Assembly: GCA_013373175.1 (NCBI GenBank) | Contig: JABXII010000016.1 | Span: forward strand, 124,001 to 188,000 | Origin: Campylobacteraceae bacterium | GTDB taxonomy: Bacteria > Campylobacterota > Campylobacteria > Campylobacterales > Arcobacteraceae | Direction: 5' to 3' | DNA: 64,000 bases | Shown: one piece after another, positions 1-64,000 of the stretch | Layout: each line of letters starts with the position of its first letter | Numbering within the stretch: position 1 is the stretch's first letter | Made by a program: the position numbers and the translations under genes | Notes under the pieces: model-generated | What the model saw: only the letters and a program-made list of their open reading frames with translations | What the model was told of the DNA's origin: nothing | Databases searched by the model: none

Positions 1-379
1 GAAGTAAACATGACATCTTTTTATTTTTAGCTTCAAGTTTATTATTTAACTCTTGTGCTAATTCTAATGAATCAAGTGATTGCATTAAAGTAGGGTTTAA
101 ATCAATTAGATTATTGATTTTATTTTTTTGTAATCTTCCTACAAAATGCCACTCAAGAGGTAACTCTTCTAAATCAGATGACTTTTGCTTTAAATCTTGT
201 ACTTTATTTTCTCCAAAAGCTCTTTGCCCAGCACTATATAAAGTTTTAACATCTTCAGAAGTTGAGTATTTTGAAATACCAATAATTTTTACAATGTGAT
301 GTTCTGATACTCTAAGTCTAGAAGCTTCAACTTGTGAAATAACTTTATCTAAGTTTTCTACAGCTTTAGTTTTATCCAT
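1..379 (-). CDS. YggS/PLPBP family pyridoxal phosphate homeostasis protein (3' end outside window)
   Basis: This leftward gene runs off the left edge, so only the first 126 residues are visible. The translation starts MDKTKAVENL and has the PLP-binding lysine in GISKYST (K37), followed by GENKVQ and WHFVGRLQKNK, all hallmarks of the YggS/PROSC fold-type III PLP-binding family. Members bind PLP without known catalysis and buffer vitamin B6 and amino-acid pools in the cytoplasm. The ATG lies 4 bases past the rseP stop, so it is probably the distal gene of the rseP operon. The family assignment is firm; the C-terminal half cannot be checked. Confidence 0.9.
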   Translation of the reverse strand, partial: MDKTKAVENLDKVISQVEASRLRVSEHHIVKIIGISKYSTSEDVKTLYSAGQRAFGENKVQDLKQKSSDLEELPLEWHFVGRLQKNKINNLIDLNPTLMQSLDSLELAQELNNKLEAKNKKMSCLL

Positions 380-383
380 TTAT

Positions 384-1439
384 TTATCCTAAAAATAATC
401 TATTAATATCATTATAAATTCCTAGAAGCATAAGTGAAGCTAAAATAACCCATCCAGCAATAGTTAAGTACATAAATACTTTATCACTGGGCTTTCTTCT
501 AGTAATAATCTCATAAAGGTTAAACATAATATGTCCACCATCAAGTGCTGGAATAGGAAGTAAGTTTAACACTCCTAAGTTAACAGAAATAAGTGCAGTA
601 ATAGCAAGTAAGGCAATTATTGATGATTCACTTGCATCTGAAATAACTTTTCCTATTGTAATAACTCCACCAATTTCACTACTTGGAATTATCCCTTGGA
701 TTAGTTTTTGAACTCCTTGAAAAATCATTTTTGATGATTCAAGTGTTTTATCCCATGCAAAAGAGATAGCACTTATTGGATCATGGTAAATAGTTACTAC
801 TTTAGGAGCAGGTGAAATACCAATCATTCTTTTTTTGATATTCTCTCTAAACATATTTTGTGCATCTGAAATATGAGGATTAATAACTTTGGAAATAAGT
901 TGACCATCTCTTTTTATATAAAATTGTAATGCACCATTTGTAGAAGTAATAGTTTCACCTATTTGCTCCCAAGTTTTAACTTCAGTGTCATTAATTCTTA
1001 CAATCTCATCACCAGCTTTAATCCCAGCTTTAAGAGCAGGAGAATTCTCTTGAACTTTTCCAACAGTAGGACTTAATGAGTTTGCACCAGCAAGAGCAAT
1101 AACAAAATATAAAATAGCAGCAAGAATAAAGTTTGCAAAAGGACCTGCAAAAAGTATAATTATTCTTTGCCAAGGTTTTTTGTTGTTGTATGAATCGTTT
1201 CCATCTTCTTGAAGACCAGGTTTTGTATCATCTTGACCTTTCATTTGAACATATCCACCAAGAGGAACTAAAGCTATTTGCCATCTAGTTCCTCTCCATA
1301 CTTTAGAGTAAATTTGTTTTCCAAATCCAATTGAAAAAACATTTACAGTTACTCCAAAGTATCTTGCAGCTAGAAAATGTCCTAACTCATGAAAGAATAC
1401 TAAAAATGAAAGTACAAGTAAAAAAGTTATAGTACCCAA
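384..1439 (-). CDS. rseP: RseP-type intramembrane site-2 zinc metalloprotease
   Basis: Membrane protease of the M50B family, 351 residues. The first membrane helix carries the zinc motif HELGH (residues 17-21), and a late helix carries the third ligand in PIPALDGGH. A single PDZ domain sits at about residues 115-200 (GKVQENSPALKAGIKAGDEI). In enteric bacteria RseP cleaves anti-sigma factors and remnant signal peptides; the substrate here is unknown. The start codon is TTG (complement of 1437-1439), supported by AAGGA about 6 bases upstream; no ATG would retain the zinc-binding helix. It follows pgsA by 16 bases and precedes the YggS gene by 4. Confidence 0.93.
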   Translation of the reverse strand: MGTITFLLVLSFLVFFHELGHFLAARYFGVTVNVFSIGFGKQIYSKVWRGTRWQIALVPLGGYVQMKGQDDTKPGLQEDGNDSYNNKKPWQRIIILFAGPFANFILAAILYFVIALAGANSLSPTVGKVQENSPALKAGIKAGDEIVRINDTEVKTWEQIGETITSTNGALQFYIKRDGQLISKVINPHISDAQNMFRENIKKRMIGISPAPKVVTIYHDPISAISFAWDKTLESSKMIFQGVQKLIQGIIPSSEIGGVITIGKVISDASESSIIALLAITALISVNLGVLNLLPIPALDGGHIMFNLYEIITRRKPSDKVFMYLTIAGWVILASLMLLGIYNDINRLFLG

Positions 1440-1455
1440 TTATTTTCCTTATGGT

Positions 1456-1998
1456 TTATATCTTATAGTAATCTCTTAAATATTCATAACCAGAATATAA
1501 AGTTAAAATTACTGCAATCCATAAAAGTGTAGTTGCAAATGGCCAATTCATAATAAGAAATCCTATAGCAATCATTTGAACAACAGTTTTAATTTTTCCT
1601 GCCATTGTTGAAGCAACACTTTTACCTTCACTTACAGCAACAACACGAAGTCCTGTGATAAAAAACTCCCTTGAAAGTATCAAAAATACTGCCCAGGCTG
1701 AAGCTCTATCAATCATTACAAGACCCAAAAATCCTGCAAGCATTAGCATTTTGTCTGCAAGTGGGTCTAATATTGCACCAAGTTTTGTCATTTGATCCCA
1801 TTTTCTGGCAATAAAACCATCAAAAAAATCAGTAACAGATGCGATAACAAAAATTAAACCAGCAAAGTAATCAAACCAAGAAGGATGCCACGAAGCAAAA
1901 AGAGAAAAGTCTCTTTCCACTAAGAACCATAGCATTAGCGGTGCTAATGCTATTCTGAAAAGAGCCAAGGTATTTGGTAAGTTTAAGGCTTTTGACAT
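1456..1998 (-). CDS. pgsA: CDP-diacylglycerol--glycerol-3-phosphate 3-phosphatidyltransferase
   Basis: Makes phosphatidylglycerol phosphate from CDP-diacylglycerol and glycerol 3-phosphate at the inner membrane. The complete CDP-alcohol phosphotransferase signature DG-x2-AR-x8-G-x3-D-x3-D is visible (D60, G61, A64, R65, G74, D78, D82). There are several hydrophobic helices, and 180 residues is normal for the family. Its ATG overlaps the stop of the upstream reductase gene by one base (TAATG), indicating translational coupling within the dapA-reductase-pgsA-rseP operon. Confidence 0.94.
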   Translation of the reverse strand: MSKALNLPNTLALFRIALAPLMLWFLVERDFSLFASWHPSWFDYFAGLIFVIASVTDFFDGFIARKWDQMTKLGAILDPLADKMLMLAGFLGLVMIDRASAWAVFLILSREFFITGLRVVAVSEGKSVASTMAGKIKTVVQMIAIGFLIMNWPFATTLLWIAVILTLYSGYEYLRDYYKI

Positions 1999-2777
1999 TA
2001 TTTAAACGTTGTCCCACCATCAACGATTAGTGTATGTCCTGTAACCCATGAAGCATCATTTGTACATAAGAAGTAACAAGATTGTGCTAAGTCTTCAGGT
2101 TGACCAATTCTATTTAATGGAGAATATTCAGCAGTTTTAGCTTTAACTTCTTCATAGTTTGTAAACGCTTTTAAAGCATCTGTATCAATAGGACCACCAG
2201 ATACTGCATTTACTCTAATATTCATCTCTCCAAGCTCTGTTGCTGCATATCTAACCATAGCTTCAACGGCTGCTTTATTAGTTCCGTGACCTGAATAGTT
2301 TTCAATATATACTAAGTTTCCAGTAGAAGATAAAGAAACAATAGCTCCTCCACCAACTTTTTCCATTCTTTTAGCTGCTTGTTGTGAGCCACAAACAAAA
2401 GCATTAACTGTTGCAGTATAGATATTATTTAATCCTCTAGGTTTTAGCTTCATAAATTTACCATATCCACCAACAACAGCTCTACCATAAATCATTGCAT
2501 TTGAGATAAAAAAGTCAACTCTATCAAAGTCTTTATCAATCTCTAAAAATAACTCTTTATATTTTTCTGGTTCTAAAATATTAAAAGGATATGCTTTACA
2601 TTTAACGCCAAATTTTTCTTCAACATCTTTGCATATATTTTCAGCAATTTCTGAATTAGAGTTATATGTAAAAGCTACATTTACGCCATTACTTGCAAAT
2701 TTATATACACACTCTTTACCGATACCTTTTGTACCACCAGAAATTACTAAAGTTTTACCTTTCATCTCGTTACTCAT
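1998..2777 (-). CDS. FabL-like enoyl-ACP reductase (short-chain dehydrogenase fold)
   Basis: A 259-residue Rossmann-fold protein with the nucleotide loop GGTKGIG (14-20). The catalytic pair is Y161 and K168, spaced Y-x6-K, which is the enoyl-ACP reductase spacing (FabI/FabL) and not the Y-x3-K of ordinary short-chain dehydrogenases. The C-terminal block VNAVSGGPIDTDAL and the final IVDGG resemble Bacillus FabL as I recall it. Expected role: the last reduction of fatty-acid elongation. Location between dapA and pgsA, with TAATG overlaps on both sides, fits lipid metabolism. A different SDR substrate cannot be excluded. Confidence 0.75.
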   Translation of the reverse strand: MSNEMKGKTLVISGGTKGIGKECVYKFASNGVNVAFTYNSNSEIAENICKDVEEKFGVKCKAYPFNILEPEKYKELFLEIDKDFDRVDFFISNAMIYGRAVVGGYGKFMKLKPRGLNNIYTATVNAFVCGSQQAAKRMEKVGGGAIVSLSSTGNLVYIENYSGHGTNKAAVEAMVRYAATELGEMNIRVNAVSGGPIDTDALKAFTNYEEVKAKTAEYSPLNRIGQPEDLAQSCYFLCTNDASWVTGHTLIVDGGTTFK

Positions 2778-3664
2778 TATTTAATCACCTCATAGTTTTT
2801 TAAAGTTTCTTCTAATTTTTTCATTGTTTCTGCACTTGGTGCAGTTAAAGGAAGTCTATATTCTAATGTATCTAATAATCCTGCAATATACATTGCTGCT
2901 TTAATTGGAATAGGGTTACTTTCACAGAAAAGCACAGAGTTTAGAGGAAATAAATCCTCATTAATCTTTTTAGCAGTTGCAAAGTCACCATTTTCAACGG
3001 CATGAACAAGATCAGCTTTTAAGTTTGGAAGAATATTAGCTGTTACAGAAATATTACCTTTACCACCACTAGCTAAAATAGGAAAGTCAATACCATCTTC
3101 ACCTGATATAATTACTAAATCTTTTCTTTTAGACTGTAGCTCAACAATTTTTTCTACTGAACCACTTGCTTCTTTTATTGCATAAATATTTGCAATATCA
3201 TCATATAATCTTACAATTGTATCAGTTTCAATTTCTACACCTGTTCTTCCTGGTACATTATAAAGCATAAATGGAATCTCAACAGAGTTTGCAATTGCTT
3301 TATAGTGTTGGTATAAACCCTCTTGAGTTGGTTTATTGTAATATGGAGTAACAGATAATAATCCATCTGCTCCCACTGATTGGGCATGTTTTGCAATATC
3401 ACAAGCCTCATGTGTTGCATTTGAACCAGCACCAGCTATAACTTTAGCGTTTGTACCTTTACAAGTTGCAACTGCTACAGAGATACAATCTTTGTGTTCA
3501 GCATGTGATAAAGTAGCACTTTCTCCTGTTGTTCCAACTGGAACAACTACATCAATACCTTGTTCAATTTGTCTTTTTATTAAAGATTCATATTTTTCTA
3601 AATCTACTTTTCCATTTTTAAATGGTGTTATTAAAGCGGTCATTGCACCAGTAATAATTTCCAT
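2777..3664 (-). CDS. dapA: 4-hydroxy-tetrahydrodipicolinate synthase
   Basis: Condenses pyruvate and aspartate semialdehyde in the lysine/diaminopimelate pathway. The 295-residue sequence shows GTTGE (44-48), the tyrosine in LYNVPGRTG (Y135) and the Schiff-base lysine in IYAIKEASG (K164), all in family positions. The stop overlaps the next gene's ATG (TAATG). It lies 21 bases downstream of the M16 peptidase gene, and the order pyrD, peptidase, dapA, reductase resembles the arrangement I recall in Campylobacter. Confidence 0.96.
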
Positions 3665-3685
3665 ATATTTTCTTCCCTTCGTAAA

Positions 3686-5014
3686 TTATTTTTCTTTTTT
3701 TAATATAACTGTTGTTGAATTTTTATTTGTTAAATATTTTTTTGCAACTTTAGAGATATCTTTTCTTTTTAATTTTTCAATATTCTCTTCATATTCAAAA
3801 AGAGGTTTAGCATTTCCTCTTACAAAGTAACTCCCATAAAGTGAAGCTACAGAACTTGAATTCTCTAATGAGAAGATAAAATCAGCCTTAGTATTTATCT
3901 TAATTCTTTCAACTTCTTTTTTAGTGATTTTCCCATCTTTGATGTTTTGAATGATTTTATCAATCTCTTTTTTAACATCTTTTGCTTTTATTCCTTCATT
4001 GCAAACAGCTACAAAAAGAAAAACACCAGGGTCTGTTAATTCCATATTATATGCATATACTGAATTAACTAATCTTTTTTCATCTACAAGTATTTTTTGT
4101 AAATATGAACTTTTTCCAGCACTTAATAGCTCACTTAAAGCACTTAATGCAACTTGGTCTTCATGTTCATAGTTTGGAATATGATATGAAACGGCAAGCA
4201 TTTCTACTTGACTATCTTTATAAATAGTAATATTCTTTTCACCATCTTGTACTGGTTCTACTGTATGAATAGTTTCTGGAATCTCTTTTTCATTTTTAAT
4301 ATTTGCAAAATATTTTTCACTAGCTTTAAAAACTTCTTCTTTTGATATATCACCAGCTACAACTATAACTGCATTTTTAGGTTGATAATATGTAGAGTGA
4401 AAATCTCTAATATCATCAATTGTCCATGTCTTTATATCTTGTGTAAATCCAATTGGTGTCCAATGGTATGGATGATAGATATATGAATTATTAAAAAGTC
4501 TATACTGTAAATATCCCATTGGGTTATTATCAGTTCTCCATCTTCTCTCTTCTGCTACTACATCTCTTTCTGGTTGAAACTCTTCATCTTTTAAAGTTAA
4601 GTTCTCCATTAATTCTGCAAAAAGTTCTAAAGATTTATTCATATTTTGAGAACTTGATTTGATGAAATATTTTGTATAATCAAAAGATGTTGAAGCATTA
4701 TTCACTCCACCAAAACCTTTTACTACTTCATCAAATTCACCTGCTTCTAAATTTTTTGTAGACTTAAAGTTTAAGTGTTCTAGCATATGAGCAATTCCAC
4801 TTTTCCCCATAACTTCATTTCTGCTTCCTACGTTATAAAAAATGTTTGTAGAAACTACATTTGAACCATTGTCCATAGGTATAGCAACAATTTGTAGGCC
4901 ATTATCTAATGTTTTAGTATGATATTTTAATAAACTATTAGCCATTAACTCTCCTGTGAAAATAATGAATAGTGAAAAGTAAATAATGAATGATTTAAAA
5001 CTTCTAATACTCAT
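3686..5014 (-). CDS. M16 family zinc peptidase (pitrilysin/processing-peptidase type)
   Basis: A 442-residue protein beginning with a signal-peptide-like hydrophobic stretch (residues 9-22), so export to the periplasm is likely. It has the inverted zinc motif HMLEH (76-80, HxxEH) and a third ligand at E156 in AEERRWR, 76 residues on, as in the family. A second, non-catalytic M16 half follows, including the RLVNSVYAY-like region. Substrate is unknown. It sits between pyrD and dapA on the same strand. Confidence 0.9.
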   Translation of the reverse strand: MSIRSFKSFIIYFSLFIIFTGELMANSLLKYHTKTLDNGLQIVAIPMDNGSNVVSTNIFYNVGSRNEVMGKSGIAHMLEHLNFKSTKNLEAGEFDEVVKGFGGVNNASTSFDYTKYFIKSSSQNMNKSLELFAELMENLTLKDEEFQPERDVVAEERRWRTDNNPMGYLQYRLFNNSYIYHPYHWTPIGFTQDIKTWTIDDIRDFHSTYYQPKNAVIVVAGDISKEEVFKASEKYFANIKNEKEIPETIHTVEPVQDGEKNITIYKDSQVEMLAVSYHIPNYEHEDQVALSALSELLSAGKSSYLQKILVDEKRLVNSVYAYNMELTDPGVFLFVAVCNEGIKAKDVKKEIDKIIQNIKDGKITKKEVERIKINTKADFIFSLENSSSVASLYGSYFVRGNAKPLFEYEENIEKLKRKDISKVAKKYLTNKNSTTVILKKEK

Positions 5015-5031
5015 GTCTTTTCCTATTCTTT

Positions 5032-6090
5032 TTATTTTAAATCTGAACCAATTACTTCAGAAATACTATTAAATCCATCTTTTTGCATAAGTTCAAGAAT
5101 CTCTTCATTGATTTTTCTAACCATTGATGGACCTTCAAAAACTAAACCAGAATAAGCTTGTACAAGTGTTGCACCAAGCTTTAATCTTTTGTATGCTTCT
5201 TCTCCTGTTGAAATACCACCAACAGAAATCAGAACTGTTTTTCCAAATAACTCTTTTGCTATTTGCTCAAAAATTTCTCTTGATTTTTCTTTCAAGCACT
5301 CTCCACTTAAACCACCAAAATCTTTGGCATTAGGAACTAGTGAATAATCAATTGTTGTATTTGTAGCAATAATACCAGCAGCACCTGCATTTACTGCTGT
5401 CTTACATAATTCAACTGCTACATCAACTTCCATATCAGGTGCTATTTTTAGAAATATCGGTTTATCTGTAAGCTCTTTAGCCATACCAAATAGCTCATTA
5501 ATAAACTTTTCATTTTGTAAATCTCTTAAATTTGGAGTATTTGGACTAGAGATATTTATTACTAAATAATCGCTTGTGTCTTTAAACTTCCTAATTAAAG
5601 CTTTATAATCTAAAAGAGCATGCTCTTCAGGTGTTGTTTTATTTTTACCAATATTAACTCCAACAGGGATAGTAAAAGGGTAAACTTTTTTTAAGTTTTC
5701 TAATACTTTTGCTGAACCTTCATTATTAAATCCCATTGCATTCTGAACAGATTTTTGTTCAGGGTATCTAAACATTCTAGGTTTAGGGTTTCCATCTTGA
5801 GCTCTTGGTGTCATTGTTCCAATTTCAGTAAAACCAAACCCAAGTGCAGGCATAGATTTAATCATAGTTGCATTCTTGTCAAAACCTGCTGCAAGTCCTA
5901 CTGGATTTTTAAATTCAATTCCAAAAACTTCTTGTGTAAGTTTTGGGCTCATCACAAAATTTTTCTTTACCATATAATTGTTTAGAATTCTACAGTTAGG
6001 TAAAACTCTTAATCCATACTCTCCTAAATGGTGAGCAGTTTCAGGTTGAAACAAAAATAATATTTTCTTTAATGTGTTATAGGTAAACAA
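5032..6090 (-). CDS. pyrD: Dihydroorotate dehydrogenase, quinone-dependent (class 2)
   Basis: Oxidises dihydroorotate to orotate in pyrimidine synthesis and passes electrons to quinone. The 352-residue length, the N-terminal amphipathic membrane-associating extension (about residues 1-45) and the catalytic-serine motif NISSPNTPN identify class 2. FMN-binding segments (IATNTT, VGGIST) are visible. The start is TTG (complement of 6088-6090) behind AAGGG at a normal distance; no upstream ATG exists in frame. Confidence 0.95.
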   Translation of the reverse strand: MFTYNTLKKILFLFQPETAHHLGEYGLRVLPNCRILNNYMVKKNFVMSPKLTQEVFGIEFKNPVGLAAGFDKNATMIKSMPALGFGFTEIGTMTPRAQDGNPKPRMFRYPEQKSVQNAMGFNNEGSAKVLENLKKVYPFTIPVGVNIGKNKTTPEEHALLDYKALIRKFKDTSDYLVINISSPNTPNLRDLQNEKFINELFGMAKELTDKPIFLKIAPDMEVDVAVELCKTAVNAGAAGIIATNTTIDYSLVPNAKDFGGLSGECLKEKSREIFEQIAKELFGKTVLISVGGISTGEEAYKRLKLGATLVQAYSGLVFEGPSMVRKINEEILELMQKDGFNSISEVIGSDLK

Positions 6091-6151
6091 ATATTTCCCT
6101 TTTTATGAAATTTTAACATTTTATCTAAAAAGTATTGAAAAAAACTTGATA

Positions 6152-7861
6152 CTAGATATTTGCAAGATTATAAAGTCTTTGATATTCTTTACAATTATTT
6201 AATAAGGCTTTTTCATCACCTACACAAACGATTTCACCTTTTCTAAATACTGCTATTTTATCAGCATTTTTAATGGTACTTAATCTATGTGCAATAACGA
6301 AAACAAATCTGTCTTGAGATACTTCATCTATAACTTCAGAAATAATAGATTCACTCTCATTGTCTAGTGCTGATGTTGCTTCATCTAAAATAAGAATTTG
6401 AGGGTTTTTATATAAAGCTCTTGCAATAGCAATTCTTTGTCTTTGTCCCCCACTTAGGTTTGTACCAAATTCATCTAATGTAGTATTTATACCATTTTCA
6501 AGTTGTTCTACAAAATCAAGGGCATGGGCTTGTTTTAAAGCTTCAATTACTCTATTTTCATCTAACTTTTCACCATATGCCACATTTGAGGCAACTGTAT
6601 CATTAAAGATATAAACTCTTTGTGTAACAACAGAAATATTTTTTCTTAAATCTTTGATACAAATATCTCTTAAACAAGTATCATTAAACAGAATTTGACC
6701 TTTACTTGTATCATAAAATCTAATTAGAAGATTTATTAAAGAAGATTTTCCCCCACCACTATCTCCTACAAGGGCAACTTTTTCACCTCTTGTAGCAGTT
6801 AGTTTAATATTTTTTAATGCAACAAATTCATCGTATTTTAGTTCAACATCTTTAAATTCTATTGTTTGAACTTTTGCAGGAATATTTTTCTCACCTGTTA
6901 AAATTGTAGGTTTGATTTCATAAACTGATAAAATTCTTTCATGGGCTGCAATAGCACTTTGAAGTTTATTATAAATTGTTGAAAGTCTCTTTATTGGTGC
7001 ATAAAGCATAAAAAGTGCTGCAATAAATGACATAAATGTACCAGTTGTCATTTCACCTTTTATTACTAAGCTACCACCATAAACTATAACAATAGCTGCT
7101 GCAATAGCACCTAAAAATTCCATTAGTGGAGAAGTAAGTTCTGAAGTTTTTACAGATTTGATATTGATATCAAAAAACTTTTTATTATGTTTTTCAAATT
7201 TATCAAGCTCTGTTCTTTCTGTTGAGTTTGCTTTGATAATTTCAACATTATTAAAAATCTCACTTAAATGAGATGTAATATCAGAAGCTTTTTCTTGAGA
7301 TTTAAATGAAAGTTTTTTCATCTTTTTTGCTAAAACTGTAAGTGGATAAATAGCTAATGGCATAATAACAAGTCCATAAAATGCTAGTTCTGCACTTTGA
7401 TAAATAACAACACCAATTAAAGCAACTACTGTTAAAACCTCTCTAATCATACCTGCAATTTGACTTGAAACTGCAGATTGGATTTTATTAATATCATTTG
7501 TAACTCTTGATATTAATTCTCCACCATGTTTTTTTTGAAAGAAATCTATATCTAAAGTTAAAATATGTGCTAATAGTTTATCCCTAACAACTCTAATTAT
7601 ATCTTGTCCAATATATGAAGTGTAATAGATTTGAATATATTTACCAACACCTTGTGCAGTTTGTACAACAATTAATAAAACTGGTACGATATAAAGCATT
7701 TGCTGGTCTTTTTCAATGAAAACTTGATCAAGTAAAGGTTTTACTATGTATGCAAGTCCAGCACTTCCACCTGCAACCCCTATAATACCAATAAGAGCAA
7801 AAAATATTTTTAATTTGTAGTTTTTATAATAAGGTAAGTAATATTTAAAAAATTGTTTCAT
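6152..7861 (-). CDS. MsbA-like ABC exporter (fused membrane and ATPase domains)
   Basis: A half-transporter of 569 residues: an N-terminal six-helix membrane domain (about 15-310) and a C-terminal ATPase with Walker A GDSGGGKSS, signature LSGGQRQR and Walker B ILILDEATSAL followed by the H-loop IAHRLST. It would work as a homodimer. Similarity in layout to MsbA suggests lipid A or another lipid flipping role, supported only by its position next to murJ, another envelope flippase. The specific substrate is an inference. Confidence 0.85.
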   Translation of the reverse strand: MKQFFKYYLPYYKNYKLKIFFALIGIIGVAGGSAGLAYIVKPLLDQVFIEKDQQMLYIVPVLLIVVQTAQGVGKYIQIYYTSYIGQDIIRVVRDKLLAHILTLDIDFFQKKHGGELISRVTNDINKIQSAVSSQIAGMIREVLTVVALIGVVIYQSAELAFYGLVIMPLAIYPLTVLAKKMKKLSFKSQEKASDITSHLSEIFNNVEIIKANSTERTELDKFEKHNKKFFDINIKSVKTSELTSPLMEFLGAIAAAIVIVYGGSLVIKGEMTTGTFMSFIAALFMLYAPIKRLSTIYNKLQSAIAAHERILSVYEIKPTILTGEKNIPAKVQTIEFKDVELKYDEFVALKNIKLTATRGEKVALVGDSGGGKSSLINLLIRFYDTSKGQILFNDTCLRDICIKDLRKNISVVTQRVYIFNDTVASNVAYGEKLDENRVIEALKQAHALDFVEQLENGINTTLDEFGTNLSGGQRQRIAIARALYKNPQILILDEATSALDNESESIISEVIDEVSQDRFVFVIAHRLSTIKNADKIAVFRKGEIVCVGDEKALLNNCKEYQRLYNLANI

Positions 7862-7900
7862 TATAGTCCTATATTTCGTTTTAAAAAGTTAATATTATAT

Positions 7901-9208
7901 CTAAATTTTACTAAAATACAATGTTTTAAGGTTTTTTAAACCAAACTCTTTTAAAGTAAGTAAAAGAAGAATAAAACCACTAAGTGTACTTGCGAAAGCA
8001 AGTCCTGCTGCACCGTATGGTTTTATAAGTAATAATGAAAATACAATGTTGAAAGCTAGTGCTTTCATTGAGATTTTAGCAGCTAAAAACTGCTTTTCAT
8101 GAGAGTAAAGCCAAAGTGAGAAAATCTTTGCTAAACCATAAGGTAGAAGACCAATTAAATACATTGTTAAAATAATTGCTGTATTTGTTGTATCAGAATT
8201 TGTAAAAGCTCCTCTTTCAAATAAAAGCCAAATAATTTCATTGTCAAAAACTATTCCAATTAATGTAGCAATAGAAAGTAGTCCTATAAGGATAATTGAA
8301 GACTTTTTCATAAGTTTTAAAGCTCTGTTTTCATCTTTGTTTTTTATTGCTTTTGCAATCATAGGAAATAGGGCAACTGATGTTGCAATGGCAAAAAGAG
8401 CAAGAGGAAGTTGGAAAACTCTATTTGCATAATAAAGGTATGAAATTGAACCACTAACTAAAAATGAAGCAAGCCAAGTATCTAAAAATGCTGAAATATG
8501 AGCAGTTGAACTTCCTAGTGTTGCTCCAAAGAAGCTTTTGTAAAACCTATTTTCTTCTTTTTTCTTATGTTTTTTAAAAGTAAATATTTTACATAGATTA
8601 TATTTTTTTACAGCAAGAAGATGAACTAATACTTGTAAAAGTCCACCTGCTAACACTCCATAAGAAAGATAAAAAGTGATTTCATACTTCTCTAAATCTT
8701 TAGATATTAAAAGTGCTGCAATAAGTGCAAGATTTAAAAGTGCAGTTGAAAATGCTGTTGTTGCAAAGTGATTTTTATATTGTAAAAGTGCAGCCATAAA
8801 TGTTACTACAAAAATTAAAGGTAAATAATAAAAGTTTATAGCAACTAAAGGTGCAGCTAAATCAATGGTTTGTTCATCAAAACCTAAGGCAATAGCTTTT
8901 GTAATAAGGCTTGAAAATAAAGTCACTACTAGGGATAAAAAAATCAAAAAAGCGAATAGTTGCAAAAATATAATTGATGAAAATCTTATTTTATATTTTG
9001 ATTTGGAGTAAGAGGGTATAAAAGCTTGGGTAAAAGCTCCTTCCGCAAAGATTCTTCTAAAAAGATTTGGTAATTTAAAGGCAACAAAAAAGATATCTGA
9101 ATAGATATTTGCACCTAAAATTGAAGCTGTTAGTAAATCTCTTATAAATCCTAAAATCCTAGAGAATAAAATACCGCTACTGTTTGTAAAGATTGACTTA
9201 ATTAACAT
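7901..9208 (-). CDS. murJ: MurJ-type lipid II flippase
   Basis: A MOP-superfamily membrane protein of 435 residues with about twelve or more hydrophobic helices. The start (MLIKSIFTNSSGILFSRILG) and the segment LPNLFRRIFAEGAFTQAFIP are strongly diagnostic of MurJ/MviN. It moves lipid-linked peptidoglycan precursor across the inner membrane. Its ATG overlaps the end of the upstream nuclease-like gene by 11 bases, so the two are likely co-transcribed. Confidence 0.93.
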   Translation of the reverse strand: MLIKSIFTNSSGILFSRILGFIRDLLTASILGANIYSDIFFVAFKLPNLFRRIFAEGAFTQAFIPSYSKSKYKIRFSSIIFLQLFAFLIFLSLVVTLFSSLITKAIALGFDEQTIDLAAPLVAINFYYLPLIFVVTFMAALLQYKNHFATTAFSTALLNLALIAALLISKDLEKYEITFYLSYGVLAGGLLQVLVHLLAVKKYNLCKIFTFKKHKKKEENRFYKSFFGATLGSSTAHISAFLDTWLASFLVSGSISYLYYANRVFQLPLALFAIATSVALFPMIAKAIKNKDENRALKLMKKSSIILIGLLSIATLIGIVFDNEIIWLLFERGAFTNSDTTNTAIILTMYLIGLLPYGLAKIFSLWLYSHEKQFLAAKISMKALAFNIVFSLLLIKPYGAAGLAFASTLSGFILLLLTLKEFGLKNLKTLYFSKI

Positions 9209-10736
9209 TTATTATATCACTTTTATTAAATACTACTAATTGAATTTTGTTGACATAATATCCTAATTGTGCTCTTTTTATCATAATAGAAGAACCATTT
9301 TTAGGAATAAAATCTTTATTTCTGAAATATATTGCTATTTTTTTATTATCAAAATATAAATATCCTTTTTTATAGGTACCTTTTATATCTTTTACTATTT
9401 CATTTTGATTTTTTAAATCAAAAAAGTCAATTTGTTTTTTATAAAATTGTTTGTAGTCTAAAACTTTTCCATTATAATTTTCTATTTCAAAATCAATAAT
9501 CTCTTTTAATCCCTTATAGGTTTTTAATTGTTTTATTTCTAAATTATAAGAGAAACCTTCACTTAAGTTCTCAATATTTTTATAAATTAAAATAGCTCTA
9601 CTATTTTCTTGTTTTATAATTGCAAAATCTTCTTGTTTTAAAAGTACAATACAGTTTTTCAAAGTGATAGATTTATTAAGTCTTTCTACAAGGTATAAAT
9701 CACCAATAGTTTTCAAAACTTTATTTTTACTTTTTTTTTGTGCTTTGTCTGTAAATTTTGCAATTATAGGTAAATGATCAGAATAACCAACTCCTATATG
9801 GATTTTATTTTTCATTTGCCATCTATTTATTTTTTTGTTTTTATATAGATATTTAGGCTTAAATACTTTAAATGAATCATATTTGTATGCAAAACCTTTT
9901 TTATCAAACATGGAAAAAGGAAGTAAAAAGTTATCAGCAGTGATATTCCTTCCTCTAAATTTACTTGAAAACCTTTCTTTTACATTTAATTCAAGCCAAG
10001 GATTATAATGAAGTACTTTAGAAGAGTTTTGCATATCATTTAAAGTTAGTAAATGATTGTTTACAAAGCTATTTAAAACATGATTTATTCCAATTATGCC
10101 ATTTGTATTATTTAATCTTTTTTCAGAATAAATTGTTTCATACTCATTGTAATTTGAGTTAAAATCACCTAATAAAATATAGTCATAATCTCTTGGTAGT
10201 GTTTCTAATCTATCAAAAAGTTTCTTTGCAAACTTTATTCGATAACTCTCAGCTACTCTTTTCGATGGCCAATGATTATTAAAGATTTTAAACTCAGTAT
10301 TGTTTAATTTAAAGGTTGTTTCTAAAATAGGTCTATAGGTTTTATTTGAGAATTTTATATTAATAGATTTTTCATTTATTATTTCAATCTTACTTAAAAA
10401 TCCTAAGCCAATACTTGCATTTGAATATTTACTAAAAGAGATATATTTATAATCTGGAAGTTTTTTTTGAAGAAGTTTTAGAAGTTCTTTATTTTCTATT
10501 TCTTGTAATGCAACAATATCTGCATCTAAATCTTTTAAAACTTTTATAATATTGTTTAATTTTATTTGGAAAGTTTTTTTATTCCATTTTGATTTTGTGT
10601 TAGGGTGATACTCTTTGTATTCTGTTTTATTGTAGTTTAAATCAAAGAAATTCTCTACATTGTATGAAGCTACAGAAAACTCTTTTGAGAGTAATAATAG
10701 TGGTAAAAAAAATAAAAAAATAAAAACTCTTATCAA
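9198..10736 (-). CDS. Exported endonuclease/exonuclease/phosphatase-family protein
   Basis: A 512-residue protein with an N-terminal signal-peptide-like segment, then an EEP domain: SYNVENFFD, the metal-binding glutamate in DIVALQEIE, NHWPSK, LLGDFNSN and GYSDHLPI near residues 190-330. The C-terminal third resembles no domain I recognise but could be a nucleic-acid-binding fold. Extracellular DNase is the simplest role; phosphodiesterase on another substrate is possible. The start is TTG (10734-10736, complement) with a strong AGGAG six bases upstream. Confidence 0.82.
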   Translation of the reverse strand: MIRVFIFLFFLPLLLLSKEFSVASYNVENFFDLNYNKTEYKEYHPNTKSKWNKKTFQIKLNNIIKVLKDLDADIVALQEIENKELLKLLQKKLPDYKYISFSKYSNASIGLGFLSKIEIINEKSINIKFSNKTYRPILETTFKLNNTEFKIFNNHWPSKRVAESYRIKFAKKLFDRLETLPRDYDYILLGDFNSNYNEYETIYSEKRLNNTNGIIGINHVLNSFVNNHLLTLNDMQNSSKVLHYNPWLELNVKERFSSKFRGRNITADNFLLPFSMFDKKGFAYKYDSFKVFKPKYLYKNKKINRWQMKNKIHIGVGYSDHLPIIAKFTDKAQKKSKNKVLKTIGDLYLVERLNKSITLKNCIVLLKQEDFAIIKQENSRAILIYKNIENLSEGFSYNLEIKQLKTYKGLKEIIDFEIENYNGKVLDYKQFYKKQIDFFDLKNQNEIVKDIKGTYKKGYLYFDNKKIAIYFRNKDFIPKNGSSIMIKRAQLGYYVNKIQLVVFNKSDIINVN

Positions 10737-10762
10737 AAATATCTCCTAAAAGAAGATATTTT
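10736..10762 (-). terminator. Hairpin overlapping the SD of the nuclease-like gene
   Basis: AAAATATCT (10736-10744) pairs perfectly with AGATATTTT (10754-10762) around a 9-base loop. Read leftward it follows the desulforubrerythrin gene stop by about 20 bases and ends in a short T run, so it may be a weak terminator. It also covers the AGGAG ribosome binding site and touches the TTG start of the next gene, so it could instead limit its translation. Confidence 0.4.
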
Positions 10763-10783
10763 ATCAAAGAATTGATTTAATAA

Positions 10784-11437
10784 TTATTTCTTGCTTTTAA
10801 GTCTTGATTGATATTCTTGTGGATGTTTACAAACAGGGCACATTTTTAAAGCTTTTTTACCTCTATGAACGTGTCCACAAACTTCACAAATCCATTCTTC
10901 TTCATCATCTTCACTTACAAATTCTTCACCTGCTTCTAGTCTTGCAAGTAATTCTTTGTACATATTTTCATGTTCAATCTCAACATTACCGATTAGTTTT
11001 AACATATTTGAAATTTGATTATATCCATCTTCTTTAGCAATTTTTGCAAAATCTGGATACATAGTTTCATTTTCATAACTTTCACCAGCTATTGCAATTT
11101 TTAAATTTCCAACTGTATCTGAAAACTCTTCTCCTGTAAGTAACTCATTACAGGCTTTTAATTCAAGCTTAGCATGCATTTTTTCATTGTCAGCTGCTCT
11201 TTGGAAGTGTGCAGCAATATCTCTGTATCCTTCTTTTTGTGCAATTTTTGCAAAATATTCATATTTGTTTCTTGCCATAGATTCGCCAGCGAAAGCTTTC
11301 ATAAGGTTAACAGCAGTTAAATTCTCAGTAATCATTTCCATTTTTTCATCACAGCAGTGAAGTTCTCCTCCACCAACTTTTTGTACTTCTATTACATTTC
11401 CACATTTATTACATCTAAATGATTCATATTGTCTCAT
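10784..11437 (-). CDS. Desulforubrerythrin (Rrc-type non-haem iron peroxidase)
   Basis: Three iron domains in 217 residues: an N-terminal desulforedoxin-like site (C9, C12, C28, C29), a central four-helix diiron rubrerythrin domain with repeated ExxH and glutamate ligands (about 40-170), and a C-terminal rubredoxin (CEVCGH and CPVCKH). This order matches the Campylobacter jejuni Rrc protein, which reduces peroxide. The start at 11437 (MRQYESF) is chosen over an upstream extension because AAAGGA sits directly before it. Its neighbours Dps and a PerR-like regulator agree with peroxide defence. Confidence 0.9.
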   Translation of the reverse strand: MRQYESFRCNKCGNVIEVQKVGGGELHCCDEKMEMITENLTAVNLMKAFAGESMARNKYEYFAKIAQKEGYRDIAAHFQRAADNEKMHAKLELKACNELLTGEEFSDTVGNLKIAIAGESYENETMYPDFAKIAKEDGYNQISNMLKLIGNVEIEHENMYKELLARLEAGEEFVSEDDEEEWICEVCGHVHRGKKALKMCPVCKHPQEYQSRLKSKK

Positions 11438-11469
11438 AATATTCCTTTGCGGTTTAGTTTTAATATATA

Positions 11470-11503
11470 TTAGGTGAACCAAAATAAATTATAGTTCACC
11501 TAA
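11470..11503 (-). promoter_or_regulatory. Promoter and 10-bp inverted repeat upstream of the desulforubrerythrin gene
   Basis: Leftward TATAAT (complement of 11488-11493) lies about 50 bases before the start codon. It is flanked by a perfect inverted repeat, TTAGGTGAAC (11470-11479) and GTTCACCTAA (11494-11503), separated by 14 bases. The repeat straddles the predicted -10 and start site, so it could be an operator; it could also fold as an RNA hairpin ending the dps transcript, although no T run follows. Confidence 0.5.
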
Positions 11504-11518
11504 GCTTAAGAACGAATA

Positions 11519-11956
11519 TTAGGCTAAAGTAGCTTTAATCATCCATATATTTTTTTCTAAATGCGCAATATTATCATCAGCAAAAGTAACAGTAGTACTA
11601 TCATCATTTTTGTCAGCAGCTTTTGATAGTTTTTTAAACTCTTTTAATAAAGTCTCAAAGTCAGCTAATATGTTTTCTAATACATATTCTGCTTTAAAGT
11701 CACTTTTTTTATCTTCTTTAATAATAGAGTTCTTCTCTAAGTCAGATAATAATACATAAGGTCTATCACCTAATTGTAATACTCTTTCTGCACAATCATC
11801 ATAAAGAGTGCTAAATTGTTCATACATTTTTTCTGTCATTTCATGAATTGGGAAAAACTGCATACCTTTAATGTTCCAGTGGTAGTTATGTAATTTCGTA
11901 AACATAACTAAAGAACTTGCTTGTAACACTTTTAATTGTTTTATTTGATTTTTCAT
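11519..11956 (-). CDS. dps: Dps-family ferritin-like DNA-protection protein
   Basis: A 145-residue four-helix protein expected to form a dodecamer that oxidises and stores iron with peroxide. Ferroxidase ligands are visible: the histidine in HNYHWNIKG, the second in PIHEMTEKMYE, and the acidic pair in LYDDCAERV. The start is marked by a very strong SD (AAAGGAGG). The leftward -10 TATAAT sits at 11993-11998. It reads divergently from the PerR-like gene, which may regulate it. Confidence 0.93.
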   Translation of the reverse strand: MKNQIKQLKVLQASSLVMFTKLHNYHWNIKGMQFFPIHEMTEKMYEQFSTLYDDCAERVLQLGDRPYVLLSDLEKNSIIKEDKKSDFKAEYVLENILADFETLLKEFKKLSKAADKNDDSTTVTFADDNIAHLEKNIWMIKATLA

Positions 11957-11992
11957 CTCATCCTCCTTTTGGATAATTTTTATCTTTGGAAA

Positions 11993-11998
11993 ATTATA
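11993..11998 (-). promoter_or_regulatory. dps promoter -10 element
   Basis: TATAAT on the minus strand, about 37 bases before the dps start codon and close to its strong SD. A recognisable -35 is not obvious, as is common in Campylobacterota. AT-rich segments GGAAAATTAT repeat on either side and could belong to an iron- or peroxide-responsive operator. Confidence 0.55.
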
Positions 11999-12072
11999 GT
12001 TGCTTTAAACTTAAAGGAAAATTATTATCTTCTACTAAAATTAATTAATAAAATCTATTTTACATTTTTTGA

Positions 12073-12088
12073 ATATTATTCATAATAT
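12073..12088. promoter_or_regulatory. Candidate PerR/Fur-type operator
   Basis: ATATTAT-TC-ATAATAT is a perfect 7-2-7 palindrome in the dps/perR divergent intergenic region. Its AT-rich form resembles Fur/PerR boxes as generally described. Its position about 65 bases before the regulator start fits autoregulation. Assignment is by pattern only. Confidence 0.4.
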
Positions 12089-12153
12089 AAAACTCTGCAA
12101 ATAAAAAACTAAAAAAGATTTTAGTATTATTCTATGCAGGAAAGGTTGAAAAG

Positions 12154-12558
12154 ATGATGAATAGTTCACTATTATTAAAAGAGTATAATTTAAAAGTAAC
12201 TCCTCAAAGAGTTGCAATTGTTGAAGAACTTTACTCTAACGGACATATGAATATTGATGAACTTTATAAAAAGCTATTAGAAAAGTTTCCTTCAATTTCT
12301 CTTGCAACAATTTACAAAAATGTAAATGCAATGGTAGAGAAAGTTTTTTTAAATGAAGTGAAAATTCCTGAAGCTAAATCTGTTTATGAATTAGCTAAAG
12401 AAGAGCATTCACATTTAGTTTGTTCTTCATGCGGAATTATAGAAGATATTACAATAGATACATCAATATTACAAAGTTCTATTAAAGAAAACTCTACATT
12501 TCAAATTCAAAATGTAGATGTAGTTTTTTCTGGACTTTGTAAGTCTTGTCAAAAATAA
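12154..12558 (+). CDS. Fur-family peroxide regulator (PerR-like)
   Basis: A 134-residue metal-dependent repressor. Residues 10-70 form the winged helix (VTPQRVAIVEEL, SISLATIYKNVNAMVE), and the C-terminal dimerisation domain has the structural-zinc cysteine pairs CSSC and CKSC plus HSHLVC. Lack of the extra His-rich Fur motif and the location beside dps and desulforubrerythrin suggest PerR over Fur. Two adjacent ATGs (12154, 12157) follow an AGGAAAGG SD; the first is used here. Confidence 0.82.
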   Translation: MMNSSLLLKEYNLKVTPQRVAIVEELYSNGHMNIDELYKKLLEKFPSISLATIYKNVNAMVEKVFLNEVKIPEAKSVYELAKEEHSHLVCSSCGIIEDITIDTSILQSSIKENSTFQIQNVDVVFSGLCKSCQK

Positions 12559-12589
12559 TTCAAGATAGTCTTTTATAGACTATTTTGAA
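12559..12589. terminator. Bidirectional terminator between the PerR-like gene and the exchanger gene
   Basis: A 13-bp stem (12559-12571 with 12577-12589, one G-U pair) and 5-base loop lies between convergent genes and reaches into the end of the exchanger gene. The arms end in T-rich sequence on the plus strand. Confidence 0.7.
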
Positions 12590-13490
12590 TAACTAATCCA
12601 AGTACTACAATTAATACAATACCAGCACTTTTATTATAAAGTTTATTAGCAGTTATAAATACTAACATTAGTGATACAACAAATGCTGCTGCTACATCAA
12701 AGAAGTTTTTACTTAAATCAACATTTAAAGTATTTACAATTGAACTTACACCTAATACCATTGTAAAGTTTGCAACATTTGATCCAATGATATTACCAAT
12801 TGCTAAATCGGCATTGTTATTCATTGCTGATTTAATTGAAATTGTAAGCTCAGGTAATGAAGTTCCAAAGGCAACTAAAAACAGACCAATTACCCATTCA
12901 CTAATACCAAAAGATCTTGCAATATTTTCTGCACTATCAATTGCAAAGTCTGCACCACCTACAACAAGGATAAAACCAACAACTAAAAGACTTAATGTTT
13001 TTGGCCAAGCAAATTTCTCTTTTGCTAACTCTTCATCTATTTCTTCAACTTGATTTGAACCAATAAGAAATAGTAAATATGCTCCCATTAAACAAAGAAA
13101 TAAAATCCCATCAATTGCATTTAATTTTCCATCTATTGCCATAAGTATAAAAACTAATATAGGAAAAAGTGACCATGCTGAATCTTTTGCGAATAGGTCT
13201 CTATCTGGTGTGATTTTTTTAGCAACTAGAAAAACAGCACCTAAAACCATAGCAATATTAAAAATTGTACTTCCAATAACATTTGCTACTGCAATATCAC
13301 CACTTCCTTTCATTGAAGCTGACATTGAAACAGCCATTTCTGGTAAACTTGTACCTAATGCAATTAATGTTGCACCTATGATAAAATGAGATATATTATA
13401 TTGTAATGCAATTTTTTCACTTTGCTGTATAATAAATTCTGCACCATAAATTAGTGCTCCCATAGATACTACAAATATCAAAAAATCCAT
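12573..13490 (-). CDS. Calcium/sodium antiporter, CaCA family (YrbG-like)
   Basis: A 305-residue inner-membrane protein with about ten helices and two inverted alpha-repeats, each bearing the ion-binding motif: ALGTSLPEM near residue 45 and AFGTSLPEL near residue 205, each followed by GNxxGSN/T. These are diagnostic for K+-independent Na+/Ca2+ exchangers. The start codon directly abuts the ybeY stop (TAA then ATG, no gap), so the two are translationally linked. Confidence 0.92.
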   Translation of the reverse strand: MDFLIFVVSMGALIYGAEFIIQQSEKIALQYNISHFIIGATLIALGTSLPEMAVSMSASMKGSGDIAVANVIGSTIFNIAMVLGAVFLVAKKITPDRDLFAKDSAWSLFPILVFILMAIDGKLNAIDGILFLCLMGAYLLFLIGSNQVEEIDEELAKEKFAWPKTLSLLVVGFILVVGGADFAIDSAENIARSFGISEWVIGLFLVAFGTSLPELTISIKSAMNNNADLAIGNIIGSNVANFTMVLGVSSIVNTLNVDLSKNFFDVAAAFVVSLMLVFITANKLYNKSAGIVLIVVLGLVIQNSL

Positions 13491-13910
13491 TTATGAGTTC
13501 CTTACTATTAAACTATTTGGTAGATTAAATCTCTTAATCAATTCCTCTTCTTTTTGACGATGTTCACCATTGTCAACTTCATGGTCAAAACCTAAAAGAT
13601 GAAGTAAACCATGTATGAACAAAAGCTTTAGCTCGTCTTCAAAGGTATGCTTATACTCTTTTGCTTTTTCATTTACAAAGTCAATTGAAATAACAATTGA
13701 ACCTAAAGGCATATTGGGCATATCAAACTCTAATGGAAAAGATAAAACATCTGTTGCTTTATCGATATTTCTATGCTCTTTATTTAAAATTTGAATTTCT
13801 TCATTATTCACTAAAATTAGTTCTATATCTTTTGAAGTAACTTCATCTAAAATCAGTTCTAAAGAATCTATATTAATTGTTACATCTGTTTGATTATCTA
13901 AATCAATCAT
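13491..13910 (-). CDS. ybeY: Endoribonuclease YbeY
   Basis: Zinc-dependent rRNA maturation and quality-control nuclease of 139 residues. The three-histidine motif H-x3-H-x5-H is present in HGLLHLLGFDH, followed by a further histidine in DNGEH. Upstream segments NKEHRNIDKATDVLSFP match the family. First gene of a two-gene leftward unit with the exchanger. Confidence 0.95.
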   Translation of the reverse strand: MIDLDNQTDVTINIDSLELILDEVTSKDIELILVNNEEIQILNKEHRNIDKATDVLSFPLEFDMPNMPLGSIVISIDFVNEKAKEYKHTFEDELKLLFIHGLLHLLGFDHEVDNGEHRQKEEELIKRFNLPNSLIVRNS

Positions 13911-14020
13911 TATCTACCTATTTAATTTTCGCGAATTATATCAGAAAATCATAAAGTAACCAATTAATAGTTTTTTAAAAAATTTGATACAATAATTGAA
14001 TAAAATTTTTAGGAGCAAAA

Positions 14021-14425
14021 ATGGAATTAGAAATTGGTACACAAGCTACTATTGAGTTTAAAGTAAAAGAATCAGATTTAGCAAAAAATTTAGAGATATC
14101 AAAAGAAGATGATTTTCCAGAAGTGTTTGCAACAGCAAGGCTTACAGCACTTATGGAGTGTGCATCTGCAAAAATATTAATACCTTTTTATGAAGAAGGG
14201 CAGTTATCTGTTGGAGTTGAAGTTAACTTAAAACATCTAGCACCTACACTTGAAGGTGATATTGTAAAAGCTACTGCAACTTTTGTTGGAATGGAAGGTA
14301 AACTTTATAAATTTGAAGTTGAAGCAGAAGATTCAGCAGGGAAAGTAGGAGAGTGTATTCACACAAGAGCAATTGTTACTAAAGATAGATTAATGTCTGG
14401 GGCTAATAAAAGAGTAGGAAAGTAG
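14021..14425 (+). CDS. FlK-like hot-dog thioesterase
   Basis: A 134-residue single hot-dog domain. The likely active-site residues resemble fluoroacetyl-CoA thioesterase FlK: threonine in FATARLTALME, the glutamate in that helix (LMECA), and histidine in NLKHLAPT. Members hydrolyse acyl-CoA; the substrate here is unknown, and fluoroacetate resistance should not be assumed. AGGAG lies 6 bases before the ATG. It stands alone, convergent with radA. Confidence 0.78.
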   Translation: MELEIGTQATIEFKVKESDLAKNLEISKEDDFPEVFATARLTALMECASAKILIPFYEEGQLSVGVEVNLKHLAPTLEGDIVKATATFVGMEGKLYKFEVEAEDSAGKVGECIHTRAIVTKDRLMSGANKRVGK

Positions 14426-14453
14426 TTGATTGAGCTTAATATAGCTCAATCAA
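14426..14453. terminator. Bidirectional terminator, thioesterase/radA
   Basis: A perfect 11-bp stem, TTGATTGAGCT (14426-14436) with AGCTCAATCAA (14443-14453), loop TAATAT. It overlaps the final codon of radA and would serve both convergent genes. Confidence 0.8.
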
Positions 14454-15799
14454 AATAATTCTATCATTTTAGGTACTTCATCTACAGCATAAGCTTTTAA
14501 ATCAAGTTTTAAATTAGGTTTTTGTGCAACTACTGCTTTTTTTATACCTTGTGCCTGCGCTTCTCTTAGTCTTAAATCAATAGAATAAACATCTTTAATC
14601 TCACCTGTTAATGAAACTTCTCCAATAAACACAGACTCTTTTGAAATAGGTCTATCCCTAAAAGAAGAGATGATAGCTGCAATAACAGCTAAATCAGCAG
14701 AACTCTCTTTGATTTTTATTCCACCGGATACATTTATAAAAACATCATAATGATTTAATGGTAAATCAATTTTCTTTTCAAGTAGGGCAAGGAGCATATT
14801 TAATCTATTTGCATCAAATCCAGTGGCAGATCTTTTTGGATTTGGATAAGTACTTTCTGTAACTAAAGCTTGAACTTCAATAATTAAAGCTCTTGTTCCT
14901 TCCATTGTAACAGTTAAGGCAGAACCTGCTTGAGCTTTTGTTTTATCAAAGAACTTTGAAGCAATATCTTTTGCTGAGATTAAACCTTCTTGTGTCATTT
15001 CGAAAATACCTATTTCAGAGGTTGAACCAAATCTATTTTTAAAACCTCTAAGCATTCGTAACTCTTTACTTGCTTCACCTTCAAAATATAAAACAGTATC
15101 AACCATATGTTCTAAAACTCTAGGACCTGCTATTGAACCATCTTTTGTAATATGTCCAATAATAAACATAGCTATATCAGAATCTTTTGCTTTTCTCATA
15201 AGTTCAAAAGTGATTTCTCTAACTTGAGAAACACTTCCTGGAGCACTTGTTAGGTTTGAAGAATATATTGTCTGAATTGAGTCAATAATAACTACATCAT
15301 AATTTTGTCTTAAAAGTTCATCTTGTATCTCTTCAAGTTTAATTTCACTTAATAAAAATAGCTCTTTATGATTTGCATCTAGTCTATTTGCACGAAGTTT
15401 TATTTGTCCTGAACTCTCTTCCCCTGAAACATATAAAACTTTTTTACCACTTGCAGCAATAGAACCAGCTACTTTTAGTAGTAAAGTAGATTTTCCAACC
15501 CCTGGACTTCCTCCAATTAGTGTTAAACTTCCAGGAACTATTCCTCCACCTAAGACTAAATCAAATTCATCGTTGTTTGATGAAAATCTAACCACATCAT
15601 CTTGTTGTATATCTGTAATTGGAGTTGCTTTAGAACTTGTATTTATAACTTTTGAAGTCTGTTTTAAAACCTCTTGTTGCTCTTGATTTAATTCCATGAA
15701 ACTATCCCAAGAACCGCAGTTAGGACATTTACCAAGCCATTTTGTACTTTGCTCTCCACATGCTTGACACTCAAAAAGTGATGTTTTCTTTTTTGCCAT
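14450..15799 (-). CDS. radA: DNA repair ATPase RadA
   Basis: Branch-migration protein of homologous recombination, 449 residues. Order of domains: C4 zinc finger (CQACG then CPNCG, about 10-27), RecA-like ATPase with Walker A GGSPGVGKST, the RadA-specific KNRFGST motif, and a C-terminal Lon-protease-like domain with NHYDVFINVSGGIKI. All parts are complete. It is transcribed alone. Confidence 0.96.
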   Translation of the reverse strand: MAKKKTSLFECQACGEQSTKWLGKCPNCGSWDSFMELNQEQQEVLKQTSKVINTSSKATPITDIQQDDVVRFSSNNDEFDLVLGGGIVPGSLTLIGGSPGVGKSTLLLKVAGSIAASGKKVLYVSGEESSGQIKLRANRLDANHKELFLLSEIKLEEIQDELLRQNYDVVIIDSIQTIYSSNLTSAPGSVSQVREITFELMRKAKDSDIAMFIIGHITKDGSIAGPRVLEHMVDTVLYFEGEASKELRMLRGFKNRFGSTSEIGIFEMTQEGLISAKDIASKFFDKTKAQAGSALTVTMEGTRALIIEVQALVTESTYPNPKRSATGFDANRLNMLLALLEKKIDLPLNHYDVFINVSGGIKIKESSADLAVIAAIISSFRDRPISKESVFIGEVSLTGEIKDVYSIDLRLREAQAQGIKKAVVAQKPNLKLDLKAYAVDEVPKMIELF

Positions 15800-15939
15800 A
15801 AGTTTTTCCTTCTTAAATCTAAGTGCAATTATAGTTAACTTTTTTTAAGAACAGAAAAAATATTTCAAAATGCAAGCTTTTTAATATAAAATTTACTACA
15901 TATATTATATTATGTAATTTGTTATTTATCAGGAGACCT

Positions 15940-16467
15940 ATGAAAATTTTACTAACTATAGCTATTATTGCAACAGCCTTATTCTCAAGTAAGCTTAAAT
16001 ATGAAAACTTACTACAAAGTTTTCCAAAAAACTATAAACTGGCATATAAAAAAACACAAAATGGAACGTCCTTTTATGAGTTTATTCCTAAAAGTGAAGG
16101 ATTAAAAAACTGGACAGAAATGATTACAACTAATATTTATCATAGAAATCTAAGATATTCGGTAAATGAATATGTTAATGCAATGAAAAAGAGTTGGTTA
16201 AAAAGCTGTGAGAAATCTTCATTTAAAGATATTGATGAATCATTTGAAAATGGCTATAAAACTAAAACAGTTATGATGAATTGTAAATTAAGCAAGATTA
16301 CAAAGAAAGAAGAGACTATGTATCTTAAAGCTATCAAAGGTGCAGATAGTTTTTATGCAGTACAAAAAGCATTTACAGGAAAAACAAATAAAGAATTAGA
16401 AAACAAAAGTATAAAATACCTAAAAAGTGTAAAGGTTTGTGATTCTAGACTTTTCACGTGTCCATAG
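15940..16467 (+). CDS. Exported protein of unknown function
   Basis: I do not recognise a family. The product is 175 residues with an N-terminal signal-peptide-like stretch (MKILLTIAIIATALFSS), so it is likely periplasmic. It contains a segment LKNWTEMITTNIYHRNL near residue 65 and four later cysteines (C87, C110 and two near the C-terminus) that could form disulphides. The start at 15940 is preferred over an upstream TTG because AGGAGA sits directly before it. It stands alone between radA and the chemoreceptor gene. Confidence 0.7.
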   Translation: MKILLTIAIIATALFSSKLKYENLLQSFPKNYKLAYKKTQNGTSFYEFIPKSEGLKNWTEMITTNIYHRNLRYSVNEYVNAMKKSWLKSCEKSSFKDIDESFENGYKTKTVMMNCKLSKITKKEETMYLKAIKGADSFYAVQKAFTGKTNKELENKSIKYLKSVKVCDSRLFTCP

Positions 16468-16682
16468 ATAAATGTTAACTATAAACTTTTAAATATATTC
16501 TTTTTATTTTAAACCAATTCTCAATAATATCATTAAATGCTATATTATATTATTTAATCACCACAATGTAATAATAATGTAACTTTATGCAATTTATAAA
16601 TACAAATAATAACTAAAAAGTAAGAAGTTTTAATTTACTTTTAACAGATATATTTATATTATATTTTACATAAGGAGTGATG

Positions 16683-18596
16683 ATGTTCAAAAGTATAAAG
16701 TTAAAACTAATGGCTATAGTAATACTTCCTGTAACAATAGCAATATTGATTACTACTGTTATTACTATAAATTTAACGCAAAAAAATAGTATTGAAACAC
16801 TAAAAGAGTTTGATAGTTCAATTGTTGGGGAAAAGAAAGAACTATTAAAAAATCAGATACTAACTGCGTATACAATAATAGATTCTATTGTTAAAAATTC
16901 TTCTAGTAAAGAAGAAGCAAAAGAAAAAGTTATTGATATTATTTCAAAGGCAAGGTTTCTAAAAGGAACTGGTTACTTTTTCGCTTATGAAAGAATAGGA
17001 AATGATTATTATTTTGCTTTTCATGGCACAAACCCAAACTTAAATGGTAAGAAAACAGATATTATGAAACCAGATATTAAAGGTTTTACATTTAGGAAAT
17101 CTTTAATTGATACTGCTAATGATGATTCAAAATTTGTTGAATACTATTATAAAAAGCCAAACACTGACAAAGTCTTAAAGAAAATGGCATTTTCAAAATA
17201 CATTGAAGAGTTAAACTGGACTATAGTTACAGGTATTTATGTAGATGATATTGAAGAAAAGATTGCAAAAATTCAAAATAGAATTGATAATGATGCAAAT
17301 ACATTAATTTATACATTAATAAGTATTGTTGTAGTTATAGTATTAGTTTTATTAGCAGTTGTTTCGTATATTTCAAAGATTTCAATAGTAGATCCACTGG
17401 AAACTTTTGAAAGAGGTTTATTGTCATTTTTATCATTTTTAAATAAAGAAAAAGATGATGTTGAACTTATTGAAATTACAACTAAAGATGAAATTGGAAA
17501 GATGACTGTTAAAATCAATGAAAATATTACAAAAATTAGAGAAACAATAAAACAAGACGATAAAGTAATTGAAGATGTTACTAGAATTGTAAGTGAAGTT
17601 AGTGCAGGGAACTTATCAAAAAGAGTTGAAGCTACATCTTCAAATGCAGTAATTAGTGAATTAACAAAAGATTTAAATGAAATGATTGCAAGTTTAAATA
17701 GTACTATTTCTCATACAATTGATGTTTTAAAAGCATATGAAAATAGAGATTTTACAAAAACAACTTCTTTAACCTGTAAAGGGCAATTATGTTCACTTAT
17801 GAGTGGTGTTGATAATTTAGGGAAAGAAATTACTCATATGCTTCAAGAAAATCTTGATACAGCAAATATGCTTAATAATAGTTCAGATAATCTAACTTCA
17901 AATATGGAAAGATTAACAGTAAGTGCAAATCAACAAGCAGCTTCTTTAGAAGAGAGTGCAGCAGCGTTAGAAGAGATTACTCAAACTATGAGAGAAAATA
18001 CAAATAACATCAATGAGTTATCTGCAAATTCAGTTTCACTAAGAGATGAAGTAAATAAAGGTAAAGAGTTATCTAAACAAACTAGCTCTTCTATGGAATC
18101 TATTAACTCTCAAGTTGAAGCTATTATTGAATCAATTACTATAATTGACCAAATTGCATTCCAAACAAATATTCTATCACTAAATGCAGCAGTTGAAGCA
18201 GCAACTGCAGGTGAAGCAGGTAAAGGTTTTGCAGTTGTTGCAGGTGAAGTTAGAAACTTAGCAAATAGATCTGCTGAAGCAGCAAAAGAGATTAAAGATT
18301 TAGTTGAAAGTGCAACTGCAAGAACAAATGATGGAAGAAAAATTGTTCAATCAATGTATGAAGGTTATGAAGAACTTAATACTAATATTCTAAAAACAAC
18401 AAGTATTGTTGATACTGTTACTACGAATTCAAAAGAACAGATGTTGGGAATTGAACAAATTAATAGTGCAGTTTCTCAGCTTGATAAAACTACTCAAGAA
18501 AATGCAGCAATTGCATCTGAAACAAACGATGTTGTAAAAAGTGTAAAACAAATGGCAACAGAAGTTGTAGAAGAGGTAAGAAAATCTAAATTCTAA
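16683..18596 (+). CDS. Methyl-accepting chemotaxis protein with Cache sensor
   Basis: A 637-residue chemoreceptor. One helix near residues 8-30, a single periplasmic Cache-type domain (about 35-205; [19 protein letters not shown] and [16 protein letters not shown]), a second helix near 210-232, a HAMP region, then a methyl-accepting signalling domain with the conserved hairpin tip [20 protein letters not shown]. Cache domains of this kind often bind small organic acids; the ligand is unknown. The ATG at 16683 is five bases from GGAG and is chosen over GTG/ATG codons immediately upstream. Confidence 0.93.
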
Positions 18597-18621
18597 AAGA
18601 AAAGTACTACACTTTTCTTTT
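18595..18621 (+). terminator. Terminator after the chemoreceptor gene
   Basis: Perfect 11-bp stem AAAAGAAAAGT (18595-18605) with ACTTTTCTTTT (18611-18621) around ACTAC. The left arm begins inside the stop codon, and the right arm itself is T-rich. Confidence 0.65.
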
Positions 18622-18680
18622 AATACTTCTTTGTAATTGATATTTTTGTAAAATAATATATTAATACAAAGAAGTAAATT

Positions 18681-19808
18681 ATGAACGACAACTTTTACAA
18701 AGACTTAAGATTATTAAAAGACTTTTCTAAAATCTCAGATACTTCCCTTTATACAAAAGTTCCAGGCACTTGGTATGTTTTAGTTAGTGATGTCAAAAAC
18801 TCAACAAAACAAATAGAAGAAGGAAAATATAAGCAAATAAATATGGTTGGTGCCTTAACTATTATTTCAATTTTAAATCTAAAAAAAGAGCTTGATATTC
18901 CTTATATTTTTGGAGGGGATGGTTCTTTTTTACTTATACCAAAATCCTTGTTAGATGAATCAAAACAAGCTCTTTTAGCAGTAAAAGAATTATCTAAAGT
19001 ATCTTATGGCTTAGATTTGAGAGTAGGGGTAATTCCTGTAAAAAAGATATATGAATTACAAAAAAGTTTATATATTGCAAAATATGAAGTTTCAAAGGAT
19101 TACTTTCAAGCTATTATAAAAGGTGGGGGTTTAGATTTAAGTGATGAGCTTTTAAAAAAAGATGAAACTTTCTATATAAAAGAAGAAAAAGATGAAACTT
19201 TTGATTTGGATATATCTGGATTAGAGTGTAGGTGGGAAGCAATAAAAACACCTAAAGATGAGAATTTAACAATTTTAATTAAAGCCTTTAATGATGATTA
19301 TTATAAAACTATCTTAGAAAAACTTGATGAGATTTTAGGTTCTAATGATACAAGAAACCCTATTACAAAAGAGGATTTAGTTTTAAGTTTTCAAGATAAG
19401 AACTTGGATATTGAAGCATCTTTATTTTCACAAAGTTTTTTAGGTAAGCTTTTAATAAGACAGAAATTAAAATTAATAAATCTTATTGGAAAATTTTTAA
19501 TGAGATTTGATATTGATAAATGGGGAAGCTATAAACAAAGAATAGTTTCAACAACTGATAATGAAAAGTTTGACGATATGTTAAGAATGGTAGTTTCTAC
19601 AAGTTTTAAACAAACAAAACTTTTGGAAGCTTATTTACAAAATGAACAAGAAAATAAAAATATAGTCTATGGAATTCATAAGTCTGATTCCTCTTTAATG
19701 ACTTGTTTAATTTTTGAAAGACATGGAAAACATGTACACTTTGTAGATGGTTCAAATGGTGGTTATGCATTAGCTGCTAAACAATTAAAATTAGGAAAAC
19801 AAAAATGA
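18681..19808 (+). CDS. DUF3095 family protein
   Basis: A 375-residue cytoplasmic protein. The start FYKDLRLLKDFSKISD and the segment WYVLVSDVKNSTKQIEEGKYKQINMVGA, followed by FGGDGSFLLIP, match DUF3095, a family distantly resembling class III nucleotide cyclases; whether it is an active cyclase is not known. Its stop overlaps the next gene by 4 bases (ATGA), so it is co-translated with the YqiA-like esterase. Confidence 0.82.
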   Translation: MNDNFYKDLRLLKDFSKISDTSLYTKVPGTWYVLVSDVKNSTKQIEEGKYKQINMVGALTIISILNLKKELDIPYIFGGDGSFLLIPKSLLDESKQALLAVKELSKVSYGLDLRVGVIPVKKIYELQKSLYIAKYEVSKDYFQAIIKGGGLDLSDELLKKDETFYIKEEKDETFDLDISGLECRWEAIKTPKDENLTILIKAFNDDYYKTILEKLDEILGSNDTRNPITKEDLVLSFQDKNLDIEASLFSQSFLGKLLIRQKLKLINLIGKFLMRFDIDKWGSYKQRIVSTTDNEKFDDMLRMVVSTSFKQTKLLEAYLQNEQENKNIVYGIHKSDSSLMTCLIFERHGKHVHFVDGSNGGYALAAKQLKLGKQK

Positions 19809-20362
19809 CAATTATTTATATTCATGGTTTCGCAAGTAGTGGACAAGGTGGAAAAGCATCTTTATTTAGAGAGTATTTTGAAGAGGAATTAATCGCTCCT
19901 TCTTTATCTCACATACCAAAGCTTGCAATTGATACTTTAGAGCAGTTAATAGAAGTTTTATTGGAAAAAGATGAAACTGTAGGTTTAGTTGGGTCTTCAT
20001 TAGGTGGATATTATTCGATATATTTAGCAAATAAGTATGATTTAAAAGCAGTATTAATTAACCCTGCCATCTATCCTTATAAAACTTTAGACAAAATTGG
20101 TACTGTAATGAACTATTATGATGGTTCATCTTTTGAAATAACAAATGAACATATTCAAACGCTAAAAGCTTTAGAAGTTCAAGAGATACAAACTCAAGAA
20201 AATTTTATGACTTTATTACAAACTGATGATGAAGTATTAGATTATAATGAGGCAGTTGAAAAACTATCAGAATCAGAACTCGTAATAGAAGAGGGTGGAA
20301 ATCACTCTTTTGAAAATATTGAAAGTTATTTTAGAAAGATTTACTCTTTTTTAGATAGTTAA
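19805..20362 (+). CDS. YqiA-like alpha/beta-hydrolase (UPF0227)
   Basis: A small 185-residue serine esterase. IYIHGFASSGQGGKA opens the fold, the nucleophile elbow is GSSLGG near residue 66, and a late GGNHSF supplies the histidine. This is the YqiA/YcfP family of short esterases. The ATG overlaps the stop of the DUF3095 gene. The physiological substrate is unknown. Confidence 0.85.
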   Translation: MTIIYIHGFASSGQGGKASLFREYFEEELIAPSLSHIPKLAIDTLEQLIEVLLEKDETVGLVGSSLGGYYSIYLANKYDLKAVLINPAIYPYKTLDKIGTVMNYYDGSSFEITNEHIQTLKALEVQEIQTQENFMTLLQTDDEVLDYNEAVEKLSESELVIEEGGNHSFENIESYFRKIYSFLDS

Positions 20363-20392
20363 AAATAGGAAGATATCAAATCTTCCTATTTT
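20362..20392. terminator. Bidirectional terminator between esterase and cytochrome genes
   Basis: Perfect 13-bp stem AAAATAGGAAGAT (20362-20374) with ATCTTCCTATTTT (20380-20392), loop ATCAA, between two convergent genes, with A and T tracts on the two arms. Confidence 0.85.
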
Positions 20393-20404
20393 GTGGGGCT
20401 TTAA

Positions 20405-21394
20405 TTATTTTATAATTTTCCCATACGGTCCAAATTTATGGTCAAAGTTTTCCATATTTGGTCTATAAACATCTGGAGCTTTTACAATATCATCAGGGAA
20501 ATCAGAAGTTCTATTGATTTTCTCAGGTCTATAGTGACTATCTTGATTCATATATGCTGCTACATCATAAGACTCTTTATCTGTTAAAATAGGATTCTCT
20601 TTTGTTGCACCTAAAGGCATGTTTGCTTTGATAAAGTCTGCTGCTTTTAGGATTCTATACATACCAGCACCTTTATTATAAGTGTCATCAGTACCCCATA
20701 ATGCAGGGAACATATATCCGTTTGCTACACCTTCATTTTTAACACCTAAACCATTTGCACCATGACAAGAAGCACAGTGTTTTGTATAAACTTTTTTACC
20801 ATTTTCTACATCTGCTTTAGTTGTTTTAACCATTTTTCTATCAACTTTAGTAAGTCTTCTACCATCAACTTTAGCTCCACCTACAGGGTAACCTTGACTT
20901 AAGAAGTGCATGTAAGCTTTCATAGCTTTCATCTCTTTACCTTCAGCAGGAAGAGGATATCCATTCATACTTCTTTGCATACATCCATTAATTCTAGCTG
21001 TTAAAGTTCCAATTCCATCTTCTCTTGGTCTATATTGTGGAAACTCTCCGTAAGTTCCAATAAATGGAGCAGAGAATTTTTTTGTACCCGCATCTAAGTG
21101 GCAGTTTTGACAGGCATTATTATTTCCTGCATATCTCATACTCATATCTTCAACTTCAGGTCCAATATATTTATATGTATGAACAATAAGCTCTTTACCA
21201 TATCTTACTAATTTACCATAGTCATTATCTGGTAATTTATCAATATTTGGAACTTTATATTCCATCTTTTGTTTTGAAAAACCTCTATCACTTCTTTTTT
21301 GTAACTCTTTTTTATCAAATGCTAAAGCATTTGAACAAAACAGTGTCGCTATCAGTGTGGAAACAAGAATAAGTTTTTTGTTGCTAAGTTTCAT
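20405..21394 (-). CDS. TsdA-type dihaem cytochrome c (thiosulfate dehydrogenase/tetrathionate reductase)
   Basis: An exported 329-residue protein (signal peptide 1-25, ending SNALA) with two haem motifs, CQNCH (95-99) and CASCH (207-211). Between them lies INGCMQRSMNG (C138), where the TsdA family places the unusual cysteine haem ligand, and M259 in ANMPLG is a likely ligand of the second haem. TsdA interconverts thiosulfate and tetrathionate in the periplasm. The direction used here cannot be told. It lies 80 bases downstream of a same-strand sensor/regulator/kinase trio. SD AAAGGAG supports the start. Confidence 0.82.
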   Translation of the reverse strand: MKLSNKKLILVSTLIATLFCSNALAFDKKELQKRSDRGFSKQKMEYKVPNIDKLPDNDYGKLVRYGKELIVHTYKYIGPEVEDMSMRYAGNNNACQNCHLDAGTKKFSAPFIGTYGEFPQYRPREDGIGTLTARINGCMQRSMNGYPLPAEGKEMKAMKAYMHFLSQGYPVGGAKVDGRRLTKVDRKMVKTTKADVENGKKVYTKHCASCHGANGLGVKNEGVANGYMFPALWGTDDTYNKGAGMYRILKAADFIKANMPLGATKENPILTDKESYDVAAYMNQDSHYRPEKINRTSDFPDDIVKAPDVYRPNMENFDHKFGPYGKIIK

Positions 21395-21474
21395 AAGTAA
21401 CTCCTTTTTTTATCTGTATCATTGTACAAATATAAAGTTACTTTTATGTTTACTTTTAATAATATGATTTAAGT

Positions 21475-22617
21475 TTAAATAAAGAAACTGTATCTGAAAG
21501 TAGTTCCGTCTTCTTTTGAAGATTCTAAAAAAATATCTATATTATTTATTCTACAAATATTTTTTACAATATTCAATCCAATACCAAAACCACCCTTAAT
21601 ATGGTTCTCTTTCTGGTATCTATCAAAGATGTTTTTCTTATTTTTTATAGGTGGTGCAATGTTAGTTACACTAAATATTATTTGGTCATTTTTTTTATAC
21701 AAGTTTATTGTTATATCTGTTTCATTAAATGAATATTTAATTGCATTTGAGAGAGTATTATCAATTATTCTTAATAAATGAGTTCTATTTATTAAAAGTG
21801 TTAAGTTATCTTCAATATTTAATTTTAGATTTATTTCTTTGGGATTTGCTAGACTTTCAAACTGGTCTATTCTTTGTTTTAAAAGATAAGAAAAGTCTAT
21901 TTGTTCTTTATTATATTTTACTGTTTTTTCTTTTATTAAGTATTCAATATCTTCATATACTAAAAATAGATTTTTTGTTGCATTTATTGATCTTTGAAGC
22001 TCTTTGGAATTTGTTTTATTAATTTCTTGTTTTTCTTCTAACATTTCAAGGTTTAATTGAATAATTCCAAGGGGTGTTTTAAGTTCATGCATCGCATCAT
22101 TGAAAAAGGCATCTAAATATTCATTTGCTTTTTTATATGGCTCTACACTTGCTTTTATAATTAAATATATAGAGATAAATATAAACAATCCAATACATAC
22201 AAATAAAATAAGTATTTTTAAGTAAACTTCTTCATAAGATATCTTTTTTGAAACCTTTAGATATTTTGCATTTAGTCTATTTTTAGATAATTCAACCTCT
22301 AGACTTAAAAGTTTTGAGTTTTTATCTAAGTTTAGGTTTCTTGTTTTATAAATTATTTGTTTTTTATCTGTTAATAATGTTGCTTCATATTTAAAAGATT
22401 TTGGAAAAATAAAGGTATCACTTTTAGAATTTGAAAAATCATAAATAGTTCTTTGAACCTTTTGTGCATACTCTATAAGAACTCTATTTTGACTATTTTT
22501 ATAACTTTCAAGTTCTAAATTTGTATAAAAATATGTAGGTATTGCAATAAAAATAAAAAATATTGCAGTATAAAAAAGAGATACTTTTAATATAAAATTT
22601 TTACTCTTCTCTATCAA
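21475..22617 (-). CDS. Membrane sensor histidine kinase
   Basis: A 380-residue kinase with two membrane helices (about 10-30 and 130-155) enclosing a small periplasmic domain of about 95 residues, then HisKA (DAMHELKTPLG) and an ATPase domain with N-box DNTLSNAIKYS and G-box GGFGIGLNIV. No HAMP is evident. Start is TTG at 22617, overlapping the regulator gene end by 17 bases with AGGA at suitable distance. Third gene of the sensor/regulator/kinase unit. Confidence 0.9.
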   Translation of the reverse strand: MIEKSKNFILKVSLFYTAIFFIFIAIPTYFYTNLELESYKNSQNRVLIEYAQKVQRTIYDFSNSKSDTFIFPKSFKYEATLLTDKKQIIYKTRNLNLDKNSKLLSLEVELSKNRLNAKYLKVSKKISYEEVYLKILILFVCIGLFIFISIYLIIKASVEPYKKANEYLDAFFNDAMHELKTPLGIIQLNLEMLEEKQEINKTNSKELQRSINATKNLFLVYEDIEYLIKEKTVKYNKEQIDFSYLLKQRIDQFESLANPKEINLKLNIEDNLTLLINRTHLLRIIDNTLSNAIKYSFNETDITINLYKKNDQIIFSVTNIAPPIKNKKNIFDRYQKENHIKGGFGIGLNIVKNICRINNIDIFLESSKEDGTTFRYSFFI

Positions 22618-23266
22618 TTTTATATCCTATTCCTCTTTGGTTTATAATAAACTCTTTAGAGGTTTTATCTCTGATTTTTTTGATACAAACTCGAATGTCT
22701 GCTTCACAAATATATTTATCATCCCATACTTCACTTCTAAGAGTTTCTATGCTTATATATTGATTTTTGTTTGAAACTAAACAAAAAACTACATCACTTT
22801 GTTTTTTTGTTAGGTTTATGATTTCATCATCTTTTTTAAGCTCTTTTTTTAAAATATCATAGGTGAAATCTGGTTTTAGCTTTATTTGCTTAGTTGTTTC
22901 ATTTGTATAAAAAAGTTTTATAAGTTGTTCAATTCTATATTTTAACTCTTTTGGAGAAAATGGTTTCTTTATATAATCATTACATCCAAGCTCATAACCT
23001 AAGCTTAGATTATTTATATCTGTTAAAGAAGTTATATAAATAACAGGTGTATTATCACCGTTTTCTCGTATTGTTTTTACTAACTCATATCCACTTAAAG
23101 AAGGAACTCTAATATCAAGAATTAGAAGATGATATTTATTTTCATGAATTGCACTTAAAGCCTCTTCTCCATCTTCAAAATCATCGATATTGTAGTTTAA
23201 AGACTCTAAATACTCTTTAATACTTTGTCTATAATCTAAATCATCTTCAAGTAGTAAAAGTCTCAT
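22601..23266 (-). CDS. OmpR/PhoB-type response regulator
   Basis: 221 residues: N-terminal receiver with acidic pair LEDDLDYR, phosphoacceptor aspartate in LLILDIRVPS, threonine in YITSLTD and lysine in IKKPFSP; C-terminal winged helix ending in IRDKTSKEFIINQRGIGYKI. It is expected to be phosphorylated by the kinase encoded next. Its start overlaps the stop of the upstream sensor gene by 4 bases (ATGA). Confidence 0.94.
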   Translation of the reverse strand: MRLLLLEDDLDYRQSIKEYLESLNYNIDDFEDGEEALSAIHENKYHLLILDIRVPSLSGYELVKTIRENGDNTPVIYITSLTDINNLSLGYELGCNDYIKKPFSPKELKYRIEQLIKLFYTNETTKQIKLKPDFTYDILKKELKKDDEIINLTKKQSDVVFCLVSNKNQYISIETLRSEVWDDKYICEADIRVCIKKIRDKTSKEFIINQRGIGYKIDREE

Positions 23267-24153
23267 TTTATTTTCACCTTAGAGTCTATATTTACAGTTT
23301 CATAGTCAAAACTATTATTGATATTTATATGTTTATTGTTTTTTATTCCAGTAAAGATATATCCCAAATGATTGTTCTGTAAGTCATAATAAGAAAAATA
23401 TGCAAAAGAGAAGTTTTTGTTTGATACATATCCATAATCTTCTAAACTATCAAGGTTTAAACCTTTTAAGTAGTCTATATTTGTATTATTTACTAAGATA
23501 TAGTTTGAAATTTTATCATTGTTTTTAAGCTCATTTGCAATATTTAAATACTTTTTATTTAAAAGAACAAAAAGTTTATATCCTTTTTTCTTTAGTTCTT
23601 TACTTAAATACTCAAAATCTATGATTGCTTCAATTGAACCAAGATATTTGTTGTCTTCTATAATTGCAGAAATGGCTTTTATATTAAGTCTTTTCCCTAA
23701 CTCAATTGAAACAAGAGGTTGTTTTGACTCTTTTACTTTTACTAAACCTTGTCTAAAAGAAGCTAAAGGCACATCTTTTATATTTATGTCCCAACTTCTT
23801 AAATACGTAGTTAGGTTTTTATTATGAATTTGTATTTCGAAGTTGCTATCTTGTAGTTGTTTTAAACTTTTTATTTTTCTATTTACAATCTCAAAGCTTT
23901 CTTGTCTATCTTGTTTTTTAAAACTATTTATTATCTCTTTATCTTCTGATAATAAAATAGCTAAAGATAGGGCATATCTTTTTTGTTCTTCAAAAAGGTT
24001 CTTTGTAGTAGTTAAAGAGTTTTCAAGTTTGTTTAAAAGGTTGTTACTGTTATTTAAATTGTTTAGAAAATAGAAGATTAATACAACAAAAAAAGAGGTG
24101 ATAAAAAGTATTATTAATAAATACTTATTAGGTTTTGAGTTTAAATATCTCAA
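23263..24153 (-). CDS. Membrane-anchored periplasmic Cache-like sensor without output domain
   Basis: A 296-residue protein with one hydrophobic helix (residues 12-31), a coiled segment, then an apparently periplasmic ligand-binding region with the stretch QIHNKNLTTYLRSWD and ISAIIEDNKYLGSIEAIIDF, which resembles the double-Cache sensors of chemoreceptors and kinases. It ends without a second helix or signalling domain. Starts at TTG (24153) after GAGGTGAT. Overlap with the regulator gene suggests it works as a separate sensing subunit for the downstream kinase; this is inference. Confidence 0.72.
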   Translation of the reverse strand: MRYLNSKPNKYLLIILFITSFFVVLIFYFLNNLNNSNNLLNKLENSLTTTKNLFEEQKRYALSLAILLSEDKEIINSFKKQDRQESFEIVNRKIKSLKQLQDSNFEIQIHNKNLTTYLRSWDINIKDVPLASFRQGLVKVKESKQPLVSIELGKRLNIKAISAIIEDNKYLGSIEAIIDFEYLSKELKKKGYKLFVLLNKKYLNIANELKNNDKISNYILVNNTNIDYLKGLNLDSLEDYGYVSNKNFSFAYFSYYDLQNNHLGYIFTGIKNNKHININNSFDYETVNIDSKVKIK

Positions 24154-24176
24154 TAATCACCTCTTTTAAGAAACTA

Positions 24177-25178
24177 TTATTGTTCTGTTGTATAGATTTC
24201 GTCTAATAGTGAATCTACGAAATCATCTGGACTGAACTCGATTAAATCATTTTGTTTTTCACCAACTCCCACATAGAAAATTGGAAGTTCTAATTGATTT
24301 GAGATAGAAAATAGTGCACCACCTTTTGCAGTACCATCAAGTTTTGTTACAATAATTCCATCAACTCCAACCATTTCATTAAAAGCTTTGGCTTGAGCAA
24401 TTGCTGTATTTCCTTGAGTTCCATCCAAAATCATAAGTTTTTGGTGAGGAGCACCTTCTTTTGCTTTATTACATACTTTTACTATTTTTTTAAGCTCATT
24501 ACTTAAATTTGTTTGTGTTTGAAGTCTTCCTGCTGTGTCAATAATTACATTATCAATATCTCTTGCAATGGCAGATGAAATAGTATCATATGCAACTGCA
24601 CTTGCATCATGACCTTGTTTTGTCTTGATAATTGGAACATCAAGTTTTTGTGCCCAAGAGCTAAGTTGTTCAATTGCAGCAGCTCTAAATGTATCACCAG
24701 CTCCTAAAATAACTGATTTTTCATCATTTTTTGACCTATTTGCCAACTTTGCAATAGTTGTTGTCTTTCCTGCTCCATTAACTCCAATTATAAGTCTTAC
24801 AAATGGTTTTGGAAGGTTTGAAAGGTCAACTTCTGGTGCATGTTCAAAAAGCATTACAAGTCTATGTCTTAACTGTTTTCTTGTGATCTCTTCAGGAAGT
24901 CCATCCATAGCTTTTTCTATAATTTCATACTCCATATCAGCTTCAATTAACATCTCTTCAATATCTTCAAAGGCAATTTTCTCTTTTCTTTGAGGAACAA
25001 CTGATTTGATATTGTCGAAAGTTTTTGATAGGGCTTTACTAAAGAAACCTTTTGAAGAGTTTTCTTCTACTGAAACCTCTTTTGTTTCTTCTTTTTCAAT
25101 AAGCTCTTGTTTTTCTTCTTGAAGAACTTCTTCTTCAATTTTCTCTTCTTCTTTTTTCTTTTTTAAAAAACTAAACAT
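24177..25178 (-). CDS. ftsY: Signal recognition particle receptor FtsY
   Basis: SRP receptor GTPase, 333 residues. An acidic, lysine/glutamate-rich N-terminus (1-45) precedes the NG domain: G1 GVNGAGKTTT, DTFRAAA, G3 DTAGR and G4 TKLDG. It docks ribosome-SRP complexes at the membrane. It lies between a TlpA-like gene (3 bases) and the sensor gene (23 bases). Confidence 0.96.
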   Translation of the reverse strand: MFSFLKKKKEEEKIEEEVLQEEKQELIEKEETKEVSVEENSSKGFFSKALSKTFDNIKSVVPQRKEKIAFEDIEEMLIEADMEYEIIEKAMDGLPEEITRKQLRHRLVMLFEHAPEVDLSNLPKPFVRLIIGVNGAGKTTTIAKLANRSKNDEKSVILGAGDTFRAAAIEQLSSWAQKLDVPIIKTKQGHDASAVAYDTISSAIARDIDNVIIDTAGRLQTQTNLSNELKKIVKVCNKAKEGAPHQKLMILDGTQGNTAIAQAKAFNEMVGVDGIIVTKLDGTAKGGALFSISNQLELPIFYVGVGEKQNDLIEFSPDDFVDSLLDEIYTTEQ

Positions 25179-25181
25179 TAA

Positions 25182-25733
25182 TTATTTTCCAAGTGCATCA
25201 TCAATATCTAATTCCATCATCTCTTCTGGAACTACACCGACATATTTTTGTACTACTTTTCCACTTGGGTCTATTAAAAACATTGAAGGAATACTTTGTA
25301 CAGGGCCAATTAAATTTGCTATTTTGAAATTATCATCGCTATTTGTAATAGGATATTCTATTTCATACTCTTCAATAAATCTATTTAACTCTTCTTGACT
25401 TAATAAAGTACCATCTTTTTTACCTAAATTAAAACCAACAATTTCAAGTTTTTCATTATATTTTTTCTTTAAATTATTTAAATGTGGAATCTCTGCTCTA
25501 CATGGAGGACACCAAGTAGCCCAAAAATTTAATAAAACTGCTTTACCTTTTAACTCATCTATTGAAACTTGTTCTTTTTTAACTTCAATATTTAAGTTTT
25601 TTAAATCATGTGTTTGTAGTGTAAATTTTGTTTGCTTTTCTTTTATAATTTCTTTTTTTTCATCTTTTGAACCACAACCGGTAAACAAAAGTGTAACAGA
25701 AATTACTAAAAATGCTATTTTTTTAAACTGCAT
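25182..25733 (-). CDS. TlpA-like thiol-disulfide oxidoreductase lipoprotein
   Basis: 183 residues. The signal sequence ends in a lipobox LLFTGC with lipidation cysteine C20, so it is a membrane-anchored periplasmic protein. The thioredoxin fold carries the active-site WCPPC in FWATWCPPCRAEIPHL and the cis-proline region QSIPSMFLID. Likely reduces disulphides, for example in cytochrome c maturation. The substrate is not indicated by context. Confidence 0.9.
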   Translation of the reverse strand: MQFKKIAFLVISVTLLFTGCGSKDEKKEIIKEKQTKFTLQTHDLKNLNIEVKKEQVSIDELKGKAVLLNFWATWCPPCRAEIPHLNNLKKKYNEKLEIVGFNLGKKDGTLLSQEELNRFIEEYEIEYPITNSDDNFKIANLIGPVQSIPSMFLIDPSGKVVQKYVGVVPEEMMELDIDDALGK

Positions 25734-25792
25734 TTTAATTCCTTATTGGTAGAATATTTAAGGTAAGAATTTTACCCAAGTAAGGCTTAAAT

Positions 25793-26329
25793 ATGAAAGA
25801 AAATCACAAAAGTGATTTCAGAAAATCATGTATTAAAAGATTAGAGTTTTCAAGCCGCTTTTCAAAGTTATATAAAGATAAAAAAACAGTAGAGAAATTA
25901 GAAAAATTTATAGAATTATATAATTTCAGAAATATATTGTTATATATTCCAATGGATATGGAAGTAAATGTACTTCCTTTAATTAATAAGTTAAGAAAGA
26001 AACAAATTAATGTTTTTGTTCCTTTCATGTACAAGGACAGTTTTAAATTAGTAAAGTATAGATTGCCATTGCAAAAAAAGAGATTTGGTATTAGGGAGCC
26101 AAATAACTCTTTTTGTATTCATCCTAGGATAGATTTAGCTATTGTCCCAGTTGTGGGAATGGATAAAGAATGGAAAAGAATTGGCTTTGGTAAAGGAATG
26201 TATGACAGATTTTTTTATAGTTTAGGCTATAAACCCACTATTGTTTTTACTCAACTAACACTTTGTAAAGCGAATAAAACACTAAGTAATAAATACGATA
26301 TTCAAGCTGATTTTGTAATTACAAATTAA
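25793..26329 (+). CDS. 5-formyltetrahydrofolate cyclo-ligase family protein
   Basis: 178 residues. The ATP/substrate motif KRIGFGKGMYDRF near residue 125 and the N-terminal KSDFRKSCIKRL resemble 5,10-methenyltetrahydrofolate synthetase, which returns 5-formyl-THF to the folate pool. It is divergent from the TlpA gene and 9 bases upstream of rny, so likely shares its transcript. Confidence 0.85.
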   Translation: MKENHKSDFRKSCIKRLEFSSRFSKLYKDKKTVEKLEKFIELYNFRNILLYIPMDMEVNVLPLINKLRKKQINVFVPFMYKDSFKLVKYRLPLQKKRFGIREPNNSFCIHPRIDLAIVPVVGMDKEWKRIGFGKGMYDRFFYSLGYKPTIVFTQLTLCKANKTLSNKYDIQADFVITN

Positions 26330-26338
26330 GGTTTTGAT

Positions 26339-27883
26339 ATGGAATTAGTAATAGTATGTATTGTAGTTGCAATTATTAGTGTTGCAATTACGGTATTCGT
26401 AGTAAAAAAAATAAATAAAGCAAAATTTGATATTTATATTGAACAAGCAAAGGCAAAAGCAAAAGTTATTGAACATGAAGCTAAAGTAATCCTAAAAGAT
26501 GCCCAAATTAAGGCAAAGAAAGATTATGATAGAGAGTTCAAAGCTGCTAAAAGAGAGTATGATGATATGCTTTCTCAAATCGAAAGAAAAGAGAAAGAGT
26601 TAAATCATCATTTAGAGTGTGAGCTAAAAGCCATAAAAGAAGAGAAAGCCCAAATTGTTGAGAAAAATGAGAAAATCACAACTATTAAAGAGGGGCTAAA
26701 AAGACAACAAAAAACTTATGAAGAGAAAATTTCTAAGGCTATTAAAGTATTAGAAAATGCTTCTGGGTTAACAGAAGATGAAGCAAAAGAACTTATGCTT
26801 GAAAAAGTAAAAGAAGATAGCCGTGCAGAAATTGCTTCGATTTTTAGAAAGAGATATAAACTTGCAGAGCAAAATAGCAAAGATGAGATTAATAATATGT
26901 TCTCACAAGCTGTTACGCGATATGCAGGTGAATTTGCAGCTGAAAGGCTTATCAATAATATTCCTATTAATGATGAAGAAACAAAAGGAAAGATTATTGG
27001 TAAAGAAGGGCGAAATATTAAAGCTCTTGAAATGTTATTAGGTGTAGATATTATTATTGATGATACACCAAATACAATTACTATTTCATCTTTTAATCTT
27101 TATAGAAGAGCAATTGCTACAAAAACTATTGAAGAGTTATTAGAAGATGGAAGAATTCAACCTGCAAGAATTGAAGAAATTTATAACAAAGTTAAAACAG
27201 AGTTTGATAACAGCATCCTAAAAGAGGGTGAAGATGTAATAATGGAACTTGGAATTAAATCAATGCATCCAGAGCTTATCAAACTAGTTGGAAGATTAAG
27301 ATATAGAGCTTCTTATGGTCAAAATGCTTTAAAGCATACATTAGAAGTCGCAAACTTAGCTGGATTACTTGCTGCACAAATGGGTGGAGATGCAATTTTA
27401 GCTAGACGTGCAGGTATTTTACATGACATTGGAAAAGCTTTAACTCATGACATGCCAGGAAGTCATGTTGATTTAGGTGCAGAAATCTGTAAAAGATATG
27501 ATGAGCCAGATACTGTTATTAATGGTATCTATGCTCACCATGGACATGAAGAACCAATTAATGTTGAATCTGCTGCTGTATGTGCTGCTGATGCACTAAG
27601 TGCAGCTAGACCAGGAGCTAGAAGAGAAGTTCTTGAAAGCTTCTTAAAAAGAGTAGAAGAGGTTGAAAATATTTCTACTTCTAAAACTGGTGTAATTAAT
27701 GCATATGCTATTAATGCAGGACGTGAAGTAAGAGTTATAGTAAAAGCTGAATTAGTAAATGATGATGAAGCAATTTTACTTGCAACTGAAATAGCACAGG
27801 AGATTGAAGAAAAAGTTCAATATCCAGGTGAGATAAAAGTAAATGTAATTAGAGAGCTTAGAGCTTCTTCTTACGCTAGATAG
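26339..27883 (+). CDS. rny: Ribonuclease Y
   Basis: Membrane-anchored endoribonuclease that starts mRNA decay, 514 residues. An N-terminal helix (2-24) is followed by a long coiled coil (30-150), a KH domain with GKEGRNIKALE, and an HD domain with ILHDIGKA and AHHGHEE. Length and order are canonical. Confidence 0.95.
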   Translation: MELVIVCIVVAIISVAITVFVVKKINKAKFDIYIEQAKAKAKVIEHEAKVILKDAQIKAKKDYDREFKAAKREYDDMLSQIERKEKELNHHLECELKAIKEEKAQIVEKNEKITTIKEGLKRQQKTYEEKISKAIKVLENASGLTEDEAKELMLEKVKEDSRAEIASIFRKRYKLAEQNSKDEINNMFSQAVTRYAGEFAAERLINNIPINDEETKGKIIGKEGRNIKALEMLLGVDIIIDDTPNTITISSFNLYRRAIATKTIEELLEDGRIQPARIEEIYNKVKTEFDNSILKEGEDVIMELGIKSMHPELIKLVGRLRYRASYGQNALKHTLEVANLAGLLAAQMGGDAILARRAGILHDIGKALTHDMPGSHVDLGAEICKRYDEPDTVINGIYAHHGHEEPINVESAAVCAADALSAARPGARREVLESFLKRVEEVENISTSKTGVINAYAINAGREVRVIVKAELVNDDEAILLATEIAQEIEEKVQYPGEIKVNVIRELRASSYAR

Positions 27884-27906
27884 AAAAGAGTTTTCTCTTT
27901 TTTATC
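27879..27906. terminator. Bidirectional terminator between rny and the DUF2062 gene
   Basis: 12-bp stem (27879-27890 with 27895-27906, one G-T pair), loop TTTT, spanning the ends of the two convergent genes and containing a T run. Confidence 0.7.
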
Positions 27907-28390
27907 TCCTTCTTTGTTTTTTAACACTTACAATCCAAAAAAAGTTTACAAATATTGCACAAACAACACTAGAAAAGATTCCAAAAACTAAAGCTCCTGT
28001 CCAAAGAGATGAAGCAATTTGTTCAAAATTGTCATACATAGAATAGAAGTTAAACTCTACAGAATTAGTATTTCCTAAAATTAAATTTCCAAGTTTATAC
28101 TCAAAATAAAAAAGTGGTGGCATAGTAATGGGGTTGCTAATAAATATAAGAGCAAAACTAATAGGTAAGTTTACATTAAAATAGATAGCTAAGAGTGTTG
28201 ATAATACCATTTGTAGAGGCATTGGTAAACAGGCTACAAAAATACCAATTAAAACTCCCCCTACAACTTTTCTTCTAGATAAGCTCCATAATTCTCTTTT
28301 ATCTAGAAAATTTCCAAATACTTTTAAAAATCTTTGTGCCTGTATTTTTTCATGGGTAGGAAGTATTTTTTTTAATTTCTTTCTAGGCAA
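27902..28390 (-). CDS. DUF2062 family membrane protein
   Basis: 162 residues with a basic N-terminus and three hydrophobic segments. The stretch GGVLIGIFVACLPMPLQM followed by ISNPITMPPLFYFEYKLG is typical of DUF2062, a small inner-membrane family with no settled function. The start is TTG behind AAGGA six bases upstream. Confidence 0.8.
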   Translation of the reverse strand: MPRKKLKKILPTHEKIQAQRFLKVFGNFLDKRELWSLSRRKVVGGVLIGIFVACLPMPLQMVLSTLLAIYFNVNLPISFALIFISNPITMPPLFYFEYKLGNLILGNTNSVEFNFYSMYDNFEQIASSLWTGALVFGIFSSVVCAIFVNFFWIVSVKKQRRR

Positions 28391-28482
28391 AGAAATCCTT
28401 AATGCTAATTTTTGGCAAATTTTATCAAAGTATTTGTATTTTTAATATTATAAAAACTATTAAAGAGTTATGTTTATTAAAA

Positions 28483-29085
28483 TTAAAGGTATAAAAATAT
28501 TACTATAAGGGCTATTCCAAGAAGTGTTAAATATATGCCTCTTTGTTTAAATCCATATTTTCCTTTAACCATAAATATTGCAGAAATAGCAAGAAAGAAT
28601 AAGATTAAAGAATAAACTAATGCTAGATATGACCATTTATCTTTAGTTGATGATTTGTGAGCTTTTATAAAAGTATTGATAAAAGTTGGATATCCACTAA
28701 TTGAATAAATCACTTCACCAGAAGTTTTGTAGTAGGTAATAAATTTCATATCTTTTTTTCTTGATATTTGATATTTTGTAAATTCATTGTTATTTTCAAG
28801 TAATTTAAAACTATTTAAAATAGATTTTTTATTGATATGAGCAGGTAAACTCTTTTTTTCCTCACTTTTACTAAAAGCACTGATTAATTTATTTTGTAAT
28901 TCTTCTTCTTTGATATTTTTTTCAATTGTTGTATTTAAGATATACTCTTTTTCAAAAAGATGTAAATCTCTAACGGAAAGGATAATTCCTGATATTGAAT
29001 AAACAATAGTTATTCCAATAACTAAGTAACCTAAGTCTCTATGCCAGTTTCTAAAAGTAGTTGAAAGTTTTTTCTTTTTTTTCAT
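28483..29085 (-). CDS. PepSY-associated membrane protein
   Basis: 200 residues. The N-terminal motif RNWHRDLGYLVIGITIVYSISGI is the PepSY-associated transmembrane helix; a periplasmic portion (about 40-140) and two C-terminal helices follow. Such proteins often accompany iron or siderophore uptake, but nothing adjacent supports that here. It is transcribed alone. Confidence 0.75.
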   Translation of the reverse strand: MKKKKKLSTTFRNWHRDLGYLVIGITIVYSISGIILSVRDLHLFEKEYILNTTIEKNIKEEELQNKLISAFSKSEEKKSLPAHINKKSILNSFKLLENNNEFTKYQISRKKDMKFITYYKTSGEVIYSISGYPTFINTFIKAHKSSTKDKWSYLALVYSLILFFLAISAIFMVKGKYGFKQRGIYLTLLGIALIVIFLYL

Positions 29086-29155
29086 TATAACTCCAAAAAA
29101 TATTTTTTGGAATTATATTATGATAAGTTAAACCTAAATTTAACAATAAGAGTTT

Positions 29156-29722
29156 TTAAGAGTTTTTTAGTGCTTGTAATAAAAGTAATTCTTCTTGATT
29201 ATTAATGTGTCTATTATCTTCTTTTTTTAATTTCGTTATTTCTGTTATCTCAGCTGATAATTCTTCGATTTTAAGAATTGCTTCTTTAAGAGGACTTATT
29301 ACATCTTCATTATCACCTAGATTATGTTTATTTTCTTCTATATCTTCTGCCTCTTTGATATTAACACCATTTACAGATTTTTTGAATTCATCAATCATTT
29401 TTTCTAATTTATCAAGTAATCTTTCTATAGTTTTTATATCACCTGTACCATTTTTTTGTTCTTCTTTTATCTTTGCAAGAATCTCTTCTTTTAATTTTTC
29501 AATGGCTTCTAATTCTTCTTTTGTAAAACCTGTTTTTAATAATGAGATTATATCTTCAACAAGTTCTCTTAAAGATTTTTCCTCTTTTAGTGGCTCAGGG
29601 TCTTCTTTTGATTGTGTATTTGAAAGTTCTTCTTGAAAAATACTATTTTCTGGTGTAGTTTCTTTTTTAGAATCATTATTTGTAAAATAATAGTTACTTT
29701 GAGATGCTGGTTCAACAATCAT
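29156..29722 (-). CDS. Acidic coiled-coil protein of unknown function
   Basis: 188 residues, very rich in glutamate and lysine, with a disordered N-terminus (1-50) and probable helices at 52-115 (SLRELVEDIISLLK, LEAIEKLKEEILAKIKEE) and 140-185. There is no signal peptide, membrane segment or motif I recognise. It reads away from rsmD. Real coding is supported by a single clean frame and its isolated position. Confidence 0.6.
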   Translation of the reverse strand: MIVEPASQSNYYFTNNDSKKETTPENSIFQEELSNTQSKEDPEPLKEEKSLRELVEDIISLLKTGFTKEELEAIEKLKEEILAKIKEEQKNGTGDIKTIERLLDKLEKMIDEFKKSVNGVNIKEAEDIEENKHNLGDNEDVISPLKEAILKIEELSAEITEITKLKKEDNRHINNQEELLLLQALKNS

Positions 29723-29805
29723 AGTAATTCCTTTAAATAATTTACAACATTATAATACAAACAGTATTAAAAATACAATAAAACAAATGCTTACTTAATT
29801 TTTAC

Positions 29806-29811
29806 TATAAT
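29806..29811 (+). promoter_or_regulatory. rsmD promoter -10 element
   Basis: TATAAT about 30 bases before the rsmD start codon. Another TATAAT at 29751-29756 could give a second, upstream start. Confidence 0.5.
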
Positions 29812-29840
29812 ACAAAAAAATTCAAAAAATTAAGAGTATT

Positions 29841-30437
29841 ATGAAAAACAATAAACCAACTACAAAAATAATTGCAGGGAAATATAAAGGAAAAGTTTTA
29901 GAGCTGCCTTCACTTGATGTAACGAGAAGCTCGAAAGCTAGGTTAAAAGAGTCACTTTTTAATGTTTTACAGTTTGATATTATCGATAAAATATTTGTTG
30001 AGAGTTTTGCAGGAAGTGGAAGTATTGGACTTGAAGCTATTAGTAGAGATGCAAAGAGAGCTTACTTTGTTGAGTTAGATAAAAATTCATATAGATGTTT
30101 AACAAACAATTGTAAAGCAGTAGAACCTCAAAAATGTCAAACTTTTTTTGGAGATACCTTTTCTCAAACTCCGGCTATTTTAGATAGCTTAAAAAATAGT
30201 GAAGATGAGATTGTTTTATATGTTGATCCTCCTTTTGATTATAGAGATGGAATGGAAGAAATATATGAAAAATCTTTTGAAATGATTAAAAATATAGAAA
30301 ATGAAAATATTTATTTGATAATAATTGAGCATGTTTCAACTCTTGAAATACCTAATACTTTAGGGAAGTTTACTCTTCAAAGAACTAAAAAGTTCGGGAA
30401 AAGTTCATTATCTTATTTTGAAAGTACAGAAGCGTAG
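29841..30437 (+). CDS. rsmD: 16S rRNA (guanine966-N2)-methyltransferase
   Basis: 198 residues. N-terminal IIAGKYKGKVLELP, the SAM-binding segment ESFAGSGSIGLEAISR and the catalytic DPPF motif in YVDPPFDYRDG identify RsmD, which methylates G966 during 30S maturation. Three bases separate it from the downstream permease gene. Confidence 0.93.
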   Translation: MKNNKPTTKIIAGKYKGKVLELPSLDVTRSSKARLKESLFNVLQFDIIDKIFVESFAGSGSIGLEAISRDAKRAYFVELDKNSYRCLTNNCKAVEPQKCQTFFGDTFSQTPAILDSLKNSEDEIVLYVDPPFDYRDGMEEIYEKSFEMIKNIENENIYLIIIEHVSTLEIPNTLGKFTLQRTKKFGKSSLSYFESTEA

Positions 30438-30440
30438 ATT

Positions 30441-31241
30441 ATGGTAAAAGTGGCATTTGGATTACTAGTATCTTTAGTTTTAGCAGTATTCTTTCTGCCA
30501 TTTTTTTACTCTATATCTGCATATGAATTAAATCCTTCCAAAATACTTCTTGCTCCTTCTTTTGAACATCTTATGGGGACAGATAGACTAGGAAGAGATA
30601 TTTTTGCAAGGGTTTTACAAGGTGGACAAACTTCTCTTATAATTGGTTTTTTAAGTGCAAGTATTGCTTCACTAATAGGACTTTTTATTGGAATTAATGC
30701 AGCTTTTTTTAAAGGTAAAGTTGATAAAGCAATAATAGTTTTAATAGACCTTTTTTTAACTTTTCCAACTTTCTTTTTACTTCTTGCTTTAGTTGCTTAT
30801 ATCCAAGCTTCTATTTTAGTATTAGTAATAGTTATTTCAATAACTGGCTGGATGGGAATGGCAAGACTTATTAGAAGTGAAAGTTTTGCGATAGGGAATC
30901 AGCCTTTTATCAAGATTTTAAAACTTGCAAATGTTCCTAAAAGAAAAATCATATTTAAATATTTTGCTCCACTTTTAGCACCTATTTTTCTTATTTCTTT
31001 TACTTTTGGAGTAGGTGGTGCAATTTTAGCTGAATCAGGACTTTCTTTTTTAGGTCTTGGTGTTAATCCTCCTCAAATGTCTTGGGGTAGTTTACTAAGC
31101 GATGGAAAAGCTGTTATGGATATAGCTTGGTGGGTTAGTTTCTTCCCTGGACTTATGATATTTTTAATTACTTTTTGTTTAATACAAATTTCCGATTACC
31201 TACAACAAAAATTTAATACAAAAGAAATACAAAGTACTTAA
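30441..31241 (+). CDS. Dipeptide/oligopeptide ABC transporter permease (DppC-like)
   Basis: 266 residues with about six membrane helices. The N-terminal GTDRLGRDIFARVLQGGQTSL and the EAA-like loop, ending in LSFLGLGVNPPQMSWGSLL, are characteristic of the DppC/OppC permease. Partner permease, ATPases and binding protein are not nearby, so it must work with genes elsewhere. It is probably co-transcribed with rsmD. Confidence 0.88.
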   Translation: MVKVAFGLLVSLVLAVFFLPFFYSISAYELNPSKILLAPSFEHLMGTDRLGRDIFARVLQGGQTSLIIGFLSASIASLIGLFIGINAAFFKGKVDKAIIVLIDLFLTFPTFFLLLALVAYIQASILVLVIVISITGWMGMARLIRSESFAIGNQPFIKILKLANVPKRKIIFKYFAPLLAPIFLISFTFGVGGAILAESGLSFLGLGVNPPQMSWGSLLSDGKAVMDIAWWVSFFPGLMIFLITFCLIQISDYLQQKFNTKEIQST

Positions 31242-31280
31242 ATAAATTTTGAAATTAATGTAATTAAATCTGCAACTTTT

Positions 31281-31310
31281 TTGCAACTTTCAAATAACTA
31301 ATGCTATAAT
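31281..31310 (+). promoter_or_regulatory. Promoter of the NhaC antiporter gene
   Basis: TTGCAA (31281-31286), 18-base spacer and TATAAT (31305-31310), about 28 bases before the start codon. TGCAACTTT occurs twice, at 31271 and 31282, an 11-base period covering the -35 region. Confidence 0.6.
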
Positions 31311-31337
31311 TCCCGACTTTTTTACTAAAGGATTACT

Positions 31338-33041
31338 TTGAGTAGTACTATAAAATCATTATTAATATTAGCTATTTTGCCGATAGCTCTTTTTGCTGAA
31401 GGAAAAGATAATGCCATAACTTATGGTGCTTTAACACTGCTTCCACCACTGGTTGCTATTGTTTTAGCCTTTGTTACAAGAAATGTTATCTTCTCACTTT
31501 TTATGGGTATATTTACTGGAACATTTATGGTAAATATTAGTGGTGCAAATATTTTTGCAAGTTTCTTTAATGCCTTTGTTGATATGTCTGGGAAAATGGT
31601 TGGTTCTATGGCTGATTCTTGGAATGCAGGTATTATCATGCAAGTACTTACTATTGGTGGTATGATTGCAGTTATTACTAAAATGGGAGGCCCAAGAGCA
31701 ATTGCTGAAAAACTGGCACAAAAAGCTAAAACTCCTGCAACAGCTCAGTTTTACACGTGGTTACTTGGATTCTTTATCTTCTTTGATGATTATGCAAACT
31801 CTTTAGTTGTAGGTCCAATTATGAGACCAGTAACTGATAAATTAAAAATTGCTAGAGAAAAATTAGCCTTTATTATTGATTCTACTGCTGCTCCTATTGC
31901 AGGATTAGCATTAATTTCAACTTGGGTTGGTTATGAACTTTCATTAATCAAAGATGCTTATGAGTCAATTGGTCAACCAGAGATAAATGCCTTTGCAGTT
32001 TTTGTTGAGACTCTTCCTTATAGATTCTATAACATCTTAATGTTAGCCTTTGTTTTTATATCTGCACTTTCATTAAGAGAGTTTGGTCCTATGCATACAG
32101 CAGCAAAAAGAGCTCATGAAAGAGGGGAAGTAACAAACCCTAAAACAGATTCAACACTTATGAATCAAGAAAACTCTTTTATGATGCCAAAAGAGGGAGT
32201 TACATACTCTATTTTTAATGCAATTATTCCAATTGCAGTTTTAATCATAGTTGCAATTGTTGGTTTTTATATTAATGGTGTTAAAGGTTTAGAGGGAGAA
32301 ACTTTAAAAGCTGTTCAAGCTGCCCCTTATACTTTTGCTTCAATTAGAGAAGCCTTTGGTGCTGCAGATGCCTCTATTGTTATTTTTGAAGCTGCATTAC
32401 TAGCTTCATTAGTTGCTATTGGAATGGGATTACAACAAAAAATATTTTCAATACATGAAGCAATTGAAACTTGGGTTTATGGAGTAAAAGCACTTGTAAT
32501 TACAGCTGTAATTTTAATTCTTGCGTGGTCTTTATCCGCAGTTATGAAAGAGCTTGGAACTGCACAGTATCTTGTAACAATGTTATCTGATTCTACTCCT
32601 CAGTTTATCTTGCCAACTATTATTTTTATACTTGGTTCTATTATTTCATTTTCAACTGGAACTTCTTATGGAACAATGGGAATTTTAATGCCTTTAACTA
32701 TTCCATTAGCAAGTGCAATTGGTATTCATACAGGATTAGAAGGAACGGAATTACATAGTTATATTGTATTAAATGTAGGAGCTGTACTAACAGGTGCTAT
32801 TTTTGGGGATCACTGTTCTCCAATCTCTGATACATCTATTTTATCTTCAATGGCATCTTCTTGTAATCATATGGACCATATCTCTACACAGTTACCATAT
32901 GCGTTATTTGTTGGTTTTGTAGCAATAGTTTGTGGATATTTACCAGCTGCATTTGGTGTGCCAGTATATTTATTATTACCTCTTGGATTAGCATTAATTT
33001 ATTTAGTAATAAGATTCTACGGAAAACCTTACATGGATTAA
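31338..33041 (+). CDS. NhaC-family Na+/H+ antiporter
   Basis: 567 residues, opening with a signal-like segment and followed by about twelve helices. FFDDYANSLVVGPIMRP and SFSTGTSYGTMGILMPL are typical of NhaC-type antiporters, as is GAIFGDHCSPISDTSILSS. Exchange of Na+ for protons is inferred and other substrates are possible. The start is TTG with AAAGGA five bases upstream. Confidence 0.88.
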   Translation: MSSTIKSLLILAILPIALFAEGKDNAITYGALTLLPPLVAIVLAFVTRNVIFSLFMGIFTGTFMVNISGANIFASFFNAFVDMSGKMVGSMADSWNAGIIMQVLTIGGMIAVITKMGGPRAIAEKLAQKAKTPATAQFYTWLLGFFIFFDDYANSLVVGPIMRPVTDKLKIAREKLAFIIDSTAAPIAGLALISTWVGYELSLIKDAYESIGQPEINAFAVFVETLPYRFYNILMLAFVFISALSLREFGPMHTAAKRAHERGEVTNPKTDSTLMNQENSFMMPKEGVTYSIFNAIIPIAVLIIVAIVGFYINGVKGLEGETLKAVQAAPYTFASIREAFGAADASIVIFEAALLASLVAIGMGLQQKIFSIHEAIETWVYGVKALVITAVILILAWSLSAVMKELGTAQYLVTMLSDSTPQFILPTIIFILGSIISFSTGTSYGTMGILMPLTIPLASAIGIHTGLEGTELHSYIVLNVGAVLTGAIFGDHCSPISDTSILSSMASSCNHMDHISTQLPYALFVGFVAIVCGYLPAAFGVPVYLLLPLGLALIYLVIRFYGKPYMD

Positions 33042-33070
33042 AAAGAGGATTTTCTTCTTTAACTTTACAA

Positions 33071-33101
33071 GGGGTGAAGGTTTTTCTTCACCCCTTTTTT
33101 T
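33071..33101 (+). terminator. Rho-independent terminator after the NhaC gene
   Basis: Perfect 9-bp GC-rich stem GGGGTGAAG (33071-33079) with CTTCACCCC (33086-33094), loop GTTTTT, followed by seven Ts. This is the clearest terminator in the window. Confidence 0.93.
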
Positions 33102-33174
33102 ATGCTTTTTAAACCCTTATTTGTTACATACTTTCTCATATTGATTAATTAAAAACAAATTTATAAATATTTTA

Positions 33175-33225
33175 TGGACTAATCAGTCCAGTATGCTACT
33201 ATTATTTTATGGACTAACTAGTCCA
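33175..33225. promoter_or_regulatory. Tandem palindromic operators before the AEC transporter gene
   Basis: Two copies of TGGACT-N4-AGTCCA at 33175-33190 (N4 AATC) and 33210-33225 (N4 AACT), starts 35 bases apart. A possible -10, TATGCT (33192-33197), lies between them. The form is typical for TetR-family dimers, and a TetR gene lies immediately after the transporter. Confidence 0.82.
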
Positions 33226-33245
33226 AGAAATAAAAAAGGAAGAAA

Positions 33246-34196
33246 ATGTTTTCAACAGTATTACCAATATTTTTACTTATTCTTACAGGATATATCTTTG
33301 CAAAAAAGGAAAAAGTTTCACAAGATGCAGAGCAATTAATTAATAGTTATGTTCTTAATATCGCACTTCCAGCTTTACTTTTTTTAGCAATTGCAAAAGC
33401 AGATGTAAGTGAGCTTACAAAATGGGGTTTTTTATTTAGTACCTTAGCTGGAATTATTGTGGCATATATTTGTGGTTTAGTATTTGCTTCTTTATTAAAA
33501 ATTAAAGCTCCTAATTCTTCAATTCTTGCAATGGCTTCTTCTTATGGAACTACGGGTTATATGGGTATTCCATTAGTTATTATTGCTTTTGGTTCAATCT
33601 CAGCAGTTCCAGCTGCCCTTGCAACAATATTACATAATATACCTGCCATAATGGCAGTAATAATTACATATGGAATTATGGCTCAAAGTTTAGAAAATAA
33701 AATGTCAAAGTTTAAGATTATAAAAAGTGCTTTTTTAACTACACTTAAAAATCCACTAACTTTAGCTGTTTTAGCTGGAATGTTTTTTTCTGTTTTAAAA
33801 ATAGAGTTACCTGAAGTTTTAATAAACTTTTCAAACTTTTTAGGAATGGCTGCTGGTCCTACTGCTCTTTTTGCTTTAGGCTTAGGACTTGCAAAATTAA
33901 AAATAACAGAACACTTAGAAGTAACTAAGTTATTAAAAATATTCCCTTTTGTTTTTATAAAGATTTTGATTCAACCTTTAGTTACATTTTTCTTGGCTTT
34001 TTATATATTTGAAATGTCTTTAGATGATGTATATTTTAAAACAGCAATAATTATGTCAGCACTACCTATAGGAGCAGGTGTTTATGTTTTTGCAAGTAAA
34101 TATAATTATTACAAAGATGAAAGCTCTATTGCAATTATTTTATCTCTTATAATAACCCTTGGAAGCTTATCTTATTTGTTAAATTTATTTAACTAA
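33246..34196 (+). CDS. AEC family transporter (auxin efflux carrier fold)
   Basis: 316 residues, ten predicted helices. The start FSTVLPIFLLILTGYIFAK, the central SSYGTTGYMGIPLVI and the C-terminal SALPIGAGVYVFASKY are family hallmarks. Members carry organic acids or related anions; substrate unknown. It is likely repressed by the TetR protein encoded 38 bases downstream through the two upstream operators. Confidence 0.88.
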   Translation: MFSTVLPIFLLILTGYIFAKKEKVSQDAEQLINSYVLNIALPALLFLAIAKADVSELTKWGFLFSTLAGIIVAYICGLVFASLLKIKAPNSSILAMASSYGTTGYMGIPLVIIAFGSISAVPAALATILHNIPAIMAVIITYGIMAQSLENKMSKFKIIKSAFLTTLKNPLTLAVLAGMFFSVLKIELPEVLINFSNFLGMAAGPTALFALGLGLAKLKITEHLEVTKLLKIFPFVFIKILIQPLVTFFLAFYIFEMSLDDVYFKTAIIMSALPIGAGVYVFASKYNYYKDESSIAIILSLIITLGSLSYLLNLFN

Positions 34197-34234
34197 AAAA
34201 ATGATAATATATTTACTTTAATTAAGGGATATTG

Positions 34235-34807
34235 ATGAATATTACAAAAGAGAAGTTATTAAATATTGCATTTGATGAAATATATTATAATGGTTATCAT
34301 GCAACATCAATAGATAAAATTCTAAAAAAAGCAAATGCAAGTAAAAGTTCAATGTACTATTTTTTTAAATCAAAAAAAGAGTTAGCAAAAGCTATTATTG
34401 AAGAGAAAATTTCTTATTATATTGAAGAAAAATATGCACCACTTTTAAATATAAATGAAAACTATATTGAATCAATTTTAGAAGTGATAAAAAATAGAAA
34501 AGATTTTGATTTTAATTGTGGTTGTAAGTTAAACAACTTTGTGCAAGAACTTTCATATAAAGATGAAGATTTTAAAAATGCTTTAGAGAAAGTCTACTTT
34601 AGATTTGAAAATATTTTTGAACAAGTTTTAGATAAAGCTATTGAAAATAAAGAAATTATACAAACAGATACAAAAAGTTTGTCAATGTTTATTGTATCTT
34701 CAATTGAAGGTGCGCTTTTAAGTGCAAAAAAGTCCCAAGATGAAAAGTTTTATAATATTTCTATTTCACACCTAGAAAACTATTTAAATAGTTTTAAACT
34801 TAAATAA
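34235..34807 (+). CDS. TetR/AcrR-family transcriptional repressor
   Basis: 190 residues. The N-terminal helix-turn-helix (about 5-47) reads IAFDEIYYNGYHATSIDKIL and ANASKSSMYYFFKSKKEL; the rest is a helical ligand-binding domain with C88-region cysteines CGCKL. The ATG at 34235, five bases after AAGGGA, is preferred over the TTG just before it. It probably controls the AEC transporter and itself. Confidence 0.9.
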   Translation: MNITKEKLLNIAFDEIYYNGYHATSIDKILKKANASKSSMYYFFKSKKELAKAIIEEKISYYIEEKYAPLLNINENYIESILEVIKNRKDFDFNCGCKLNNFVQELSYKDEDFKNALEKVYFRFENIFEQVLDKAIENKEIIQTDTKSLSMFIVSSIEGALLSAKKSQDEKFYNISISHLENYLNSFKLK

Positions 34808-34828
34808 AGAGCTAAAAAAGCTCTTTAT
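34804..34828. terminator. Bidirectional terminator between TetR and SDR genes
   Basis: Perfect 10-bp stem ATAAAGAGCT (34804-34813) with AGCTCTTTAT (34819-34828), loop AAAAA, overlapping the stops of the convergent genes. Confidence 0.75.
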
Positions 34829-35646
34829 ATTCTATTTAGAAGCTTATCAAGTAAGCCTGTACTTAAAACTCTTTTTGCAAAACCTAAAATATGAGTTGCT
34901 TTAGTAACATAATATCTTGGTTTTGGCTTTTGTGTTTCCATAATCTTTAATACAACATTTGCAACTGAAGTTGCTGGAAGATTAAAAGGTGTTGTATCTT
35001 TATCATTTTCAAGTCTTTTCTTTAACTCTTGTTTATATGTTGGTGTAAAGAAGCTATTTTCAATATCTACATTTTGATTAAACTTTTTAAGAGCATTTTC
35101 TCTAAACTTAGAAGTTACAGGACCTGTGTTTATTGTAGAGATATAAATATCACTATTTGCTACTTCTAATCTCATCGTATCAGCAAGTCCTTCAATGGCA
35201 TATTTAGAAGCATTGTATGCACCTCTAAACTTAAGTGAAATGATTCCTAAAACAGAAGAGTGCTGAATAACTTTTCCAAAGCCTTGTTTTCTAAAGATTT
35301 TCATAGCCTGAATAGTAGCTTCATGTAGTCCAAAAAGGTTTGTTTCAAACTGCTCTTTTAAAGTTTCAGTAGTGATATCTTCAACAGCTCCTGGTTGTCC
35401 ATATCCAGCATTATTAAAAATAGCATCTAGTTTTTCATCTTTTTTTAGAATATATTCTAAAGCTTTTGTTATATCTTCTTTGATAGTCACATCTACTTTA
35501 AGTGCATCAAAGCCTAACTCTTTTAGTTTTTGTACATCTTCTTCTTTTCTAGCACTTGCATAAACTTTGTAGCCGTTTTCTTTTAAAGTAAGTGCTGCTT
35601 GAAATCCTATTCCAGTGGAACATCCTGTTATAAAAATATTTTGCAT
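34825..35646 (-). CDS. Short-chain dehydrogenase/reductase
   Basis: 273 residues. Nucleotide loop TGCSTGIG (8-15), NNAG in the middle, catalytic S in HSSVLG and Y-x3-K in YNASKYAIEG. C-terminal extension of about 70 residues contains a hydrophobic segment. It is a classical SDR with unknown substrate, transcribed alone and divergent from the TIGR02757 gene. Confidence 0.87.
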   Translation of the reverse strand: MQNIFITGCSTGIGFQAALTLKENGYKVYASARKEEDVQKLKELGFDALKVDVTIKEDITKALEYILKKDEKLDAIFNNAGYGQPGAVEDITTETLKEQFETNLFGLHEATIQAMKIFRKQGFGKVIQHSSVLGIISLKFRGAYNASKYAIEGLADTMRLEVANSDIYISTINTGPVTSKFRENALKKFNQNVDIENSFFTPTYKQELKKRLENDKDTTPFNLPATSVANVVLKIMETQKPKPRYYVTKATHILGFAKRVLSTGLLDKLLNRI

Positions 35647-35715
35647 TTATTGTCCAATTTATTTTCTATTTTTTTTAAGATGGTATTATAACAAAAGAAA
35701 AAAACTGGAAGATTA

Positions 35716-36483
35716 ATGCAAAGTATAAAAGAGCTTTTAGATAAAGAAGTATGTAGTAGAAACAATAATTGTGAGCTTTCATATGAAAGACCAGACCCAC
35801 TTTTAGTTGCAAGTAGATATCAAGACGAATATATAATACTTTTATGTGCTTTATTTGGTTATGGAAAAGCTTCTTTGATAGTGAAGTTTTTAGATAGTTT
35901 AAACTTTGATTTGCTAAATGAAAAAGAAGAAGTTATAGAAAAAGAGTTAGATAAGTTTTACTATAGATTTCAAACTAATGAAGATGTGAAAACTATTTTT
36001 AAAACTTTTAGACGGATGAAACAAGAAGATAGTTTAAAAAACATTTTCCTTGAAACATACAAAAAAGACAATGATATTTTAGAATCTCTTGATACTCTTA
36101 TTTCAAGAATACATAAAGTAGCAAATTATACTTCACAAGGTATGACTTTCTTAGTATCAAGTCCACTAAAAAGAAAAAGTGAAGGTATCATTAAACATAT
36201 AGGAAATGCTCCATATAAAAGATGGATGATGTATTTAAGATGGATGGTTAGAAATGATAATTTAGATTTAGGATTATGGAAAGAAGTTGATAAAAAAGAT
36301 TTAATACTTCCCCTTGATACACACACTTTTAAAGTATCTCAAAAGCTTGGATTGCTTGATAGGAAGACTTATGATTTAAAATCAGCTATTTTAATCACTG
36401 AAAAGTTAAGAGAGTTTGATATTCTTGACCCTGTAAAGTATGACTTTGCTTTATATAGAATAGGACAAGAAAAAATGATATAA
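35716..36483 (+). CDS. TIGR02757 (DUF2400) family protein, with its last codons supplied by an integrated element
   Basis: 255 residues; segments DPLLVASRYQDEYIILLCALFGYG, MTFLVSSPLKRKSEG and LPLDTHTFKVSQKLGL mark the family, which has a helix-hairpin-helix DNA-glycosylase-like look but no proven function. The element begins inside its 3' end: after the shared core encoding YRIGQEK, the present ending is MI-stop. The displaced original ending, IIY-stop, remains beyond the far end of the element (46607-46618). The protein is therefore practically unchanged. Confidence 0.85.
   Translation: MQSIKELLDKEVCSRNNNCELSYERPDPLLVASRYQDEYIILLCALFGYGKASLIVKFLDSLNFDLLNEKEEVIEKELDKFYYRFQTNEDVKTIFKTFRRMKQEDSLKNIFLETYKKDNDILESLDTLISRIHKVANYTSQGMTFLVSSPLKRKSEGIIKHIGNAPYKRWMMYLRWMVRNDNLDLGLWKEVDKKDLILPLDTHTFKVSQKLGLLDRKTYDLKSAILITEKLREFDILDPVKYDFALYRIGQEKMI
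36452..36473 (+). repeat. attL core repeat
   Basis: TATATAGAATAGG, then A, then CAAGAAAA. It encodes YRIGQEK in the TIGR02757 gene. The copy at 46585-46606 differs only by G at position 14. Confidence 0.88.
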
Positions 36484-36578
36484 GTAATCATATATTGTTA
36501 TATAGGTACTTATGTATGGTATTTATAAGTATATCGAAAGCTATAAATAGTTATATTTATATACAAATAATGATAAAA

Positions 36579-36614
36579 AAGTGTACTTTAAAGTGTATCT
36601 AAAAGTGTACTTAT
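36579..36614 (+). repeat. Three 12-bp direct repeats, probable integrase arm sites
   Basis: Units start at 36579, 36591 and 36603, exactly 12 bases apart, with core AAGTGTACTT (middle copy AAGTGTATCT). They lie just before the integrase gene. The same core recurs at 37820-37829 and near the right end at 46516 and 46527. Presence at both ends favours integrase arm binding over replication iterons. Confidence 0.68.
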
Positions 36615-36630
36615 TTAAAAAAGGATAATG

Positions 36631-37821
36631 ATGGGGAAATATGTAAATATAAAGATTTTAGATAAAGATTGTAAAGGTATATATTTATTTACAAATGCAG
36701 ATATAAAAATCATCACTGATCCAAAAGAAGCTACAAAACTACTTACAAATCCTTTTAAATTGCAGTTAAGAACAAAAGTTGGAAATAAGACAGGTAAAAA
36801 GACATTTGAATTCAATAAGAAGAAAACAACTTTTTTATCTGCATTGGAAGAAGTAGCAAGTCAAAGACAAACTATAAAAAATATTTTGATAAAAGAGGGA
36901 ACTTTAAGACCGAAGAAGGTAGTTATTGAAGAGTCAAAAAAAGCTGTAACATTTTTAGAGGTAGCAAATAGATATATTGAAACAAAATCTATTTCGGCAA
37001 GAGCTTCTACTATTCAAAACTATAAAACTGCTTTATTAACTCATTGTAGCCCATTACATAATTTATCAATTGAAGATATTACTGTTGATGATGTTCAGGA
37101 CATAATTAATGAGCAGATGCAAACTAAAGCACCTGCAACTGTTTCATTATTGGGTGTTACTATTAAAACATTTGCAAAGAAAATTGGATTAAATTTAGAT
37201 GGATTGGAATTACCAGAGTTTGATAATAAAGTTGAATTTACTTTAAGCCTTGAAGATACTAAAAAAATTATTAAAGCAATGAGAGAATATTCAAGATTAC
37301 CAATAGAGGGTGAGGCAGTTTATCAATATCCTGAAATAAGAAATATATTTGCTTTTTTACTAACAGGTCGAAGAATTAGTGAAGTATTAGGATTGCGTTA
37401 TTCTGATATTAATTTTGAGACGAATGTGTTTAAAATCCCATCAAGTAGAGCGAAGGGTAAGAAGGATTTAGTTTACAATTTAGACAGTTATTTATTAGAT
37501 GCGATCAAACGGCAAGCATCTGCAACAGGTGTTACGGACATGACCATAGATAGGAGATTGTTTACATATACGAAAGAAACTCCAAGAATACATTTCCAAT
37601 CTCTCTTAAAGGCTCTAGGTATTAAGAAACTAAGGTTACATGATATAAGACATATGTTAGGATCAACACTGGTTCAACACGGCGTTCCCATTGCAGACAT
37701 TAGTGTTATGCTTGGACATAGTAGTATTGCAATTACAGAAGATAGATATGCAAGTAAAACAAAAGATCAAGCATCTAGAGCAATAAAAGCTCTAGATGAT
37801 TTAGTAGGTGGCAATAGTTAA
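36631..37821 (+). CDS. Tyrosine-recombinase integrase of the element
   Basis: 396 residues. An N-terminal arm-binding-like domain (1-100), a SAM-like core-binding domain (about 110-190; FLEVANRYIETKSISARASTIQNY) and a catalytic domain with the full set of residues: arginine in LLTGRRISEVLGLR, H-x2-R in LHDIRHMLG, histidine in LGHSSIAITEDRYA and the nucleophile tyrosine there. It lies next to attL. ATG 36631 is chosen over 36628 for its five-base distance from AAGGA. A copy of the arm-like repeat overlaps its stop codon. Confidence 0.93.
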   Translation: MGKYVNIKILDKDCKGIYLFTNADIKIITDPKEATKLLTNPFKLQLRTKVGNKTGKKTFEFNKKKTTFLSALEEVASQRQTIKNILIKEGTLRPKKVVIEESKKAVTFLEVANRYIETKSISARASTIQNYKTALLTHCSPLHNLSIEDITVDDVQDIINEQMQTKAPATVSLLGVTIKTFAKKIGLNLDGLELPEFDNKVEFTLSLEDTKKIIKAMREYSRLPIEGEAVYQYPEIRNIFAFLLTGRRISEVLGLRYSDINFETNVFKIPSSRAKGKKDLVYNLDSYLLDAIKRQASATGVTDMTIDRRLFTYTKETPRIHFQSLLKALGIKKLRLHDIRHMLGSTLVQHGVPIADISVMLGHSSIAITEDRYASKTKDQASRAIKALDDLVGGNS

Positions 37822-37829
37822 GTGTACTT
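37820..37829 (+). repeat. Solitary arm-like repeat at the integrase stop codon
   Basis: AAGTGTACTT, identical to the copies at 36579 and 36603, overlapping the TAA stop. Confidence 0.55.
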
Positions 37830-37854
37830 ATCTAGTATAAAGATTTTAGTAAGG

Positions 37855-39291
37855 TTACGTTTGTTCTAATATTATTCTTCGTGAAGTATTTAAAAGCGCT
37901 AAAGCTAAACTTTTATCTGTATCTGGATATTTTAATTGTCTTAAAGCATATGCATATAGACAAGCTCCAATATCTCTTTTTCCAACAGATAATTCTTCTG
38001 TCCATTTTCTACAGAAACTTATTTCATCAGGAATAGGACATCCTTCGATATATTTTTCTAAATCTTCCCAGTTATTAAGATTTTCTATAGTTGGCCATCC
38101 TTTATTATCTAGTCCATCTGGATGAAATAAGAAACTACATTCTAATGTAATAGGGTCAATAGTTGATGCACCTTCATTTACATCTCCATAATCAATAAGA
38201 GTAGAAGTATTACCTGAGGTATCTATTAGAATATTTTCACCATGCAAATCTCCATGATAACAAGATTTAGTCGATTGGAAAAGAATTTCTTCAATTTCTG
38301 TTACCCAACTCAAATCATATTTTTCTACAAGTTTTTGTGCAATTTTATCAGAAACTAAACTTCTTCTAATTTCAATTATCTTTGTTCTATGTTGAGTCTT
38401 TGCACTATGCCAAGGTTTTAAAATCTCTTTAATACTTTCTCTAATTGAAGAATTATTTTTATTTTCTTTTGTGGCCCCAAAGTAAGAAAAATCATAATTT
38501 GTAACTAAACCATAGAATACACCTGAATTAGATTTTGCTCCATAATTGATTTTTATTATCTTTCTTGGAGTAACACTCTGATCTAATCTATTGATATATT
38601 TTTCATAATTATTTGCATCTTCATTAACTTCATCCATTTTTCCACATTTTGCTATAGTTTTAATAATAACATGGCCTTGTTCATTGAAAACTTCTAATGC
38701 GTAGACTTTGACTCCTGATAAACCACCTCCAATTGTTTTTACTTTAGTAAATACAGCAGATTGAGATTTTGTAAACATTCTAATTAGTCTATCATGTTCA
38801 ATTGGAAGTGATTCACTTGTCTGTAGCTCAATTTCAAATAATTTTTTTACAGAATTATAGATATCTTCTATTTTTTTAAAAAATTTATCAGTATTTACTT
38901 TTGAAACATATGAAATAGTTGAATATTTATTATTATCAAACCATATTTTATGTCTATTTGAATATCCTAAAAATTCATCAATCATATCTTCAGTCCCTGT
39001 ACCTGTTAGGATTATTACAGGTGTACCTTTTGCATATTCTTGACATTCTGCTAATATCGATAGCCCATGTTCTGGTTTTTGATCAAGTTTACCTTTGTCT
39101 GAAGGTATTTGTAAATCTAATGTGATTAAATCAAAAAAAGGTGTATCTTTTATTATAGTTAATGCCTCTTTCACATTTTCTGCTAATGTAATATCAATCG
39201 AATTACCATATTTATATAATTCTTCTATTAATGTATCTGATATTTCACTTTCATCTTCAATTATAAGTATTCTAAATTTATTTATGCTCAT
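37855..39291 (-). CDS. Response-regulator receiver fused to an APH/protein-kinase-like domain
   Basis: 478 residues. Receiver at 5-140 with acidic pair E12/D13, phosphoacceptor D59 (LITLDLQIP), T96 in ILTGTG and K131. Then a kinase-like domain: glycine loop IGGGLSGVKVY (187-197), possible ATP lysine K211, catalytic loop HGDLHGEN (346-353) and metal site LIDYGD (365-370), all features of aminoglycoside/choline phosphotransferases and related kinases. It may match a conflict-system kinase domain (I recall TCAD9, unverified). The ATG at 39291 is two bases after the kinase stop. Last gene of the operon and its probable effector. Target unknown. Confidence 0.82.
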   Translation of the reverse strand: MSINKFRILIIEDESEISDTLIEELYKYGNSIDITLAENVKEALTIIKDTPFFDLITLDLQIPSDKGKLDQKPEHGLSILAECQEYAKGTPVIILTGTGTEDMIDEFLGYSNRHKIWFDNNKYSTISYVSKVNTDKFFKKIEDIYNSVKKLFEIELQTSESLPIEHDRLIRMFTKSQSAVFTKVKTIGGGLSGVKVYALEVFNEQGHVIIKTIAKCGKMDEVNEDANNYEKYINRLDQSVTPRKIIKINYGAKSNSGVFYGLVTNYDFSYFGATKENKNNSSIRESIKEILKPWHSAKTQHRTKIIEIRRSLVSDKIAQKLVEKYDLSWVTEIEEILFQSTKSCYHGDLHGENILIDTSGNTSTLIDYGDVNEGASTIDPITLECSFLFHPDGLDNKGWPTIENLNNWEDLEKYIEGCPIPDEISFCRKWTEELSVGKRDIGACLYAYALRQLKYPDTDKSLALALLNTSRRIILEQT

Positions 39292-39293
39292 TA

Positions 39294-40187
39294 TCAACTT
39301 TCCCACTTTAACATTAGTTGTGCACCAACTTCATTATTTTTTAAGGTTGCATCACCACCTAAACTTTCCATTGCTTGTTTAATAATACCAAGTCCAAAAC
39401 CTGTATGTTTTGTTTTACTAGTAGCTCCAATTCTAAACATGTTTTCAGGATCATCACTAAGTCCAATACCTTCATCTTCTATACATATCCAAGTATCGAC
39501 ATCTGTTTTCCCCCATTTTAAAGTTAAAAATTTAGGATTATCTGCTTCTAATTCAAGTAAAGATTCTTTTGCATTTCTGATTCCATTTGAAATTGCTAGA
39601 TACAGCAAGTTTTTATCTGTTTTTATAATAAAAGGTTGGCTACCTTCATAAGTTACTTTTATTGAAGAATCAGTTTCTTGACTTACAATATCTATAATTA
39701 ATTGGTATAGGTTAATTTCTGAAATTTCTGGAGGAGCAGAAGATTTCCTTAATGATTCTAATGCATAAAAAATTCTTTCAAATGTTTCAATACTATTCTT
39801 AGTTTTACTTGTCTCATAACTATTTACTTCTCTTTGAGCATTTATTTTTAATAATCCTATATTACGAGCTAGTTCATGTAAAATTACTCCTGAGAATTCA
39901 TCAATTGCTTTTGCTTTAATATATCGATTTATCTTTTCTTCATCTTCTGAAGAAGAAAAAAAAGATTTTTCATCTATTTCTTTTATTACTTCCATTTCCT
40001 CTAAATTATTAATTGCTCTTGTAAGTAGTTTCTTTATATGTTCAACTTTTTCAGTTCGTTTACACATAATTAGCATTTTTTTCATTTCAGGGTCTTTATG
40101 TTTAATAAAAAACTTTACGGCATTAATTCTATCTCTAATTAAATGTGATTGAAGATCTTTTAAGGCTGTTTCATAATTATATTCCAT
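39294..40187 (-). CDS. Soluble histidine kinase with helical N-terminus
   Basis: 297 residues with no membrane segment. Residues 1-70 look like a HEAT-type helical repeat (HLIRDRINAVKFFIKHKDPEMKKM). The phosphoacceptor helix has H104 in ILHELARNIG; the ATPase has N-box SNGIRNAKESL (200-210), G1 DEGIG (238-242) and G2 GFGLGI (263-268). All catalytic boxes are present, so it should be active. ATG 40187 overlaps the ATPase gene end by 11 bases. Probable donor to the receiver encoded next. Confidence 0.85.
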   Translation of the reverse strand: MEYNYETALKDLQSHLIRDRINAVKFFIKHKDPEMKKMLIMCKRTEKVEHIKKLLTRAINNLEEMEVIKEIDEKSFFSSSEDEEKINRYIKAKAIDEFSGVILHELARNIGLLKINAQREVNSYETSKTKNSIETFERIFYALESLRKSSAPPEISEINLYQLIIDIVSQETDSSIKVTYEGSQPFIIKTDKNLLYLAISNGIRNAKESLLELEADNPKFLTLKWGKTDVDTWICIEDEGIGLSDDPENMFRIGATSKTKHTGFGLGIIKQAMESLGGDATLKNNEVGAQLMLKWES

Positions 40188-42015
40188 AAAAATCAGCCCT
40201 ATTTTTAAATGCTTCTTCTCCACCCTCCATAATATTAGAAATAGCATTTACAACATTATGTTTATTAAGTCTTCCTTCTACGTTAATAAATCCTCTATTT
40301 CCATTGGAAGCAAGTTGAGCAACAATTTCTGCTTTTCCTAAAACAGGAATATTCGCGTTGTGTGTTGTAACTATTACCTGCCCTTCATTTTTCCTTTTTA
40401 ATATTGAAGAAATCAATGTATCAACAATAAAAGCATTATCAATGTGATCTTCTGGTTGATCAATGACTAGAATGGTATCTTTATGTTCAAGAATAATTGG
40501 TAAAATAAGTGTACATCTTTGTCCTGTTGACAACTCTTTTAGATTTTTCCATTTTTGGCCGTCACTCAATTTAAATAAGATTTCATCTTCGAGTAAAACA
40601 GTAATTATATCTCCCGTATGTGTTTTCAACGCACTAATAATTCTTATTGCTCGATCTTTTGATATCCCAGTATATTCAACTAGTTCATTTATATTATTTC
40701 CTTCAATAATATTTACTAATTCTCTAGGTAAAATTTCTTCTGCAATTATGTTAACAATATCATTATATTGAATTCCACTACCTTTGAATGAGTTGGTTAA
40801 AACTTGTTTATATTCATCAAGTTGATGAGATATTTTTATTGAAACTTTTATTTTTGGAGCTAATTCATTTGATAAATAATCACATATCTTAAGTCTTAGG
40901 TTTGAACGTTCAGAACGTACGTCTTCAAGATTATTAATAAGTGAATTTCTTTCTTTTTGAAGTTCTAAAATATTTAAATTTGTTTCGTTTAATAATACAC
41001 CTATGTACTCTAGGTTAGTTATTTCATTACGTACATTTTGACAATTACGTGTAATCTCTCCAGCTCCTTCTTGTAATTTATCTACTTCACTTCTTAACTC
41101 TTGTCCCTTTTTTGAGATTATTTCTAACTCTTGTTTATATTCATTGATGATTTTTAATGTATCTGAATATTGCATTTCATATTTATTTAATAAAGATGTA
41201 ATATCTTTAGAAAATTCATTTCTTTTAACTATTAGATCATTTACTGGATTTTCATCTTTTTCATTAGACCAAGTGGGAACAGTAGGTATTCTTTGAATAT
41301 TAGTTTTTAAATCATTAAGCCATATGTTTTCATTATTAATAAAGTTTTCTAGATATTTTATTTTGAGGTTTTGCTTTGAGTATTTTTCTCCTAATTCTTT
41401 TAATTCATTAGATTTATTCGACGATATCTCTGATATTTCAGATATCTTCTTTTCTTCTATTTCAAGTTGAGATAGTTTTTTTGTTAAATCTTTAAGAGGA
41501 TGAATTTTCGTTTCAAAATCATTAGCTTTATCTGTTAAAAGAGATAATTGTTCTGAAATTGTATTGATTTTTGCAATTAAAGTTAATTCTTTTTTTGAAT
41601 ATTCATCAATGTTTTCTATAAAGTTATCTATTAACTTAAGTCTTCCACTAGATAAAAGGCCTATAGTTTCAACTTCAGTTTGAGAAAAAATCATAGGAGC
41701 TTTCATGTTTTTGGGTAAGTTCATCTGAAAATCACTTTCTGAATTTCTTGTAAAAAAATAATCTTCTTTCCCATCACTTAATGTAACTGTTACTTGTCCA
41801 TCTTTTAAAACTGCTTTTGCATGGCTTAATGCTTTAGTATTTGATTCGGAAGTATGTCCTTGTACATTTAGACAATATCTAATTAATTCAATAAAACTTG
41901 ATTTTCCTGTACCTCTTGCACCAATAATTGCATTTAATCCTTCTGATAATGTCAATTCTAGTCCATCTAAAAAGCCACCTTCTATTTGAACCCTTTTTAT
42001 AATAAAATTATTCAC
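40177..42015 (-). CDS. SMC/RecF-like AAA ATPase
   Basis: 612 residues. Walker A GARGTGKSS (about 32-40), then a Q-loop-like FSQTEVETIG, a long coiled coil (about 140-370) and the C-terminal ABC half with signature LSTGQR, Walker B TILVIDQPEDHID and TTHNANIPVLG. The last motifs resemble the ATPase part of TrlF-type PHP-ATPases and other defence ATPases, as I recall. First gene of the operon; likely the recognition or DNA-end-sensing component. No nuclease domain is seen in it. Confidence 0.85.
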   Translation of the reverse strand: MNNFIIKRVQIEGGFLDGLELTLSEGLNAIIGARGTGKSSFIELIRYCLNVQGHTSESNTKALSHAKAVLKDGQVTVTLSDGKEDYFFTRNSESDFQMNLPKNMKAPMIFSQTEVETIGLLSSGRLKLIDNFIENIDEYSKKELTLIAKINTISEQLSLLTDKANDFETKIHPLKDLTKKLSQLEIEEKKISEISEISSNKSNELKELGEKYSKQNLKIKYLENFINNENIWLNDLKTNIQRIPTVPTWSNEKDENPVNDLIVKRNEFSKDITSLLNKYEMQYSDTLKIINEYKQELEIISKKGQELRSEVDKLQEGAGEITRNCQNVRNEITNLEYIGVLLNETNLNILELQKERNSLINNLEDVRSERSNLRLKICDYLSNELAPKIKVSIKISHQLDEYKQVLTNSFKGSGIQYNDIVNIIAEEILPRELVNIIEGNNINELVEYTGISKDRAIRIISALKTHTGDIITVLLEDEILFKLSDGQKWKNLKELSTGQRCTLILPIILEHKDTILVIDQPEDHIDNAFIVDTLISSILKRKNEGQVIVTTHNANIPVLGKAEIVAQLASNGNRGFINVEGRLNKHNVVNAISNIMEGGEEAFKNRADFYGI

Positions 42016-42189
42016 TGAAATCCTTAAAGCTTAATATTCTAAATTATGATATTTTATCTAAATTATATTGAACAACAGTTAACTTATAAAATTATGATAA
42101 TTAAAAATCTAAACCCATAATAATATTTTGTAATTTACTACATAAACTAGCTTTTCATATGTAAAAATAGTTTTATTCTTACTGAAAAG

Positions 42190-42220
42190 TTGACTTGAAA
42201 AATATTCAATCACATATTAT
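42190..42220 (+). promoter_or_regulatory. Candidate promoter of the 26-residue gene
   Basis: TTGACT (42190-42195) with CATATT (42213-42218, 17-base spacing) or TATTAT (42215-42220, 19-base spacing). It precedes the mini-gene's SD by about 20 bases. The 235-base stretch from 42016 to 42250 otherwise shows no coding frame and must also hold the leftward operon promoter. Confidence 0.5.
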
Positions 42221-42250
42221 CTCTTTGAAAATCAATATTAAGGAGTACAA

Positions 42251-42331
42251 ATGAACTGGGGAACAATTTTAACAATTGCTATCACAGTTGGAACAATTAT
42301 CAAAGATAATTTACCATCAGAAAATGAGTAG
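42251..42331 (+). CDS. 26-residue hydrophobic mini-protein
   Basis: ATG at 42251 follows AAGGAGTACAA, an excellent ribosome binding site. The product starts MNWGTILTIAITVGTII, a single membrane-length hydrophobic stretch, and ends in a short charged tail (KDNLPSENE). Promoter-like sequence upstream and a 15-bp hairpin directly after the stop make it an independent unit. It resembles type I toxin-antitoxin toxins or small membrane proteins in size and shape only. It is divergent from the ATPase operon. Confidence 0.65.
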   Translation: MNWGTILTIAITVGTIIKDNLPSENE

Positions 42332-42376
42332 ATAAACGACATAAACTACATTGGTTTATGTCGTTTATAGGTTTTT
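42332..42376 (+). terminator. Strong hairpin after the mini-gene
   Basis: Perfect 15-bp stem, left arm 42332-42346 (ATAAACGACATAAAC), loop TACATTG, right arm 42354-42368, followed by AGG and five Ts. It begins one base after the mini-gene stop codon. Confidence 0.8.
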
Positions 42377-42460
42377 AGGGCTTTATTAAAGGTATTTAAG
42401 AGGTTATAGATATTAAACATCATAATTTATACCAAACTGGGTATATAAAGGGAGGTTTTG

Positions 42461-43060
42461 ATGAAAAAGAATGATTCAATCAAGAGAATAAAAGAGTCTA
42501 TTTCAAAAGATGAGTTTAAGAAGTTAATTAGTTTTGTAAGGTGAGATGATGCTCTTAGGGAGAATACTAAACAAAACTTAATGCGCACATTTGTTATTTT
42601 CTACTTTACAGGGCTAAGACTTAATGAATTACAAGAAATGAGAATTTATCATATCAAAGAGTTATTAGAACAGGGTACAACTAAGTTAATTCTGCCTAAA
42701 ACAAAAAGTGAAAGAAAACTCTTTGCTGGTGATGAGTTCAAAAAACAGTTATCTAAATTATTTGTTCTAAATGATAAAGTAGATATTAAATCAAGAGTGA
42801 TCACAAAGGGTTCAGTCAAGTCTGGAAGAACAGGTATCAATCAACACGTGTTTATTAAGCAGATTAACTCAAAGATGAGATTAATACTTGGTCACGGCTA
42901 TACTTCTCATTCATTTAGACAAGGTCTTATAACGGAGATGGGAAGTAAACATATAAATACTAAAATCATCAGTAAGTTTATTGGTCATAGTGATGTAAAG
43001 ACAACAATGAGATATATCAATCCTACAGATGAGGATTTAAAGAATGCTATGATTAGGTAG
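42461..43060 (+). pseudogene. Short tyrosine recombinase interrupted by an in-frame TGA
   Basis: A single frame from ATG 42461 (SD GGGAGG, five bases off) would give 199 residues, but codon 28 is TGA (42542-42544). After it the catalytic domain is intact: arginine in FTGLRLNELQ, H-x2-R in SHSFRQGLI, histidine in IGHSDVKTTMRYI and tyrosine there. The size recalls FimB/FimE-type recombinases lacking a core-binding domain. Restart at ATG 42581 could give a 159-residue protein. A sequencing error at one base cannot be excluded. It probably came from an older element. Confidence 0.7.
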
Positions 43061-43074
43061 TTTAACAAATATTA

Positions 43075-43113
43075 ATACAATCTGGGGATTTTATTTGTGT
43101 TTCTAGATTGTAT
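43075..43113. repeat. 9-bp inverted repeat after the broken recombinase
   Basis: ATACAATCT (43075-43083) and AGATTGTAT (43105-43113) with a 21-base centre. It lies between convergent genes. It could be a terminator or a recombinase or Rep binding site. Confidence 0.4.
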
Positions 43114-43130
43114 CAGGGTAATGTAGTTTT

Positions 43131-43349
43131 TTAATCATTTATAGCAGGTATTGTATTAGCTTCTAAGTACTCTATTAAAGTCTGTCTTGTAATATAGTTT
43201 TTAGAGCCTATTTTTAGAACTTCAATTGATTTATTAAAGATCAATTTTTTACACATTGATTCTGAGATAAGTCCCATCTTGTGGATTTGACGAATAGAGA
43301 ACACTATGCCCTCAGGGATAAGTTTATCGTAGTCAGTTATAGTTTTCAT
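43131..43349 (-). CDS. Small helix-turn-helix protein (excisionase-like)
   Basis: 72 residues. FSIRQIHKMGLISESMCKKLI followed by VLKIGSKNYITRQTLIEYLE has the shape of excisionase/MerR-like helix-turn-helix proteins that bind DNA with a short wing. SD AAGGATCC precedes the ATG. In an integrated element it may guide excision or control rep expression. Assignment by shape only. Confidence 0.55.
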   Translation of the reverse strand: MKTITDYDKLIPEGIVFSIRQIHKMGLISESMCKKLIFNKSIEVLKIGSKNYITRQTLIEYLEANTIPAIND

Positions 43350-43389
43350 TTTGGATCCTTATATTTTCTTTATCAATATAAGTAGGTAG

Positions 43390-44307
43390 TTAAAATTTTT
43401 TTTTACAATCAATGTTCTTTAACTTAGGTGGAACAGTCACATTCCCAAAGAAATCAACATAAGTAGTTTGAATTTTCCTAATAAAGTCTTCAATAACATA
43501 AGGATTAGGATAAACTCTGTGATACTTGTATTCTAGTTTATTCAACTCTGAATCATTTAGTACTTCCATATGGGTGTATTTATTTATTTCAAGTTGTTTT
43601 TGCATAGGGTTTTGGAAATAGAGCACACTATATTTATTTAGTGCTTTCATTATAGAGTCTAGGTTGAAGCCATTTCTTAGAAAGAATCTATTTTGTAACT
43701 TTAATTCAGCTCTAGTAACGGTGAGTCCATTTAATTTCTCTTTAGCAGTTTTATCATAAAGGTAAAATCGCATAAAAGCATTATTCCTTTTTTCTATATC
43801 CTTATAGTTTTCTATATAACTTGTTGGTACAGTATTAAAGTACTGTATAAAGCCCAATTGATTATAAGGAACATTACGAGCTCTTTTAGTAAAGGGAACA
43901 GTAATTAGCAAGTTATGAAAGTCACAATACATATCAATTGCAACATCAAGTTCTACAAATCTAAATGGTGTTTTAGTTGTATTTAATAATGCACATATCG
44001 TTATTAGTGCATTAATTGATGCATCATCAAACTTTTTATTAAAGCTTTTTAATCCTGCAAATCTTATACGTATGTAATACCTAGAATATGAAAAACCAGT
44101 ATGTAGGGTTGCTAACTTTCTATTTCCATACATTAAGTCATATACTTTTAACCTACTATTAGATTTCTTTTTATTTAGAATTAATCCTCCTAAACGTCTA
44201 CCAATAATCCAATTCCATAATAGATCAAATTTATTCCTTTGTTCTATTGAACTTCTTAAGTTTATCTGTATTGCAACAGTGTCTATATTTGTTTCATGAT
44301 TAATCAT
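43390..44307 (-). CDS. Putative replication initiator of the element (Rep/RstA-like)
   Basis: 305 residues. The layout, with RFAGLKSFNKK, the acidic strand FRFVELDVAIDMYCDFHNL, RFYLYDKTAKEKLNG and TRAELKLQNRFF, resembles replication initiation factors of small rolling-circle replicons and filamentous phages. The possible catalytic tyrosine (in FYLYDKTAKEK) is not certain. SD AAGGAATAGAAA precedes the ATG. It reads toward the HTH gene and follows a 607-base noncoding stretch. Confidence 0.5.
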   Translation of the reverse strand: MINHETNIDTVAIQINLRSSIEQRNKFDLLWNWIIGRRLGGLILNKKKSNSRLKVYDLMYGNRKLATLHTGFSYSRYYIRIRFAGLKSFNKKFDDASINALITICALLNTTKTPFRFVELDVAIDMYCDFHNLLITVPFTKRARNVPYNQLGFIQYFNTVPTSYIENYKDIEKRNNAFMRFYLYDKTAKEKLNGLTVTRAELKLQNRFFLRNGFNLDSIMKALNKYSVLYFQNPMQKQLEINKYTHMEVLNDSELNKLEYKYHRVYPNPYVIEDFIRKIQTTYVDFFGNVTVPPKLKNIDCKKKF

Positions 44308-44914
44308 TTTCTATTCCTTATATTGTATGTAGCAATAGAAATTAAATAAGAGTTCTAAATGAAATGAGCTATATAGTAATTATTGTTATTTGTAGTAATA
44401 AGAAGAGAGAGGGCTATTATTTATAATTCTAGTTAGGTTACTGCTAATTATATAAATAAGTTTACTTTTACAAATTGAGTATATTTACTGTTTACTTTAT
44501 CAAAATATTAATCTGATTTATTTCTATCAAATTAATACATCATTGTAACTTTTTTTATTTAGCAGAAATTCTTAAGATCAATAGTAAAAGTTCATTTTTG
44601 AGGTTTTAGAAATAAGGATAATGTATTGAAATAAATTAGATATGAATTTTTTATAAAACTTATATTTATATTGATTAGTGTTTTAGTTTAATTTAGTGGT
44701 AATAATATACTAAATCAATAGTATATTATTAGTTTATTTTATAAATTAAATATTTTAATTTAAAACTCTTTTTTTTAATAATGGTTTTATTTATGGAGTT
44801 AAATTAGATTTTATAAGAATTTATAAAGATATCTAAAATATTTTAAATATCTTTGTAGTTAAGTAATATTTTATATTAAGATTCTTAAAAAGTATGTAAA
44901 ACTCTATAATATCT
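44308..44914. other. 607-base AT-rich noncoding region, possible origin
   Basis: No open frame of useful length on either strand. It holds a perfect 12-bp inverted repeat (44700-44711 with 44720-44731, loop of 8) and a weaker 8-bp pair (44825-44832 with 44847-44854, AAAGATAT/ATATCTTT). It must also carry the promoter of the Rep-like gene. Placement between Rep-like and helicase-like genes suggests a replication origin, unproven. Confidence 0.4.
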
Positions 44915-46399
44915 TTATAGTATTTTAAAGAACTGTTCACTATTGCTAGAACTTATATTTTTTTGATCGAAAAAGCTTTGATCAATCTCTCTTAACTTTT
45001 TAAGTAGTGTTCTTGTGTGATTAGTTGATTCCTCTGGATATACTAAACAAAAATATTTAATAAGATTTGATCGTTTTATCCTGTTTCTATCAAAATCATA
45101 AATTAGATCTTTATACAGCTTTTTGTCTTCTTGTATTTTTGTAAAAAACTCTTTGTCCTTTGTTTTAATTGCTTCGATAAATATCTCATATATATTTTTA
45201 TCATAATCAAGTATAATATCTTTGTCATCTTCTTTGAATGGTTCATTAGCTAAGTTTATATTAACTTTGAATGATTTTAAAAATAATGCAAAATTATCAA
45301 GATCATTTTTTATATTTTGATATAAACTCTTTTTGTCATCTTCTTTTTGAATAGGTATTTCTTTTATGTCTTCTTTTATATTAAAAATAGTGTAGTTAAC
45401 CCTATTAGTATCTATGATTGGGATATATGGCTTACTTGTTGTTATGAGAGTTTGTGCAAAGATATCAACTTTTTGATATGTCTCCTTATGGTTTTGTTCT
45501 AGAAATATAATACTGTCCTCTATAACATCTTTACAGATATTTTTTGTTTTGTTATCAACACTATCGTAAGAAATATCATTAAAGTTGTAAAAAAGTTTAT
45601 CTTTGAATAATTTATCAAAATGTTTTGATTCTAAATCATTATCATCAATTTCAATGCAATATTGAAATCCAAATAAAGGTTTAATGATATCGTTAAAAAG
45701 GATATCAACGCCAGACTCTTTATTTCCTATTAGAATAAGAGCTATATTTGATTTTGTTAAGTTATTAAACATATTAGCTAGCCAATTAACAATATAATCA
45801 AACCGTTTTCTATTATGGTTAGATAAATGATAGATATAGCTAAGTATAATAGAATTCTCAGGATGATAGTTGTATATTCCCCTTTCAGTTAAAAAAGTTG
45901 TAGGTTTGAATGTATTTTTAAAAAACAAATCATTTTCTATGTAGAATTCTTCTTTTTTAGTAGGGTCAAAAATATCTTTTTGTACCATTATAAGGTCATC
46001 AATATAGATTGTGTATTTTACTTTATATTTATTTTGAGGAGTAATTAATGTGTATTCTCTTGCTTCACTATAATCATATCTTTTAATCTCAACATCTAAT
46101 CCAAATAAATTATGAAAAACAAAACCTATTTTTTTCCAAGAGCTTATTATAGTATCTCCATCAATTGATATTCTATAACATATGTCTCCATTTATATTAA
46201 ACCATATTGCGCAATTTTTATCATGAATTATATTTAAAATATCCATCATATTTATGCCAAAGCCTTTATTTAAACGATACTTATCAATCCAATTGTTTAA
46301 TTTAAATATAGGATGAATTTTATTTTCTAATTCGTATTTAAAGTTATAGTTTATATCATTGTAATATTTTGTCTCAATACCATCTATTTTAATCGCCAT
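44915..46399 (-). CDS. SF3-helicase-like replication protein with degenerate P-loop
   Basis: 494 residues, no close family recognised. The middle resembles the SF3/D5-type helicases of phages and satellites: hydrophobic strand IALILIGNKESGVDILF (219-235), then KDKLFYNFNDIS (Walker-B-like), then AQTLITTSKPYIPI (sensor-like). But the P-loop reads G225-x4-G230-V-D, where K-S/T is expected, so ATPase activity is doubtful. ATG 46399 follows AAGG with six-base spacing and is favoured over the earlier ATG. C-terminus is charged and helical. Confidence 0.5.
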   Translation of the reverse strand: MAIKIDGIETKYYNDINYNFKYELENKIHPIFKLNNWIDKYRLNKGFGINMMDILNIIHDKNCAIWFNINGDICYRISIDGDTIISSWKKIGFVFHNLFGLDVEIKRYDYSEAREYTLITPQNKYKVKYTIYIDDLIMVQKDIFDPTKKEEFYIENDLFFKNTFKPTTFLTERGIYNYHPENSIILSYIYHLSNHNRKRFDYIVNWLANMFNNLTKSNIALILIGNKESGVDILFNDIIKPLFGFQYCIEIDDNDLESKHFDKLFKDKLFYNFNDISYDSVDNKTKNICKDVIEDSIIFLEQNHKETYQKVDIFAQTLITTSKPYIPIIDTNRVNYTIFNIKEDIKEIPIQKEDDKKSLYQNIKNDLDNFALFLKSFKVNINLANEPFKEDDKDIILDYDKNIYEIFIEAIKTKDKEFFTKIQEDKKLYKDLIYDFDRNRIKRSNLIKYFCLVYPEESTNHTRTLLKKLREIDQSFFDQKNISSSNSEQFFKIL

Positions 46400-46515
46400 T
46401 CTCATCCTTAAAATAATAATCTTTATCTTTATCCTGAATTATATTTAACAATTGGTTAAGAACTTAAATTTGATATATTCTAGATGAGGTTCAATGTAAT
46501 AGTATATTTGAATAA

Positions 46516-46536
46516 AAGTGTACTATAAGTGTACTT
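46516..46536 (+). repeat. Two arm-like repeats near the right end
   Basis: AAGTGTACTA (46516-46525) and AAGTGTACTT (46527-46536), same orientation as the left-end copies, 49 bases from the attR core. GTACTTATGT here (46531-46540) also recurs at 36506-36515 near the left end. Confidence 0.62.
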
Positions 46537-46583
46537 ATGTTAAAAATGCAGGTATATATCCTAAAAAATAGATATTTCCTTTC

Positions 46584-47678
46584 CTATATAGAATAGGGCA
46601 AGAAAAGATTATTTATTAATCTATTTGATTCTAAAATCTTTGAAAGAGGTACTTTATTCTCTTTTATTAATTCATATGTTGTGTTAACTATTGTTTTAAG
46701 TTCTGTTTTTCCAAGTTGATTTCCAAATACTAAAATATTAACCCCTGAGTTAATAGCTAACTTTAGTGTTTGTTTTAAAGTATAATGATTTGCTATTGCT
46801 TTCATTTGTAAATCATCACTTACAATTAAACCCTTGAAATTTAGTTGTTCTCTTAAAAGTTTAGTATTTATATTATAAGATAGAGTTCCAGGATGATTTT
46901 TGTCAAGGTGTTTATTAAAAACATGAGCAGTCATTATCAAATCAACTTTATTTTTATCTATTAGATTTTTATATGGAGCTAATTCTTTTTTGTTCCAAGT
47001 ATTTGATATATCTACAAAACCTTTGTGGGAATCACTTTTTGAAGAACCATGACCTGGAAAATGTTTTAAAACAGAATAAATGCCATTTCTCTTTTGTTCT
47101 TCTATAAATATTTGTGCTATTTTGGAAACTTCTTTACTATCTTTTGAATATGATCTTTCAAGTTTATTTATTACATAGTTATCTTTGTTTATGTTCAAAT
47201 CAACTACAGGAGCAAAGTTTAAGTTAAACCCATAAGTTTTTAACTCCTTTGCTAAGTTTGAGTAGATAGTTTTTATTTCATCTTTTGGTTTTTTAGAAAT
47301 TTTTTTTGCACTAGGGTATGAAGTAAAGCCATTCTTTGTATTTAGTCTTTGAACTTTGCCACCTTCTTGGTCTATAGAAATAAACATTTTATAATCAGAA
47401 TAGTTTTGAATACTTGAAGTCAAAGTTTTAAGCTGGGTAGGGTTCTTTATATTTTTTATTTTCTTTGTTTTATAATTTTTACTAAATAAAATTACTCCAC
47501 CAAGATTGTAGTTTTTTATATCATTTTTTAATTGAGTATTTAAAGAAAAACTATCAAAACCTAAAATGATAGTTCTTCCAATAAGTTTCTTTATCTCTTC
47601 TTCTGTGTAGTTTTCTTTTGCTACTAAAGAAGAGAATAAAAAAGAAACTAATACAAGAAGTTTAAATAACTGTACCAT
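46584..47678 (-). CDS. nagZ: Beta-N-acetylhexosaminidase (GH3, NagZ-like)
   Basis: 364 residues with an N-terminal signal-like segment (LLVLVSFLFSSLVA), so it may be periplasmic unlike enteric NagZ. Family motifs: ISIDQEGGKVQRL, the catalytic-loop KHFPGHGSSKSDSH and nucleophile aspartate in IVSDDLQMKAI. It would release GlcNAc from peptidoglycan fragments. Its last codons lie in the attR core of the element; the same sequence at attL also ends in a stop (TAA), so integration did not alter the protein. ATG 47678 overlaps the GGDEF gene by 17 bases. Confidence 0.9.
   Translation of the reverse strand: MVQLFKLLVLVSFLFSSLVAKENYTEEEIKKLIGRTIILGFDSFSLNTQLKNDIKNYNLGGVILFSKNYKTKKIKNIKNPTQLKTLTSSIQNYSDYKMFISIDQEGGKVQRLNTKNGFTSYPSAKKISKKPKDEIKTIYSNLAKELKTYGFNLNFAPVVDLNINKDNYVINKLERSYSKDSKEVSKIAQIFIEEQKRNGIYSVLKHFPGHGSSKSDSHKGFVDISNTWNKKELAPYKNLIDKNKVDLIMTAHVFNKHLDKNHPGTLSYNINTKLLREQLNFKGLIVSDDLQMKAIANHYTLKQTLKLAINSGVNILVFGNQLGKTELKTIVNTTYELIKENKVPLSKILESNRLINNLFLPYSI
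46585..46606 (+). repeat. attR core repeat
   Basis: TATATAGAATAGG, then G, then CAAGAAAA. On the plus strand it still reads YRIGQEK and continues to IIY-stop (46607-46618), the original end of the TIGR02757 gene. On the minus strand it encodes the last residues of NagZ (FLPYSI). Confidence 0.88.
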
Positions 47679-48924
47679 CTTCAATTATAATCTTATTTCT
47701 TCCACCTTCTTTTGCTTCATAAAGTAGCATATCAGCTTTCTGAATAGCATTTTCATATGAAGAGTGGTTATTTCTGATTGCAACACCAGCAGAGAATGTT
47801 ACATGTATTTTCTCTTTTTTATAAATAAAGTCATTGTCATTGATAATTGTTTTGATTCTCTTTAGGTACTTAAGAAGTTCTCTTTTTAGATTAAAGTGAA
47901 CGATTGCAACAAACTCTTCTCCACCATATCTTCCTACAATATCAAACTCTCTTGTATTTTTATTTAAAACCTTAGCAAAAGTAGAAAGTATAATATCTCC
48001 TGCTTGGTGTCCATGAGTATCATTAATATTTTTGAAGTGGTCTAAGTCAAAGAATATAATTGCATATTGTGTATTATTTCTATCAAATTCGCTTTCTATC
48101 TTTTTGATAGCTTCTTCATAAGCTCCTCTTGTTAAAACTCCAGTTAAATGGTCTTTTGCACTTTGTTCTCTTGTTTTATTAAGTTCTTCTTCTAATTTTT
48201 TTACTTTTTGTTCTAGGGATTCAACTTCTGATTTCCCAGAAGATAGTTTTTCTCCCACATGAGACATTTCACTTTCTATTGTTAAAGCAGCATCAATAAG
48301 TTTTGTTTGAAGTTCTGATAGTTCTTCAAATCCATTTGATTTTTGCATATCAATAGACTCGATTTGTGTTTTTATATTAGAAACCTCTTGTGAACCTTTT
48401 CCACTACTATGAATAGCATCGTTAAAGTATTGACCCATAAGTGTAAGTAGTTTTGCAATATCAGAAGTTTTTTGCTTAACTACTCTTTTATCAGCTTCAA
48501 ATCTTTTTGTAATAAACTCTTGCATCTCTTTTTGAATATCTTCTTCAAATAAAAGTGCAGGGGAATTACCTATTTTAATAGAGAAGTTTTTTAGATTTTC
48601 GTCTACATCAATACTAATTGAAGGAGTAACTGCTTCTTGGAATAGTTTTGCTAAAGAGTTAACATTATCTTTTGAAACTCTATTAAGTAAAATAGGAATC
48701 ATATCTTCAAAAGTTTGAATACCCTTTGACTCTATTTCAATTTGTTCATTTTTACTAAGTTTGCTTATTAGTTCTTTGAACTGTTCACACTCTTTAATTG
48801 AAAATTTGTAAGTTTTAGAAACATTACAAAACTCTTTATGATATTCATTCGGTGTAGCATCAAGACCTTTTTTCTTTATATTTATTAAAGTTTCTTTTAC
48901 TATGCTATTTATGTTTTTTTCCAT
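47662..48924 (-). CDS. Diguanylate cyclase (GGDEF)
   Basis: 420 residues, no membrane helix. A helical N-terminal region (1-230, with coiled coil near 205-250) precedes a GGDEF domain with the active site RYGGEEF and the inhibitory site RxxD (REFD) five residues before it, so feedback by c-di-GMP is expected. It makes c-di-GMP. The end overlaps nagZ; co-transcription is likely. Confidence 0.92.
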   Translation of the reverse strand: MEKNINSIVKETLINIKKKGLDATPNEYHKEFCNVSKTYKFSIKECEQFKELISKLSKNEQIEIESKGIQTFEDMIPILLNRVSKDNVNSLAKLFQEAVTPSISIDVDENLKNFSIKIGNSPALLFEEDIQKEMQEFITKRFEADKRVVKQKTSDIAKLLTLMGQYFNDAIHSSGKGSQEVSNIKTQIESIDMQKSNGFEELSELQTKLIDAALTIESEMSHVGEKLSSGKSEVESLEQKVKKLEEELNKTREQSAKDHLTGVLTRGAYEEAIKKIESEFDRNNTQYAIIFFDLDHFKNINDTHGHQAGDIILSTFAKVLNKNTREFDIVGRYGGEEFVAIVHFNLKRELLKYLKRIKTIINDNDFIYKKEKIHVTFSAGVAIRNNHSSYENAIQKADMLLYEAKEGGRNKIIIEDGTVI

Positions 48925-48958
48925 ATTTACTATTCCTAGTTTTAGTATCTATAAAGTT

Positions 48959-49402
48959 TTATCCTAATAGTTTCTTGGTCATTTCATTAATTCTTTTTCC
49001 ATCTGCAACACCAGTAAGTTTTTTAGAAGCAGTTCCCATAACTTTACCCATATCTTTTATTGTTGTTGCACCAACTTCTGAAATAATCTCTTTCATTGCA
49101 GCTTCAAGTTCTTCATCTGATAGTTGTTTAGGCATATACTCTTTGAAAATATCTACTTGTTCTTGCTCTTTTTCAACTAAGTCATCTCTTGAAGCCTCTT
49201 TATACTGAGCGATAGACTCTTCTCTTTGTTTGATTCCTTTTTGAATAAGCTTTAAAACATCTTCATCTGATAACTCTTTTCTTTCATCTACTTCAATTTG
49301 TTTAATCATTGTATTTATAGATCTAATAGAGTCTCTTTTTGCTATATTTTTTTCTCTCATAGCTAACTTTAAATCATCTTTTAATTTTTGTTTTAAACTC
49401 AT
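48959..49402 (-). CDS. GatB/YqeY domain protein
   Basis: 147 residues. SLKQKLKDDLKLAMREKNIAKRDSIR and FKEYMPKQLSDEEL, ending in KDMGKVMGTASKKLTGVADGKRI, are typical of the YqeY family, related to the tRNA-binding tail of GatB. Its cellular role is unsettled. Confidence 0.9.
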   Translation of the reverse strand: MSLKQKLKDDLKLAMREKNIAKRDSIRSINTMIKQIEVDERKELSDEDVLKLIQKGIKQREESIAQYKEASRDDLVEKEQEQVDIFKEYMPKQLSDEELEAAMKEIISEVGATTIKDMGKVMGTASKKLTGVADGKRINEMTKKLLG

Positions 49403-49453
49403 AAAATTTCCTTATCAATTATTTATATTTCATTATATCTTAACTATTTTGAA

Positions 49454-51415
49454 CTACTTGTTAAAACTTTCTACAAGTTCTTCAAGCTCTAAAAATCTCT
49501 CAACCTTTTGTTCATATAGCTCTTCTAGTTCTTCTAACTCTTTTGAAACAGCTACTATTCCTTTTTGTTCATAACAAGAAGGAGTTGCTAGACATTCATT
49601 TATAGCTTCTATTTTTTCTTCAAGTTCTTCTATCTCTTTTGGTAAAGAGTCATAGTCTCTTTGGTCTTTATATGATAGTTTTGTTTGTTTTTTTTCTTTG
49701 TTTGTTAACTTTGTATTAGAGGAGTTGTTCTCTTGTTTTGAGCTTTCTTTTTCTAGTGCATCTAGTTCTTTTAACTCTTTTTCTATTTCTAAATACTCTG
49801 TATAAGGTTGGAAACTTTCTTCAACTATTCCATTATAACCTTTAAAAACAAATAGTTTTTTAGCAATCTTATCTACAAAATATCTATCGTGAGATACAAA
49901 AATAAGTGCCCCTTGGAAGTTTTGTAAATACTCTTCTAAAATATTAATTGTAGGAATATCTAAATCATTTGTTGGCTCATCAAGAATAAGGCAATCAACT
50001 TTTTTAGTAAATAAAAGAGCAAGGGCAACTCTATTTTTTTCTCCACCACTTAAAACACCAATTTTTTTATCTAAATATTCCCTTGGGAAAAGGAAGTTCT
50101 TTAAGTATCCAAATACATGCATAGTTCTTCCATCGTCTAAAATAACTCTATCTCCACCGTTTGGACAGAAAGTTTCCATAAGGTTTTTAGAATCATCTAG
50201 CATATCTCTTTGTTGGTCAAAGTAACCTATGTTGAAATCACCTTTTTTTAGTCTACCACTATCTATTTCAAGCTTTTCCATAAAGATTTTAAGTAGAGTT
50301 GATTTTCCACTTCCATTTGGACCAACAATAGCAATAGTATCTTTTTGTAAAATTCTAGTGGTAAAATCTTTGATTAACTCTTTTTCACCTAAAGATATAT
50401 GAATATTGTCTAACTCATAAAGCATCTTTTTCTTGTTTCTTTGTTTTTCTTCACTATTAAATGCTTTTTGTTCTCTTTGAAGTTCTATACTCATCTTTTT
50501 TATGGCTGCCGGATTTGATTTTGCTTTCTTTTTTAAATCAAAATATTCGGCTTTTCTTCTTTCATTTCTCTTTCTTCTAGCAGTAACACCTCTTTGCATC
50601 CAGTGAGCTTCTCTTTTTACTAATCTAAGAAGATTTTCATGGTCTTTTTGCATATTTTCTAGCATCTGTTGCTTTTGCTCTAAGTATGAAGAATAACCTC
50701 CATCAAACCTTTTTAGGTTTCCACCTTCAACTTCTACAACTGAAGTTGCAATATTATCAATAAAATATCTATCGTGAGAAATGAAAAGTAAAGTAAAGTT
50801 ATTCTTTAAAAGTAAACTCTCTAAAAACTCTACCATATATACATCAAGGTGGTTTGTTGGCTCATCTAAAAGTAATACATCAGGTTTTTTAAGAAGAAGT
50901 CCAGCTAAGCTAACTCTTCTTTGCTCTCCACCACTTAAAAGGTTTACATCTTTGTGTTCATACTGCTTTAGTTGAAACTCTTTTAATACTCTTTCAATAG
51001 TATTATCTAAATCCCAAGCATTGTGAAAATCAATATAAGTTGCAAGCTCACTTTGTCTTTTTAATAACTCTTTATTTTCATAATCAGTTGCTAGTTTTAA
51101 AGTTAATTCTTCATACTCTTTTTTTGCACTTTTAATCTCTGCAAGTTGCTCTTCAATTGCATCTCTTACTTTTAGACCTGTTTTAAACTTTGGTTGTTGG
51201 TCAAGCATTTCTATTTTTAAAGACTTATCAATAGAAAGCTCTCCATTGTCAGGCTCAACTTGATTCATGATGATTTTAAATAGTGTTGATTTACCTTGTC
51301 CATTTTGACCAATAACAGCTATTCTTTGACCCTCAAGTAGTGTAAAGTTTACATCTTTTAGTATTGTTTTTACGTCATATTGTTTTGAAATATTTTGTAA
51401 ATCTATTAATGCCAT
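49454..51415 (-). CDS. ABC-F family ATPase (Uup-like)
   Basis: 653 residues with two ABC cassettes on one chain and no membrane domain: Walker A GQNGQGKST and GPNGSGKST, signatures LLSGGEQRRV and VLSGGEKNRV, Walker B LLLDEPTNHLD and LILDEPTNDLD. A linker rich in arginine (about 275-330) and a C-terminal coiled coil (about 560-650) fit the Uup branch of ribosome-associated ABC-F proteins. Confidence 0.93.
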   Translation of the reverse strand: MALIDLQNISKQYDVKTILKDVNFTLLEGQRIAVIGQNGQGKSTLFKIIMNQVEPDNGELSIDKSLKIEMLDQQPKFKTGLKVRDAIEEQLAEIKSAKKEYEELTLKLATDYENKELLKRQSELATYIDFHNAWDLDNTIERVLKEFQLKQYEHKDVNLLSGGEQRRVSLAGLLLKKPDVLLLDEPTNHLDVYMVEFLESLLLKNNFTLLFISHDRYFIDNIATSVVEVEGGNLKRFDGGYSSYLEQKQQMLENMQKDHENLLRLVKREAHWMQRGVTARRKRNERRKAEYFDLKKKAKSNPAAIKKMSIELQREQKAFNSEEKQRNKKKMLYELDNIHISLGEKELIKDFTTRILQKDTIAIVGPNGSGKSTLLKIFMEKLEIDSGRLKKGDFNIGYFDQQRDMLDDSKNLMETFCPNGGDRVILDDGRTMHVFGYLKNFLFPREYLDKKIGVLSGGEKNRVALALLFTKKVDCLILDEPTNDLDIPTINILEEYLQNFQGALIFVSHDRYFVDKIAKKLFVFKGYNGIVEESFQPYTEYLEIEKELKELDALEKESSKQENNSSNTKLTNKEKKQTKLSYKDQRDYDSLPKEIEELEEKIEAINECLATPSCYEQKGIVAVSKELEELEELYEQKVERFLELEELVESFNK

Positions 51416-51594
51416 AAGTTCTTAATTCTCCTAAGACTTTTTATTCTTCTAAGTCTTTTATATAATCTATTTAAAGGTAGATATAATAGCTAAAAAGTAG
51501 TTAAAATTGCACATTATAAAGCTTTGCAATAATATACTATGAGAAGTTGGAAAAATTTAGTAAAATATAAAGAAATTATTAATAAGCAATTAAG

Positions 51595-52374
51595 ATGGAT
51601 AAATTTATATATAAAAATAATAAATTAGGTATTACAGCACTTTCTGCAAAAATGAATAAATTTTCTTATAAAAAACATGCTCATGAAGAGTATGCTATAG
51701 GTGTTACTTTAAGAGGGGTTCAAGAGTATAAATTAGAGGGTTGGTCAAAAGCTTCTTATGCAAATGGTGTTATGTTATTTAATCCCGAACAAGTTCATGA
51801 TGGTAAAGCAGGGCACTACAAAGAAGGAATTGATTATATTATGCTTTATATTAAACCAGAACTATTTTTAGAAGGTATTTGTAAAAAGGATATAGTAACT
51901 TTTTCTGAACCAATTGTGTATAAAGATAAATTAAAATCTGATATTTTGAATCTTTCAAAAGCAGTTTTAAATGGATATGATGATGCCTTATGCAATGAAT
52001 TATATTTGGAATTAGTTGACAACTTTTCATCTAAAGAGTTTTTATCAACTTATAAAAATGAAAATCAAATTATTAAAAAAGCAAAAGAGATGATATATTA
52101 TGAACTTGATAATGTTTTGTATTTAGAAGATATTTCAAAGCAATTAAGTTTATCAAAGTTTGAATTTATACGACTTTTTAAAGCAAATACAGGAATAACA
52201 CCATATCAATTCTTTCTAAATGCAAAAGTAGTTCATTCTAAAAGATATTTAGAAATTACAAAAGATATTTATGGTGCAGTTGTAGAGTTTGGTTTTACTG
52301 ATCTTTCTCATTATAATAGAAACTTTAAAAAAGTGTATGGACTTACTCCCTTACAGTATATTTCTCAACTTTGA
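51595..52374 (+). CDS. AraC-family transcriptional regulator
   Basis: 259 residues. An N-terminal cupin-like sensing domain (HAHEEYAIGVTLRG, about 25-90) and a C-terminal double helix-turn-helix, LEDISKQLSLSKFEFIRLFK and FTDLSHYNRNFKKVYGLTPLQY. The ligand and targets are not evident. It is isolated and convergent with the cyclase gene. Confidence 0.9.
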   Translation: MDKFIYKNNKLGITALSAKMNKFSYKKHAHEEYAIGVTLRGVQEYKLEGWSKASYANGVMLFNPEQVHDGKAGHYKEGIDYIMLYIKPELFLEGICKKDIVTFSEPIVYKDKLKSDILNLSKAVLNGYDDALCNELYLELVDNFSSKEFLSTYKNENQIIKKAKEMIYYELDNVLYLEDISKQLSLSKFEFIRLFKANTGITPYQFFLNAKVVHSKRYLEITKDIYGAVVEFGFTDLSHYNRNFKKVYGLTPLQYISQL

Positions 52375-52383
52375 CAAGGATTT

Positions 52384-54564
52384 TTAAGCTTTAGTATTGT
52401 GTTGATAAACTCCATTGAAGTCTTTTGGTGGATTTAAAATAAACTCTTTACATCTTTCTATATAAATATTATATATCTTTTTATTTGATTTGTTTTCATT
52501 ATTTTCTAAATCCTCAAATATCTTTAGTGCTTCTTTAAAATTTGAATCTTTATATAGTTTTATTGCTTTATGATACAAGTCTAGTTCTTTTTGTAATACT
52601 TCATTTGCTTTCCCAAAATCAATAACTTGCCAAATCTCTATAGGTTTACTTTTACCTTTTACTGTAACATAATCTAAAAACCTAAAGATATACTCTTCAT
52701 TTAACTTTTCTTTTGTGAAGTTTGAAATATTTAACTTAGAATCATAATATTTACAAAGGGATTCTAATCTTGCCCCTAGGTTAATAGTATCTCCAATAAC
52801 TGTGTAGTCACTTCTTAAAGAACTTCCCATCTCTCCAACAATTGCTACTCCTGTATTTAATCCAATTCCAATATCTATTAAAGGTTTATTCTCTTTTTTA
52901 AGTCTATCATTTAAAGGTTCAAGTTCTTTTATTTGGTATAAAGAAGCACTAACAGCTTTGTCTGCATGATTTTTTACATCAGCAGGTGCATTCCAATATG
53001 CCATAATTGCATCACCAATATATTTATCAATAGTTCCTTCAAACTTTGTAATAATATTACTCATAGGTTCCATATATTGATTTAGATATGAAATAAGTTT
53101 TTTAGCATCATTCATTTGTTCTGAAATATTTGTAAAGCCTCTTACATCACTAAAAAATACTGTTACTTCTTTTTCCATAGCTTGAAACTCAGTACTATCA
53201 ATATTTTTAAGTAGATTATCCATTACTTCTTTTGATACTTTTGCTGCAAATTTCTTTTTTATAGCTTCTTCTTGTTTTATTTCATAAAAATAGTCAAATA
53301 AAGTTGCAACAATAGCTGCAAAAATAATTGTAACCAATGGAAAAAATATATTTAAAACAATTCCATAGGTGAATAAAACATGATAAGTAAAAACTGTAAA
53401 ACTTCCTAATAAAAGAACAGTTCCTAAAGGATTAAACCAAAAAGGAGTATAAGTAATGATAAGTACTGTGATTATAGAAAGTAAAAATATTAAAGTTATA
53501 TTTGCTCCATCTATCCAAGAAGCTTTATAGATAAAATCGCCTTTTATAATATTATCAATAACATTTGCATGAACTTCTACTCCTGGGTAAACAGATTCAA
53601 AAGGAGTTGCTCTTAAATCAAGTAAACCAGCTGCTGAGGTTCCAATAAGTGCAATTTTGCCTTCTAACTCTTTTTTGTCTATTTTATTTTCATAAATATC
53701 AATTGCAGAGTAGTATTTGAAGTTTCCTTCTTTCCCTCTAAAATTAACTAAAATTCTTCCATATCTATCAGTTGGAATTTTCAAGTCTCCTAAAGAGATA
53801 TTTGCAATTCCTTGTTCATCATAATTAACAACTACTTTTCTTGTTTGTGTTAGTATTCTTAAAACTTCAAGGGATAAAGAAGGATAAATCATATCGTCAT
53901 AAGAGATTATAAGAGGTACACTTCTTACAATTCCAGAGTTATCTGGAATATTGTTAAAGAAACCACTACTATAAGAGTTGTTTTGTAAAAGAGGAATATT
54001 TAATATCGTTCCGTGGGCTTTTATTAAAGAACTATCTCCTAATTGTTTATTCTTTTCAACAAATATTGCAGGTATTTCAGGGGAACCTTGTGTTAAATGC
54101 TTTTTTTCTTCTAGTTCAAAGATATAACCAAGTATTGTTGGTGTGTTTGCTATAGTTTTTGCAAAATCCAAATCATAGTTTGGTATATTTTCTCTTTGAA
54201 TATTATACTCTTCAAATATTTTATGGGGAGAACTATTGTCTTCTTCTGCAAAAACAATATCAAAGGCAATTAATCCAATATCATTTTGAGTAAGATTTTC
54301 TAAAATTTTAGTGATTTTATTTCTTTGCCAAGGCCATTGACCTAAGCTATTTAGTGATTTTTCATCAATATCTATAATAATTACATTATCAGTATTTGGA
54401 ATTTCACCTCTTATATTAAAAAGAGTATCTCTTAGTCTATTATCAATAGAATCAGGTAATTTAGGAAAAAAGATATAAAAAGCTGAAGAAAAAATAGCAA
54501 TAAAAATTGATACTAAAAAATATAGTAAAAACTTTTTTATTGCTTTTTTCTTATGCTTATTCAT
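52384..54564 (-). CDS. CHASE2-domain adenylate/guanylate cyclase
   Basis: 726 residues: N-terminal helix, an extracytoplasmic CHASE2 domain (about 40-330; VIIIDIDEKSLNSLGQWPW), three membrane helices (about 345-420), then a class III cyclase domain with FFSDVRGFTNISE (metal aspartates), YIGDAIMAYW and DYTVIGDTINLGARLE. The C-terminus looks like a short helical tail. It makes cAMP or cGMP. Its start overlaps the stop of the HD-GYP fusion gene (TAATG), so the two are coupled. Confidence 0.9.
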   Translation of the reverse strand: MNKHKKKAIKKFLLYFLVSIFIAIFSSAFYIFFPKLPDSIDNRLRDTLFNIRGEIPNTDNVIIIDIDEKSLNSLGQWPWQRNKITKILENLTQNDIGLIAFDIVFAEEDNSSPHKIFEEYNIQRENIPNYDLDFAKTIANTPTILGYIFELEEKKHLTQGSPEIPAIFVEKNKQLGDSSLIKAHGTILNIPLLQNNSYSSGFFNNIPDNSGIVRSVPLIISYDDMIYPSLSLEVLRILTQTRKVVVNYDEQGIANISLGDLKIPTDRYGRILVNFRGKEGNFKYYSAIDIYENKIDKKELEGKIALIGTSAAGLLDLRATPFESVYPGVEVHANVIDNIIKGDFIYKASWIDGANITLIFLLSIITVLIITYTPFWFNPLGTVLLLGSFTVFTYHVLFTYGIVLNIFFPLVTIIFAAIVATLFDYFYEIKQEEAIKKKFAAKVSKEVMDNLLKNIDSTEFQAMEKEVTVFFSDVRGFTNISEQMNDAKKLISYLNQYMEPMSNIITKFEGTIDKYIGDAIMAYWNAPADVKNHADKAVSASLYQIKELEPLNDRLKKENKPLIDIGIGLNTGVAIVGEMGSSLRSDYTVIGDTINLGARLESLCKYYDSKLNISNFTKEKLNEEYIFRFLDYVTVKGKSKPIEIWQVIDFGKANEVLQKELDLYHKAIKLYKDSNFKEALKIFEDLENNENKSNKKIYNIYIERCKEFILNPPKDFNGVYQHNTKA

Positions 54565-56912
54565 TAGAATAGAAGTTTACTTTCATCAATTTGATAATCA
54601 AATAGTTCTTCATAAGCATACTTTCTAAGAGCTTCATTCTCATGGAAAAACCTTAATAAATCTTTATCAATTTCTCCATCTTTTGCCATAAAAGAAAGTA
54701 TTTTAAATACTTCAGATAACTTTTTTGCATCTTTATATGGTCTATCATTTGACGTTAAAGCTTCAAAGATATCAGCAAGAATCATAATTCTGTCTTCTAG
54801 GGCTAATTGGCTTTCGTCTAAATTTCTTGGATAACCTTTTCCATTTAGTTTTTCGTGGTGGTTAACTGCTATATTTAATACATCTTTGTACTTTTTAGGA
54901 AATGGTAATGAAGATAACATATCAAGAGAAAGTTGGGCGTGATAATTCATAATCGATTTTTCGTGACTAGTTAGAGTTCCTTTTTTTATACAAAGGTTAA
55001 ACTCTTCATCTTCTGATAAAAATCTTGTTTTTTTGCCATTTTTATAATAATTATATTTGGCTATTTCTTGAACTCTTTGAATGTCTTCATCATCCATAAA
55101 TTCTCCACCAATATTGGCTTTTTTAAGAAACTTAATGTCTTCATCATATTTTTCAATATTCTTATTATACTCTTCTTGAGTAATTTCATTTTTGAGAAGT
55201 TTTATCTCATCATCTCTTTTTAAAATCTCCATTCTTTCTTCAATAAAGCCAATTCTATCAATCATTTTTTCTAACTTGGTAGATTTATCAATAATTGACT
55301 CAGGCATTGAAATTTTACCAATATCATGCATCCATGCAGCAAGTTCTATTTGTCTAAAATCATTTTCACTATATGTAACTTCTTTGTATGTAGTTTCATC
55401 TTCATGTATTGCTTTTGCAAGATAATTAGCTACCTTTGCAACTCTTCCAATGTGATTTCTTGTATGTTTTGATTTTGCATCAATTGCATGTGCAATTGTT
55501 GTTACAAAAGCATTTAAAAAATCTTCTAAACTGTTAATTAAAAAGTTATTTGTTAAAGCCATTGCTGCTTGTGAAGCTAATGCTTTAATAATCTTTTCAT
55601 CTTCATCAGTAAAAGCAATCGTTGATTTAGAAATCTTTGTTTTATTTATTAGTTGAAGTACACCAATTACATCTTCTTCGTGGTTTACAAGAGGAATAAC
55701 AATCATAGACTTTGATTCATAACCTGTTCTTTTATCAAACTCTTTTGTACCTTGAAAGTTGTAATCTTTGTTGTTGTATACATCTGGAATATTAATAATT
55801 CTATTTTCTAAAGCTGCTACTACTGCAACCATGCTTTTATTTTTTGTTCCATCTTCTAGATATAAAGGTAAAGACTCCCATGTTAGGTCATCTTTTGTTC
55901 CTCCCATAAAAATATTTAATGGGTCATTTTGAACAACTTTAAAATCTAAAGATCTTTTATCCTTTGACATAATATAAAGGGTACCAGCTTCACAATGAGT
56001 TAATTCTCTTGTTAAAGTAAGAATCATTTCAAATAAAACACTTTTATCAAGTTCACTTGAAAGTTGAAGGTTTATATCCATTATTCTTTCAAATTTATTT
56101 TGACTTATCAAATCAGATTCAATTTGTTTTGTATCAATGTGGATAATATCACCTTCATTTAATATTTTTCCACCATTTTCTAAGATTTTATACTCTTTTA
56201 TTTCTTCTAGCATCTCTTCATAAAATGAAGGTTTAATATGATATAAAAAGATTTGTATATCATCTCTTTTTAGATTCTTTAGTTCTTCTTTTAGAAGTTT
56301 TGGAGTTAAATGCATACTAGCATGAGCTAATTCTTCTAAATGAGAAGGAAATGAACACTCAATAATAACTGATTTGATTTTATCATTGTTATTTACTACA
56401 TCCCACATTTTAGGATTTGAATAAGTATCTCCACTTATTATATAACCTGTATCATCGTCTTTTATAACTTGATAACCATATGCACCTTTTATATGATTAG
56501 CTTTTATTGCTGTTATTTCATAGTTTTCAATTTTTACAGTTTCATCTTCTTGTATTTCAATAAACTCTAATGCTTTTTTATCTGATTTTAGTAGGTTGAT
56601 TTTTGTAAAGTCTGGCCAAATTTTGTCATTAAAAGTGTGCTCTTTTAAAGAGTTTATTGTCTCTTTTGCACCATAGATTTTTAGTGTTTCTGTTCTGCTT
56701 TCATAAAAACTTTCTATTATAAAAGGTAAATCAATTATATGGTCAGAGTGAGAATGAGTAATAAATATGTGGTTTATAAAAAGAGTTTCATCACTTAGTG
56801 TGTTAATTACATTACCTGCATCAATAACTATACTTTTAAAAATCTGAAAGGAAGTAGTACCTTTTAGTTTTGTTTTGCTGCCACTTGCTCCCAGCACTTT
56901 TAAGTAGTTCAT
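54564..56912 (-). CDS. Metallo-beta-lactamase/GAF/HD-GYP fusion phosphodiesterase
   Basis: 782 residues. Residues 1-250 form a metallo-beta-lactamase fold with THSHSDHIIDLPF and SGDTYSNPKMW, resembling class II cyclic-nucleotide phosphodiesterases. A GAF domain follows (about 270-450; VIGVLQLINKT), then HD-GYP (about 470-780) with MHDIGKISMPESI and HHEKLNGKGYP, which hydrolyses c-di-GMP. Paired by overlap with a nucleotide cyclase. The substrate of the first domain is inferred. Confidence 0.88.
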   Translation of the reverse strand: MNYLKVLGASGSKTKLKGTTSFQIFKSIVIDAGNVINTLSDETLFINHIFITHSHSDHIIDLPFIIESFYESRTETLKIYGAKETINSLKEHTFNDKIWPDFTKINLLKSDKKALEFIEIQEDETVKIENYEITAIKANHIKGAYGYQVIKDDDTGYIISGDTYSNPKMWDVVNNNDKIKSVIIECSFPSHLEELAHASMHLTPKLLKEELKNLKRDDIQIFLYHIKPSFYEEMLEEIKEYKILENGGKILNEGDIIHIDTKQIESDLISQNKFERIMDINLQLSSELDKSVLFEMILTLTRELTHCEAGTLYIMSKDKRSLDFKVVQNDPLNIFMGGTKDDLTWESLPLYLEDGTKNKSMVAVVAALENRIINIPDVYNNKDYNFQGTKEFDKRTGYESKSMIVIPLVNHEEDVIGVLQLINKTKISKSTIAFTDEDEKIIKALASQAAMALTNNFLINSLEDFLNAFVTTIAHAIDAKSKHTRNHIGRVAKVANYLAKAIHEDETTYKEVTYSENDFRQIELAAWMHDIGKISMPESIIDKSTKLEKMIDRIGFIEERMEILKRDDEIKLLKNEITQEEYNKNIEKYDEDIKFLKKANIGGEFMDDEDIQRVQEIAKYNYYKNGKKTRFLSEDEEFNLCIKKGTLTSHEKSIMNYHAQLSLDMLSSLPFPKKYKDVLNIAVNHHEKLNGKGYPRNLDESQLALEDRIMILADIFEALTSNDRPYKDAKKLSEVFKILSFMAKDGEIDKDLLRFFHENEALRKYAYEELFDYQIDESKLLF

Positions 56913-56949
56913 TTAAAATCCTTATGAATGAAGAAATTATTTTATTATA

Positions 56950-57834
56950 CTATTTTTCTTTGTTGATTACAAAGTCATCATAAGGGTCCATATGAATATT
57001 TATTATCCAGTCCCTTTTTGTATCTAATCTTTTTATAGAGTCTTCAATTTTATCTGAAACTTTGTGTGCTTCCATCAATGTAATTAAACAATCAAAAACT
57101 AAATGAACTTCTACAAAAGTTTGACTACCAGCTTCTCTTGTTTTAAGTAGATGATGAGTATTTACTTTTTCTTCTTTGTTAATTATTTCTGTTATCTTTT
57201 CAACAAGCTCTTCATTAACTGCTCTATCAAGTAAAACTAAAATACCATCTTGAATTAGTTCATAAGCAGAGTAGATAATAAAAAGTGAAATACCTCCACC
57301 AACTATTACATCTATTAGTTCAATTCCTGTGAAGTTTACTAAGATAAGAGATACAAAAACAGCTGCATTTGTGTAAACATCTGTTTTATAGTGTAGGGCA
57401 TCAGCTTTAATAACCATACTTCCTGTTTGCTTAGCAATACGATTTAAGTAGATAACTAAACTTACAGTAATTATAATTGAAATAGTCATTACAATTAAAG
57501 AGATTTCTAAGTATTGAGAAGTTTCTTCATTCAAAGCTTTTTTAATTGCTTGGTAAAGTAAAAATAGACCAGAAATACAAATAATTGTACCTTCTATTAC
57601 AGAAGCTAAGGCTTCAATTTTTCCTCTTCCATAGTTAAAAGTTTCATCTGCTGGTTTTTCTGAGTTGCTAATTGCAAAGTAGTTAAAAATAGATACAAAC
57701 ATATCAAGTACAGAATCAATGGCAGAAGCAAGAACTGCAACTGAACCACTTGCAATTCCTACAACTAATTTGATTAGTGTAAGAATTGCAGCAACGCTAC
57801 TTGATACAACCGTTGCTTTTTTTTGTGGGGTCAT
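56950..57834 (-). CDS. Cation diffusion facilitator (FieF/CzcD type)
   Basis: 294 residues, six helices. The motifs ASAIDSVLDMFVSIFNY and ALHYKTDVYTNAAVF hold the paired D/H metal sites of CDF transporters, and a C-terminal cytoplasmic domain ends with VEVHLVFDCLITLMEAHKV. It probably exports Fe2+ or Zn2+ in exchange for protons. One base separates it from aspC. Confidence 0.9.
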   Translation of the reverse strand: MTPQKKATVVSSSVAAILTLIKLVVGIASGSVAVLASAIDSVLDMFVSIFNYFAISNSEKPADETFNYGRGKIEALASVIEGTIICISGLFLLYQAIKKALNEETSQYLEISLIVMTISIIITVSLVIYLNRIAKQTGSMVIKADALHYKTDVYTNAAVFVSLILVNFTGIELIDVIVGGGISLFIIYSAYELIQDGILVLLDRAVNEELVEKITEIINKEEKVNTHHLLKTREAGSQTFVEVHLVFDCLITLMEAHKVSDKIEDSIKRLDTKRDWIINIHMDPYDDFVINKEK

Positions 57835-57835
57835 A

Positions 57836-59011
57836 TTATGAGTAATTTTCCTCTACAAACTTTTTAATTCTTCTAATACCTTCTTCAATAGTAGGTAAGT
57901 CTGTTGCAAAAGAGAATCTAAAGTAACCTTCTGTTCCAAATGCTAAACCAGGAACAACAGCTACTCCTTCTTTTTCTAATAAATCAGCAGAAAACTTCAT
58001 AGAGTCTGCTCCAATATCTTTAATGTTTACAAAAAGATAGAATGCTCCTTGTGGTTCAACACAAGAGATTCCTTTGATTGCATTGAAAGATTCAGATGCA
58101 ACATTTCTTCTTTTTTCAAACTCTTTTCTCATAGTTTCAATGTCAGCATCTGCACTTCCATCTAAAGCAGTAACAGCTGCTTGTAAAGTAACAGAGTTAA
58201 CATTTGAAGTAACTTGACCTTGAAGTTTTGTCATAGCTTTGATTAATGCTTTATGTGGAGTTGCAATATATCCATATCTCCATCCAGTCATTGCTACAGC
58301 TTTACTAATACCGTTAATAGTTACTGTTCTTTGGAACATATCATCATTAACAGAAGCAACTGCTGTGAACTCTTCCCCATCATAAATGATTTTTTCATAC
58401 ATCTCATCACTTAACACTAAAATATCAGTACCTTTTAGTACTTCTGCTAAAGATAATAACTCTTCTTTTGTATATACTGCACCAGTTGGGTTAGATGGAG
58501 TATTTAAAAGTAAGATTTTTGTTTTATCTGTAATTGCTGCTTTTAATTGTTCAGCAGTGATTTTGAATTCTGTAGAGTCATCTGTTTCAATAAATACAGG
58601 AACACCATCAGAAAATTTTACTTGCTCAGGATAAGTAACCCAATATGGAGCAGGAATAATTACTTCATCACCTTCTTCAATTAGACATTGAAATAGGTTA
58701 AATAAAGAGTGTTTTGCTCCATTAGATACGATAATTTCATCTAAATCGTAATCTAATCCATGGTCAGTCTTTAACTTCTTGATAATTGCTTTTTTCGTTT
58801 CAATGGTACCTTCCACAGCAGTATATTTTGTGTGACCGTCTTTGATTGCTTGAATAGCTGCTTCTTTAATAACTTCAGGTGTATCAAAATCTGGTTCACC
58901 TGCACTAAAACTTAAAATGTCTTTACCCTGTGCTTTTAGCTCTCTTGCCAAAGCTGTAATTGCCATTGTAACTGATGGCGAAAGGTTTTCCATTCTACTT
59001 GCAATTTTCAT
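57836..59011 (-). CDS. aspC: Aspartate aminotransferase family (class I)
   Basis: 391 residues, PLP enzyme. The N-terminal MKIASRMENLSPSVTMAITA, the asparagine in NTPSNPTGAVYT, the PLP lysine in NGISKAVAMTGWRYGY and the C-terminal arginine in FRFSFA are all family landmarks. It converts aspartate and 2-oxoglutarate to oxaloacetate and glutamate. It is divergent from a YgjP-type gene only 30 bases away. Confidence 0.92.
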   Translation of the reverse strand: MKIASRMENLSPSVTMAITALARELKAQGKDILSFSAGEPDFDTPEVIKEAAIQAIKDGHTKYTAVEGTIETKKAIIKKLKTDHGLDYDLDEIIVSNGAKHSLFNLFQCLIEEGDEVIIPAPYWVTYPEQVKFSDGVPVFIETDDSTEFKITAEQLKAAITDKTKILLLNTPSNPTGAVYTKEELLSLAEVLKGTDILVLSDEMYEKIIYDGEEFTAVASVNDDMFQRTVTINGISKAVAMTGWRYGYIATPHKALIKAMTKLQGQVTSNVNSVTLQAAVTALDGSADADIETMRKEFEKRRNVASESFNAIKGISCVEPQGAFYLFVNIKDIGADSMKFSADLLEKEGVAVVPGLAFGTEGYFRFSFATDLPTIEEGIRRIKKFVEENYS

Positions 59012-59041
59012 TTTATGTTTGTCCTTTAGTAAATTTAAAGT

Positions 59042-59683
59042 ATGATTATAACTACAGTTTACTTAGAGAGTGGTCAGTTTAAGGTGATAGAAAAGTTCAA
59101 AGTTAAAATTAATTACGAAATTTATAATGTTATATGGAAGAAAAAAGTATCTAATAAACACGTTTATTTAAGACTTAAAGATAAAAATCTACTAGAAATC
59201 TCATCAAATAAATATTTTTCAAAATTAGAAGCAGTTGATTTAATAAATAGACAAAAAGAGTGGATAGTAAGTAGAAGAGAAGTTTTTTTACGAAAAGAAA
59301 AGAATAAAGATAGTTATTTATTGTTTGGGAAAAGATATCCTTTTGAAAATATTGAACAAAAAGATTTAGATAAGTTATATAAAGAAAAAGCAAAAGAGAT
59401 AATTCCAAAACTTGTAGAAGAGTTTGCCAATAAAATGAGTCTTCATCCAACTTCAATAAAATATAGAAAAAATAAAAGAACTTGGGGTTCATGCAATCAT
59501 AAAAATGGTTTAAATTTTAATATTTTACTCATACAATTTCCCCTTGAAGTAATTGAGTATGTAGTAATACATGAGTTAGCTCATATAAAACATAAAAATC
59601 ATTCGAAAGCTTTTTGGGGTTTAGTTTATAGATATTGCAATGATTATAAACAAAGAGAAAAACTTCTTAAGAGCTTTTTATAA
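59042..59683 (+). CDS. YgjP-like metallopeptidase (DUF45/M48-like)
   Basis: 213 residues. The motif YVVIHELAHIKHKNHSKAFW gives HExxH with a third histidine, and KNKRTWGSCNHKNGLNFN precedes it. Family members are presumed zinc proteases of unknown substrate. The chosen ATG follows only a weak SD; the promoter probably lies inside aspC. Confidence 0.82.
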   Translation: MIITTVYLESGQFKVIEKFKVKINYEIYNVIWKKKVSNKHVYLRLKDKNLLEISSNKYFSKLEAVDLINRQKEWIVSRREVFLRKEKNKDSYLLFGKRYPFENIEQKDLDKLYKEKAKEIIPKLVEEFANKMSLHPTSIKYRKNKRTWGSCNHKNGLNFNILLIQFPLEVIEYVVIHELAHIKHKNHSKAFWGLVYRYCNDYKQREKLLKSFL

Positions 59684-60083
59684 TAGCTCTTATCTCTTCT
59701 ACTTTTGCTCGTAATTTTTCATCGGTAATGTAGTTTGTAAAAATACCATGAGAACGCTCTTTAAAAAAAGGTTTTTCTGTATTTATAACTTCTTTTTTTT
59801 CTCTTTTATTTGTAACGAAAAATTTTAATTGAGTTACTTCAATAAGAGGATATTTTTTTAATAGTGTATTTATTAATTCTTTGTTATACTCAAATTCCAT
59901 TTTATAAACAGGATGGGTTAACACAAAATACAAGATATCAGCTTTTATATAAGCAAATTTAACGCCTTTTTTTAAACTTGGCGGTAATAAATCAATAAAA
60001 TCTTGAATTGTTTTTTGTGTATTAATCTTTCTGAATTCAGGACTTTTCTTAAGATGACTAAGTATTTCGTTAATTTTTTTCAT
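59667..60083 (-). CDS. DciA-like protein (DUF721)
   Basis: 138 residues. GVKFAYIKADILYFVLTHPVYKMEF forms the KH-like core typical of DUF721/DciA, a bacterial loader of replicative helicase DnaB. Arcobacter-type genomes lacking DnaC would need one, but this is inference. Its 3' end overlaps the YgjP gene by 17 bases. A leftward TATAAT (60091-60096) sits only 7 bases before the ATG, so the mRNA could be nearly leaderless. Confidence 0.6.
   Translation of the reverse strand: MKKINEILSHLKKSPEFRKINTQKTIQDFIDLLPPSLKKGVKFAYIKADILYFVLTHPVYKMEFEYNKELINTLLKKYPLIEVTQLKFFVTNKREKKEVINTEKPFFKERSHGIFTNYITDEKLRAKVEEIRAIIKSS
59668..59692. terminator. Short hairpin over convergent YgjP and DciA-like gene ends
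   Basis: 8-bp stem TAAGAGCT (59668-59675) with AGCTCTTA (59685-59692) and a T-rich loop, over the overlapping 3' ends. Confidence 0.4.
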
Positions 60084-60182
60084 ACGCTTATTATAGCAGG
60101 AGTTTTATTATCTTTTAGTGGGTGTGGGTACAAAGCACCTCCAACTTATGTTGAAGACAATAAACAAGAAGTATCAAAGTAA
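60054..60182 (+). CDS. LptM-like small lipoprotein (42 residues)
   Basis: ATG 60054 opens a 42-residue frame ending at TAA 60180-60182, whose last base is the A of the nadB ATG. The start is hydrophobic (LIIAGVLLSF) and runs into a lipobox SGC with the lipidation cysteine at C24. The following GYKAPP then an acidic tail matches the short LptM/YifL pattern of GC-G-x-K-x-P. LptM helps assemble the LPS transport pore. Its 5' end overlaps the divergent DciA-like gene by 30 bases; a later start is possible. Confidence 0.68.
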   Translation: MTKYFVNFFHTLIIAGVLLSFSGCGYKAPPTYVEDNKQEVSK

Positions 60183-61630
60183 TGGTTTATGACTATATTA
60201 TTATAGGAACAGGAGTTGCAGGATTAAACGCTGCAAGACTGATTCCCAAAGACAAAAAAGTTTTAGTACTTTGTAAAAAATCCCCTTGGAACTGCAATAC
60301 CTTTTGGGCTCAAGGTGGAGTTGCTACTGCTGTCGATAAAGATGATATAGAACCACATATAAAAGATACTCTTACAGCAGGTGTTAATCAAAACAGTAAA
60401 GAAGCCGTTAGGGTTTTAAGTGAAAATTCAAGGGCTTGTATTGATGACTTAATCAATGCAGGATTACAATTTGATTTAAACGACAATGGGGAATTAGCTT
60501 TTACAAAAGAAGCAGCTCACAGTAGAAACAGAATCTTACATGCTGATGGTGATGCCACAGGAAGAATGGTTCATCTATTTTTACTTTCAACTTGTGACCA
60601 TGAAATGAGAACAAATGTTGTAGTAAATGATTTACTTATTCAAGATGATGTTTGTTATGGAGTTCAATTTTTCACCAATGAAACAGACCAAGAAATAGTT
60701 TATGCTCACAATACTATCATTGCAAGTGGTGGTGTTGGTTCAATATATAAATACCACACAAATTCAACTGCAATTGCAGGAGAAATTCAGGGGTTATGTG
60801 TTGAAAAAGGTCTTAAACTAAAAGATATGGAAATGATGCAATTTCATCCAACAGTAGTAAAAGGAACTCACTTTGCTAGAAAACCACTTTTAAGTGAAGC
60901 ATTAAGAGGTGAGGGTGCTCATATTGTAGATGAAGAAGATAGAAGGTTTTTATTTGATTACCATAAGGATGGAGAATTGGCTCCAAGAGATGTTGTAAGT
61001 AGGTCAATTTTTGATTATCACAAAAAAACAAACTCTTCTATATATTTATCATTTGATAAATTTGAAAAAAACTTTTTTAAAAAAAGATTTCCAAATATCT
61101 ATTCAAACCTAAAAGATTTAGGTTTTGAACTTCCTTTTGAGAAAGTTCCTATTTCTCCAGCTTTCCATTATTCAATGGGTGGAATTGAAACAGATATAAA
61201 TGCAAAAGTTCTAGGAATGAAAAACTTATATGCAGTTGGTGAAGCAGCTTGCAATGGTATTCATGGAGCAAATAGGCTTGCGTCAAACTCTTTACTTGAA
61301 GGAATTGTATTTTCTCAAATCGCAGTTGAAATAAGTTTAAAAGAGAAGTTTGAAATAAATAAAAACTCTTATACAAAAGAGATAAAAAAATATACTAGAA
61401 ATAAAGAAATAGATAAGAAAATAAAAAACTCTTTAAGAAAGCTAATGTGGGAAAATGCTGCAATAGTTAGAGATAGAGAAGCATTGAAAAGTACACTTGA
61501 AAAAATAGACAAATTTTTGGAAGAAAATGTAGGAAGACTGCTATATTTAAGACTACTTACGGCAAAATCTATTTTAAAAGCTGCAATTGAAAGACAAGTA
61601 TCAATTGGAGCTCATTTCATTAAGGAGTAA
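60182..61630 (+). CDS. nadB: L-aspartate oxidase
   Basis: 482 residues, FAD enzyme making iminoaspartate for NAD synthesis. FAD loop IIGTGVAGLNAARL, NTFWAQGGVATAV, HSRNRILHADGDATGRMV, and ALRGEGAHIVDEEDRRFL with MGGIETDINAKVLGMKNLYAVGE are landmarks of NadB, also shared by fumarate reductase flavoproteins. It overlaps the small lipoprotein gene by one base and is 2 bases before nhaD. Confidence 0.92.
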   Translation: MVYDYIIIGTGVAGLNAARLIPKDKKVLVLCKKSPWNCNTFWAQGGVATAVDKDDIEPHIKDTLTAGVNQNSKEAVRVLSENSRACIDDLINAGLQFDLNDNGELAFTKEAAHSRNRILHADGDATGRMVHLFLLSTCDHEMRTNVVVNDLLIQDDVCYGVQFFTNETDQEIVYAHNTIIASGGVGSIYKYHTNSTAIAGEIQGLCVEKGLKLKDMEMMQFHPTVVKGTHFARKPLLSEALRGEGAHIVDEEDRRFLFDYHKDGELAPRDVVSRSIFDYHKKTNSSIYLSFDKFEKNFFKKRFPNIYSNLKDLGFELPFEKVPISPAFHYSMGGIETDINAKVLGMKNLYAVGEAACNGIHGANRLASNSLLEGIVFSQIAVEISLKEKFEINKNSYTKEIKKYTRNKEIDKKIKNSLRKLMWENAAIVRDREALKSTLEKIDKFLEENVGRLLYLRLLTAKSILKAAIERQVSIGAHFIKE

Positions 61631-61632
61631 CG

Positions 61633-63027
61633 ATGTTGAAACTGTTGATGGTTTTAGTTCTATCATCTATTACATTATTTGCTGCAAGTGGTCCTTCGGG
61701 AACAGGAGCAGTTGCACCTGATCTAACTATGACATGGGTTGGATTTGCGTGTTTATTTATTTTTGTTGTTGGTTATTATTTTGTAGCAGCTGAAGAAAAG
61801 TATGAAATTGACAAAGCGAAACCTGCTTTATTTATAGGTACTTTTATGTTTATGTTAGTTGCTTTATATTATGCGTTAAACGGTCTTGATTTAGGTCTTG
61901 TACACATAGAAGCTCAACATTTAATCTTAGAAATCGCAGGGATTTTCTTCTTCTTATTTGTTGCAATGACTTATATTGAGTCATTAATTCATATGGGAGT
62001 TTTCGATAGATTAAAATATAATCTTGTTTCTAAAGGTTATAGTTATAAAAAAATGTTCTGGGTAACTGGTTTTATTGCATTCTTCTTATCTCCAATAGCA
62101 GATAACTTAACTACTGCACTAATCCTTTCTACAGTATTAATCACAATTGAAAAGACAAGAAAAGACTTCTTAGTTCCAGGTGCTATTAATATCGTTGTTG
62201 CTGCAAATGCTGGTGGTGCTTGGTCGCCATTTGGTGATATTACTACACTTATGGCTTGGACTGCTGGAAAAGGTGCTTTCTCAGACTTCTTATTCTTATT
62301 CCCAGCTTCAGTAAGTGGTTATTTAATCACAGCTTATTTATTATCTAAATTTGTTCCTGATGATAAACCTGAATTTGATGTATCTAAAGAGAAAAAACCA
62401 GAAATGGCTGAAGGTGCTAAAGCAGTAATGGGACTTGGTGTATTCACAATCTTTTGTGCTGTAATGTCTCACCAAGTATTACATTTACCTGCAATGTGGG
62501 GTATGATGTTCGGTCTTTCTTTACTAAAAGTTTACTCTTATGGTTTAAAAAGAAAATATGGAACTGATCATTTCAACATTTTTCACTCTATGGCTAAAAT
62601 TGAAAACAATACATTAATGTTCTTCTTTGGTATTTTAGCAGCAGTTGGTGCTTTATACTTTATTGGATGGTTAGGTTTAGCAGTTGTTGTTTACCAACCA
62701 GATGTATTAGGTCCAACTTGGTCAAATATCGGTGTAGGTTTCTTATCAGCTATCGTTGATAACGTACCAGTTATGTCTGCAGTATTAAAAGCTAACCCTG
62801 AAATGGGACTTGACCAATGGATGCTTGTAACTCTTACAGCAGGTGTTGGTGGTTCTATGATTTCATTTGGTTCAGCAGCTGGTGTTGGTGTAATGGGTAA
62901 ATTACATGGAATTTATACTTTCGGTTCACACATGAAATTAGCGTGGACAATTGTAATTGGATATTTTGTATCTGTTGCAGTTTGGTTCTTACAATACGAA
63001 ATGCTAGGTTTCTATCACATCGGGTAA
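61633..63027 (+). CDS. nhaD: NhaD-type Na+/H+ antiporter
   Basis: 464 residues, with a signal-like first helix (LLMVLVLSSITLFA) and about twelve helices. FLSPIADNLTTALILSTVL and NAGGAWSPFGDITTLMAW are diagnostic of NhaD. With the NhaC gene at 31.3 kb this gives two sodium extruders, consistent with a marine life. It lies immediately after nadB. Confidence 0.92.
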   Translation: MLKLLMVLVLSSITLFAASGPSGTGAVAPDLTMTWVGFACLFIFVVGYYFVAAEEKYEIDKAKPALFIGTFMFMLVALYYALNGLDLGLVHIEAQHLILEIAGIFFFLFVAMTYIESLIHMGVFDRLKYNLVSKGYSYKKMFWVTGFIAFFLSPIADNLTTALILSTVLITIEKTRKDFLVPGAINIVVAANAGGAWSPFGDITTLMAWTAGKGAFSDFLFLFPASVSGYLITAYLLSKFVPDDKPEFDVSKEKKPEMAEGAKAVMGLGVFTIFCAVMSHQVLHLPAMWGMMFGLSLLKVYSYGLKRKYGTDHFNIFHSMAKIENNTLMFFFGILAAVGALYFIGWLGLAVVVYQPDVLGPTWSNIGVGFLSAIVDNVPVMSAVLKANPEMGLDQWMLVTLTAGVGGSMISFGSAAGVGVMGKLHGIYTFGSHMKLAWTIVIGYFVSVAVWFLQYEMLGFYHIG

Positions 63028-63042
63028 TTACCAAATATTATT

Positions 63043-63065
63043 GTGTGAAGGTTTTTCCTTCATAC
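63043..63065 (+). terminator. Candidate terminator after nhaD
   Basis: 9-bp stem GTGTGAAGG (63043-63051) with CCTTCATAC (63057-63065, one G-T pair), loop of five Ts. A T-rich run appears only about 12 bases later. Confidence 0.55.
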
Positions 63066-63120
63066 AGTATTCTCTTTATTTTTTTCTCTTCTATTAATCA
63101 ATTTTAAATCCCACTTCAGA

Positions 63121-63126
63121 TATAAT
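63121..63126 (+). promoter_or_regulatory. guaA promoter -10 element
   Basis: TATAAT 33 bases before the guaA ATG, with AAAGGA as SD at 63145-63150. No clear -35 and no riboswitch-like structure in the short leader. Confidence 0.6.
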
Positions 63127-63159
63127 CGCGCATACTTTAAAAACAAAGGAATCTGTTTA

Positions 63160-64000
63160 ATGAAACATGTACCAATAGTTGTATTAGATTTTGGTAGTCA
63201 ATATACACAAATTATTGCAAGAAAACTTAGAGAAGCGGGTGTTTATTCTGAAATTGTACCTTTCAATGAAAGAATTGAAGATATTCTAGCAAGAACACCA
63301 AGAGGAATTATTCTTTCAGGTGGGCCAGCTTCAGTTTATGCAAGTGATGCATATCACCCAGATGAAGAGATTTTTAACTTAGGACTTCCTATTTTAGGAA
63401 TCTGTTATGGTATGCAGCTTATTTCTCAATTCTTTGGTGGAAGTGTAATTCCAGCTGACCATCATGAATATGGAAAAGCAAAATTAACTTTTGAAAACCC
63501 AAGTGATATTTTCAAAGATACTACTGATGGACAAACTGTATGGATGTCACATGGTGATAAAGTTGACCAATTACCTACTGGATTTGAAGTTATTGGTACA
63601 AGTGAAAACTCTCCATTTGCAGCAATTGCAAATATGGAAGAAAGAGTTTATGCATTCCAATTCCACCCAGAAGTTTATCATTCACAAGAGGGTGCAAAAA
63701 TCCTTAAAAACTTCGCAAAACATATTTGTGGTTGTGAATCAACTTGGAATATGGGTTCATTTGCAAAAGAGCAAATTAAAAAAATCCAAGATACTGTAGG
63801 AAATAAAAAAGTTCTTTGTGGTGTATCAGGAGGAGTTGATTCTTCTGTTGTTGCAACACTTTTAGCTGAAGCAATTGGTGACCAACTAGTTCCTGTATTT
63901 GTTGATAATGGATTATTAAGAGCAAATGAAAGAGAACAAGTTGAAGCTATGTTTAAAGCAAGAGGAGTTGACTTAATTACTGTTGACGCTTCTGAAGAAT
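63160..64000 (+). CDS. guaA: GMP synthase, glutamine-hydrolysing (3' end outside window)
   Basis: The first 280 residues are visible. The class I amidotransferase domain (about 1-195) has the nucleophile cysteine in GICYGMQL and [10 protein letters not shown]; then the ATP-pyrophosphatase domain begins with [10 protein letters not shown]. It aminates XMP to GMP. The ATG is placed 9 bases after AAAGGA. Confidence 0.96.

Follow-up and report, generated by a model that had tools for sequence, protein, structure and literature searches.

What do a periplasmic protein without an output domain, a response regulator and a histidine kinase sense and control when they are encoded beside tsdA, a predicted thiosulfate dehydrogenase gene, in a bacterium related to Arcobacter? 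The initial annotation of this DNA, a stretch of 64,000 nucleotides referred to here as the window, had suggested a three-part sensor for a sulfur species that controls TsdA. The evidence described below indicates that the trio very probably controls tsdA. The best full explanation, which we hold to be likely, is that the three proteins form one sensory system that switches tsdA on.

Gene Content of the Locus

The four genes, termed SEN, RR, HK and tsdA, are all open and lie on the minus strand, and they bear out the gene set first described (an anchored Cache protein without output, a regulator, a kinase and tsdA). SEN (23263..24153) begins 23 nt after the end of ftsY (24177..25178, minus strand), a housekeeping flank directly upstream whose product is over the TIGR00064 cut-off. 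The gene overlaps noted earlier are likewise present, with 4 nt shared by SEN and RR (22601..23266) and 17 nt by RR and HK (21475..22617), and an 80-nt gap separates HK from tsdA (20405..21394). The SEN/RR overlap is kept in relatives, being 4 nt in 105/128 measurements (both locus sets, with shared loci counted twice). This layout suggests that ftsY and the trio are cotranscribed. Behind ftsY the trio would probably be expressed at a steady level, and tsdA would have its own regulated promoter. As in three-component systems, a separate extracytoplasmic protein is encoded with the kinase and the regulator.

SEN starts at a TTG codon behind AGAGGTG and is 296 aa long. It matches dCache_3 (PF14827) with an E-value of 2.3e-12 and 47.4 bits against a curated cut-off of 25.7, with no second Pfam family up to E 1, and it contains a single hydrophobic segment (residues 12-30). 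It is therefore read as a membrane-anchored periplasmic double-Cache protein with no output domain and as the presumed receptor. Comparison with PDB sequences, by single query and by profile, gave nothing useful. In the AF2 model (mean pLDDT 89.6), residues 49-186 match CitA with a VIA Z of 17.3, and the match to DctB (3by9; VIA Z 15.2, rmsd 3.8, 214 aligned) indicates a double Cache fold. The modelled fold resembles those of the oxyacid receptors CitA, DctB and DcuS. A set of residues is conserved (R119, W121, R134 and K/R159); since 4/4 methyl-accepting chemotaxis proteins (MCPs) compared also have the conserved pocket residues, these residues are not confined to TsdA loci.

RR belongs to the OmpR/PhoB class, with a receiver (Response_reg) that carries the phosphoacceptor Asp and a winged-helix DNA-binding domain (Trans_reg_C); E7, D8, D51 (the phosphoacceptor) and K101 are invariant in a 40-row alignment. 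HK, which also starts with TTG, retains H177 (the phosphoacceptor His), N287 and N291 in all 35 rows, and by these alignments the catalytic residues of both proteins are intact. The only Pfam matches of HK are HisKA and HATPase_c; neither HAMP nor the PhnD-like periplasmic domain that marks ThsSR and TtrSR was found by Pfam, and a PDB search matched known kinases through the common core. Hydrophobic segments at 8-26 and 136-154 enclose a periplasmic part of ~100 aa (AF2 model, mean pLDDT 83.2). With FtsY accounted for, the distances of SEN and HK are correlated (r 0.92), a value that linkage alone could give.

The fourth product has a signal peptide, a SoxA-TsdA_cyt-c domain (PF21342) and a Cytochrom_C domain (PF00034), and it matches PDB entries 4v2k/4wq7 (E 2.9e-37) and 5lo9 (E 1.3e-38). 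C138, R141, S142 and M259 are invariant in 21 rows; C138 occupies the position of the haem-1 Cys ligand, and N258-M259 lies at the haem-2 site. With the SoxA/TsdA haem domain, a second c-type haem and the Cys and Met residues, its sequence has the features of TsdA, a dihaem thiosulfate dehydrogenase / tetrathionate reductase. Two divergent TsdA types exist (31-37% vs 58-97% identity), and within a genus they replace each other while the trio stays.

Linkage of the Trio and tsdA

In relatives, tsdA adjoins SEN-RR-HK in 95/95 distinct loci where the contig extends sufficiently. The complete set of four genes is seen in 93 of the 95, and the other two (L052 and L179) end too early. The trio lies beside tsdA in 61/61 resolvable loci of the family and in 59/59 resolvable named loci; kinship among relatives inflates these tallies as well as the z-scores reported here. 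A trio set apart from tsdA, which the initial annotation had named as the observation that would speak against it, was thus found in none of the resolvable loci. In its proposed check of the four-gene order, the adjacency proved to be conserved, in three gene orders. The distance between trio and tsdA is 11-139 nt in every locus where it is visible, which argues that the arrangement is not due to chance. Among 104 genomes of the family, SEN and tsdA are both present in 62, both absent in 40 and cut by contig ends in 2, so that they are jointly present or absent in 102/104. By hand count, tsdA occurs without the trio in 17/68 resolvable tsdA genomes of the order, and the trio is therefore tied to tsdA more tightly than tsdA is to the trio. 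In one genome, G364, a half-match site accompanies tsdA (p 0.13) and no class I kinase is present.

The tsdA Promoter Repeat

An 11-bp direct repeat, approximately (T/G)TTAC-N6-(T/G)TTAC-N10-TATAAT, covers the tsdA -35 region. In tsdA promoters, the period of 11 has a z of 12.9 (89 representatives, whose relatedness inflates z). In the window, the predicted RR operator and -10 box of tsdA are located at 21421..21452 on the minus strand (TAAACATAAAAGTAACTTTATATTTGTACAAT). This is the window's best site, with a motif score of 20.7 for a promoter that belongs to the motif training set; when the model is built from other lineages, it falls short of significance (p 0.14). The 32-mer is identical in L061 and L064, and the only exact occurrence of the operator 20-mer (21437-21456) in the genome is before tsdA. 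When the tested lineage was left out, a shuffle p<0.05 was reached in 26/27 promoters of clade 2, 20/28 of the window's clade and 18/34 of other families, and in 0/11 of those where tsdA has no adjacent trio. In the window's clade, 8/28 miss this threshold, and 5/20 matches fall at another position or are shifted by one repeat unit from the site identified later (L069, L080; L070, L071, L083). Since the tsdA and sox promoters had already been viewed when the seed of the motif was composed, tests on these are only partly blind; the phsA promoters had not been viewed by then. An initial offset profile of the -10 box was flat, in part because in clade 1 it picked CTTAA-N6-CTTAA, another period-11 repeat near the HK stop codon, and it was superseded by a composite model.

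The repeat tracks RR much better than it tracks TsdA or FtsY. The correlation between operator and RR is 0.77, with a partial value of 0.76 after TsdA and FtsY; FtsY alone gives 0.06, and a small partial correlation with TsdA (0.18) remains. At loci where the operator lies next to tsdA but away from the trio, the value for RR given TsdA is 0.32 and that for TsdA given RR is -0.02. RR and HK are inseparable in this correlation. In the window's own genome, the operator 20-mer has 5 sites with up to 3 mismatches (1 exact) vs 13 for the control, and the sox region has no site above 8.7 and none of at least 6 upstream of the cluster's first gene; a wider regulon is not proposed for this genome.

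Sister Trios Beside phsABC and sox

Sister trios adjoin the thiosulfate reductase genes phsABC in 7/7 loci, with PhsA over the NCBIfam cut-off in 3/3 class II loci tested and homologues in 7/7. Similarly, sox genes lie beside 10/13 class III-like SENs; no sox gene lies within 11 kb of the class III-like trio L234, and one SEN (L240) is solitary. The motif trained on tsdA matches 6/7 phsA promoters and 7/10 soxX promoters, and 27/1218 other upstream regions reach a score of at least 6. It is not significant at phsA of G281 or at soxX of L229, L239 and L266. The phsA operators are found at the end of phsABC far from the trio, and in the tree of sensors the target classes group together with the minimum number of changes (3). 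The suggested control of TsdA by a sulfur sensor gains support from these sister trios and from the promoter repeat that follows RR. Thiosulfate is the substrate common to TsdA, Sox and PhsABC.

Two sets of proteins were considered as SEN-HK fusions and rejected. In G323 (L207) and G157 (L205), tsdA adjoins another response regulator and a kinase of 588-590 aa that matches dCache_3 weakly. The R-x-W, FR and E151 residues are absent from these kinases, which are therefore not used as proof that SEN and HK act as one sensor; their tsdA promoters show C-rich repeats by eye, with a period of 11 that is not significant (z 1.7). Among dCache_3 proteins of ~650-720 aa, Pfam identifies L258 and L266 as MCPs, and in sequence comparison L256, L257, L259-L265 and L267-L269 match the L266 MCP at 261-758 bits.

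Proposed Mechanism and Alternatives

In the mechanism proposed here, one N-terminal helix would hold SEN in the inner membrane, and its membrane-distal Cache lobe would bind a small oxyanion of sulfur, with thiosulfate as the likeliest candidate. HK would receive the signal through its periplasmic part and phosphorylate RR, and RR would bind the 11-bp direct repeat over the tsdA -35 region and recruit RNA polymerase. Sister trios would do likewise for phsABC in thiosulfate reduction and for sox in thiosulfate oxidation. On a broader level, the chances seem even that Campylobacterota possess a modular thiosulfate kit, in which a detached, membrane-bound dCache_3 receptor, a kinase and a regulator have been duplicated and, with one conserved operator grammar, serve three enzymes of different biochemistry (TsdA, Sox and PhsABC), at least one sox cluster having a chemoreceptor with the same domain and the receptor signalling in trans.

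The same circuit and target could respond to tetrathionate, sulfite, polysulfide or another periplasmic anion. This is a possibility of some weight, as residues 49-186 of SEN are closest to a citrate receptor, but the Sox and Phs enzymes encoded beside the sister trios use thiosulfate rather than tetrathionate. It is also conceivable, if improbable, that RR represses tsdA, because a site at the -35 region can block polymerase as well; against this, the repeat replaces the -35 hexamer at a fixed distance before the -10 box, which is the geometry of PhoB/OmpR-type activators. Somewhat less doubtful, yet still unlikely, is the notion that SEN is a membrane accessory tuning HK, as QseG is for QseE, with the ~100-aa periplasmic part of HK doing the sensing. 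Accessory-driven kinases are described in the literature sampled here (PMC12691602, PMC6075780), but SEN keeps a two-lobe ligand-binding fold with a conserved cationic set, and the sensors sort by target class.

Linkage alone leaves control unproven, and with tsdA found without the trio in 17/68 genomes, the cluster might merely be co-inherited, with tsdA a passenger and the target of the trio elsewhere. This appears very improbable, as the trio is adjacent in three gene orders wherever the locus is readable, the operator follows RR even across tsdA, the operator 20-mer is exact in its own genome only before tsdA, and the phsA operators sit opposite the trio end of phsABC. Thiosulfate-responsive activation of tsdA by the trio is thus retained as the preferred reading.

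Comparison With Known Systems

The trio consists of parts of known kinds. Among the systems compared, RsrS/RsrR has tetH and doxD as targets. Separate extracytoplasmic proteins work with kinases in XylFII-LytS-YesN, LuxPQ and TorT-TorS, and such three-part systems use periplasmic-binding-protein or other folds, whereas SEN is a double Cache domain anchored in the membrane and detached from any output domain. HbpS-SenS-SenR is a further three-part system with a separate extracytoplasmic protein (PMC4991794), and each of the four, as far as the accounts considered here go, has a separate gene for a ligand-binding or accessory protein that acts on the kinase. ThsS/ThsR of Shewanella halifaxensis is described as responsive to thiosulfate, with an RR that activates phsA (PMC5408782). 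It resembles the trio in that a two-component regulator neighbours an operon for a thiosulfate enzyme (phsAB-psrC) and differs, in the portions of that report drawn on here, in having a PhnD-like receptor inside the kinase, whereas the window has a separate dCache_3 protein and tsdA as the probable target. TtrS/TtrR, the tetrathionate sensors of Salmonella and Shewanella baltica (PMC5408782) and Vibrio (PMC11293645), sense a sulfur oxyanion and control a neighbouring reductase, which resembles the role proposed for the trio; there the PhnD-like sensor is fused to the kinase and the neighbour is a tetrathionate reductase, and the sections of these papers considered here describe no separate receptor gene. 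RsrS/RsrR of Acidithiobacillus caldus controls the tetrathionate-intermediate pathway (PMC5093147) and differs, by the same partial account, as a named two-part system of another phylum with other targets. In the literature sampled, no description was found of a SEN-RR-HK trio or of thiosulfate sensing in Campylobacterota.

Chemoreceptors with dCache_3 (PF14827) share the domain family and the R-x-W, FR and K/R residues with SEN; those tested (L266, L258 and L242) have HAMP and MCPsignal in one chain, in contrast to SEN, which has no output domain. If the proposed reading is true, a Cache-type receptor joins the PhnD-type thiosulfate sensor, and the locus becomes a clean example of a sensory domain acting apart from its kinase. 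Together with the sister trios, it offers a testable receptor, kinase, regulator and operator, along with three target operons, for thiosulfate sensing. Campylobacterota use thiosulfate in sulfidic water and sediment.

Trio and tsdA linkage in relatives

On its minus strand the window has, in this order, ftsY, an anchored dCache_3 protein that is the presumed receptor (SEN, 24153-23263), an OmpR-type regulator (RR, 23266-22601), a histidine kinase (HK, 22617-21475) and tsdA (21394-20405). SEN has a dCache_3 family match in Pfam and one predicted hydrophobic segment, and a domain search of the protein found no output domain. In alignments, RR and HK keep the residues needed for catalysis in OmpR-type two-component pairs. 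Both haem domains are present in the window TsdA, as are the family's haem ligands, with an Asn-Met site at haem 2 like that of C. jejuni TsdA and unlike the Lys-Met site of A. vinosum TsdA (both as described in passages of PMC5146829).

The initial annotation tied the trio of SEN, RR and HK to tsdA, and the relatives bear this out. A scan of 104 family genomes found 63 with a clear tsdA (at least 80 bits); the trio adjoins it in 62, a count that includes the window genome and one locus, L052, that ends before HK. Contig ends are involved in two genomes, with tsdA at a contig start in G101 and SEN-RR at a contig end in G100, and 40 genomes have neither trio nor tsdA, including three of the window's own genus (G059, G065, G066). 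A second scan used SEN peptides as its only queries and returned 70 named loci from Arcobacter-like genera, Sulfurimonas, Sulfurovum, Sulfurospirillum, Nitratifractor and others; tsdA adjoins the trio in 59, and contig ends hide the place in the other 11. The two sets have 26 loci in common, as judged by SEN sequence. Taken together, tsdA is adjacent to the trio in all 95 distinct resolvable loci (window not counted), with all four genes seen in 93, and the order is trio-tsdA in 46, tsdA-trio in 46 and divergent in three. In genus g39, SEN and tsdA are divergent by coordinates in 16 genomes, with RR and HK mapped in one (L212).

The converse linkage, from tsdA to the trio, is weaker. In an order-level sample of 70 genomes with tsdA at E 1e-40, counted by hand, 51 have the trio adjacent, 17 are without it and contig ends interrupt the other two. 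Neighbourhoods were read in 10 of these 17, and in two of the 17 (L205, L207) a different two-component pair replaces the trio beside tsdA. Genome G364 has a tsdA (L208) with an operator-like GTTCCTTACAAGTTACA (not significant) and no adjacent trio; no kinase of the tsdA-linked type was found in that genome, so that either the regulator was lost or the assembly has a gap.

Two deep TsdA types, with 58-97% (type A) and 31-37% (type B) identity to the window TsdA, swap within single genera such as g15 and g17 while SEN, RR and HK remain orthologous; thus, it was the enzyme gene that was exchanged, with the trio staying in place. A conserved protein of about 445 aa lies directly after tsdA in seven loci (L147:8731-10077, L142, L154, L158, L206, L209, L210) and also near a sox-type trio (L236:6549-7955 (-)), there with an operator-like site. 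The two members tested have no Pfam or NCBIfam match.

A predicted operator before tsdA

Upstream of tsdA, an 11-bp direct repeat overlies the -35 region and is followed by a -10 box, the two together at window 21421-21452 (-). Across 89 representative promoters, the period-11 signal has a z of 12.9, followed by periods 12 (5.4) and 9 (4.0). A composite model, approximately (T/G)TTAC-N6-(T/G)TTAC-N10-TATAAT, was trained in rounds that each omitted one lineage, from a seed written after sight of all tsdA promoters; at shuffle p<0.05 it recovered 26/27 promoters of a second lineage (clade 2), 20/28 of the window's clade (clade 1) and 18/34 of other families, with five of the 20 clade 1 matches elsewhere or one repeat unit off. 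At the same threshold it recovered none of 11 tsdA or tsdA-like genes without an adjacent trio. The window's own promoter falls below significance (p 0.14), and the site is strongly conserved inside its clade.

In many clade 1 loci another repeat of period 11, CTTAA-N6-CTTAA, sits close to the stop codon of HK and upstream of the main operator (CTTTA-N6-CTTAA in the window, 21469-21484 (-)), possibly a second RR site. Further operator-like scores in the window (14.2, 11.0 and 8.7) occur at 28789-28820 (+) and 16552-16624 (-).

Across 24 loci of clade 1, similarity between operators is correlated with RR (0.77) and not with FtsY (0.06), and the correlation with TsdA, given RR and FtsY, is 0.18. 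Because HK ends at the operator, this could be mere physical linkage, and the test was therefore repeated in 37 tsdA-trio loci, in which the operator lies next to tsdA rather than next to the trio. Here, RR given TsdA gives 0.32 and TsdA given RR gives -0.02. Judged by these sequence correlations, the predicted operator follows the regulator, RR being inseparable from HK in the tsdA-trio test.

Sister trios at phs and sox genes

Profile searches for stand-alone dCache_3 proteins, a chosen part of which was examined, yielded sister trios beside phsABC (class II) and of a sox type (class III). In the seven class II loci, RR-HK-SEN follows a molybdoenzyme operon, with SEN on the opposite strand in L227 and L228; PhsA exceeds the NCBIfam cut-off in 3/3 tested, and PhsA-PhsB-NrfD homologues are present in 7/7. 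Near 10 of 13 class III-like SENs there are sox genes, assigned in L231 by SoxX, Y, Z and A over NCBIfam cut-offs and in the other sox-linked loci by homologues. An inverted gene separates trio and sox in L239, and the stretch within reach in L147 covers just SoxX and some of SoxY. The L234 trio has no sox within 11 kb, L240 is an isolated SEN and a contig end truncates L238. In a 44-sensor tree, a branch sets apart each of four groups, the tsdA-, phs- and sox-type sensors and the methyl-accepting chemotaxis proteins (MCPs) (support 94/86, 100/96, 98/91, 99/99), the sox group (n=12) including L234 and L238, neither with a sox gene seen. A dCache_3 MCP between the class III kinase and soxX, inside a sox cluster (L266:4165-6123 (-)), is a candidate thiosulfate chemoreceptor.

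The strongest test scored a motif trained on tsdA promoters alone on phsA and soxX promoters. It reached 11.4-19.2 in 6/7 phsA promoters, which had not been viewed beforehand and are separated from the trio by phsABC, and 6 or more in 7/10 soxX promoters, some viewed before the test. The same loci and the window have 1218 other upstream regions, and scores of at least 6 occur in 27 of these and of at least 10 in 15. Several top background scorers, as noticed afterwards, also come from sulfur loci (a radical-SAM gene near phsA, DsrE-family genes, dsbD), and other high sites have no obvious fit, such as the tlpA promoter in L066.

The radical-SAM gene, of the coproporphyrinogen III oxidase family (NF006385 in the two tested), has its own operator-like site in L277:47-1315 (-), L226:6536-7801 (-), L271, L272 and L273; this gene and phsA are transcribed divergently in L271-L273 and L277, and in L226 it follows SEN. 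DsrE-family genes with operator-like promoter sites lie upstream of class III trios at L233:4396-4860 (13.3) and L235:6142-6606 (12.7).

Receptor fold and proposed mechanism

The SEN model is a double Cache fold (mean pLDDT 89.6). The nearest match to its distal lobe is the citrate receptor CitA (Z 17.3, 2.2 A, 129 residues); the whole protein is closest to DctB (Z 15.2, 3.8 A, 214 residues). All 25 class I (tsdA-linked) to III and MCP rows compared retain R119, W121, R134, E151 (Asp in one) and K/R159, a set that would suit an anion ligand. The class I alignment has no conserved Cys column, which argues against SEN working by thiol chemistry. TsdA, Sox and Phs have thiosulfate as their common substrate, and it is therefore the first choice of ligand. 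We infer the SEN-HK contact, the ligand and the activating sign of control: SEN would pass its signal in trans to HK, a kinase with a small periplasmic part of its own, and RR, placed at -35, would switch on tsdA.

In ThsSR and TtrSR, thiosulfate and tetrathionate are sensed by the kinase itself, through an internal PhnD-like domain (passages of PMC5408782). A review of Campylobacterota regulation names PsrR and others and no tsdA regulator in passages other than its two TsdA mentions (PMC6682613), and portions of the A. butzleri genome paper list three pairs with an extra sensor or regulator gene adjacent, with no function given (PMC2147049). The parts of the trio are of known kinds, and titles and abstract openings from searches of open-access literature gave no description of it.

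The window genome

The window genome has soxB and three SEN matches, namely the window SEN, an MCP and a protein truncated at a contig end. Neither a class II nor a class III trio was found among these matches, a motif scan gave no operator before the sox cluster, and no PhsA exceeds the cut-off; therefore, the window trio most likely serves tsdA alone.

By ORF list and Pfam, a Cache-domain MCP followed by a DUF3095 protein occupies window 16677-19808 (+). By eye, 36628-43060 has an integrase-like gene and then a block encoding receiver, ATPase-like and AAA-like proteins, along with another short integrase-like ORF, and is perhaps a mobile island.
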